DNA of 41,131 nt from Gammaproteobacteria bacterium (GTDB lineage Bacteria > Pseudomonadota > Gammaproteobacteria > Ga0077536). Shown here in pieces: positions 1 through 41,131 of the stretch. A program made the translations under genes and the position numbers. Every line of letters starts with the position of its first letter. Position 1 is the stretch's first letter. The notes beneath the pieces are model-generated. The model was not told where the DNA came from, did not search any database, and was given only the letters and a program-made list of their open reading frames with translations. Location of the stretch: NCBI GenBank assembly GCA_019747795.1, contig JAIEQK010000060.1:1-41131 (forward strand), given 5' to 3'.

Positions 1-1
1 C

Positions 2-838
2 ACCGCGCTCAAGCCGCCGTCCCCGCCGCCCGCGCCCGCCCCAGCGCCCGCGCCGGCGGCCTTCGCGTTCGACGATGACGACGAGGAAGACATCACCGCC
101 ATGCCGGACAGCGACAAGACCTCGCTTCTCGCGCCGGTGTCGATGACGGAAGAAGCGCCGGACGTGTTCGACCCCTTCGGTGACGCGCCGCCGCCCGCCG
201 CCGTGGAGGACAGCGACTTCATCGCGCTGGACGGCGAGAGCGCCGCGGCCGCGGAGGAAGAGACCTACGTGCCGAGCATCGAACGCGCGGGTCTGTTGTC
301 CGGCACGGTGGCGCGCGCCGAGGCGGAATTCGACGCGGAGGCCTCGGCCTTCTTCGACGAAGAGGATCTCGGTATCACGTCCTCGCCGCTCCCTGGCGGC
401 GTCGCGTCCGTCGAGCAGGGTCCGGAACTGCGTCTCGACGACGACTTCGAAGACGAGCCGACCATGAAGATCCCGGCGCAGGGCGCGCGCTTCGATCCGC
501 CGCTGCGCGACCATGTGCCGCTGGTGGACGACGAGTTCACCGAGTCCGAGACCATGCTGCCCGTGCATCCCGCGTCCGCCGCCAGCGACGACTACGAGCC
601 GCCGGAAGAGGCCACCGCCGACATCAGCATCGACGACTTCATGCGCACCGACTCCTTCGAGGCCCCGGTGCCCGGCCTGGCCGACGACGACGAGGACGCG
701 ACGCTGATGCCGCACCAGGTGCCGAACCGCCCGGTGGCCATCGACGACGTGTTCGACGTCACCGCCGAGGGCACCATTGCGCCGGTGAACCCCGGCGGCG
801 ACGACGACGACGACGCGCCGACGCGCATTCTGCGCTGA
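2..838 (+). CDS. C-terminal part of a larger acidic Asp/Glu/Ala/Pro-rich protein; 5' end lies outside the window
   Basis: Frame 2 is open from the window start (TALKPPSPPPAPAPAPAPAAFAFDDDDEEDITAMPDSDKTS...) to the TGA at 838; low-complexity acidic composition with repeated acidic-T-[LMR] motifs. Confidence 0.75.
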   Translation, partial: TALKPPSPPPAPAPAPAPAAFAFDDDDEEDITAMPDSDKTSLLAPVSMTEEAPDVFDPFGDAPPPAAVEDSDFIALDGESAAAAEEETYVPSIERAGLLSGTVARAEAEFDAEASAFFDEEDLGITSSPLPGGVASVEQGPELRLDDDFEDEPTMKIPAQGARFDPPLRDHVPLVDDEFTESETMLPVHPASAASDDYEPPEEATADISIDDFMRTDSFEAPVPGLADDDEDATLMPHQVPNRPVAIDDVFDVTAEGTIAPVNPGGDDDDDAPTRILR

Positions 839-875
839 GGCGCGCGACACCGCCCCACGCTGGACGCAGCCCGCG

Positions 876-1841
876 ATGCGCCGCGCCTTTGAACTGCTCG
901 CGCTGCTCGCCGACGGGGAGGAGCACTCGGGCGCGGACCTCGCCTTGCGCATGGGCGTGACCCGTGCCGCAGTGTGGCACCAGGTCGCGCAGCTCCGCGA
1001 GCAGGGGCTCGAGATCGACGCCGCGCGCGGCCACGGCTATCGCCTGGCCGGTGGCTTCGAGGCGCTGGATGCGGCGCGCATCCGTGAGCAACTGGCCCCC
1101 GCCGCGCGCGAAGCGCTGGCGCTGGACGTGCTGACCGTCACCGATTCCACCAACGAACGCCTGCTGGTCGCGCTGAACGCGGGCGATATCCACGGCCACG
1201 CGCTGCTCGCCGAACACCAGACCGCGGGTCGCGGCCGGCGCGGCGATCGCTGGATCTCGCCGCCGGGCTCGGGGCTGTGTCTCTCCCTCGGCTGGCGCTT
1301 CGATCAGCCGCCGACGACCTTCTCGGCGCTGAGCCTGGTAGTCGGGCTCGCTATCGCCGTTTCCCTACGCGAACTCGGCGTGAGCGCGGCCATGTTGAAG
1401 TGGCCGAACGACATCCTGTGCGACGCCGGCAAGCTCGCCGGGATCCTTATCGAAATGCGCGCCGAAGCCGGCGGCCCGTGCCGCACCGTGATCGGCATCG
1501 GCATCAACGTGCACATGTCCGAAGAGTCGCGCCGCCTCATCGACCAGCCGGTCACTGACATCGAGCGCGCGAGCGGCAGCAGCATCTCGCGCAATCGCCT
1601 GGCCGCCGTGCTGCTCTCGGCGCTGGTCGACGCCCTGCCGCGCTTCGGGCGCGAGGGCTTCGCCGCGTTTCGCGCCGAGTGGTCGCGCTACGACGCCTGC
1701 GTCAATCGCCCCGTGCGCTTGGAGATGCCCCATCGCACCGTCGCCGGCATTGCGCGCGGCGTGGACGACCACGGCGCGCTGCTCATCGAACACGAAGGCC
1801 GCCTGGAGGCCTTCGTCTCAGGACACCTGCTGCGTGTCTGA
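876..1841 (+). CDS. birA: Bifunctional biotin-[acetyl-CoA-carboxylase] ligase / biotin operon repressor
   Basis: N-terminal HTH (LALRMGVTRAAVWHQVAQLREQG) and biotin ligase motifs (TAGRGRRGDRWISPPGSGL, KWPNDILCDAGKLAGILIE, GIGINV). Confidence 0.95.
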   Translation: MRRAFELLALLADGEEHSGADLALRMGVTRAAVWHQVAQLREQGLEIDAARGHGYRLAGGFEALDAARIREQLAPAAREALALDVLTVTDSTNERLLVALNAGDIHGHALLAEHQTAGRGRRGDRWISPPGSGLCLSLGWRFDQPPTTFSALSLVVGLAIAVSLRELGVSAAMLKWPNDILCDAGKLAGILIEMRAEAGGPCRTVIGIGINVHMSEESRRLIDQPVTDIERASGSSISRNRLAAVLLSALVDALPRFGREGFAAFRAEWSRYDACVNRPVRLEMPHRTVAGIARGVDDHGALLIEHEGRLEAFVSGHLLRV

Positions 1842-2583
1842 ACTGCTCCTCATCGACATCGGCAACACGCGGGTGAAGGCCGCGTTGCTGGACGACGACA
1901 GCATGATGCTGCTGCCGCCGGCCGCCACGCGCAGCGATGAGGCCTTCAGCGCCTGGGCGCCCCATGTCGAACGCGCGCCGGCGCGGGTGGTGGTGTCGAA
2001 CGTGGCCGGCGCCGAGGTCGCCATGCATCTCGTGCGCTTCGCGCGTGAGCGCTGGCAAGTCGAACCCGAGTTCGCGCTGCCGACCCGCAGCCGCGCCGGC
2101 ATGACCACCCGCTACCGCGAGCCCGAGCGCCTGGGTGTCGACCGCTGGCTGGCCGCGCTCGCCGCGTGGCGCGAGATGCGCGGGCCGGTGTGCGTGATCG
2201 ATGTCGGTACCGCGCTCACCGTGGACGTGGTGCTGGCCGACGGCACCCACCTCGGCGGACTCATCGCCCCCGGCCCGGAACTCCTGCGTACGAGTCTGAC
2301 CCGCGGCACCGCGCAGCTCGAGAGCGACGGCATCAGCCTGGTGGAGGGCTTCGCCGACAATACCCGCGATGCGATCTCGCTCGGCTGCACCGATGCCTTG
2401 GGCGGACTCTTCCTGCGCGTCGCCGACAGGCTCGCGCGCTTCGCGCCCGGCGTCGACTTCGAGTGGTATCTCACCGGCGGCGCCGCGCCCCTGGTCGAGG
2501 CGCTGATGCCCGCGCCCGTGCGCTTCGTGCCGGAGCTCGTGCTGCGCGGGCTCGCCGTGCTCGCCGCGACCAGCGCGTCGTGA
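1834..2583 (+). CDS. coaX: Type III pantothenate kinase
   Basis: GTG start at 1834 overlapping the birA stop; MSELLLIDIGNTRVKAAL, DRWLAALAA, VIDVGTALTVDVV, GGLIAPG motifs. Confidence 0.93.
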   Translation: MSELLLIDIGNTRVKAALLDDDSMMLLPPAATRSDEAFSAWAPHVERAPARVVVSNVAGAEVAMHLVRFARERWQVEPEFALPTRSRAGMTTRYREPERLGVDRWLAALAAWREMRGPVCVIDVGTALTVDVVLADGTHLGGLIAPGPELLRTSLTRGTAQLESDGISLVEGFADNTRDAISLGCTDALGGLFLRVADRLARFAPGVDFEWYLTGGAAPLVEALMPAPVRFVPELVLRGLAVLAATSAS

Positions 2584-3347
2584 GAACGCTCGCCGTCCTG
2601 CTGCTGGTGGTGAACGTCGGCCTCATCACCTGGCAGTATCGCGAACACATTCGCACGCTCGCGAGCGAGTACCGCGTGCAGCCGCCGCCGCCCCAGAACG
2701 CGGCCACGCTGAAGCTCCTCGCCGAACTCGAGACCCTGCCCGCGTCGCGTGACAAGCAGGAGGCGGAAGTGCCCGCCGCACCCGTCGCCGCCGAAGTGCA
2801 GGCCGACGTCGCGCCCGCGGACGTGTGCCTGGACGTCGGCCCCTTCGGCGACGCCGCCAGCCGCGACCAGGTGCGCGACTGGCTGCGCGACTACGTCGCG
2901 GCGAGCTACGCCAGGCGCGAGACCGTGCGCAAGAAGCAGTTCTTCTGGGTGTACATGGAACCGAGCACCGACGCCATCGCCCAGCAGAGCCTGGCGGAAC
3001 TGAAGGAGCGCGGTATCACCGATACGCTGCTCATACGTCGCGGCGAGATGAAGAATTCCATCTCCTTGGGCTTCTTCCGCTCCCAGGACTCCGTCAACCG
3101 CCGCCTGGCCGAGCTGAACGAAAAGGGCTACAAGCCCGTGGTCGTGCCACGCTTCGAGACCAGCGAACTCTACTGGCTCGCCGTGCGCTTAAGCCAGGAC
3201 ACCCCTGAAGCCCCCACCATCCCCGACACCCTGCTCGGCGCGAGCGCCAAGCAGAAGCCCATCGACTGCGCCGACCTCGTCACCGACACCGTCGCCGACG
3301 GCCCCGCCACCCCCACCGGCCCCCTGGTCGAAGGCCTCACGAACTAG
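2580..3347 (+). CDS. SPOR-domain-like protein with N-terminal membrane anchor
   Basis: GTG start overlapping the coaX stop; N-terminal hydrophobic segment (RTLAVLLLVVNVGLITW), Pro-rich linker, SPOR-like segment (CLDVGPFGDAASRDQVRDWL ... SLGFFRSQDSVNRRLAELNEKGYKPVV). Confidence 0.8.
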   Translation: MRTLAVLLLVVNVGLITWQYREHIRTLASEYRVQPPPPQNAATLKLLAELETLPASRDKQEAEVPAAPVAAEVQADVAPADVCLDVGPFGDAASRDQVRDWLRDYVAASYARRETVRKKQFFWVYMEPSTDAIAQQSLAELKERGITDTLLIRRGEMKNSISLGFFRSQDSVNRRLAELNEKGYKPVVVPRFETSELYWLAVRLSQDTPEAPTIPDTLLGASAKQKPIDCADLVTDTVADGPATPTGPLVEGLTN

Positions 3348-3403
3348 TCCGCCGTGGCCAAGCGCCGCCGCGCTTGCGACAATAGCCACGCCCCTCAAGC
3401 CAT

Positions 3404-3476
<73 letters not shown>

Positions 3477-3793
3477 TCAATTCGCCTGGAACGTTCACAG
3501 CCGCGCCGCGGCACCCTCGTCGTTGTCCCTGTCCCTGCTTGATTGACGGCGATGCTCCAAGCTGTCATTTACACACTTCCGGCGCCGATCAGGTGCTGGT
3601 GCGACGCCTGCGACCGCGGTGTAATTCGCGGCGCGACCTTGCGTTAGGGTCTTGACGGGACAGATGGGGGGATAAGTGGGCATCTGACGATCAAGGTTCG
3701 GGAGCTGCTGATGACTACGCAGCGGTAACCGATTCGTTGTTTTTCGCTCTTCGACAACCGGCCCCAATGTGCCACGGACACGAGAGTCACCAC

Positions 3794-4288
3794 ATGCTTG
3801 ATATACATGACAGCGCGGCCGTACCTGCTGCGCTCCTGCGGCAAGAAAACGACCTTCCGATGGTTGAGATAGGCCCCGGCGTTGCAATCCAACTTCTCCA
3901 GGTGGACTTCGACCACAACATTCGGGTCACCCGGGCAAAGCTCGCGCCAGGGGTGAAGCTACGCACACACAAACACACGGGCCATGTCTTCGCATGGACA
4001 CTCGCCGGGACGTGGCGCTACTTGGAATACCCGGAGAGCAGTCAAGCGAACTCTTACTTGTACGAACCCGCAGGATCGACCCACACTTTGGCTGTGCCGG
4101 AGGACAGCACGGAGCCTGCCGATGTGATCTTCATCGTTCACGGTTCCAACATCGAACTCGGCCCTTCAGGACAGATTGAAGGCGCGACGAGCGCCATGGA
4201 CATAGCACGCGCGTACCTCCGGGCGTGTAAGGAGAAAGGGGTGGCTCGACCGAATGTGATGGGGCTTCCGGCGGATTGGCAGGGTTGA
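3794..4288 (+). CDS. Cupin-domain protein, 2,4'-dihydroxyacetophenone dioxygenase-like
   Basis: MLDIHDSAAVPAALL...PGVKLRTHKHTGHVFAWTLAGTWRYLEYP...YEPAGSTHTL; cupin HxH and downstream His motifs. Confidence 0.75.
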   Translation: MLDIHDSAAVPAALLRQENDLPMVEIGPGVAIQLLQVDFDHNIRVTRAKLAPGVKLRTHKHTGHVFAWTLAGTWRYLEYPESSQANSYLYEPAGSTHTLAVPEDSTEPADVIFIVHGSNIELGPSGQIEGATSAMDIARAYLRACKEKGVARPNVMGLPADWQG

Positions 4289-4500
4289 GCAAGATTGCTG
4301 GGAGCCCGCGCATTGACCGTGATCCGGCGTCAAGTCCGACTCGCCATCGAACCAGATATGCGTGGGCAACTCAGTCCCATGGTCCCTGTATGAAAGGAGT
4401 ATAGGTCCGAAGCCGATTCCACTCTGCGTCGATGCCGCAATCCAACAACGTGCGCCTCGCCGCGTTGACAACACAAGCTATCGCCTGCGAGGGGGTCAAT

Positions 4501-4917
4501 TTGAATCCGAACAACTCGATAGAACTCGTTCTCCGCTTCTGGCGAGAGCTGTGGAATCCTCCCTACAATCTCGCAATGATAGACGAGATCCTGTCAGAGG
4601 ATTTCGTGCTCGTAAGCGCCGGAACGGAAATCGTCTCCCGTGCGGCGTTCAAGGAATGGGTGATGCGGCTGAATTCTGTCTTCCACGACGGTCGCTTCTA
4701 CGTCGCCGACACCCTGGTCAACTCGGACGGAACAAAAGTGGTCGCACGCTGGAGAACCACTGGAATAAACAACGGGATGTTCGGTCTGCCTCCTGACCGT
4801 CGAGCTGTCGAATTCACCGGCATCTCAATCCTGCAGATCCGCGGCGACCGTATAGTGCAGCAGTGGGCGGAGCGAAGCGCATTGGAATGCTATCAACGGC
4901 TTTCTGTAGCGACCTAA
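4501..4917 (+). CDS. SnoaL-like / NTF2-fold ester cyclase family protein (start uncertain; ORF extends up to 4432)
   Basis: NSIELVLRFWRELWNPPYNLAMIDEILSEDFVLVSAG...VVARWRTTGINNGMFGLPPDRRAVEFTGISILQIRGDRIVQQWAE is a typical SnoaL-like sequence. Confidence 0.75.
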   Translation: MNPNNSIELVLRFWRELWNPPYNLAMIDEILSEDFVLVSAGTEIVSRAAFKEWVMRLNSVFHDGRFYVADTLVNSDGTKVVARWRTTGINNGMFGLPPDRRAVEFTGISILQIRGDRIVQQWAERSALECYQRLSVAT

Positions 4918-4965
4918 TCCTAAAGCCGCTACCAAGGAACTGGCACCGAAGAGTTTCCGTACCGC

Positions 4966-5391
4966 TTGCGTTACCCGCGACCGGAATACACCCCTCTTCA
5001 GACTCGGGCCGACGATTCCTTGCTGCGGGCCACCACGCTGACCGCGCGCGAGCGCCTGCCAGAGTTCGCCGTGTTACTGGCAGGGCCGTGCGAGGGCGCG
5101 CTCGCGAAGCTGCGTTTCGCCAGCAGTACCGAGCAGGTGGAGCAGCTGTGGGCGGAGGTCGCAGAAGTGCCAGGCGCCGAGGAACTCGGCGTGCGGTTGG
5201 TGACGCCGCCGGCCACGCATCACGATGTGATCGATCGCCTGCGTCATTGCCGCTTCGATGATGTCGAGGACTGGCAGGTGCGCGCCGCGGGCGGCAAGCT
5301 GCACGATTGCTTCACGCAGCGGGCGATGTCAGCCCTCGCGCGGCGTGTCGGGGTGACCTTGCCTGAGGAACTCGCGGCGCAGGAGGCGTAG
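4966..5391 (+). CDS. Hypothetical protein
   Basis: ORF of 141 aa with GC-rich third positions typical of the host; no recognised domain. Confidence 0.45.
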   Translation: MRYPRPEYTPLQTRADDSLLRATTLTARERLPEFAVLLAGPCEGALAKLRFASSTEQVEQLWAEVAEVPGAEELGVRLVTPPATHHDVIDRLRHCRFDDVEDWQVRAAGGKLHDCFTQRAMSALARRVGVTLPEELAAQEA

Positions 5392-5572
5392 TACGAGGAC
5401 CTTTGAGCGCGTCACATGCGCTGCGTAAGTTCACCTCGCGAGCCTTGCAATGCCCGTAGCCTCCACCTAGGGTGACGGTGAACCATCGCCGCGCCTTCGC
5501 CGGTCGCAGGCGCGAGCGCGGCATCATCACCATTCCCTCGGGACAGGACCGCCCTTGTTCGAGGATCCTGTC

Positions 5573-6232
5573 ATGTCGAAAGTCCGCGTCGAGAGTTTCA
5601 CCATTTCCCTGGACGGCTTCGGCGCCGGCCCGGGCCAGGATCTGAACAATCCCCTGGGCGTCGGCGGTACGGCGCTGCACGCCTGGGCGATGACCACGCG
5701 CACCTTTCAGCGCGCGGTGTTCGGCAAGGAGGAAGGCACGACCGCGGGCATCGACGAGGCCTATGCCGCGCGCGGCTTCGCCAACGTCGGCGCCTGGATC
5801 ATGGGGCGCAACATGTTCGGCCCGGTGCGCGGCCCTTGGCCGGACGAGTCCTGGCGCGGCTGGTGGGGCGAGGACCCGGTGTACCACGCACCGGTGTTCG
5901 TGCTCACCTCGCACTCACGCGCGCCGCTGGTGATGGCGGGCGGCACGACATTCCATTTCGTCACCACCGGCATCGTCGCGGCCCTCGAGCAGGCGCGCGA
6001 GGCGGCGCAGGGGCGCGACGTGCGCATCGGTGGCGGGGTCAACGTCATCCAGCAGTACCTGCGCGCGCGGCTGATCGACGAGTTGCACATCGCCGTCTCA
6101 CCAGTCCTGCTCGGCGCCGGCGAGCGCCTGTTCGACGGCGTGGACCTGCCCGCGCTCGGCTACGCCTGCACGCGCCACGAATCCTCGCCCAACGCGACCC
6201 ACGTGCTGCTCACGCGCCTGGACCCGCCCTGA
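5573..6232 (+). CDS. Dihydrofolate reductase family protein (RibD C-terminal domain-like)
   Basis: MSKVRVESFTISLDGFGAGPGQ...NVGAWIMGRNMFGP...PVFVLTSHSR...DVRIGGGVNVIQQYLRARLIDELHIAVSPVLLGAGERLF. Confidence 0.88.
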   Translation: MSKVRVESFTISLDGFGAGPGQDLNNPLGVGGTALHAWAMTTRTFQRAVFGKEEGTTAGIDEAYAARGFANVGAWIMGRNMFGPVRGPWPDESWRGWWGEDPVYHAPVFVLTSHSRAPLVMAGGTTFHFVTTGIVAALEQAREAAQGRDVRIGGGVNVIQQYLRARLIDELHIAVSPVLLGAGERLFDGVDLPALGYACTRHESSPNATHVLLTRLDPP

Positions 6233-6339
6233 GCCTCACGCGAGCGGGCGCGAATCCCGCCGCCGGGCTGTCGATCCTGCGTCGGCCCGTTCGACCAGTA
6301 GCGAGAGCGAGGTCGAATCACGCAGGAGGAACGAACACC

Positions 6340-6741
6340 ATGCACACCGGAGGCTGTCACTGCGGCCAGGTCCGCTACGAGTCGCGCGGAACGCCGCGCT
6401 TCGCGCTCATCTGTTACTGCCGCGACTGCCAGAGGGCCTCGGGCACCGCCGGCGTGCCGGTGCTGGGCGTGTCCATGGCGGAATTCATCGTGACCGGCGC
6501 GACGCGTACGACGGAAAGCCTGGGCAGCAGCGGCAAGCGCGGCATTCGGCATTTCTGCGCCACTTGCGGCAGCCTGTTGTTCGGCACGCCGGAGGTCGCG
6601 CCGGATCTCGTCACCGTTTACGCAGGCAGTCTCGATACGCTCGAAGCCTTCACGCCGACGATGGCGATCTTCACGCGCTCGCGCCCGGCCTGGGCGGCGC
6701 TCGCGCAGCCACTCACCGAATACGAGGGCGCACCGACGTGA
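6340..6741 (+). CDS. GFA family (glutathione-dependent formaldehyde-activating enzyme-like) zinc protein
   Basis: MHTGGCHCGQVRYES...CYCRDCQRASGT...HFCATCGSLLF. Confidence 0.88.
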   Translation: MHTGGCHCGQVRYESRGTPRFALICYCRDCQRASGTAGVPVLGVSMAEFIVTGATRTTESLGSSGKRGIRHFCATCGSLLFGTPEVAPDLVTVYAGSLDTLEAFTPTMAIFTRSRPAWAALAQPLTEYEGAPT

Positions 6742-6772
6742 GGCAGGACGCCGCCTCTTTGGCGCGCGCGCC

Positions 6773-8377
6773 TCAGCCGAAGGATTCGCTGTGAATGTTC
6801 TCCGGCGCGACACCGGCTGCGACGAGCCATGCGCTGACGTCCGTCACGAAGGCCGTCGGCCCGCACAGGTAGACCGCGCACTCCCGGCTCGGGATGAGCG
6901 TCGCGAGCAGCGCCGCGTTCAAGCGGCCGGTGTGCTCGTCATGACCTGAAGCACGCGCATTCGTCCTCGGCTGGCTGAACACGCGAGTGAGACGCGCCTG
7001 CGAGCCCGCCGCCAGCGCTGCGATCTCCGCGGCCAGCGGCGCTTCATCGCGATTGCGCGCGGCCAGGATGAAGCTGACCGCGCGCCCCTCGGCCACCGCC
7101 GCGGCCAGCATGCTCACCAGCGGCGTGACGCCGACGCCCGCGCCGATCAGGAGCAGCGGTGCGTCGCCGGCCTCGAGGCAAAAGTCACCGGCGGGCGGCG
7201 CGGCGCGCAGCTGTCCGCCCGCTGCCAGGTGATCGTGCAGGACGCGCGAGACGCGACCCTCAGCGTGACGCTTCACGCTTATTCGCCAGCGGCTGTCCTG
7301 CGGTGACGATGACAGCGAATAGCTGCGCACCTCCGGTCGGCCGTCGACCGGCACCGTCACGCTCACATGCTGGCCGGCGATAAAGGGCGGCAGCGGCGCG
7401 CCGTCCGCGCGCTGGAACCAGAAGGACTTCACGTCGCGGCTCTCGTCTTCTACCGCCACGACTTCGAGCGTCAGCGGCGCCGGCGCGCGCCAGCGCAGCG
7501 GCAGCGCGGCGGGCAGTTCCACCACCGCCTCGATGCTCACCATCACCACGCGCTGCGCGCCCGGCCAACGCGCCTCGTCCGGCGTCCAGTCGATGCGCGC
7601 GGTACCGTTCAGTTGCAGCAGGCTGCCGGTGGCGAAGTCGACGAACAGCAGTCCGATGCGCGCGTCCATGACCAGGTTGCCGAGCGTGTTGTAGTGGTTG
7701 TTGCCCGCGTAGTCGGGCCAGGCGAGGGTCGTCGCGTCCAGCACCTGCACGAAGCCGGCGGCGCCGCCGCGATGCGAGGCGTCCATGCCGTAGGCGGCCT
7801 GCTCGCCGCTCGCGCGGTAACCGGTGGCGACGAAGAAGGTGTCGGCGCCGCCGATCCACGCCTGCTGTCGCGGGTCGAGCTTCTCGCTGCGCCGCGCGGG
7901 CGACGCGGTGCCCGTTGCCTGCGTCTCCCAGTCACGCGCATGGATGAACTGCGGGCAGTTGCCGAAGCTCTGGTCCACGCGCAGGCGCGCGCCGCGGGAG
8001 TCGCGGTTCACGATGCGGCCGTTCACGCGGTTGCGACGGCGCGTGTGGAACTCGATACCGAGTATCCCTAGGTCCGCGCCTGGCGCGAAGCTCTCTTCCA
8101 ACGCATCGCCCGGTAACGGCAGGGCGTGGAGGTCCAAGGAGTGGGGATCGGGCGAGTCGGCGACACCCGACGGCGCGGCCAGCACGGTCGCCCACGGACG
8201 CGCCGCGCCGTCGCGCCCAGCGACCACCAGGAACGGCAGCTGCGCGTAGAACGCCCGATGCTGCTCGGGCAGGTAATCGCGCACCACGCGGCGCGCGAAG
8301 GGTTCGATGGCCTCGCGCACACCCATGCGGGTCTGCACCTCGGTCTCGCCGCTGTGAAACGGTGACGGCGTGGCCAA
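6773..8377 (-). CDS. Pyridoxamine 5'-phosphate oxidase-like domain fused to FAD/NAD(P)-binding ferredoxin reductase-like domain
   Basis: N-terminal PNPOx-like flavin-binding region (DYLPEQHRAFYAQLPFLVVAGRDGAARPWATVLAAP), C-terminal FNR region (RSYSLSSSP, LLLIGAGVGVTPLVSML, VYLCGPTAFVTDV). Probable TTG start one nt after the VOC stop. Confidence 0.85.
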   Translation of the reverse strand: MATPSPFHSGETEVQTRMGVREAIEPFARRVVRDYLPEQHRAFYAQLPFLVVAGRDGAARPWATVLAAPSGVADSPDPHSLDLHALPLPGDALEESFAPGADLGILGIEFHTRRRNRVNGRIVNRDSRGARLRVDQSFGNCPQFIHARDWETQATGTASPARRSEKLDPRQQAWIGGADTFFVATGYRASGEQAAYGMDASHRGGAAGFVQVLDATTLAWPDYAGNNHYNTLGNLVMDARIGLLFVDFATGSLLQLNGTARIDWTPDEARWPGAQRVVMVSIEAVVELPAALPLRWRAPAPLTLEVVAVEDESRDVKSFWFQRADGAPLPPFIAGQHVSVTVPVDGRPEVRSYSLSSSPQDSRWRISVKRHAEGRVSRVLHDHLAAGGQLRAAPPAGDFCLEAGDAPLLLIGAGVGVTPLVSMLAAAVAEGRAVSFILAARNRDEAPLAAEIAALAAGSQARLTRVFSQPRTNARASGHDEHTGRLNAALLATLIPSRECAVYLCGPTAFVTDVSAWLVAAGVAPENIHSESFG

Positions 8378-8378
8378 C

Positions 8379-8795
8379 TCAATTCACCGCCGCGGGCGCG
8401 ATCAGTTCCAGGCGCGGGCCGCCCGGGAGCAGGCACATCATGTGGCGCGTGCCGGCGGCGCCGAGCGGCTCGGGCGGGAACTCGACCTCCACGCCGACAT
8501 GCGCCGCCACTCGTGCGGCGACTTCGTCCAGGTCGCGCACGCGCAGCGCCAAGTGGTGCAGGCCCACGTGATGATGGCGGTCGAACGGCGCGGCGCCGGG
8601 CGCGGCCTGCCACAGGGTGACGAGCACCGTGCCGTCGCTCACGAAGGTCGCCGGGTAGTCGGGCTTGCCGCCCACCACGCGGTGGCCGAGGGTGTCGGTG
8701 AAGAAGGCCACCGCGATGGCGAGATCGCTCACGGTCAGACCCACGTGGTGCACGCCTTCGGTCGCGGGCCGCGGAGTGGTGGGCGTGTCGGTCAT
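8379..8795 (-). CDS. VOC (glyoxalase/bleomycin resistance/dioxygenase) family protein
   Basis: EGVHHVGLTVSDLAIAVAFFTDTLGHRVVG...HHHVGLHHLALRVRDLDEVAARV...PGGPRLELI. Confidence 0.88.
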   Translation of the reverse strand: MTDTPTTPRPATEGVHHVGLTVSDLAIAVAFFTDTLGHRVVGGKPDYPATFVSDGTVLVTLWQAAPGAAPFDRHHHVGLHHLALRVRDLDEVAARVAAHVGVEVEFPPEPLGAAGTRHMMCLLPGGPRLELIAPAAVN

Positions 8796-8920
8796 GGTGA
8801 AAGCCTCCTGTCTGCCCGGCCCACGCCAATCGCGAGCCGTGGCGACAGAGTGGATTGTTCATCTCGCCTGATAAATACTCCGGATTCGATTGCACTCATC
8901 AGCTTTCAGGATCAAATCCC

Positions 8921-9814
8921 ATGGACAAGCTGGCGGCCATGGCGACCTTCGTCGCGATCGTCGAGCACGGCAGCCTGACCGCCGCGGCGCAGGCGCTGGG
9001 CAAAGCGCAGCCGACCATGGTGCGCAGCCTCGCCACGCTCGAGGCGCATCTCGGCGTGCGGCTGCTGCGCAGGACCACCCGCCGCCTGGCGCTCACCGCC
9101 GAAGGGCGCGACTACCTGGACCGCTGCCGGCGCATCCTGGCCGACGTCGACGAGGCCGAGCGCGCGATGGACTCGAGCACGGTGGCCGCGCGTGGCGCGC
9201 TGCGCGTGACGGCGCCGGTGACCTTCGGGCAGCTGCACGTGATGCCGGTGGTGAACGACTTCCTGCAGCGCTGGCCAGAGGTGAACATCGATCTGCTGCT
9301 GCTCGATCGCCCCGTGGACCTGCTCGAGGAGGGCATCGATCTCGCGGTGCGCATCGGCCCGTTGGCGGACTCGTCGCTGGTCGCGGTGCCGGCGGGCGCG
9401 ATGCGCCAAGTGGTGGTCGCGAGTCCCGCCCTGCTGGCGCGGACCGGCGAGCCGCGTACGCCCGCTGCGCTGTCGTCGCTGCCCTGCGTGCGCTTCCTGG
9501 GCGGCACGGCCGCGACACACTGGGTCTTCAGCGTCGACGGCAAGACCGTGCAGGTGCCCATCGCGCCTCGGCTCACCGTCAACCAGGCTTTGCCGGCGGT
9601 GTCGGCCTGCGTCGCGGGTCTCGGCTTCGGCCGTTTCCTCGCCTACCAGGTCCGCGCGCCGCTCGCGGACGGCACGCTGCGCTGCGTGCTCGAGCGCCAC
9701 GAACTGCCGCCGCTGCCGGTCAGCCTGCTCACCTCCGAGCGTCGCGCGATGTCGCACCGCCTGCGCCTGCTGCGCGACGCGCTCAAGGAAGCCTTGCTCG
9801 AGCAGAGCGCATGA
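8921..9814 (+). CDS. LysR family transcriptional regulator
   Basis: MDKLAAMATFVAIVEHGSLTAAAQALGKAQPTMVRSLATLEAHLGVRLLRRTTRRLALT HTH and LysR substrate-binding domain; divergent from the VOC/PNPOx-FNR pair. Confidence 0.92.
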   Translation: MDKLAAMATFVAIVEHGSLTAAAQALGKAQPTMVRSLATLEAHLGVRLLRRTTRRLALTAEGRDYLDRCRRILADVDEAERAMDSSTVAARGALRVTAPVTFGQLHVMPVVNDFLQRWPEVNIDLLLLDRPVDLLEEGIDLAVRIGPLADSSLVAVPAGAMRQVVVASPALLARTGEPRTPAALSSLPCVRFLGGTAATHWVFSVDGKTVQVPIAPRLTVNQALPAVSACVAGLGFGRFLAYQVRAPLADGTLRCVLERHELPPLPVSLLTSERRAMSHRLRLLRDALKEALLEQSA

Positions 9815-9917
9815 GAGGTACGTGACTGGCGACACCGGGTGAATGTGACGTATGGTGGGCGCGCGCAGGACCGGCGCCACCTTACAGCACGACAGGGAAC
9901 GTCCGGAGACTCGCGCG

Positions 9918-10430
9918 ATGGAAGATCACCTGCCCTATTCGACCGCCGTGCTGGGCATCCTGTTTACCGCCGTCAACCTGCTGCTGACCGTGTTGAACTA
10001 CCTGCTCGGCCGGGGCACGCAGCTCAGGAACCTGGCCGCCAAGTACAAGGACCGGCTCTACGAGTTGAACAAGCTGTCGCTGCAGTACCCGGAAGTCGCC
10101 GCGGCCTTTCAGGCGGCGGAGCGCGCGGCGGCATTGGGCGCCGCGCCAACGGCAGAGCCGACACCCGCTGACCCGGCCGCGGCGCGGCTCGCTGTCGCGG
10201 CGGCCGAGAAGCTGGCCGCGCAGATGCATGCCTACGTGCGCTTCCGCATCAATTTCTACGAAGAGATCTTCTACGCCACGCGGGGTGGTCGCATGAAGGC
10301 GCTGGAGGACTCCAAGGTGTGGCGCGACTACATTGACTCGCGGCTCGGCCATCCGCTGATCCAGAAGGCGCTGCGCAACGAGCCTGGCATCTACGGCACG
10401 GCCTTCGTCGAATACGCGCTCGAACCTTGA
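9918..10430 (+). CDS. Hypothetical single-TM protein
   Basis: MEDHLPYSTAVLGILFTAVNLLLTVLNYLLGRG membrane segment followed by a charged helical domain; coding-like composition. Confidence 0.65.
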   Translation: MEDHLPYSTAVLGILFTAVNLLLTVLNYLLGRGTQLRNLAAKYKDRLYELNKLSLQYPEVAAAFQAAERAAALGAAPTAEPTPADPAAARLAVAAAEKLAAQMHAYVRFRINFYEEIFYATRGGRMKALEDSKVWRDYIDSRLGHPLIQKALRNEPGIYGTAFVEYALEP

Positions 10431-10598
10431 ACCGTGGCCTTCGATGTTCGACCAGGTGCGCGATGTCGCCCCACGTGCAACTGCCGCACGCGGCACTGAG
10501 CGAGAGCGTGCCGGCGGAAGCGAGCCCATGAGCGTCAAAGGATGCAGCGCCCGCGGCGACACCATCGGCCGTGTTGGCGAGGAGGTCCAACGTCGTCC

Positions 10599-11351
10599 AT
10601 GTCGGTGATCCAAGGTTCGATGCGATTGAAGTGCGCCGCGCTGCTCGTGTGCCTCGCGCTGCCGGGCGTGGTGGCCATGGCCTGGCTGGCCTTGCCGCGC
10701 CTGGTGGCGGCGCGAACGCTGCCCGTGTCGCTTGAGACGTTGCAACTTGCCACGGCGCTGCAGAACGCCGTCCTGGTCCTGGCGGCCACGATGGTCGGGC
10801 TGTGGACGGCGCCGAAAGTGGGCCTGTCCTCGCCCGTCGTCCTCGCTCTTGTGGGCGGCGGCCGGGTACGCGAAGCCTTGCGTGCCGGTGCGGTACCCGC
10901 CCTCTTGGGCGGATGTGGTGGCGCGCTCGTCATCCTCGGCTTTCACGCCTTCGCGCCCGCGGCGCTGGTCGATGCCTTGGCGGAAACGCGTCTGCCGCTG
11001 GTGGTGCGCGTGCTCTACGGTGGTCTCACGGAGGAGGTGCTCCTCAGGTGGGGGCTGATGAGCGCCATCGCCTGGGCCGCATGGCGACTCTGCCAGCCGC
11101 GCGCGCCCGGTCCTTCAGTCGCTGTCCTGTGGACGGCCATCATTCTGAGCGGGCTGATGTTCGGCCTGTCGCACCTGCCGGCAGTGGCGCATGCGCTTCA
11201 GCCGATGCCCATGTCCGTGGTCGTGTACGTGACCTTCGGCAATACGCTGTTCGGTCTCATCGCCGGCTACCTGTTCTGGCGTCACGGCCTGGAGGCTGCG
11301 ATGGGCGCGCACGTTCTGGCCCACGTGCTCGCCTACCTGGCGCAGGCTTAG
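10599..11351 (+). CDS. CPBP family intramembrane metalloprotease (CAAX-protease-like)
   Basis: Multiple TM segments with GLTEEVLLRWGL, LMFGLSHLP and AHVLAHVLAY motifs. Confidence 0.85.
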   Translation: MSVIQGSMRLKCAALLVCLALPGVVAMAWLALPRLVAARTLPVSLETLQLATALQNAVLVLAATMVGLWTAPKVGLSSPVVLALVGGGRVREALRAGAVPALLGGCGGALVILGFHAFAPAALVDALAETRLPLVVRVLYGGLTEEVLLRWGLMSAIAWAAWRLCQPRAPGPSVAVLWTAIILSGLMFGLSHLPAVAHALQPMPMSVVVYVTFGNTLFGLIAGYLFWRHGLEAAMGAHVLAHVLAYLAQA

Positions 11352-11443
11352 GGCGGCCAGCCTCCGACGCATTACCAGCGGGGTCATCGCATCCCGGTCA
11401 CTCGCCGATCGACACTGCGCCAAAGCGTGATGCAGGTGTGGAC

Positions 11444-11878
11444 ATGTCGATGGCGGTGGGTCAGACACGGATTTGGTTCAACGGACTGCGTATCACTTCG
11501 GCAGGAGTGGTGGCCTTCGGGCTCGTGCTGGTGTGTTGCCCTGGCTTCACCCGGCGCGCGTTCTCGCTGCTGGTCTACGCGTCTCCTGACCGCCTGGATG
11601 GCTTCGGCGCGGAAGCCGCGCGCTACATCGCCCTCGTTCACGCGGTGCTGGGCGGCGTGATGGTGGGCTGGGGTTGCCTGCTCTACTTAGTCACGACGCG
11701 CGCGCTTTCGCGCGGCGAGCCGTCCGCCTGGTCGTGGGTGACGCTGTCGCTGCTCGCCTGGTTCGTGCCCGATACAGCCTACTCGCTGCTGTCGGGTTAC
11801 TGGCAGAACGCGGTGTTGAACGTGAGCTTTCTTGCGCTGTTCGCGGTGCCGCTGTGGAAACTGCGGCAGCGACGCTGA
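11444..11878 (+). CDS. Hypothetical integral membrane protein
   Basis: [31 protein letters not shown]... about four hydrophobic segments. Confidence 0.65.
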
Positions 11879-11955
11879 CCGCGCGACTATGCGCCCCGGC
11901 GGCGATCCTTGAGGCACAATTGCTTCGACGAACGACCGGCAGAGGCGCACCTCCG

Positions 11956-12429
11956 ATGTCCGAAGCACCCAGACCACCGTGCCCGCCCTTCGACGCCGTC
12001 GCGGCCCGCACCAAGGTGCGGCTGGCCGAGGACGCGTGGAATTCGCGCGATCCGGCCCGCGTGGCGCTCGCCTATACGCACGACAGCGTGTGGCGCAACC
12101 GCGCGGAGTTCCTCGAGGGGCGCGAGGCCATCGTCGCGTTCCTCACGCGCAAGTGGGCGCGTGAACTGGACTATCGCCTGATCAAGGAGCTGTGGGCCCA
12201 CGACGGCAATCGCATCGCGGTGCGTTTCGCCTACGAGTGGCGCGACGACAGCGGCCACTGGTTCCGGTCCTACGGCAACGAGAACTGGGCGTTCGATGAC
12301 GACGGGCGCATGTGTCGGCGTCTCGCCAGTATCAACGACCTCCCCATCGGTGACGGCGAGCGGCTGTTTCACTGGCCGCTGGGGCGCCGACCGGATGAGC
12401 ATCCGGGCCTGTCCGATCTGGGACTCTAG
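11956..12429 (+). CDS. DUF1348 / NTF2-fold family protein
   Basis: [90 protein letters not shown]. Confidence 0.88.
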
Positions 12430-12488
12430 TCGCCCGCGCTTGTCGTGCGCGACGCGCCTCGCAAAGATTCACGCGGCAAGACCGGGCA

Positions 12489-13529
12489 ATGACGCAGGAC
12501 AGCGACGGCGAGGCGCGGGAGGGTTCGCGGCGCGTCGCACCCGCGCCCGACATGGCGGTGGCTACGCCGGTGCTGGAGTTTCCCCTGGCGCCCGCGCAGA
12601 ACACCGCGTTCGTCACGCCGAGCGACAAGCTCTTCGTGCTCGCGCATCTCGGTGTGCCGCGGCTCGATGTGGAAACGTGGCGGGTTGACGTGCTCGGCCA
12701 AGTGGCGACGCCACTGTCGATGGACTACGCGGAACTCGCAGGCTTGCCGCAGACCGTCGTGACTACGGTCTTCCAATGCGCCGGCAATCCCCAGGTGCCG
12801 ACGCAAGCCTTCCGGGTGGTGGCCAATGCCGAGTGGCGCGGCGTGCTGCTGCGCGAGCTGCTCGCGCGGGCCGGCGTCGCGCCGTCCTGCACGCATGTCT
12901 GGCTCTACGGGCAGGACCACGGCAGCTACCCTGGCGCGCCATACCAGGAACACTACGTGAAGGACCTGCCGCTCGATTACGTCCTGCTGCACGATGTGAT
13001 CGTCGCCACGCATCTGAATGGTGAGCCGCTGACCGCGGCGCACGGCTTTCCCGCGCGCATCGTCGCGCCGGGCTTCTACGGCACCAACTCGGTCAAGTGG
13101 CTGTGCCGCATCGAGGCGGCGGATCGTCGCGCTAACGGGCTCTTCACCCGCGAGCTCTACAACGACGCGAGCGTCGACGCCGACGCGCCGGCGCCCGTGT
13201 GGCACATCGCGCCGGAGTCGCTCATCGTGACACCGGGCGACGCCGCGGTGCTCTCCGCTGAAGACGTGACGATCGCAGGCTGGGCCTGGGCCTTCGACGA
13301 GATCGTGGCCGTGGCGGTGAGCACCGACGACGGCGCGACCTGGACGCCGGCGCAGGTGACGCCAAGACAGGCAGGTGCGTGGCAGCGCTTCACCTGCCGT
13401 TGGTTACCGACGCTCGCCGGGCGGCACGCGCTGCTCTGTCGCGCGACCGACAGCCAAGGCCACACCCAGCCCTTGGCGGGCGCGCGGAACGCAGTGCATC
13501 GCATCGAGGTGACGGTCGAGTCCGCCTGA
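12489..13529 (+). CDS. Sulfite oxidase-like molybdopterin-dependent oxidoreductase with Mo-co dimerisation domain
   Basis: VTTVFQCAGNPQ (Mo-ligand Cys), HVWLYGQDHGSYPGAPYQEHYVKDLPLD, GFPARIVAPGFYGTNSVKWLCRIE, C-terminal Ig-like domain. Confidence 0.88.
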   Translation: MTQDSDGEAREGSRRVAPAPDMAVATPVLEFPLAPAQNTAFVTPSDKLFVLAHLGVPRLDVETWRVDVLGQVATPLSMDYAELAGLPQTVVTTVFQCAGNPQVPTQAFRVVANAEWRGVLLRELLARAGVAPSCTHVWLYGQDHGSYPGAPYQEHYVKDLPLDYVLLHDVIVATHLNGEPLTAAHGFPARIVAPGFYGTNSVKWLCRIEAADRRANGLFTRELYNDASVDADAPAPVWHIAPESLIVTPGDAAVLSAEDVTIAGWAWAFDEIVAVAVSTDDGATWTPAQVTPRQAGAWQRFTCRWLPTLAGRHALLCRATDSQGHTQPLAGARNAVHRIEVTVESA

Positions 13530-13710
13530 CAGCGCGCGCTGTGCGCCAGCGCCGCATTTGACGTCGAGTGGTCGAGATGAACAAAGACAAGGCGAGCAGC
13601 TGGTCCGGCAGCTTGGGCTGAGCGAGAAGTGCCAGAGATGCCGACGCCGCCCGATGACACGTCGGGTGTGATGGGCAAGAATCCGCTCTCCATCCTGCGG
13701 GAGCAACGCC

Positions 13711-14022
13711 ATGGCCGTCATCGCCGTCTTCACCTACGAAGTTCGCCCTGGCCGCTTCGCCGACTTCATGGCCAAGCTGCGGAAGGCCGCGAGCCCCGAG
13801 TTCGACAGCCCGGTGATGCCGAAGGCCGTGCGCCTGCTGCGCAATGCCGTGCCGGGTCCGGACACCACCTCCCTCATCCTGCATATCGAATACGAGGACA
13901 TGGCGGCCTACGGCGCGCGCACCGCGTTCGAGAACCAGAACGAGGCGTGGCGCGAACTCTTCGCGGCCCAGCCGGAATCGCCGGAGCGGCTGGTGTCGGT
14001 GCAGCTGCTGACGGAGATCTGA
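13711..14022 (+). CDS. Antibiotic biosynthesis monooxygenase (ABM) family protein
   Basis: MAVIAVFTYEVRPGRFADFMAKLRKAASPEF...LILHIEYEDMAAYGARTAFENQNEAWRELF. Confidence 0.65.
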   Translation: MAVIAVFTYEVRPGRFADFMAKLRKAASPEFDSPVMPKAVRLLRNAVPGPDTTSLILHIEYEDMAAYGARTAFENQNEAWRELFAAQPESPERLVSVQLLTEI

Positions 14023-14207
14023 GCGGCCGTATCAGCGCGCCGCAGCGGGCCGCCAGCGGCAGAACATCCCTTCGAGGACGTCGGACGTAGCGCGTGCGCT
14101 GGCCGTGGCGCGCCCGGGAAGATCCGTGGGGCGCGGATGCCGGCGCGGAGTACAATCGCCCGCAACGCGCCCGGTCGCGCAACCTTGAGAGCCCTCGAGC
14201 CCACACC

Positions 14208-14633
14208 ATGATGCAAATCGACACCGCCCTCTACGAATCCGTCAACCAACTCGCCGAAACGCTGATGGACGCGGCGGAGAAGGACCAGCACAACCGCTAC
14301 TTCGACCTGTACGCCGAACTCGAGGCGCTGGCCGAGGAAATCAAGGAGACCGACAAGGATCATCCCTACGTGCTGGAGACCCTCGGCGACTTCACCCTGG
14401 ACGACGAGGACGCCATCGACGTCTACGAACGCGCGCTCGAGCTGGCGGATACGCTGAACCTGCCCGAATGCCGCGCTTCGATCCAACTCGCCATCGCAGA
14501 CCGCTATCTCGAGATCGGCGATCACGAAGCGGCGCGCACCTACGCCGATGAGACCGAGCGCAGCCTGGACAACGTGCAGAACGAAGGCCTGCGGCAGGAG
14601 CTGGCGGAGCTGCGGCGGGATCTCGGGCAGTGA
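14208..14633 (+). CDS. TPR-like helical protein
   Basis: MMQIDTALYESVNQLAETLMDAAEKDQHNRYFDLYAELEALAEEI... helical repeats with TPR-like spacing. Confidence 0.65.
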   Translation: MMQIDTALYESVNQLAETLMDAAEKDQHNRYFDLYAELEALAEEIKETDKDHPYVLETLGDFTLDDEDAIDVYERALELADTLNLPECRASIQLAIADRYLEIGDHEAARTYADETERSLDNVQNEGLRQELAELRRDLGQ

Positions 14634-14674
14634 GTGATGGCGCGCGCCGAGACGCGCGCTGAGTTCCAGCCCCC

Positions 14675-15100
14675 ATGAGCACCCTTGAACGGGCCATCGA
14701 GATCGCCGCGCAGGCCCACGCGGGCCAGGTCGACAAGGCCGGTGCGCCCTACATCCTGCATCCCCTGCGCGTGATGCTGCGCATGGAAGACACGGAGGCG
14801 CGCATCGCGGCGGTGCTGCACGACGTCGTCGAGGATTCCGACTGGACGCTCGAGGACCTCGCACGCGAGGGCTTCAGCGAGGCGGTGCTGCGCGCGGTGG
14901 ACGCGCTGACGAAACGTCCTGGGGAGGATCGACTGGACGCGGCGCGTCGCGCCGCGCGCGACCCCCTGGCGCGGGCGGTCAAGCTCGCCGACAACGCTGA
15001 GAACTCGGACCTGGGCCGTATCGCCGCGCCCACCGCCAAGGACTACGCGCGGCTCGCCCAGTACCAGGAAGTGCGGCACATCCTCGAACGGGGCGGCTGA
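14675..15100 (+). CDS. Stand-alone HD-domain protein, small alarmone hydrolase (Mesh1)-like
   Basis: AIEIAAQAHAGQVDKAGAPYILHPLRVML...AAVLHDVVEDSDWTLEDL...AVKLADNAENSD, HD motifs of RelA/SpoT hydrolase domains. Confidence 0.82.
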   Translation: MSTLERAIEIAAQAHAGQVDKAGAPYILHPLRVMLRMEDTEARIAAVLHDVVEDSDWTLEDLAREGFSEAVLRAVDALTKRPGEDRLDAARRAARDPLARAVKLADNAENSDLGRIAAPTAKDYARLAQYQEVRHILERGG

Positions 15101-15114
15101 ACGTCGGGCGAGTG

Positions 15115-15867
15115 CTAGCGCGCGGTGTAGCCGCCGTCGATCACCAGTTCCGCGCCGGTCATGTAGCGCGATTCGTCGCTCGCGAGATAGAGCGCGGCAT
15201 AGGCCACGTCTTCCGGCTGACCGAGCCCGAAAGGTGTGCTGTCGGCAAATCCCTGGATCACTTCCGGCGTGATGCTGTCCGCCATCTGCGTCACGATCAC
15301 CCCTGGGTGGATCGAGTTCACGCGGATGCGATCGCGCGCGCAGTGCATGGCCGCATTCTTGCTGAGCAGCCGCACCGCGCCCTTGCTCGCCTGGTAGGCA
15401 GCCGCCGGGCCGAAGCCCACCAGGCCGCCGATGGACGAGAAATTGATGATCGAGCCACCTGCGCTCAGGCGCAGCAGCGGCAGCGCGTGCTTCATGCCCA
15501 GGAACACGCCGGTCTGGTTGACGGCGAAGATGCGTTGCCAGGCTGCGAGCGATGTGGACTCGACGTCTTCGATGGCGAACACACCGGCATTGTTGGAAAG
15601 CACGTCGAGTCGACCATGGCGCGCCAGGATCCCCACCATCGCGGCTTCCCAGGCCGCTTCGTCCGTCACATCGAGAGGCAGGTACTCGGCGCTGCCGCCG
15701 GCGGCGCAGATCTCGCGCACGCGAGCCTCACCCTGCGCGTCGTCGATATCGCTCACGATGACGTGCGCGCCCTCGGCGGCGAACAGCCTGGCCTGGGCGG
15801 CGCCGAGGCCGCGCGCCGCGGCGGCGCCGGTGATGAGGACTATCTTGTTCGCGAGTCTGCCGGTCAT
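15115..15867 (-). CDS. SDR family oxidoreductase
   Basis: GRLANKIVLITGAAAARGLGAAQARLFAAEGA, SNNAGV, YQASKGAVRLL, classical SDR motifs. Confidence 0.92.
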   Translation of the reverse strand: MTGRLANKIVLITGAAAARGLGAAQARLFAAEGAHVIVSDIDDAQGEARVREICAAGGSAEYLPLDVTDEAAWEAAMVGILARHGRLDVLSNNAGVFAIEDVESTSLAAWQRIFAVNQTGVFLGMKHALPLLRLSAGGSIINFSSIGGLVGFGPAAAYQASKGAVRLLSKNAAMHCARDRIRVNSIHPGVIVTQMADSITPEVIQGFADSTPFGLGQPEDVAYAALYLASDESRYMTGAELVIDGGYTAR

Positions 15868-15926
15868 GTCGATCTCCCTTGCGCGTCTGGCGTGGCATGA
15901 TGGCTACCCGCGACGACCGGCAACAA

Positions 15927-15942
15927 TACCTACGAATCGGTA
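15927..15942. promoter_or_regulatory. Candidate HxlR-type operator TACC-N8-GGTA
   Basis: Inverted repeat TACCTACGAATCGGTA immediately upstream of the HxlR ATG in the divergent SDR/HxlR intergenic region. Confidence 0.45.
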
Positions 15943-15946
15943 AGCC

Positions 15947-16348
15947 ATGCGCAAGACGACATCCATCAACTACCGTAACGAGGCCGAACTCATCGCCCAC
16001 TGCCCGCTGGCCGCGGCAATGAAGTTGTTGGGCGGACGTTGGAAGCTCATGCTCCTGTGGTACATCGGGCACGGACAGAATCGCTACGGACGCCTGCGTG
16101 CGATCATTCCGCACATCAGCGAAAAGATGCTCTATCAGCAGCTGCGCGAACTGGAGCGCGACGGCCTGCTCGAGCGCAGGCAGGAAGGCACGGCAGTGAT
16201 CTACTCGCTGACCGCGCTGGCAGCGAGCGTGCAGCCAACCCTCGCGGCGCTCGCTGAATGGAGCGCCGAGCATCGCGTCGCGGACCGCTTAGCCGACTAC
16301 GACGTGCCTGCGGCCAAAGTCGCGCGGCGACGCGCGACGGGAACGTGA
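15947..16348 (+). CDS. HxlR family winged-helix transcriptional regulator
   Basis: CPLAAAMKLLGGRWKLMLLWYIGHGQNRYGRLRAIIPHISEKMLYQQLRELERDGLLER. Confidence 0.92.
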   Translation: MRKTTSINYRNEAELIAHCPLAAAMKLLGGRWKLMLLWYIGHGQNRYGRLRAIIPHISEKMLYQQLRELERDGLLERRQEGTAVIYSLTALAASVQPTLAALAEWSAEHRVADRLADYDVPAAKVARRRATGT

Positions 16349-16379
16349 TCGCAAACGCTCATTTGCCCTGACACGGAGG

Positions 16380-16790
16380 ATGCACCGCATGTTCGAGTTG
16401 CTTGAAGGGGGCTGTCTATGCGGTGCGGTGAGCGCGCCGCCGCTGGACGCCGGGTACTGCCATTGCCGCCTCTGCCAGAGATCGAGCGGCGCGCCGGTTC
16501 TGGCCTGGATGACGGTGCAGGCCGCCGACTTTGCCTACACGCGCGGAACGGCGGCCGTGTTCTTCTCCAGTGCGCAGAGCCAGCGCGAGTTCTGTGGCGC
16601 CTGCGGAACCCAACTCGCCTTTCGCCGGCGCGTCGACGCAGGCACGGTCGACGTCACGCTCGCCAGTCTCGACACCCCCACGCGCGTGCTGCCGGAATAC
16701 CACATCTGGCGACAGAGCCGGCTGCCGTGGTTCGAGACGGCAGACGACCTGCCGCGCCATGCGGATAGTGGGCCGGATACGCACGTGTAA
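16380..16790 (+). CDS. GFA family zinc protein
   Basis: LEGGCLCGAVSAPPLDAGYCHCRLCQRSSGAPVLAW...FCGACGTQLAFR. Confidence 0.87.
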   Translation: MHRMFELLEGGCLCGAVSAPPLDAGYCHCRLCQRSSGAPVLAWMTVQAADFAYTRGTAAVFFSSAQSQREFCGACGTQLAFRRRVDAGTVDVTLASLDTPTRVLPEYHIWRQSRLPWFETADDLPRHADSGPDTHV

Positions 16791-16851
16791 TCGGTGCGCG
16801 GCGCCGTCCGTTGTCCACCCTGCCAGTTCAATCAATGCGCGGAGAATGTCC

Positions 16852-17253
16852 ATGAAGCACACGGGTGGTTGTCATTGTGGGGCGGTTCGTTACGAGTTGG
16901 CGGGCGAGCCGCGGGTGGTGGCGCTCTGTCACTGCGCCGACTGCCGACGCAGCGCCGGCGCGCCCTGTGTCGCATGGGCGATGTACGACGAGGCGGCGCT
17001 GACCATCACGCGGGGCGATGTCCGCAATTTCAACTCCTCGGGCGCGGTACAGCGGGCTTTCTGCGCGACCTGCGGCACCGGCCTGTTCTACCGCAACGAG
17101 CCCGTACTGCCGGGTGTCGTCGACGTGCAGGCCGCGACCCTGGACGATCCCGAGGCCCTGCCGCCCGCCATCCAGATCCAGACCGCCGAGCGGCTCGCCT
17201 GGGTGGCGCACATGCACACATTGCCGGGGTTCGAGAGGTTTCCGGGCGTGTGA
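16852..17253 (+). CDS. GFA family zinc protein
   Basis: MKHTGGCHCGAVRYELAGEPRVVALCHCADCRRSAGAPCVAWAM...FCATCGTGLFYRNE. Confidence 0.9.
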   Translation: MKHTGGCHCGAVRYELAGEPRVVALCHCADCRRSAGAPCVAWAMYDEAALTITRGDVRNFNSSGAVQRAFCATCGTGLFYRNEPVLPGVVDVQAATLDDPEALPPAIQIQTAERLAWVAHMHTLPGFERFPGV

Positions 17254-17277
17254 GGCCTGGGGGCGTTGCCAAGTCCC

Positions 17278-17476
17278 GTCATTCCTGCGGAAGCAGGAAT
17301 CCATGGGCTTCGCCGGCTGCCGATGGACCCTCGCTTTCGCGATGAGTGACGGTGTGGCAGGAGACGGCGAAGACCGTCAGGCGCCCAAGGCCCGGTACAA
17401 CCCGTCATTCCCGCGCGAGCGGGAATCCATGGGCTTCGCCTTTCGCCGATGGACTCTCGCCTCAGCGACGCGTGAC
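17278..17476. repeat. REP-like dyad repeat cluster A (GNRA-loop hairpins)
   Basis: Perfect 8-bp stems at 17281-17300 (ATTCCTGC-GGAA-GCAGGAAT) and 17407-17426 (ATTCCCGC-GCGA-GCGGGAAT), with degenerate inverted copies between and after. Confidence 0.9.
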
Positions 17477-17767
17477 CGTGCAGCGCGCCGTCACATGGAT
17501 CGCTGAAGCGTGCCCGGCAGGCGGAAGCTGCCGATGCCGTGGTCCGGGTTACCGGGTTGGAAGCTGTTGCCTAGGGCGAACAGCCGGTAGCCGCCATTCA
17601 GCGTCGGCCCTGACAAGGAGAGGGTGAGTCGCGAAGCGGAGCCGGCGACCGCTGGCCCGCATCGTCCAGATGGGCGATGTCGCCTGCGATCCGTGACGCG
17701 CCGCTGGGCTGCGTCCCGCCCCCGGCTGGTCGATAATCGCCCCTCATCCCACATACCGAACGGCGCC

Positions 17768-18253
17768 ATGTCTCCCTTGACCCCGGCCCATGACGAAGCA
17801 CTCACCATACTGCTCGATCTGTTCGAATCGCGCGGGCTCTGGTATCGCGCCACCGGCGGCCTGGCGGGCAATGTCCACGGCTCGGTCTGGCCGCTGCATG
17901 ACATCGACCTCGACTATCGCCGCGAGGACTGGCCGGACATCGCCGCAGGGCTCGGCGCCGCGCTGGTATCGCCACCCACGCGCTACGAGGACGAGGAGTT
18001 CCGCCTGGTCATGGCCGTCGCGCACATCGCGGGCGTGCAGGTGGAATTCTGCCAACTCGAGGACTGCGCGGTGGCCGGGCCCCATGGCTGGGTGGCGCAG
18101 GATACGGATCTCGCCCGCCGCGAGCGTCGCGCCTTCCAGGGCCGCGCGCTGTGGGCCCTGCCGCTCGCAGATCTCATCGCCTACAAGACTCTCCTTGGTC
18201 GCGAGGCGGATCTCCGCGATTTGCGTCGGCTTAAGGCGCACGGCGCGGTGTAG
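17768..18253 (+). CDS. Nucleotidyltransferase-fold protein (AbiEii / aminoglycoside adenylyltransferase-like)
   Basis: YRATGGLAGNVHGSVWPLHDIDLDYRREDW: GG...DIDL signature; VQVEFCQLED. Confidence 0.68.
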   Translation: MSPLTPAHDEALTILLDLFESRGLWYRATGGLAGNVHGSVWPLHDIDLDYRREDWPDIAAGLGAALVSPPTRYEDEEFRLVMAVAHIAGVQVEFCQLEDCAVAGPHGWVAQDTDLARRERRAFQGRALWALPLADLIAYKTLLGREADLRDLRRLKAHGAV

Positions 18254-18423
18254 TCGCCAGGCCCGCGCGGCGGGCACGTCGCGCGCGATGCGAAGATTCG
18301 CTTGGCGCGTCGAAGTGGGGCCCTCGTGCGACTCCCGACAACAGAGGGGCGTCGTCAAGCGACTGATTTGTCGATAAAAAAGACCGCCTTATTCGCGCCG
18401 TTCAACGGGCTGCACTAGCATCC

Positions 18424-18876
18424 ATGCCGGTGCGGAAGCGAGGAAGCGACCCGATGGCGACGCGTAGACCCCGAAAGACCTGGAAGGAGAAACTCGCGAT
18501 CGAGAAGGCGCCCAAGCGCGTGCGACTCGAGGCGGACTTCGCCGGCGTGCCGGCGGGCGCATGGCTCTTCGTCGGCACCCCGCGCCTCATCGATGATTAC
18601 GTGCGCGGCATTCCCGCCGGCCAGACGCGCAGCATCGAACGACTGCGTCGCGAACTCGCGCGTCGGCATCGCTGCGACGCGACCTGTCCAGTCAGCACCG
18701 CCATCTTCCTGCGCCTGGTGGCGGAGGCGGCCTGGGAAGACATCGTCGCGGGCGCGCCGCTGGACACTGTCACGCCGTTCTGGCGGGTGGTCGAGCCGGG
18801 CTCGTCCCTCGCGCGCAAGCTGCCGATGGACGACCACTGGCTGTTGGCGCAGCGCGAAGGCGAACGAAGCGGATGA
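18424..18876 (+). CDS. MGMT family (alkyltransferase-like) protein
   Basis: LEADFAGVPAGAWLFVGTPRLIDDYVRGIPAGQTRSIERLRRELARRHRCDATCPVSTAIFLRLVAEAAWEDIVAGAPLDTVTPFWRVVEPGSSLARKLP resembles proteins usually annotated as MGMT family. Confidence 0.6.
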   Translation: MPVRKRGSDPMATRRPRKTWKEKLAIEKAPKRVRLEADFAGVPAGAWLFVGTPRLIDDYVRGIPAGQTRSIERLRRELARRHRCDATCPVSTAIFLRLVAEAAWEDIVAGAPLDTVTPFWRVVEPGSSLARKLPMDDHWLLAQREGERSG

Positions 18877-18983
18877 ACGCGGTCGCGCGTCGCACCTGAC
18901 GTGAGGCACGACGCTCGCTATAGTCGCCACGGCGCCCACGCTCTTCGTCCGCGTCTCCTCCATACGCATCGCCGAGCAAAGTC

Positions 18984-19691
18984 ATGACGTCCGACTCACC
19001 CTTGCCACCCGGGCAGCAGCTGCGCAGCAGCTTCGAGCGATTCGGTCTCGGCCGCTTCGCGAACAAGTTTCCGGCCGATGCGCGGCACGCGAGGTTTCAG
19101 CTCGGCGGAGATGTCGCCACGTCCCTCGTGGTGGACGAGCAGCTGCGTGCGCTGCCGCGCGTGAGCCAGCGCTCGGATTTCCACTGCGTGACGACCTGGT
19201 CGGTGCAGGGTCTCGAGTGGCAGGGCTTTCGCTTCGCCGACTTCTATGCGCGCATCGTCGAGCCCCTCGCGAGGCCGAAGCCGGGCGCCGACTTCGTGGT
19301 GCTGAAAGGGCAGGACGGGTATCGCACGTGCATGTACCTGCCCGACCTGCTGCATGACGATGTGCTGCTGGCCGACACGCTGAACGGCGCGCCGCTCGAC
19401 ATCGCCCATGGGGCGCCGCTCCGCCTGGTCGCGCCGGCTCACTACGGCTACAAGAACATGAAGCACCTGGCTGCCATCGAGTTCCGCGTCGGTCGGGGTG
19501 ACTACCGGTTTCCCTTTCCGTACCCGGGGCTGATGGACCATCCGCGCGCGCGGGTCGCGTTGGAAGAGCGCGTGCGCTACCTGCCGGCGGCCTGGGTGCG
19601 GCCGCTCTATCGCATGCTGATCCCGGTGGTGATTGGCAAGTCGCGGCGCGCGCTCGCGCGCCATCTCGCGCAAGACAACGCCGCGCGCTGA
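18984..19691 (+). CDS. Molybdopterin-dependent oxidoreductase, sulfite oxidase / YedY-like
   Basis: SDFHCVTTWSVQGLEWQGFRFADF, DGYRTCMYLPDLL, GAPLRLVAPAHYGYKNMKHLAAIEF. Confidence 0.87.
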   Translation: MTSDSPLPPGQQLRSSFERFGLGRFANKFPADARHARFQLGGDVATSLVVDEQLRALPRVSQRSDFHCVTTWSVQGLEWQGFRFADFYARIVEPLARPKPGADFVVLKGQDGYRTCMYLPDLLHDDVLLADTLNGAPLDIAHGAPLRLVAPAHYGYKNMKHLAAIEFRVGRGDYRFPFPYPGLMDHPRARVALEERVRYLPAAWVRPLYRMLIPVVIGKSRRALARHLAQDNAAR

Positions 19692-19775
19692 TCCAGATTA
19701 CCTGTATGGCACGCTGACATCGGCGCGCGGCGGTGCGGTGTATGCTGGCCATCCGCTTTCGGAGTGGAACCCGCC

Positions 19776-20297
19776 ATGACTGCCAGTCTGCTCGTCGCCG
19801 CCGTGCAAACCTTCGACAGTCGTCTCGCGACGCTCGCGCACCTGCTGGACATGGGCGCCGCGCACTGCGCGGCCGAAGGCGATGCGCTGCTCGCGCGACG
19901 GCTCGCGCCGGACATGCTGCCGCTCGGCACCCAGGTAGCCTTCACCTGCAACCAGCCGCACAACTTCTGTCGCTGGCTGGCGGGCGAGGCGCCGCGCGAT
20001 CTCGACCCCGCGCTGCAGACGCTCGCCGCGGCGCGCGCCTGCCTCGACGCCACCCGCGCCGCGCTCGGCGCCGCGCGACTCGACGAGTCGTTGCTGGACG
20101 CGCCGTTCACGCTCGAACTCGGCAACGGTCTCTTCGCCGAACTGAGCGGTCGCCAGTACCTGGACGACTTCCTCTCGCCGAACTTCTATTTCCACCTCGT
20201 CACCGCCTACGCCGTGCTGCGCGCGGCCGGCGTGCCGCTTGGCAAGCGCGACTACATGTCGCACCTGCTGCCGTTGGTGCGCCAGCGCAGCGACTGA
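19776..20297 (+). CDS. DUF1993 family protein
   Basis: ALLARRLAPDMLPLGTQVAFTCNQPHNFCRWLAG...NFYFHLVTAYAVLRAAGVPLGKRDYM. Confidence 0.8.
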   Translation: MTASLLVAAVQTFDSRLATLAHLLDMGAAHCAAEGDALLARRLAPDMLPLGTQVAFTCNQPHNFCRWLAGEAPRDLDPALQTLAAARACLDATRAALGAARLDESLLDAPFTLELGNGLFAELSGRQYLDDFLSPNFYFHLVTAYAVLRAAGVPLGKRDYMSHLLPLVRQRSD

Positions 20298-20308
20298 GCA
20301 TCGACGCC

Positions 20309-20743
20309 GTGCCGCAGCTCATCGAAGCGCCTGACGCCGCAGACATCGACCGCATCGCGCGCCTGCTGCTGCATGCCGAGCAGCTCACGCGCGAGATCGC
20401 CGGTGAGCCGCTCACCGGGGGGCTTTCCGATCTGCCGCTGCTGCAGCGCCTGCTGGCCGACGCGCGCCTGGCGAGGGATCAGACCGTGGCGCTGCAGGCG
20501 CTCGGCCTAGCCTTAGGCAAAGTGTTCGTGCAGAACGAGACAGGCTACGACTGGTGGATGGTGGAGGACGAGCACGGCCGCGATCCCGCCGTGCGTTTCG
20601 GCCAGACTTCGCTGCTGTTCTTCCCGCAGACCATGATCTCCAAGCGCGTGGAACAAGGACACCGGGTCGACGTCGCGGAGATGTATACGGGCTTGCGCGC
20701 GCAACTCGAGGCGCTGCGCGCCGAACTCTTTCCGGAAACCTGA
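20309..20743 (+). CDS. DUF3806-like protein
   Basis: Probable GTG start; LGKVFVQNETGYDWWMVEDEHGRDPAVRFGQTSLLFFPQTMISKRVEQG. Confidence 0.65.
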   Translation: MPQLIEAPDAADIDRIARLLLHAEQLTREIAGEPLTGGLSDLPLLQRLLADARLARDQTVALQALGLALGKVFVQNETGYDWWMVEDEHGRDPAVRFGQTSLLFFPQTMISKRVEQGHRVDVAEMYTGLRAQLEALRAELFPET

Positions 20744-20764
20744 GCAGCGCGCCCTCTGCGACAC

Positions 20765-21391
20765 TCAGCGCTCGCCGAAGTACGCCGCGGCTTCCTCGTC
20801 CGACAGCTCTTCGACTTCGATGCCGTCCACCTTGATCGGCGGCGCCGGCCGGTCCGGCGCGGGCCCGCTACCCATGAGTTTCCTCAACAGGTCGCCGTAG
20901 TGTCGCGCGGCGCGCGGGCTCGCGAACTCCACCAGCATCACCGGCAGGCTGTTCGGCATACGCGGCAAGGGCATCAGCAGCACGAAGGGCACCGCGCCGG
21001 TCTTGGCGAGGATGCTGCGAAAAATCGCGTAGTAGCTGCCCGTCAGCGCGTAGTCCTCGTCGCGTCCGAGCTGCTCGAGATTGCGCGCCAGGGGCGCGGC
21101 GGCGATGCGCCGCCGCAGCCGCCAGTCGGGATCGCTCGGACCGTAGTCATCGAAGCGCTTCCCGTAAAAGGTCAGGCTCTTCTGCCAGCGGGCGTCGAGG
21201 CGCACGTCCGGCGGGCCGACGCGGCCGATCGCCCGCGCGCGGCTTGGTCCGACGACGCCCAGCGGACTCAAGGAGGGGTGGTTGGGCTCGTCGTTCACCT
21301 GGGCGATGAGAAAGCCCTGGTCCTTAGGCGAGAGCAGCAAGGTCCGTGCAAGTCCCAGGGGAAGCAGCGAGCGCGTGACCTGGTGCAGCAT
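20765..21391 (-). CDS. Hypothetical protein
   Basis: Minus ORF with coding-like composition (MLHQVTRSLLPLGLARTLLLSPKDQGFLIAQVNDEPNHPSL...); start uncertain (ORF extends to 21460). Confidence 0.6.
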   Translation of the reverse strand: MLHQVTRSLLPLGLARTLLLSPKDQGFLIAQVNDEPNHPSLSPLGVVGPSRARAIGRVGPPDVRLDARWQKSLTFYGKRFDDYGPSDPDWRLRRRIAAAPLARNLEQLGRDEDYALTGSYYAIFRSILAKTGAVPFVLLMPLPRMPNSLPVMLVEFASPRAARHYGDLLRKLMGSGPAPDRPAPPIKVDGIEVEELSDEEAAAYFGER

Positions 21392-21534
21392 GGGCGCGCG
21401 TCTCGGTTCTGTGGATGCCGGGCTTAGCGGCCAGCACCGCGCGCGCTTGAGCCCGGGCATGCGCTTGCCGACGGCTCGGCGCGCATGTCACGGTGGTGTC
21501 GCGCGCGCCGCGCACCAGCCCTTCGGAGGTTCCC

Positions 21535-22308
21535 ATGACTCGCTTCGACGACTATGCGAACAAGTATCGCCACCTGCGCATGACGCGCGAGAACGGCATT
21601 CTCGAGGTCACCATGCACAGCGACGGCCGGACGCTGCGCTGGGGCGGTGGACCCCACGGCGAGTTCGGCAACGCCTTTCGCGACATCGCCGCCGACCGCG
21701 ACAACCGCGTGGTGATCCTGACCGGCACCGGCGAGGCCTTCATCGAGCCGGTGGACACCAGCAACGTCGGGCGCCGGCTGCCCACCACCAGCATGTCGCC
21801 GCAGACCTGGGACGAGATCTACTGGAACGCGAAACAGCTGCTGATGAACCTGCTGGAGATCGAAGTGCCGATGATCGCGGCGATCAACGGCCCGGTGAAC
21901 ATCCACGCCGAGCTCGGTGTGCTGTGCGACATCGTGCTGGCCGCCGAGCATGCCTCCTTCCAGGACGCACCGCATTTTCCCAACGGCCTCGTGCCGGGCG
22001 ACGGCGTGCACGTGATCTGGCCGCTGGTGCTCGGCATCAACCGCGGGCGCTACTTCCTGCTCACCGGCCAGACGCTCTCCGCGCGGCAGGCGCAGGACAT
22101 GGGCGTGGTGAACGAGGTCCTGCCACGCGACGCGCTGCTGCCGCGCGCGCGGGAACTCGCCGCGCAGCTCGTCACCCAGCCGCCCCTGACGCTGCGCTAC
22201 GCGCGCGTGCTGCTCACCCAGCGATTGAAGCAGCTGATGCTCGATCAGCTCGGGCCGGGACTCGCGTTGCAGGGCCTGGGCGCGAACGCCTACTGGCCGC
22301 CCGCCTGA
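21535..22308 (+). CDS. Enoyl-CoA hydratase/isomerase family protein
   Basis: Crotonase-fold: RVVILTGTGEAFIEPVD, PMIAAINGPVNIHAELGVLCDIVLAAEHASFQDAPHF. Confidence 0.88.
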   Translation: MTRFDDYANKYRHLRMTRENGILEVTMHSDGRTLRWGGGPHGEFGNAFRDIAADRDNRVVILTGTGEAFIEPVDTSNVGRRLPTTSMSPQTWDEIYWNAKQLLMNLLEIEVPMIAAINGPVNIHAELGVLCDIVLAAEHASFQDAPHFPNGLVPGDGVHVIWPLVLGINRGRYFLLTGQTLSARQAQDMGVVNEVLPRDALLPRARELAAQLVTQPPLTLRYARVLLTQRLKQLMLDQLGPGLALQGLGANAYWPPA

Positions 22309-22333
22309 GGGCCTACCGGGCGCGACCTCGGGC

Positions 22334-22603
22334 TCAGGCCGAGGCCGCCCACCACAGGCCGAAGATCGCGGCTGAGCAGACCAGCGTCCAGCCGTAGAGA
22401 TAACGGCGGATGCCGGCCGGCGCGCGATCGATGTCCATGAAGCGCACCAGGATCACCACTATCTTGGCCGCCGCGATGCCGACGATGGCAGCGATCGCGA
22501 TGTGACGTTCCGCGGAGAACTCCGCCGCCACGAAGCTCAAGCCAGAAATGAGCAGGAGCAGCAGCCACGCGTTCCGCGGCGCGGCGGAGTCGTTTCCGAT
22601 CAT
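22334..22603 (-). CDS. Cytochrome c oxidase subunit IV / NorF-like small membrane protein
   Basis: 89 aa, about three TM segments (WLLLLLISGLSFVAAEF, IAAIVGIAAAKIVVILVRFMDI, WTLVCSAAIFGLWW); start overlaps the upstream COX3-like stop. Confidence 0.7.
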   Translation of the reverse strand: MIGNDSAAPRNAWLLLLLISGLSFVAAEFSAERHIAIAAIVGIAAAKIVVILVRFMDIDRAPAGIRRYLYGWTLVCSAAIFGLWWAASA

Positions 22604-23199
22604 CGGGCACCAACGAGGTAGAGCAGGGAGAAGATGAAGATCCAGAGCAGGTCCACCATGTGCCAGTACAGGCTGCCGCCCTCCAGCCACTTGCGGTAGC
22701 TGGCGTGGGCCTGGTCCGGCGGGGCGTAGGGATGTGGACCCTGCGCCAGCACGCCGAGGATCACCATGCCCACCAGGTAGTGCACGAAGTGTATGCCCGT
22801 CAGCGCGTAGTAGAAGGTGAAGAACTCGTTGGTCGAGACCGTGACGCCGGACGAGAGCTTCTCGTAGTACTCGTAGCCCTTCACCAGGCCGAAGCAGGCC
22901 GCCACCGCCATGCCCCAGGCGATGAGCTTCTTCGCCTGCGCGAAGTCGCCCTGGCGCCCGACCACGTTCGCCCACGCCACCAGCCAGCTCGAGGTGATGA
23001 GGATGCAGGCGTTCAGGAAGCCGAGCGCGGTATAGAGCTGCTGGGAGGAATGGTCGAACAGCGCCGGCTGGCCCAGTCTCTGGGCCATGAAGACCACGAA
23101 GAACAGGCCGAAGCTGCTGCAGTCGAGCGCAATGAAGATCCAGATGGCGGGCGCGCGCTCCCGGGGCGCGCCCGCCGCGGCGAGCTCAGCGGCTGGCAT
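22600..23199 (-). CDS. Cytochrome c oxidase subunit III family protein / NorE-like
   Basis: WIFIALDCSSFGLFFVVFM...YYALTGIHFVHYLVGMVILG...GSLYWHMVDLLWIFIFSLLYLVG. Confidence 0.85.
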   Translation of the reverse strand: MPAAELAAAGAPRERAPAIWIFIALDCSSFGLFFVVFMAQRLGQPALFDHSSQQLYTALGFLNACILITSSWLVAWANVVGRQGDFAQAKKLIAWGMAVAACFGLVKGYEYYEKLSSGVTVSTNEFFTFYYALTGIHFVHYLVGMVILGVLAQGPHPYAPPDQAHASYRKWLEGGSLYWHMVDLLWIFIFSLLYLVGAR

Positions 23200-23914
23200 G
23201 ACCGGTGTAGTGCTCCTGCTCCAGTCGACCGATGGCCTTCAGGATGAAGATGTCTAGGACCAGCCACATCACGAAGAAGAGCGAGAACTCGACGAAGTAG
23301 TTGATGAGCCCGCTGCGCGAGAACGGCCCGCCGAACACCAGCGGCATCATGGTCAGCACCGCGAAGCTGACCACCACGAACATCGAGAACCACGCGGCCC
23401 AGGCCGGAATGAGCGGTCGCTCGCGCTTGTCCTGCAAGACGCAGATGCCGAAGGCGACCAGCTGCATGGTGGTCAAGGAGTAGGCCATGTCGAAGAACAT
23501 CCAGCCGAAGTCGTACATGATCTGGAGCGTCTTCGGCTCCATCACCTCCGGCCGGTAGGCGACCGCGAGCCACACCGAGCAGGGCAGCACGAACACAATC
23601 GTGGTGAACGCCGCGCCGACCAGCTGCAGCAGGGACAGGATGGAGTTCGAGCCGTTCTCCTTCTCGATGGCGCGCATCACCACCCAGATGGCCACGCCCC
23701 AGGTGAACCACATTACCGAAATAGGCATCTGCACGATCATGCCGATGCGGATGAGGCTTGCGTGTTCGCGGATCTGCGCTGCGAACTCGTCCGCGCTCAA
23801 TTCCGCCGAATAGGGCGGCACGTTCTGCCCGAGAATGGCCCAGAAGATGATGGTGCCGGCGAGCATGAACACGCCGGTCCACGCCAGCGCCTTGGCGTAG
23901 CGATATGGATTCAT
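23186..23914 (-). CDS. Hypothetical multi-TM membrane protein in an operon with NorE/F-like genes
   Basis: MNPYRYAKALAWTGVFMLAGTIIFWAILGQ...; several TM segments; overlaps the COX3-like gene by 14 nt. Confidence 0.75.
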   Translation of the reverse strand: MNPYRYAKALAWTGVFMLAGTIIFWAILGQNVPPYSAELSADEFAAQIREHASLIRIGMIVQMPISVMWFTWGVAIWVVMRAIEKENGSNSILSLLQLVGAAFTTIVFVLPCSVWLAVAYRPEVMEPKTLQIMYDFGWMFFDMAYSLTTMQLVAFGICVLQDKRERPLIPAWAAWFSMFVVVSFAVLTMMPLVFGGPFSRSGLINYFVEFSLFFVMWLVLDIFILKAIGRLEQEHYTGHASR

Positions 23915-24088
23915 GATTTTTCCCTCCCCAGGGAACGGGGCAGGCGTCCCGCGTGGCGGCACTGTAGCGAAGTCGTTGGGCGGTGCCTACCCGGTCATTT
24001 CGGGGAGGGTAAGGCCACGCCGCGCGATTGCCCCGGGCGCGGGGCGCGTGCCAGCATGCGGCGCCAGTTCCCAAGCGAGCGCGCCGCC

Positions 24089-24757
24089 ATGCAGACACCC
24101 ACGGCCACGCTGTCCTGCCGCTGCGGTGCGTGCCGCATCGCGCTGGTCGATCCTCGGCCCCGCGCGCGGAGCGAATGCTATTGCCACGACTGCCGCCAGC
24201 GCGGGCTCATCGCCGCCGGCCGCGATCCGGCCAATGCGCTCCCGGCCGCGGTGCGGCGCTTCGAGCGCGGCATAGACCTCTACTACTTCGCCAACGCGCT
24301 CGTGGTGGACGACGACGCGTGCGCCCTGCTCGCGTTCTCCAAGCTGCGCGCGGACGCCAACAACACCACCGCCATGGCGGCATGCTGCGGCACGCTGATG
24401 TGCGGCGTGCACCCGGCCTACCTCGGGCATTCGATCTCGGTCAACGCGGACAGCTGCCGACTCCAGGGCGTGCCGCCGCTTGCGAACCAGGTGGTGCTGT
24501 TCGGCTGCGACATTCCCGCGGCGGCCTGGCAGGCGCGCTGCGCGCGCGCCGATGTGCCGATGATCTACTCGGTGGCCGCCGAGGCGGGCGCGCCGGCCAT
24601 GGTCGCGCTACTGACCGCGCTGACCACGCCGGTCGACGCGGCGCTGCTACGGGCGCCGCGCGTGACGACCTTCGAGGCGCTCGCAACGGCGGCCGGGGTG
24701 CGGTTGGATGACAGCTGCTTCGAGGAGAGTCGGGCGATGGCTGCGTCGGGGGACTGA
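24089..24757 (+). CDS. GFA-like zinc-binding protein (divergent, extended C-terminus)
   Basis: LSCRCGACRIALVDPRPRARSECYCHDCRQRGLI...AACCGTLMCGVHPAY. Confidence 0.65.
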   Translation: MQTPTATLSCRCGACRIALVDPRPRARSECYCHDCRQRGLIAAGRDPANALPAAVRRFERGIDLYYFANALVVDDDACALLAFSKLRADANNTTAMAACCGTLMCGVHPAYLGHSISVNADSCRLQGVPPLANQVVLFGCDIPAAAWQARCARADVPMIYSVAAEAGAPAMVALLTALTTPVDAALLRAPRVTTFEALATAAGVRLDDSCFEESRAMAASGD

Positions 24758-24782
24758 CGCTTCCTGGGCGGTCCGTGAAGCC

Positions 24783-24930
24783 GATGGATTCCCGCTTTCG
24801 CGGGAATGACAGAGTGTTCGGCGTGAACGGCAAGGACCCTCACTCGCCGCATCGTCACCTTCACGAAAGCGAGGGTCCATGGGCGGTGGGCGAAGTCGAT
24901 GGATTCCCGCTTTCGCGGGAATGACGGGTG
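24783..24930. repeat. REP-like dyad repeat cluster B (GNRA-loop hairpins)
   Basis: Perfect stems at 24788-24807 and 24903-24922 (ATTCCCGC-TTTC-GCGGGAAT; GAAA loop on minus strand), inverted degenerate copy at 24857-24876 (ACCTTCAC-GAAA-GCGAGGGT). Confidence 0.9.
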
Positions 24931-24965
24931 AATGGGCTGGTGGAAGCGTGACGGCTATCACCCCC

Positions 24966-25451
24966 TCAATACAGCAGCACCACCTTGTCCTTCACGAAGG
25001 TGTAACGCGGGTGCTTGTACCAGCCGTAGAGCAGCGAATGGCGCGGCTCCTTGTGCACCTTTTCGTCGTAGACCTGCAGGCGATCACCGTCCGGGCGTAG
25101 CCAGAAGTCGAGGTCGTAGAGCTTCTCGGGCGAGCCGACCACTTCGAAGTCGGTGCAGGCGAAGTAGGTGTGGGCGTCGATGCGTCGCACCGGGTCGTGG
25201 ATCTTGACGAAGCGCAGCGCCAGCGTCTCGCCACTCTTCTCATCCTGCATGCGGAACACGCCGTCGGCATCGACGCGCGCGGCGATGTGCGCCTGCATCG
25301 CGGCCTTGATGTCTTCGACGTAGTACTTGCGTGGTGCCGGCGCCGGATTTTCCGCGACGGGCTCCGCGCCGGCGGCGGCCAGCAGGCTCGCCAACGCGAG
25401 CGCCGTCAGCCACCGCGCGGCGCGGGCGCCGCGGGTCAGCAGCGTGTCCAT
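24966..25451 (-). CDS. Hypothetical secreted protein
   Basis: N-terminal signal-like sequence (ARWLTALALASLLAAAGAEP) followed by KYYVEDIKAAMQAHIAARVDADGVFRMQDEKSGETLALRFVKIHDPVRRID. Confidence 0.75.
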   Translation of the reverse strand: MDTLLTRGARAARWLTALALASLLAAAGAEPVAENPAPAPRKYYVEDIKAAMQAHIAARVDADGVFRMQDEKSGETLALRFVKIHDPVRRIDAHTYFACTDFEVVGSPEKLYDLDFWLRPDGDRLQVYDEKVHKEPRHSLLYGWYKHPRYTFVKDKVVLLY

Positions 25452-25470
25452 CCGCCCTGACCCGCCTGGC

Positions 25471-25704
25471 TTACTTCTTGTCTTCGACCGTGTGACCGGC
25501 GTGCTCCGCGGCCGCGCCGCCATGCTCGCTCGCGCCTGCCGCGGCGCCTGCGGCCTCGGTGGCCGGCGCGCCGGACGCCGCCGGGGCGGTGCTCTCGGCC
25601 TTCGACTCGGCGGCCTGGCCACCATGTTCGGCGGCAGCGCCGCCGTGTTCATCGGCCCAGGCGGTGAAGGACAGGCACAACAGCAGCGCGAAGATGATCT
25701 TCAT
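25471..25704 (-). CDS. Small exported His/Gly/Ala/Glu-rich protein with EHGGAAAEHxG repeats
   Basis: MKIIFALLLCLSFTAWADEHGGAAAEHGGQAAES...SEHGGAAAEHAGHTVEDKK; clear signal peptide. Confidence 0.7.
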   Translation of the reverse strand: MKIIFALLLCLSFTAWADEHGGAAAEHGGQAAESKAESTAPAASGAPATEAAGAAAGASEHGGAAAEHAGHTVEDKK

Positions 25705-25761
25705 GTGGGGACTCCTCGGTGGCGACTACGTGTCGCGGCCGTGCCGCGACTCCAGTAGATA

Positions 25762-26613
25762 CTACTGCGAAGCGTCGGCGGGCCGCATCACGTCATCGGC
25801 GCGCGGCAGATCGAGATTGCGCGGGCTGAACGGCTCGTCCACCCAGGCGCGCCAGGACAGCGCCAGCTCGCGTCCCTCGGGCAGGCCCAGCGCGGCGGGA
25901 TCGCGGGTGGTCGCGCCCCCCGCGGCCGGCTGGGCGTAGGTGCCGAACAGCCGATCCCAGATGCTCAGGATGGTGGAGAAATTCGCGTCGCCGTAATGGC
26001 GGTCCACCGCGTGGTGCGCGGCGTGGAAGCGCGGCGTGACGATGATCCAGGAGAGGAAGCGTTCCACGGGCTCGGGAAAATCGATGTTGCTGTGGTGGAA
26101 CTGCGCGCAGAGGCTCACCAGCGCCTCGAACAGGAACCAGGCGACCATGGTCGGGCCCCAGGCCGCCACCCACAGCGCCTTCACCAGGCCGGAGTAGACC
26201 AGCTCGCCGGGGTGGAAGCGCAGCGCCGTGCTGACGTCCATGCCGGTGTCGGCGTGATGCGCCTTGTGCATGCGCCACAGCGGACGGAAGCGGTGGTTGG
26301 CGCGATGCCAGAGGTAGTCGAAGAAATCGAGCACCACGATGGACAGCACGATCTCGCCCCAACCGTCGAAACCGAGCCAACGGATGAGGCCGTAGCCTTC
26401 TTCCTCGGTGTACACCAGCCACAGCAGGAAGGGCACGAACACCAGCTGGCGTACGACCACGGTGTTGAACAACGCCACGCTGCCGTGAAAGGCCCAGCGC
26501 CGCCAGCGCCCGGGCGCCCAGGCGCGTGCCGGGAACAACTGCTCGGCGAGGGCGAACAGCGCGAGGCCGGCGAGGAAGACGTAGAGCTTGCCGGTGTCGA
26601 GGTCGAGGTCCAT
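25762..26613 (-). CDS. Sterol desaturase / fatty acid hydroxylase family protein
   Basis: Histidine clusters HRANH, HKAHH, HHAVDRH with multiple TM segments. Confidence 0.9.
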   Translation of the reverse strand: MDLDLDTGKLYVFLAGLALFALAEQLFPARAWAPGRWRRWAFHGSVALFNTVVVRQLVFVPFLLWLVYTEEEGYGLIRWLGFDGWGEIVLSIVVLDFFDYLWHRANHRFRPLWRMHKAHHADTGMDVSTALRFHPGELVYSGLVKALWVAAWGPTMVAWFLFEALVSLCAQFHHSNIDFPEPVERFLSWIIVTPRFHAAHHAVDRHYGDANFSTILSIWDRLFGTYAQPAAGGATTRDPAALGLPEGRELALSWRAWVDEPFSPRNLDLPRADDVMRPADASQ

Positions 26614-26686
26614 GGGCGTAGGCTGGCACGGAGAACCATGCGCAGCATAGGGCCGGGCGGTCGCGGGCCGAATGACCCGCGACAGT

Positions 26687-26870
26687 TCAGCTGATGGTGG
26701 TGGTGACCTCGGTATCCACCAGCAGGGTCACGCTGCCGTGCACCCAGGCATCGAAGGTCACGCCGCCGAGGGTCTGGTCGCCGATCTGCGTTCAGCCGCT
26801 GGTCGTCATCTCGACCGTGTCGCCCGCATCGCCGAGCACCCGCAGCGCGCTCTTGTTTGTGAACGGGCGG
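26687..26870 (-). pseudogene. 3' relic of a large adhesin/RTX-type repeat protein
   Basis: Minus frame reads FTNKSALRVLGDAGDTVEMTTSG*TQIGDQTLGGVTFDAWVHGSVTLLVDTEVTTTIS*, resembling the terminal repeat of large Ig-like/RTX adhesins; internal TGA at 26792-26794. Confidence 0.6.
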
Positions 26871-26886
26871 CGCCAATGCGCCGCCC
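26865..26886. other. Perfect 9-bp GC hairpin (GGGCGGCGC-CAAT-GCGCCGCCC)
   Basis: Exact inverted repeat located 3' of the peroxiredoxin-like gene; no T-tract, so a Rho-independent terminator is not assured. Confidence 0.6.
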
Positions 26887-26910
26887 ACTGGGCGTGTGTC
26901 CTGGAACCGC

Positions 26911-27564
26911 TCAGCCGGCGGTCAGCGCGCGCACCTTGGCGAGTGTCTCTTCGGGCTCGGGCCTGACGGTGTAGTCCGGGTCGGCGTCCACCGCGCGGAT
27001 CACGCCGCCCTGATCGATCACGAAGCGCGCCGGCACGGGCAGCGTCCAGCTGTCCTCACCGTTGCAGGCCGGCAGGTCGATGCCGAATCCCTTGTAGATC
27101 GGAATCAACTCATCGGGCAGGCGGAAGCGCAGCCCGAGACTGGCGGTGTAGCCATTGCCGGCGTCGCGCAGGATGTCGAAGCCGAGCCCCTGCTTGGTGA
27201 TGACTTGTTCACCGAACTTCGCCAGCTGCGGTGAGACGGCGACCAAGGACGCGCCGAGGTCGGTCAGCGCGGGAAGAATCGCTTGCAGAGCTGACAGCTC
27301 CGCTACGCAGTAGGGTCACCAGTGGCCGCGGAATACCGTGAGCACCACCGGCCCGCGACCGAGCAGGTCGCCCGAACTGAGGGTCTCGCCGCGCGTATTG
27401 GGCAGGCTGAAGGCCGGCAGGCGCGCACCGACGCCCAGCACGCTGTCCAGGATGCCGGTGGCGCGCAGCGTGGCGGTGGCGCGTTGCATGGTCGCGTACT
27501 TGTCCGGCGGGATCATCTTCTCCGCGCCGGCGCGGATGGTGTCGAGCTGGGATTTCAGACTCAT
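26911..27564 (-). CDS. Peroxiredoxin-like (AhpC/TSA) protein with probable selenocysteine at an in-frame TGA (27318..27316); 217 aa if read through
   Basis: MSLKSQLDTIRAG...LLGRGPVVLTVFRGHW-[TGA]-PYCVAELSALQAILPALTDLGASLVAVSPQ...RFVIDQGGVIRAVDADPDYTVRPEPEE; the two halves are in the same frame and match the family on both sides of the TGA. Confidence 0.85.
27285..27303 (-). promoter_or_regulatory. Candidate bacterial SECIS hairpin
   Basis: mRNA GCGGAGCU-GUC-AGCUCUGC, 8-bp stem (one G-U), 3-nt loop starting with G, loop G 20 nt after the UGA. Confidence 0.65.
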
Positions 27565-27591
27565 GGCTTGGGCTCCGATGCGTCGTTTGGT

Positions 27592-27673
27592 TGTAGGTCG
27601 GACTTGCACCCGACATTCAATTTCCTTCGTTCGATGCCCTGGGAAGGAATGTCGGACTAAAGTCCGACCTACA
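27592..27673. repeat. Nested palindromic repeat (TGTAGGTCGGACTT... type), MITE/REP-like
   Basis: 27-nt arms 27592-27618 and 27647-27673 are inverted copies (23/27 identities); the right arm contains its own dyad GTCGGACT-AA-AGTCCGAC. Confidence 0.85.
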
Positions 27674-27683
27674 GGGTGGCCTG

Positions 27684-28496
27684 TCAGCGCTTCGCCGCAT
27701 CGTACAGCGGCGTCACCACCGGCAACAGCTCCTCGATGGCGCGCACGCGGTTGGCGTCGGCCGGATGGCTGCTCAGGAATTCGGGCGGGCGCTGACCCTG
27801 TTGCGTGGCCATCATCTTGCGCCACAGGCTGACGCCCGCGCGCGGGTCGTAGCCGGCGCGCGCCGCGAGTTCCAGGCCCATGCGATCGGCTTCCGCCTCG
27901 TCGTCGCGGCTGAAGCGCGTGGCGATGAAGGACTGGTAGCCGGCGCTCGCGAGGTCGGTCGCGCCCTGGGTCAGACCGAGCAGCGCCGCGCCGATGCCGA
28001 TGGTCGCCTGCGCGGCGAGCGCCTGCGATACCTGCTCGCGGGAATGTTCGCGCAGCGCGTGGGCGATCTCGTGGCCCATCACCACCGCGATCTCCGCGTC
28101 GCTCAGTTTCAGCTGTTCGATGAGTCCGGAGTTGAACGCGATCTTGCCGCCCGGCATGCAGAACGCGTTCAGCGCCTTGCTCTCCAGCACGTTCACCTGC
28201 CAGTTCCAGGCCGGCGCATCGGCGCGAAACACGGCGGTCTGGGGCGCGATGCGCTGTGCCACCGCGCGCACGCGCTTGACCAGCGCGGCATTGGTGTTGA
28301 GCGCGCCGGCCTCGGTGGCGTCGGCCAGCAGCTTGGTGTAGCTGTTCGCCGCGCTGCGCTCCAATTGCTCGGAGGACACCAGCATGAGCTGCGGACGCGC
28401 GACGCCGGTGGCGCCACCGGAGGTCGTGGTCTGGCAACCGGCCAGCGCGAGCAGCGCGCCGAGAAGCGAAATGAGTAGCAGGCGGCTCATGGTCAT
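27684..28496 (-). CDS. M48 family metallopeptidase (lipoprotein)
   Basis: Lipobox-like ALLALAGCQ; VVMGHEIAHALREH (HExxH); FSRDDEAEADRMGLELAARAGYDPR. Confidence 0.93.
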   Translation of the reverse strand: MTMSRLLLISLLGALLALAGCQTTTSGGATGVARPQLMLVSSEQLERSAANSYTKLLADATEAGALNTNAALVKRVRAVAQRIAPQTAVFRADAPAWNWQVNVLESKALNAFCMPGGKIAFNSGLIEQLKLSDAEIAVVMGHEIAHALREHSREQVSQALAAQATIGIGAALLGLTQGATDLASAGYQSFIATRFSRDDEAEADRMGLELAARAGYDPRAGVSLWRKMMATQQGQRPPEFLSSHPADANRVRAIEELLPVVTPLYDAAKR

Positions 28497-28636
28497 GACT
28501 CCTTCTTCGGGGCCGAAAGTGCGCGGCTCGTGGCCGTGCCCAAGCGTCGCGCCCCCGCAAGCAACTTCACCCGAGCTTAAACCCGCTCGCGCGGCCGGCG
28601 AAGCCAACGCCGTCGCAGCTTGGCCGCGCGACCGAC

Positions 28637-29479
28637 TCAGGGTTTGAAGGCGGCGTAGGCCGCCTGCCAGGCCGGGTCCCAGCGCGACAGTGGGCTGCGA
28701 TCTTCGACCATGTCGCCCGCCGCCCACAGCATGCGCCGCGCGTCGTCCGCGCTGCTGACTTCGTTGTCGGGGCAGATCACGTAGAAGCTGCCGCGCGCGA
28801 GCGCCGCGAGCAGGTAGTCCACCACCTGCGCGGGCCACCAGGCGCCCGCCGGCTTCTCCGCGGCGCGGGTGAGGCCGGTGTAGGTGTAGCCCGGCACCAG
28901 CAGGTGCGCGCTGATGTGACAGTCGGGCGTGTTGCGCAAGCTGTGCTGCAGACTCTCCGTCGCGCTCTTCACCGCCGCCTTGGTGGCGTTGTAGGCCGGG
29001 TTGCCGGGCGGATTGGTGATGCCCTGCTTGGAGCCGGTGTTGACGATCACACCCGGTGTGCCCTGCGCGATCATCGCCGCGGTGAAGGCCTGCACGCCGT
29101 GGAGGATGCCCCACAGGTTCACTTCGAAGGTGCGCCGCCAGTCCTCGATGCCGCGCCAGTCGCTGGTCGGCACGCTCATGCCGGCGTTGTTCATGAGCAC
29201 GTCCACCTGGCCGAAGCGCGCGTAGGCGCGCGCCTGCAGGCCCTGCACCTGCTCGAAGTTCGCGACGTCGATCGCGAGCGCTTCGACCTCCGCGCCGCGC
29301 GGAGTCGCGAGCGCGCGCACCGCGTCGGTGGCCGCCGCGAGCTTGTCGCCCGGCAAATCGGCCAGCAGCACGTGCATGCCAAGGTCCGCGTACTTCTCGG
29401 CGGCGGCGCGGCCGATGCCGCTCGCCGCGCCGGTGATGACAGCGACCTTGCCGCGGGTAAAGGCGGGATGCAGATTCAT
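28637..29479 (-). CDS. SDR family NAD(P)-dependent oxidoreductase
   Basis: KVAVITGAASGIGRAAAEKYADLG, MNNAGM, NPAYNATKAAVKS. Confidence 0.92.
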   Translation of the reverse strand: MNLHPAFTRGKVAVITGAASGIGRAAAEKYADLGMHVLLADLPGDKLAAATDAVRALATPRGAEVEALAIDVANFEQVQGLQARAYARFGQVDVLMNNAGMSVPTSDWRGIEDWRRTFEVNLWGILHGVQAFTAAMIAQGTPGVIVNTGSKQGITNPPGNPAYNATKAAVKSATESLQHSLRNTPDCHISAHLLVPGYTYTGLTRAAEKPAGAWWPAQVVDYLLAALARGSFYVICPDNEVSSADDARRMLWAAGDMVEDRSPLSRWDPAWQAAYAAFKP

Positions 29480-29586
29480 GGAGCGGCTCCCTCAGACGGC
29501 GCGTGGGTCCCCGCATTGTGCACGATGGTCGGCGCGTTCGGCGCTATCATCGCCGCGCAGTCCACATCGAGAGCGAGCCGAGCATC

Positions 29587-30732
29587 ATGACCAGCAGCAC
29601 TACCGGCGGGCCGCTCAGCGGCATTCGCGTCATCGAATTCCAGGGCATCGGGCCGGGGCCGCTGTGCGGCACCTTTCTTGGCGACATGGGCGCCGATGTC
29701 ATTCGCATCGATCGCGCCCAGGGCGCGGCCGACACGGACTACGGCGCGCTGGGACGCAATCGGCGTTCGGTCGGCGTGAACTTGAAGCATCCCGACGGCA
29801 TCGCCACCACGCTGAAACTCATCGCGAGCGCCGATGCGCTGATCGATCCGCTGCGCCCCGGCGTGATGGAGCGCTTGGGGCTGGGGCCCGAGGTGTGTCT
29901 CGCCGCCAATCCACGCCTGGTCTACGGCCGCATGACCGGCTGGGGCCAGGACGGCCCGCTCGCCCAGGCCGCCGGCCACGACATCAACTACATCGCGCTG
30001 ACCGGCGCGCTCGACGCCATCGGCGAGGCCGGGCGGCGCCCGGTGCCGCCGCTCAACCTCGTCGGCGACTTCGGCGGCGGCGCGCTGTTCCTCGCCTTCG
30101 GCATCGCCTGCGGCATTCTCGAGGCGCGGCGCTCGGGCAAGGGCCAGGTGGTCGACGCCGCCATGGTCGATGGCGCATCGCTGCTGATGGGCTTGCTCTA
30201 CAGCCTGCGCCAGGGCGGGCAGTGGTCCGGCGGCCGCGGCGGCAACATGCTGGACGGCGGCGCGCACTTCTATGGCTGCTACCAGTGCGCCGATGGCAAG
30301 TGGATCTCGCTCGGCTCGATCGAACCGCAGTTCTACGCGCTGCTGCGCGAGAAGGCGGGCCTTACCGATCCGGCCTTCGACGCGCAGCACGATCGCAGCC
30401 AGTGGCCCGTCCTGCGCGAGAAACTCGAAGCCGTGTTCCGCACGCGCAGCAGCGCGGAGTGGTGCGCGCTCATGGAAGGTTCGGACGTGTGCTTCGCGCC
30501 GGTGCTCACCATGGACGAGGTGCCTCACCATCCGCACAACGTCGCGCGCAAGGCCTTCATCGAACTCGACGGCGAGTTCCAGCCGGCGCCCGGCCCGCGC
30601 TTCAGCCGCACGCCGGGTGAGATCCGTCGCGGTCGACCCCAGCCCTTTGCGCATACCGGTGAAGTGCTGGCCGAGGCTGGTCTCGACGACGCGGCCATCG
30701 CCGCGCTGCGCGCCAGCGGCGCGATCGCCTGA
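29587..30732 (+). CDS. CaiB/BaiF CoA-transferase family protein
   Basis: LSGIRVIEFQGIGPGPLCGTFLGDMGADVIRIDR, RNRRSVGVNLKHPDG, GRMTGWGQDGPLAQAAGHDINYIALTGAL. Confidence 0.94.
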   Translation: MTSSTTGGPLSGIRVIEFQGIGPGPLCGTFLGDMGADVIRIDRAQGAADTDYGALGRNRRSVGVNLKHPDGIATTLKLIASADALIDPLRPGVMERLGLGPEVCLAANPRLVYGRMTGWGQDGPLAQAAGHDINYIALTGALDAIGEAGRRPVPPLNLVGDFGGGALFLAFGIACGILEARRSGKGQVVDAAMVDGASLLMGLLYSLRQGGQWSGGRGGNMLDGGAHFYGCYQCADGKWISLGSIEPQFYALLREKAGLTDPAFDAQHDRSQWPVLREKLEAVFRTRSSAEWCALMEGSDVCFAPVLTMDEVPHHPHNVARKAFIELDGEFQPAPGPRFSRTPGEIRRGRPQPFAHTGEVLAEAGLDDAAIAALRASGAIA

Positions 30733-30742
30733 GCGGGTCGAC

Positions 30743-31528
30743 ATGGAACTCGGCCTGCGCGACCAGGTGGTCATCGTCACCGGCGGTGCATCGAACATCG
30801 GCCGCGCCATCGCGCGGCAGTTCGCGGGTGAGGGTGCGCGCGTCGCGATTCTCGATCGCGATCTCGCCATGGGAGAGCGCACCTGCGAGGCAATCCGCGC
30901 CGCCGGCGGCAGCGCGGTGCTGCTCGGCGTCGACCTGACCGACACCGACGGCACCGCGGACGCCATCGCCGCGGTCGAGCGTGAGCAGGGACCTGTTGCG
31001 GTGCTGGTCAACAACGTCGGCTGGAACGGTCCGGCGAAGTTTTTCCTGGACCTCGAACCCGCGCGCTGGGAGCAGGCCTGGCGCCTGAACCTCCTGCCTA
31101 CGCTGAACGCCACCAAGGCGGCCTTGCCGGCGATGGTCGAGCGCCGCGGCGGCGCCATCGTCTCCATCGCGAGTGACGCCGCCTTCGGCGAGTTCCGCAT
31201 GAGCGACTACGGCGCGATGAAGGCCGGCGTGCTGGCCTTCATGCGCACCATCGCCAAGGAATACGGCCGTTACGGTATTCGCGCCAACAGCGTGTGTCCC
31301 GGGCTCGTCATCCCGGCCGCCGAGGACATCGGCAGCGAGAGCCTGTGGCAGCAGGACATCGGCTTCGGTGAGCGGGAGATCGCGAACATCGAGGCCGGCA
31401 TTCCGCTGCGACGCCGATCGACCGCGGACGACATCGCTGCGAGCGTGCTGTTCCTCGCCTCCGCGCCGGCGCGGCAGCTCACGGGGCAGGTGCTGAGCGT
31501 GTCGGGCGGGTTCGCAATGCCGCGGTGA
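30743..31528 (+). CDS. SDR family oxidoreductase
   Basis: DQVVIVTGGASNIGRAIARQFAGEGARVAILDRD, NNVGW, SDYGAMKAGVLAFMRTIAKEYGRYGIRANSVCPG. Confidence 0.93.
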   Translation: MELGLRDQVVIVTGGASNIGRAIARQFAGEGARVAILDRDLAMGERTCEAIRAAGGSAVLLGVDLTDTDGTADAIAAVEREQGPVAVLVNNVGWNGPAKFFLDLEPARWEQAWRLNLLPTLNATKAALPAMVERRGGAIVSIASDAAFGEFRMSDYGAMKAGVLAFMRTIAKEYGRYGIRANSVCPGLVIPAAEDIGSESLWQQDIGFGEREIANIEAGIPLRRRSTADDIAASVLFLASAPARQLTGQVLSVSGGFAMPR

Positions 31529-31573
31529 GGGGCGGGGGGGCGGTTGAGCTTCACGCCGACTCTTTTCGACCAG

Positions 31574-31775
31574 ACCCGCCATGCCTGCGAAAGCAGGCAT
31601 CCATGGGCTTCGATGAACGCCGATGGCCCCTCGCTTTCGCGAGGGTGACGGAGTGGTGCGTGCGTCTGGCAGACGTTTGTCCACGGTGAGTGACGGCGTC
31701 GAATCGAAGGCACTGACCGTTCTGGCGGCACTCATCCACCAGACCCGTCATGCCTGCGAAAGCAGGCATCCATCT
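31574..31775. repeat. REP-like dyad repeat cluster C (GNRA-loop hairpins)
   Basis: Perfect stems at 31581-31600 and 31750-31769 (ATGCCTGC-GAAA-GCAGGCAT) and inverted at 31628-31645 (CCCTCGC-TTTC-GCGAGGG). Confidence 0.92.
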
Positions 31776-31864
31776 GCGTTCCCGAACGCCGATGAGTCTT
31801 CGTCCGCGCGATGCGTGAGCGAGTAGTGACGAAGCGCTCACGCCTCAGCGGTCACATCACGGCC

Positions 31865-32695
31865 TCACGCGCGCCGTGCGATGTCGATCGCTTCGTCCAC
31901 CGTCACGCGGCCGTGCACGAGGTCGCACAGGGCGCGGGTCATGCGTGTGGGGTGTTCGGCCCACAGCACGTTGCGGCCATAGGCGATGCCGCGGGCGCCG
32001 GCCTCCAGGAGCTCGGCGGTGCGGGTCAGCACTTCGGCATCGGGCGCCTTGATGCCGCCGCTCGCGATCACCGGCACGCCGGCCGCGACCTCGACCAGGC
32101 GCGCGAAGTCGGTGCTCGGCACGGTCGGGTCGGCTTTGATCACGTCCGCGCCGAGTTCCATCGCCTGGCGGACCAGCGGCGCGATGATGGCCTCGCCGGT
32201 CTCTACCAGCGGCACACCGGCGTTGTCGGTCATGGCGAGCAGTTCAACCATCAGCGGCATGGCATAGCGATCGCACTCGGCGCGCAGGCGATCGACGTTG
32301 GCGATGCAGTCGCGGGTGAGCGCCGCCTGGCCGGGGAAGGTCAGGAAGGATTGCACCACGCACACGGCGTCCAGCCGTAGCGCCCGCTCGACGACGTCGC
32401 GCAGCCCCAGGTCGTATTGCGCGTCAGGATGGCTGGCGAGATAGGCATTGCTCGTATCCGCACGCAGCAGCAGCGCGGGCTTGCGTCGGCCGGGCAGCGA
32501 CTGCAGCAGGCGCGCGCCGCCCGTCGGCAGGGTCATGCCGTCCGGCATCTCGGCCGCATGCGTGCGCAGGATGTCGGGCAGCGCGCGCAGGCCGTCCAGC
32601 CACGAGCCTTCGCCGAACAGGCCGTGATCGAACGACAGGATCATGCAGCGCCCGTCATCGTCGAACAGGCGCTGGAGGCGCGCGAGGGTGCTCAT
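31865..32695 (-). CDS. DhnA/LsrF-type class I aldolase family protein
   Basis: DGRCMILSFDHGLFGEGSWLDGL...ELGADVIKADPT...VPVIASGGIKAPDAEVLTRTAELLEAGARGIAYGRNV; start overlaps the stop of the upstream dikinase-like gene. Confidence 0.82.
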   Translation of the reverse strand: MSTLARLQRLFDDDGRCMILSFDHGLFGEGSWLDGLRALPDILRTHAAEMPDGMTLPTGGARLLQSLPGRRKPALLLRADTSNAYLASHPDAQYDLGLRDVVERALRLDAVCVVQSFLTFPGQAALTRDCIANVDRLRAECDRYAMPLMVELLAMTDNAGVPLVETGEAIIAPLVRQAMELGADVIKADPTVPSTDFARLVEVAAGVPVIASGGIKAPDAEVLTRTAELLEAGARGIAYGRNVLWAEHPTRMTRALCDLVHGRVTVDEAIDIARRA

Positions 32696-35415
32696 GCCGC
32701 GGCCTCGGTCACCGGGTAGACGCGTGCGTTGTTGCCGTCGACCGTGATCTCGACGGCGTCCGGCACCAGGCGCATGGCGTCGCGGATCTGCACGGCGGGA
32801 ATGCCGTACTCGCGCGACAGGCAGGCGCCGTGGGCGAGCATGCCGCCGGTCTCCAGCACCAGCCCGCGGATCTTGGGAAACACCGACATCCAGCCGGGGT
32901 CGGTGCTGTTGCACACCAGGATGTCACCGGTCTGCACGCGGCCGATCTGATCGAGCTGCGGCACGATGCGCGCCATGCCGGTCGCCAGCCCATGGCTGGT
33001 CGCGATGCCGGTCAGGGTGCCGTCCGGCAGATCCGCGCTCGGCGCCGGTGCGCCCGAGAGATCGATGGGCCGATCGTGGCGAATCCAGGTGGGCGTCGCC
33101 TCCAGCCGCGCGTTGCGGCGTTGGAAGACCTTCTTGCGCGCCGCCATCTTCGCGCGACACAGCGCCGGCGGCGCCTCGCCGTTGAAATGGGCGTACAGCT
33201 CGTGGCGCGCGAGGAACCAGAAGTCGTCCGGCGCCGCGAGCAGGCCGCGGGCGTGCATGCGCCGGCCGATCTCCTGGAACACGCGCTTCTTGCCGAAGGT
33301 CAGGCGATCGAGATAGTGGCGCTCGTCGTCGCGATACTTCAGGAAACGCAGGCAGTAGGCCGCGAGGAAGCGGAACAGCTTCTCGCGCAGTCTTCCGAGC
33401 GGCTGCCGACGCAGATGAGCGGCCACTTCCTCGGTGACGGTCTCGCGACGGCGCACCAGGCGTTCCATGAGACTTGCAGGATGCACCGGCTGCTCGATGT
33501 CCAGCAGGTGCCTGAGCGCGTCGTGATCGAGCGCCGGATTCTCCACCCGCCGGTCGTAGTAGAAGTCGCGGTCCTGGTGGCCACGGTGGCCGTGATCGTG
33601 GATGAAGCGCGCATAGGCCGCGGCGAAGGCCCGCGCTTCGGGCAAGGGGCTGTTCTTCACTGCGTGGAAGAAGGTCTCGCGCGACTGGGTCTCGAACAGT
33701 TCGCGCAGGGCCGCCGAGGCGCGGATCTGCTCGGAGAGTTCGAACAGCGCCTCGGCCTCGATGGCGGCCTTGTTGCCCGGAATGCCGCAGATCAGGTCCT
33801 GGTAGGTGCTGGGCGGCGCCTCGGGATACCAGTGCTCCAGCAGCTTGACGAGACCGATCAGCGCGCCGGTGGCATAGAAGAAGAACGGCGGCCATAGCGT
33901 CTCGTACCACTCGTCGACGAAGGCAACGCGCGTCTCGGCGGCGCGCACCAGCTCGGCGTCGGACAACGCGGCCAAGGTTGCGTCGTTTGGCCCGTTGGCG
34001 TCCTCGATGCGATGGTCGAGGTAGTCGTAGGTGGTGGCCACCCAGCGCATCAGGCCGAACTCGGGCTTCAAGAGGTGCACCCGCGCCCACATGCTGAGCA
34101 GTCCCCATGTCGACGCGGGCTTGGCGAGGAAGTCCTCGCGCCAGGCCGGCGGGATGTTGGTCACGTCGCGCAGCTGGCCCGGCCATTGCTGGGTCAGCCA
34201 GGACCGCTCGGCGTCGGCATTGAAATAGGCGGTGGCGCGGCGGTACTTGAACCAGCGCGCGCGCACGATGTCGTCGAAACCGAACAGGGATGCGAAGCGC
34301 GAGTAGTTCTGCTGACACTCATAGGCACGGCAGGAGTAGAAGAGCGGCGAGATGCCGCCCGTCCAGTACATCTCGGACCAAGTGTAGGTCCAAGTGGTGT
34401 CGGCCGCGTCGGGCGCGCTCTGCCAGCCGTCGACCTCTTCGTCCCAGGTGAATTCGACGCCGGTGACCGGGCGCGCCTGCAGGATGAAGAACTGCTCGCC
34501 GTCGCGCGCCCATTCGATGTCCTGCGGCAGGCCGCCGTAGCGCTGCATGATGTCGCGGCCGATCGCGGCGAGACGTCGTACCTGCGCATCGTTGAGCGAA
34601 GGCGCGGCGCGCTCTTCGGCGCTGGTCGTGAGTTCGACCGTGCCCTGGCCGCTCGCGGGGTCGCGCACGACCTTCTTCTCCTTGCCGCCAACTTCGCGTG
34701 ATTTCAGCGCCAGGGTGTCACGTGCGAGCACGAAGGTGTCCGGATTGAGAATGCCGGAGACCACGCCTTCGCCGAGACCCCAGCTCGAGTTGATCACGAT
34801 CTCGTCGGTGCGTGCCGTCAGCGGGTTGGCGGTGAACATCACGCCGGCCGCGTGCGGTTCGACCATGCGTTGCACCACCACCGCGAGCCGTTCCGCTTCG
34901 CCGTCGAAGCCGAGCTGATGGCGATAGGCCGCGACGCGCGCGGTCCACATCGACGCCCAGCAGCGGCGCACGGCATCGAGCAGCGCATCCGCCCCGCGCA
35001 CGTCGAGATAGGTGTCGTACATGCCGGCGAAGGAAGCCAGGGCAAGATCCTCGGCCGTGCCCGAGGAACGCACGGCGACGTAGCCATCGGCGCAGAGGCG
35101 CTCGTAGGCGGCGCGCAGGTCCGCGGCGATGGCGGCTGGGATCTCCGCCCGTTCGATCGCCGCGCGTACCGCGGCCGTGCGGCGCTCGAGCGCCGCCGCA
35201 TCATCGAAGGGCAGGTCGGCGAGGAGCGTGTGCAGCCGCGCGGCGAGCCCCTGGTGGGCGAGGAATTCGTCGTGGGCCGCGGTGCTGACCGTGAATCCCG
35301 CGGGCACGTCGAAACCGCAGGCGACCAGTCGCCCGAGGCTCGCCGCCTTGCCGCCTACTCGGGCCGGCTCCGTGGCGCCTGCTGCATCGAACGAGATCAC
35401 GAAAGCCATGCGCAT
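32692..35415 (-). CDS. PEP/pyruvate-binding dikinase-like protein (PEP synthase / rifampin phosphotransferase-like architecture)
   Basis: N-terminal ATP-grasp-like VGGKAASLGRLVACGFDVPAGFTVS, AVRSSGTAEDLALASFAGMYDTYL; C-terminal swivel domain VCNSTDPGWMSVFPKIRGLVLETGGMLAHGACLSREYGIPAV. Confidence 0.88.
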   Translation of the reverse strand: MRMAFVISFDAAGATEPARVGGKAASLGRLVACGFDVPAGFTVSTAAHDEFLAHQGLAARLHTLLADLPFDDAAALERRTAAVRAAIERAEIPAAIAADLRAAYERLCADGYVAVRSSGTAEDLALASFAGMYDTYLDVRGADALLDAVRRCWASMWTARVAAYRHQLGFDGEAERLAVVVQRMVEPHAAGVMFTANPLTARTDEIVINSSWGLGEGVVSGILNPDTFVLARDTLALKSREVGGKEKKVVRDPASGQGTVELTTSAEERAAPSLNDAQVRRLAAIGRDIMQRYGGLPQDIEWARDGEQFFILQARPVTGVEFTWDEEVDGWQSAPDAADTTWTYTWSEMYWTGGISPLFYSCRAYECQQNYSRFASLFGFDDIVRARWFKYRRATAYFNADAERSWLTQQWPGQLRDVTNIPPAWREDFLAKPASTWGLLSMWARVHLLKPEFGLMRWVATTYDYLDHRIEDANGPNDATLAALSDAELVRAAETRVAFVDEWYETLWPPFFFYATGALIGLVKLLEHWYPEAPPSTYQDLICGIPGNKAAIEAEALFELSEQIRASAALRELFETQSRETFFHAVKNSPLPEARAFAAAYARFIHDHGHRGHQDRDFYYDRRVENPALDHDALRHLLDIEQPVHPASLMERLVRRRETVTEEVAAHLRRQPLGRLREKLFRFLAAYCLRFLKYRDDERHYLDRLTFGKKRVFQEIGRRMHARGLLAAPDDFWFLARHELYAHFNGEAPPALCRAKMAARKKVFQRRNARLEATPTWIRHDRPIDLSGAPAPSADLPDGTLTGIATSHGLATGMARIVPQLDQIGRVQTGDILVCNSTDPGWMSVFPKIRGLVLETGGMLAHGACLSREYGIPAVQIRDAMRLVPDAVEITVDGNNARVYPVTEAAA

Positions 35416-35546
35416 GTCTCCCCGCCCTGCGACGCGAGGCGCGTCAGCCGGCGCCTGTGGTGGGGCGCTCGCTGACGCTAGCCCGCGTCGCGATGCAAGG
35501 TCAATGCGCTAAAGGTGAGGAAGAAACCCGACCAGGCGATACGCGC

Positions 35547-37970
35547 TCACGCTCGCCGACGGCGCCGCATGGCCAGCGCGAGGAGCGTGAGCCCGCTCGC
35601 GAGCGCCGCGCCGCTCGGTGGCAGCGGCACCGGCGCGGGCGTGCCGCCGGTGCGCGTCACGACCTGCAGAACAAGGCGCTGCGCGTCGGGCGCGCGCAGC
35701 TGGAAGGTCTTGTCCTTCCAGGCGGGGAGCACGACGCTCGCGAAGGCGCCGAGGATGCCGCCGTCGGCGGCCAGGAACTCGTACTCGCGACCGAGCGCGG
35801 CGTCGAAGCCGTCCACCAGCTGCACGACCAGACGGCCGCCCAGGCTCGCGGTACCGCCCTCGACACGCAGCACGTCGAAGTCCTCCGCGCTGCCGAACTC
35901 GATGACGAGCGTCGCGTCAGCGCCCTGCACGTAGTCGCCAACGATGGTGGTGGTGCCTGGCGAGTGGCCGGGCGCGAGGGTGCCGCCGAGGTTGGTCAGC
36001 GTGCCTTCGAAGCGGTCCACCTGCAGCTGGCCGCCGGTGAAGGCGAAGGCGCCGCCCAGCAGCGTGATGCGCGCCGCGTCGAGCAGCCCGTCCTGCAGCT
36101 CTAAGCGCCCGTCACGCTGCACCGACAGCGCGCCGTGCACCACCAGCTTCGCCTTGTCGCCGGTCAGTGCCAGCGTGCCGGCGCGCACGCGCAGATCGCC
36201 CGCGAGATCGCTCGCGCCGTTCAGACCGAGCGTCCTGCGGCCCAGCTTGGTGACGCGCCCCGCGCCCTCCAGGCGACCGCCGAAGCTGCCGTCGGCGACG
36301 TCGCTGCCGATGCCGAGCGCGGCATCGGCGCGCACGCGCCCGCGACCGGTGAGCGTCGCGAGATCCTCGCCGTCGCCCGCGATGCGCAGCGTGGCGCCCT
36401 GGTCCACCTGTACCGGTGTGTCGTTGCCGAGATTGTCACCGTTGCCGCCGACTTCGAGCGTGCCGGTGGCCACGCGCAGCGGCCCGCGAAACGCGTTGCG
36501 CCCATTCAGCGTCTGGGTGCCGAGCCCCGCCTTGGTGAGCCCGCCGTCGCCGATCAGGTTGCCGCTGAAGGTGTCGTCCTGGTTGCCGAGCCCGAGGGTG
36601 AGCGAGTGCTTGAGGGCCACGACGCCCGCGCCGCGCAGTCCGCCCACGACCTCGCCGTCACCTTCGACCGCCAGTTGGCCGTTGCTGCCGACTTCGAGCG
36701 TAGCGGTGTCAAGCAGGTTGTCGCCGCTGCCCAGCGTCACCGTGCCGCGCGTGACCCGCAGGCCACCGGCGAAGCTGTTCGTGCCGTCCAGGCGCAGGCT
36801 GCCTGCGCCTGTCTTCTCCAGGCGGCCGCTGCCGCTGATCGCACCGCCGAGCACGGCATTGCCGCCGTTGCCGCCGATGACCGCGTCCGCGTTCAGCACC
36901 ACGTCGCCGGCGCCGTCCAGCAGGCCGAGCGTCTCGCCGTTGCCGCCGATCACGAGGCGCGCGCCCGCCGCGACCTCGACTCGAGCGGCGTCGTTCAGCG
37001 CGTCGCTGTCGCCGGCTATTTCGAGCGTACCGGCGGTGACCTTGGTCAGACCGATGAAGGCCGCGTTGTTGCCGGTCAGGCGCATGAGGCCGCTGCCGCG
37101 CTTCTCGAAGGTGCCGCTGCCGACCAGCGCGCCGGTGAACTCGTCCAGCGCATTGTTGGCGTCGCCGGTCTGCAGCAGCCCGAGGCCGATGCGCATCTGG
37201 CCCCCGCCCGCCAGGCCACCGATGGCCTCAGTGGTGTTGAAGAGATCGACGACAGCGGAGTTGGACACGATCCTGATGGTGGTGGCGGAGCTGACCGCAT
37301 CGACGTCGCCGAACATGAGCGTGCCGCCGTGCACGACCAGGTCGCCGGTCTGCTGCGAGCCGTCGCCGCCAAGGAAGACCAGTCCGCCACCTTCGCCGTT
37401 GATGCAGCCCGGCACCTTGCAGCCGCCGGTGTTGGGCGGGAAGTCATTGATGCGCAGGTCGAAGTCACCGCTGCGCCGTCCGAGCACCACCAGTGTGCGG
37501 CTGGTACGCCAGGACTGCTCGGCCGTGAGCCGAATCTTCATGCGCAAGGTGAGCGTCTCGTGGGTGTTGGTGAAAATGCCCTCAGCGCCGACCGAGAGCG
37601 TCGAGTCGCTGCTGCTGAAGATGTCGTAGGCCTCGGTGTTGCCATCCGTGGAGTAGAAGCCGAGGCCGGCGACGCTCCAGTCCTCGTTCATGTCCGGATT
37701 GGGTTCGGACAGCGCGAACGCGTTGGCGCTGAACAGCACCTGGGTCTCGACCAGGTCCTTGGGCGGGCGCTCGCCGTCTTTCCAGTTGTCGCGGTTGGTC
37801 CAGTTGTCGGTCAGCCCGAGACCGCTCCACTCGTACTTGGTGACCGCATGTGCGTCGAGGGCGGCGAGGCTCAGGCCCAGGAGCCACGCGCCGCCCACCG
37901 CCCGCGCGGAGGCGCGCCCCCTGCCTGTTGTGCGTGCATGCCGAACGGCCATTTCGATCAACTTCTCCAT
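35547..37970 (-). CDS. Autotransporter-associated beta-strand (PATR) repeat protein with PEP-CTERM-like C-terminal tail (start uncertain; ORF extends to 38027)
   Basis: Signal peptide (GGAWLLGLSLAALDAHA), repeated GxLxKxGxGxLxLxGxNxxxGxLxVxxGTLxVG units, C-terminal VPLPPSGAALASGLTLLALAMRRRRRA. Confidence 0.85.
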   Translation of the reverse strand: MEKLIEMAVRHARTTGRGRASARAVGGAWLLGLSLAALDAHAVTKYEWSGLGLTDNWTNRDNWKDGERPPKDLVETQVLFSANAFALSEPNPDMNEDWSVAGLGFYSTDGNTEAYDIFSSSDSTLSVGAEGIFTNTHETLTLRMKIRLTAEQSWRTSRTLVVLGRRSGDFDLRINDFPPNTGGCKVPGCINGEGGGLVFLGGDGSQQTGDLVVHGGTLMFGDVDAVSSATTIRIVSNSAVVDLFNTTEAIGGLAGGGQMRIGLGLLQTGDANNALDEFTGALVGSGTFEKRGSGLMRLTGNNAAFIGLTKVTAGTLEIAGDSDALNDAARVEVAAGARLVIGGNGETLGLLDGAGDVVLNADAVIGGNGGNAVLGGAISGSGRLEKTGAGSLRLDGTNSFAGGLRVTRGTVTLGSGDNLLDTATLEVGSNGQLAVEGDGEVVGGLRGAGVVALKHSLTLGLGNQDDTFSGNLIGDGGLTKAGLGTQTLNGRNAFRGPLRVATGTLEVGGNGDNLGNDTPVQVDQGATLRIAGDGEDLATLTGRGRVRADAALGIGSDVADGSFGGRLEGAGRVTKLGRRTLGLNGASDLAGDLRVRAGTLALTGDKAKLVVHGALSVQRDGRLELQDGLLDAARITLLGGAFAFTGGQLQVDRFEGTLTNLGGTLAPGHSPGTTTIVGDYVQGADATLVIEFGSAEDFDVLRVEGGTASLGGRLVVQLVDGFDAALGREYEFLAADGGILGAFASVVLPAWKDKTFQLRAPDAQRLVLQVVTRTGGTPAPVPLPPSGAALASGLTLLALAMRRRRRA

Positions 37971-38037
37971 TGCGCCACGACCACCGTGCGCGAGGGCGTG
38001 ATCCTTGGCGTTCGCACGCGCGGACACAATCCGCTAA

Positions 38038-38071
38038 AGGTCCTAGGACCTCGCCCCAGGGTCTTAGGACC
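38038..38071. promoter_or_regulatory. Tandem palindromes AGGTCCTAGGACCT and GGTCTTAGGACC, candidate operator pair
   Basis: Perfect palindrome at 38038-38051 and a near-palindrome at 38060-38071, 21 bp apart in phase, just upstream of the PATR ORF and overlapping the XRE stop codon. Confidence 0.5.
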
Positions 38072-38843
38072 GCGGCGGCTGACGGAGCGCGCGGCTCGGC
38101 GCGCGCGGACCGCGGCGGCGAATGTCGTCGTAGATCGAGAAGTTCCATGGCCGAAATGCGATCAGGAAGCCGACATGCTGACGCTGCGCGGCCGGCACGC
38201 CGCGATCGCGTTTCAGCAGGTCGCGAAACGTCACCGCGACGCGCTCGACGGCCGCCACCAGGTCGTCGCGGCCGCGTTCGCTCAGGAAGCCATGCAGGAA
38301 CACGCGGCTGCGGCCGGCGTCGCGAAAGTCGCCGGCGAGGAATTCGTCGGCGATCAGGTTCTCGAAGAAGCGCTCTATGGGTCCACCAGGACGCCAGCGA
38401 AAGCTGTCCGAGACCTTGATGCGGTAGCGGTTGCCGGGCAGGAGTTCGATGAAGCGGATCTTGTCCAGCGCGGCAAGGTGGCGAATGCAGTCGGTGGGGG
38501 CCAGCGCGTAGATGTCTAGGATCTCCTCGAAGGACCAGCGGTTCAGCACGCAGGCCGCGACCAGCAGGCGCTTCGGGTCCTGCACCAGCTGGCGCTCCTG
38601 CGCCTCGGTGAGCTGATCGAGACGCTGCTCCTCGCGCGCGTGCTTCTCCACCAGTTCGGCGAGATCGACCTTCAGGATGTCGCAGATCGCGTCGACCCGG
38701 CCCAGCGTCATGCGGTTCAGCGCGAACATGCGCTTCACCGCGCCTTCGGACAGGCCGAGCTTGGTCGCGAGGTCACGGTAGGTGATGCGGCGCGCGCGCA
38801 TCTCGCGCTTCAAGGCGTCCACCAGCTCCACGGCCTTGGGCAT
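38064..38843 (-). CDS. XRE family helix-turn-helix transcriptional regulator
   Basis: ITYRDLATKLGLSEGAVKRMFALNRMTLGRVDAICDILKVDLAEL HTH; additional C-terminal domain. Confidence 0.88.
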   Translation of the reverse strand: MPKAVELVDALKREMRARRITYRDLATKLGLSEGAVKRMFALNRMTLGRVDAICDILKVDLAELVEKHAREEQRLDQLTEAQERQLVQDPKRLLVAACVLNRWSFEEILDIYALAPTDCIRHLAALDKIRFIELLPGNRYRIKVSDSFRWRPGGPIERFFENLIADEFLAGDFRDAGRSRVFLHGFLSERGRDDLVAAVERVAVTFRDLLKRDRGVPAAQRQHVGFLIAFRPWNFSIYDDIRRRGPRAPSRALRQPPRS

Positions 38844-38968
38844 GGGTCCCCTCCAGGGTCATAAAAACTAGACTCATGGACGATTCTATTCCGACTTTGT
38901 CTAGCAAGCTTGTCCTTGTCGGTGGCCTGACTAGCATTCGGCGCGTGATCGATGGAGTCGCCGCCACC

Positions 38969-39430
38969 ATGCCAACCACCCTGTCCCCGTCCCTTGCCCC
39001 GTCGGCGGGCCGTCGCGCCCGGCCGCACGCCGTCCTGCTCGCCGCCTGCACCGTGCTGTTCGGCCTGCGGGTCTTCGCGCAGGCCGTGCAGTACGTGCAG
39101 CCCTCGCCCTACCTGCCGCCGTTCGAGGCGTTCCAGGGCAGCGCTCTGCCCTACGCGCTGCTGCTGCCGGCCCAGGTGCTGATCCTGAGCGTGATGATCC
39201 GCGCCACCGTGTCGGTGGCGCAGGCGCGTCAAGGCCCTCGACCGGCACGCGGCCGCCTGCTCGCCAGGCTCGGCGCGCTGTATCTAGCCGCGGCGCTGCT
39301 GCGCATCGCGCTCGGGCTCGCGCTGCCGGAGCTCGGCGCTTGGTTCCGCGCCTGGATCCCGGCCGTCCTGCACGTGGTGCTCGCCGCCTTCGTCCTGCTG
39401 CTCGCCGACCGTCATCTGCGGTCTGCCTGA
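38969..39430 (+). CDS. Hypothetical integral membrane protein
   Basis: Multiple hydrophobic segments (AVLLAACTVLFGLRVFAQAV, LPYALLLPAQVLILSVMI, ...); 22 nt upstream of the next gene. Confidence 0.7.
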   Translation: MPTTLSPSLAPSAGRRARPHAVLLAACTVLFGLRVFAQAVQYVQPSPYLPPFEAFQGSALPYALLLPAQVLILSVMIRATVSVAQARQGPRPARGRLLARLGALYLAAALLRIALGLALPELGAWFRAWIPAVLHVVLAAFVLLLADRHLRSA

Positions 39431-39452
39431 ACTCATCACCGGAGACTTCGCC

Positions 39453-41131
39453 ATGCTGAAGCTCACGCACTATCTCTGGTACCCGTTCCTGCTCGCCAAT
39501 GCCGTGCTGTTGTTCGTGGCGCTGCGCGCTTCGAACGCGACGCTGGTGCCGGCGACCTATGCGCCGATCCTGCTGACCGGACTCGCGCTGGCGGCGCTCG
39601 AGCGCGCGCGACCGGCGCGCCTTGCCTGGCGGCCGCCGACCATCGAACTCAAGCGCGACCTGCTCTACATGCTGCTGGTGCAGGTACTGCTGCCGCGCGC
39701 GCTGATGCTCGCCACCGTCATGCTGCTCACGCGTGGCGGCGTGGGCCTCGGTGATGCCGGGCCTTGGCCCCGGCACTGGCCCTACGTCACGCAGGTCTTG
39801 ATCCTGCTGGTGGTGGCGGACTTCCTGCGCTACTGGCTGCACCGCGCGTCGCACCGCTGGGCGCCGCTGTGGCGCCTGCACGAGGCACACCACGCGCCCG
39901 ATAGGCTGTATGCGCTCAACGTCGGCCGCTTCCATCCCCTGGAGAAGATCCTGCAGTTCGGCGTCGATTCCCTGCCCTTCGTGCTGCTCGGTGCGACGCC
40001 CGAAGTGATTGCGGGTTACTACCTGCTGTACGCGGTCAACGGCCAGTGCCAGCACGCCAACGTGCGCCTGCGCTACGGCTGGATGAACTACCTGGTCGGG
40101 AGCGCTGAGACCCATCGCTGGCATCACGTCAGGGACGAGGCCTGCGGTCCGTGCAACTTCGGCGCGACGCTCATCGTGTGGGACCTGCTGTTCGGCACGT
40201 TCCACCTGCCTCGCCGTCAGCCGCGCGCGGTGGGCATCCTCGATTCTTCCTATCCGCCGGGCTTCGTCATGCAATTGCTAAGGCCCTTTCTCGCGACCCT
40301 GACGCAGGGCGCGACCGGCGCCGCGCTGCTCAAGCTGAGCTTGCGCGCCGCCTTCTATCGCGAGGTCCTGCGGCTCGGCCGGCATACGGCCGATCCCATG
40401 GCGCGGCAGCGCGCACTGTTGGCGCGCGTCCTGCGCGACAACCGCGACACCGTCTACGGGCGCGCCCATGGTTTCGCCGACATCCGCGACTACCAGGACT
40501 TCGTCGGGCGTGTGCCGATCAACGACTACGAGGCCCTGCGTCCCTATGTCGAGCGCGAGATGGCGAGCGGCGAGGCGACCCTCACCGCCGAGCGTCCGCT
40601 GCGCTTCGTCGCGACCAGCGGCACCACCGGCGCGCCCAAGCACATTCCGGTCACCCGCGCCGTGGAACGACACCTGGCGCGCATGCAGCGCCTGGCCGCG
40701 GCGCTGCAGTTCCGCGCCTGTCCGCACGCCTTCGATGGCGCGATCCTCGCCATCGCCGGGAGCGCGGAGGAAACCCGCAGCGCGGACGGGCGCAGTATCG
40801 GCGCGGCGTCCGGGCTGCTCGCCGGCCAGGTGCCGGCCCTGCTGCGCGAGCGCTTCGTGCTGCCGCCGGGCGTGGCAAGCGTCCCTGACGCAACCCTCAA
40901 GTACCTGCTGGTGTTGCGCCTCGCCCTCGCGCGCCCGGACATCAGCCTGTGCGCGACCGCCAATGTCAGCACCTTGCTGACGCTGCTTCGTCTCCATGCC
41001 GTACACCACGACGCGCTGGTCGAGGATCTGCGCGTGGGCGGCTTTCATCGCGCGGCCGAACTGCCGGCGGCGCTGCGCGCCGAACTCGCGCCGCGGCTGG
41101 TGGCGATGCCGGCGCGCGCGGCGGCGCTCGC
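39453..41131 (+). CDS. Fatty acid hydroxylase/sterol desaturase domain fused to GH3-like (auxin-promoter family) domain; truncated by window end
   Basis: Frame opened by the ATG at 39453 has no stop to 41131, so it is absent from the ORF track. N-terminal His clusters HRASH, HEAHH, HRWHH; then NRDTVYGRAHGFADIRDYQDFVGRVPINDYEALRPYVEREMASGEATLTAERPLRFVATSGTTGAPKHIPVTRA. Confidence 0.88.
   Translation, partial: MLKLTHYLWYPFLLANAVLLFVALRASNATLVPATYAPILLTGLALAALERARPARLAWRPPTIELKRDLLYMLLVQVLLPRALMLATVMLLTRGGVGLGDAGPWPRHWPYVTQVLILLVVADFLRYWLHRASHRWAPLWRLHEAHHAPDRLYALNVGRFHPLEKILQFGVDSLPFVLLGATPEVIAGYYLLYAVNGQCQHANVRLRYGWMNYLVGSAETHRWHHVRDEACGPCNFGATLIVWDLLFGTFHLPRRQPRAVGILDSSYPPGFVMQLLRPFLATLTQGATGAALLKLSLRAAFYREVLRLGRHTADPMARQRALLARVLRDNRDTVYGRAHGFADIRDYQDFVGRVPINDYEALRPYVEREMASGEATLTAERPLRFVATSGTTGAPKHIPVTRAVERHLARMQRLAAALQFRACPHAFDGAILAIAGSAEETRSADGRSIGAASGLLAGQVPALLRERFVLPPGVASVPDATLKYLLVLRLALARPDISLCATANVSTLLTLLRLHAVHHDALVEDLRVGGFHRAAELPAALRAELAPRLVAMPARAAAL

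Follow-up and report, generated by a model that had tools for sequence, protein, structure and literature searches.

We identified, in a gammaproteobacterial genome, a gene for a thioredoxin-fold, peroxiredoxin-like protein in which a UGA at codon 83 is predicted to be read as selenocysteine (Sec), giving a UxxC active site, a reading to which we assign a probability of about 0.96. The TGA almost certainly stands for Sec because the Sec machinery is present in the host genome and because dozens of relatives keep both the codon and an RNA hairpin. The gene lies in a 41,131-nucleotide stretch of DNA, hereafter the window, which lies on contig C302 of a 5.94-Mb genome assembled in 331 contigs and 99% complete.

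A single gene spans an in-frame TGA

Direct reading of the sequence yielded one 217-codon gene with an ATG start at 27564 and a lone in-frame TGA at 27318-27316 in the context FRGHW-TGA-PYC, bearing out the coordinates and description given in the original prediction (Table 1). An ordinary ORF listing breaks the gene at this TGA, as had also been anticipated. In the read-through protein, a Pfam AhpC-TSA match (PF00578, residues 45–191, 1.5e-20) spans the TGA; no NCBIfam model scored above its cut-off for the same protein. A 134-codon open frame past the TGA would arise by chance in about 6% of cases in DNA of 69% GC, so that the length of the frame is unremarkable in itself and the case is carried by conservation. 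Between the peroxiredoxin-like (Prx-like) gene and an M48 peptidase gene, window positions 27592-27673 hold a 27-nt inverted repeat, 85% complementary with its arms 28 nt apart, that is REP-like in look.

Table 1 Features of the Prx-like gene in the window.
Feature	Position	Strand	Basis
Prx-like (AhpC/TSA) gene, predicted selenoprotein, 217 residues	26911..27564	-	direct sequence read, TGA stop included
In-frame TGA, codon 83, probably read as selenocysteine	27316..27318	-	homologue comparison
Cys86, second residue of UxxC	27307..27309	-	sequence; aligns with peroxidatic Cys of classical peroxiredoxins
bSECIS-like hairpin GCGGAGCUGUCAGCUCUGC	27285..27303	-	rule test and comparison among TGA genes
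Terminal TGA of the same gene	26913-26911	-	direct sequence read
GGAG, likely Shine-Dalgarno	27573..27576	-	8 nt before ATG

The TGA is shared by all close homologues

Position 83, at which homologues had been expected to carry either Cys or Sec, is TGA without exception among the 44 distinct close homologues examined, drawn from Rokuibacteriota and from Pseudomonadota both within and outside the window's order; distant homologues have TGC or TGT at the aligned codon. Since TGA counts per locus may include the gene's own stop (as at L039 and L040), residue 83 was read gene by gene. A search of the GTDB collection returned 14 loci. The eight closest, from Pseudomonadota and Rokuibacteriota and at 49–57% identity, each carry TGA; among the more distant loci, the nearest ones have TGC. 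Within the window's order, homologues were found in 24 of 36 genomes, every one with TGA at the aligned codon, and among Rokuibacteriota (the phylum of locus L019) a match with one TGA was present in 27 of 95 genomes, at the codon 83 position in each of the 12 that were read. The TGA form also occurs in Reyranellaceae and one other lineage, and class-wide and phylum-wide samples contained Cys forms (TGC/TGT), with the sole further TGA form in the one-contig genome G523. Dozens of independently assembled genomes, this last one among them, show the same codon, which in effect refutes a sequencing or assembly error in which the true codon is TGC or TGT; such an error would, moreover, not bring with it a hairpin that the Cys homologues lack.

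Two interrupted copies were also seen. In L067 (G314:C87), a second copy is split between residues 137 and 138 (2909-3319 and 5145-5372) by an insert of ~1.8 kb, in which a HigB/HigA-like toxin-antitoxin pair was recognised by eye; this is probably a disrupted copy. The L091 copy (G374:C78), with a frame break near residues 66-72 and its SECIS loop altered to GCUAC, is a decaying gene or an assembly error.

A bSECIS-like hairpin distinguishes TGA genes from Cys genes

Published bSECIS rules ask for a loop of 3–9 nt with G in its first two positions, a stem of 4–16 bp, a distance of 16–37 nt from the UGA and an MFE of at most -7.5 (PMC13188914). Near the TGA of the window gene, where such an element had been proposed as a check, a hairpin within these limits lies 19–20 nt downstream, with 8 bp, the loop GUC within UGUCA and an MFE of -11.0. 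Hairpins conforming to the rules were found in 33 of 34 TGA genes, as against 2 of 52 Cys genes. When folded as a single sequence, the window hairpin showed no excess stability over shuffled sequence (z about 0), and the case for it therefore rests on comparison.

Six core pairs are present in 43 of the 44 distinct TGA genes and in none of 53 Cys genes, and the loop reads UG[GU]NN in 43/44 of the former. The Ala codon in the 3' arm is GCT in 44/44 TGA genes, while its share of the 794 Ala codons elsewhere in these genes is 7% (58 codons). In pair 17-33, one partner is the third base of a Leu codon, which tracks an Ala/Val change on the opposite arm, giving C-G 33 times, U-A seven times, U-G three times and C-A never (Fisher p 4e-6, uncorrected for relatedness). 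Judged by these comparisons, the C-G to U-A change is compensatory and the putative hairpin is under synonymous constraint.

Phylogeny and selection argue against a decaying gene

In a maximum-likelihood tree, for which the trait position was coded as Cys, one branch (support 100/99) divided 32 TGA genes from 52 Cys genes, with one state change. The simplest reading, on a root that is unproven, is a single Cys-to-Sec switch, after which the TGA form would have spread by descent with some transfer. The window copy clusters with genes of G376, G377 and G379, whereas copies from its own genus group instead with a paralogue in the same genome (G000:C315:24826-25476, minus strand; L065:6827-7477), which is 64% identical and has the same Sec codon and hairpin; this placement suggests that the window copy is either an old duplicate or a gene gained from another member of the family.

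The rather long branch of the window copy (0.45) and the presence of a second copy in the genome could be taken to indicate a pseudogene, a decaying gene whose TGA arose by mutation of a Cys codon. However, the TGA is common to the 44 distinct homologues from two phyla, whose frames are intact, and the hairpin appears constrained at synonymous sites. Against its nearest homologue the protein is 68% identical before the TGA and 70% after it, and dN/dS in close pairs is 0.05-0.15 downstream of it, consistent with the original view that this region is intact and conserved; frameshifts past the TGA in relatives had been named as contrary evidence, and the frames there proved open and under purifying selection. 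Such selection does not fit a pseudogene, which we regard as very improbable, and a selenoprotein gene remains by far the better reading.

The host genome encodes the selenocysteine machinery

SelB was detected on contig C291 (3.5e-125, host genome search) with SelA directly upstream of selB, and ARAGORN placed a tRNA-Sec with anticodon tca 1.4 kb downstream, so that the three form one cluster, on a different contig from the window gene. SelD was found on C281 (6.1e-79), apparently cut by the contig end. All four of selA, selB, selC and selD, the absence of which would have spoken against Sec, are thus present. The best formate dehydrogenase match in the host genome has no in-frame stop.

A genome-wide reassignment of TGA (for example to Trp), or non-specific read-through without selenium, would also account for the frame staying open through the TGA. 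Against this, a TGA terminates the same gene, the aligned residue in homologues is Cys and never Trp, and tRNA-Sec and SelA/SelB are encoded in the genome; we consider this explanation less probable even than a pseudogene. For decoding as Sec, the UGA at codon 83 would be read by SelB and Sec-tRNA-Sec, directed by the hairpin 19–20 nt downstream in the same mRNA.

In four relatives (G373, G400, G382 and G383) the Prx-like gene (prx) sits beside tRNA-Sec, downstream of selB. The order in G373 is selA, selB, tRNA-Sec and prx, followed by a facing gene for a 744-aa oxidoreductase-SelD fusion, and G400 has the same arrangement except that selB and tRNA-Sec are separated by a beta-lactamase-family gene; an ORF resembling this gene occupies the equivalent place in the host genome. 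The fusion beside prx joins a pyridine nucleotide-disulphide oxidoreductase to SelD (L165:2087-4321 and L166:3473-5707; Pfam on L165), and fusion of SelD to an NADH dehydrogenase-like domain has precedent (PMC4561486). Three genomes have the beta-lactamase-family gene at this place between selB and tRNA-Sec (L166:7118-8356, L031:9512-10747 and L167 from 5734); it matches PF00144 (Pfam on L166), a family with no known role in Sec.

Among genomes carrying the TGA form, 10 of 11 have SelB, compared to 1 of 10 with the Cys form or none. Within the window's order the corresponding counts were 22/24 with the TGA form and 8/12 without it, a difference that is not significant (p 0.15), and this weak link suggests that other selenoproteins probably exist there. 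SelB was undetected in two genomes of the order and one Rokuibacteriota genome carrying the TGA form, possibly through fragmentation of these MAGs or through loss. G026 has SelB, yet carries the Cys form of the Prx-like gene.

Protein fold and proposed chemistry

AlphaFold returned a thioredoxin-fold model (mean pLDDT 94.3, pTM 0.91), and a Foldseek search with it placed BCP/AhpE peroxiredoxins and ResA-type oxidoreductases as the best matches among solved structures. In profile alignments, Cys86 pairs with the peroxidatic Cys of classical peroxiredoxins, and Sec83 with either the Ser/Thr of their S/TxxC motif or, in ResA, the first Cys, from which the protein appears most like a thioredoxin-type UxxC enzyme. 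The original placement of the TGA at the catalytic Cys consequently holds in the thioredoxin sense, as the first residue of CxxC, but not in the peroxiredoxin sense, in which the peroxidatic Cys aligns with Cys86.

A selenoprotein with true peroxiredoxin chemistry, in which Cys86 is peroxidatic and Sec83 assists or resolves, would agree with the Pfam AhpC-TSA assignment, the Foldseek matches to BCP/AhpE peroxiredoxins and the alignment of Cys86 with their peroxidatic Cys. The classical PxxxT/SxxC (or TxxU) motif is, however, absent from the window protein, Arg79 and Sec83 replacing its Pro and Thr so that Cys86 alone is common, and ResA-type CxxC proteins put their first, nucleophilic Cys opposite Sec. 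We therefore think this chemistry unlikely, and from motif and fold we infer that Sec acts as the nucleophile and Cys86 as the resolving residue.

With Sec as the nucleophile, the Sec83 selenolate would most likely attack a peroxide, endoperoxide or disulfide substrate; Cys86 would then resolve the intermediate as an Se-S bond, which glutathione or thioredoxin would reduce. Under selenium shortage, translation would be expected to halt after residue 82, leaving an inactive fragment. Endoperoxide reduction is known for animal relatives of the PRXL2 type, which have CxxC; for the substrate of the window enzyme this is a lead only.

Relationship to known families

UxxC peroxiredoxin-like selenoproteins were, as the original prediction stated, already known: a Prx-like UxxC family was described in 2005 from the Sargasso Sea (PMC1088965), had eight members and three Cys-to-Sec events in 2006 (PMC1794560), and appears again in 2026 as a Prx-like thiol:disulfide oxidoreductase, PF00578 (Table 1 of PMC13188914). 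On a comparison of features, the window gene is well supported as a new member of this family, whose named representative is WP_010940744.1: it belongs to PF00578, has Sec first in a thioredoxin-like UxxC and, like the family, has many Cys homologues. The holders named earlier in the published tables are mostly Deltaproteobacteria and marine metagenomes, whereas the window type occurs in Rokuibacteriota and, within Pseudomonadota, in one order and a few members outside it.

Other families share less. The cd02970 peroxiredoxin-like family has a selenoprotein form with UxxS (Table 1 of PMC13188914) in contrast to the UxxC of the window gene, whose Cys homologues in RefSeq plasmids are annotated 'peroxiredoxin-like family protein', compatible with cd02970 PRX_like2. 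The Sec-containing TxxU peroxiredoxin has the same AhpC/TSA fold, but its Sec lies at the opposite end of the motif. BCP/AhpE peroxiredoxins and ResA-type oxidoreductases (PDB 2cx3, 5epf, 1xvw and 3c71), the best profile and fold matches, share the thioredoxin-like fold at ~20% identity, and the window protein differs from them in ~40 extra N-terminal helical residues and in its UxxC.

Discussion

Ordinary gene callers split or truncate the gene here, and presumably do so in many relatives as well. The gene set, with its linked Sec cassette and one inferred switch, forms a clean Cys/Sec pair system in which to examine what Sec contributes at the nucleophile position of a Prx-like CxxC enzyme. 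We tentatively suggest that these genes form a single-origin, almost exclusively selenium-dependent Prx-like branch, which in part of its range is carried in a cassette selA-selB-selC-prxU beside the selD-oxidoreductase fusion, and that a main reason to keep Sec might there be the Prx-like protein instead of formate dehydrogenase. The same gene set is useful for asking what keeps the costly Sec trait where formate dehydrogenase is without a Sec codon.
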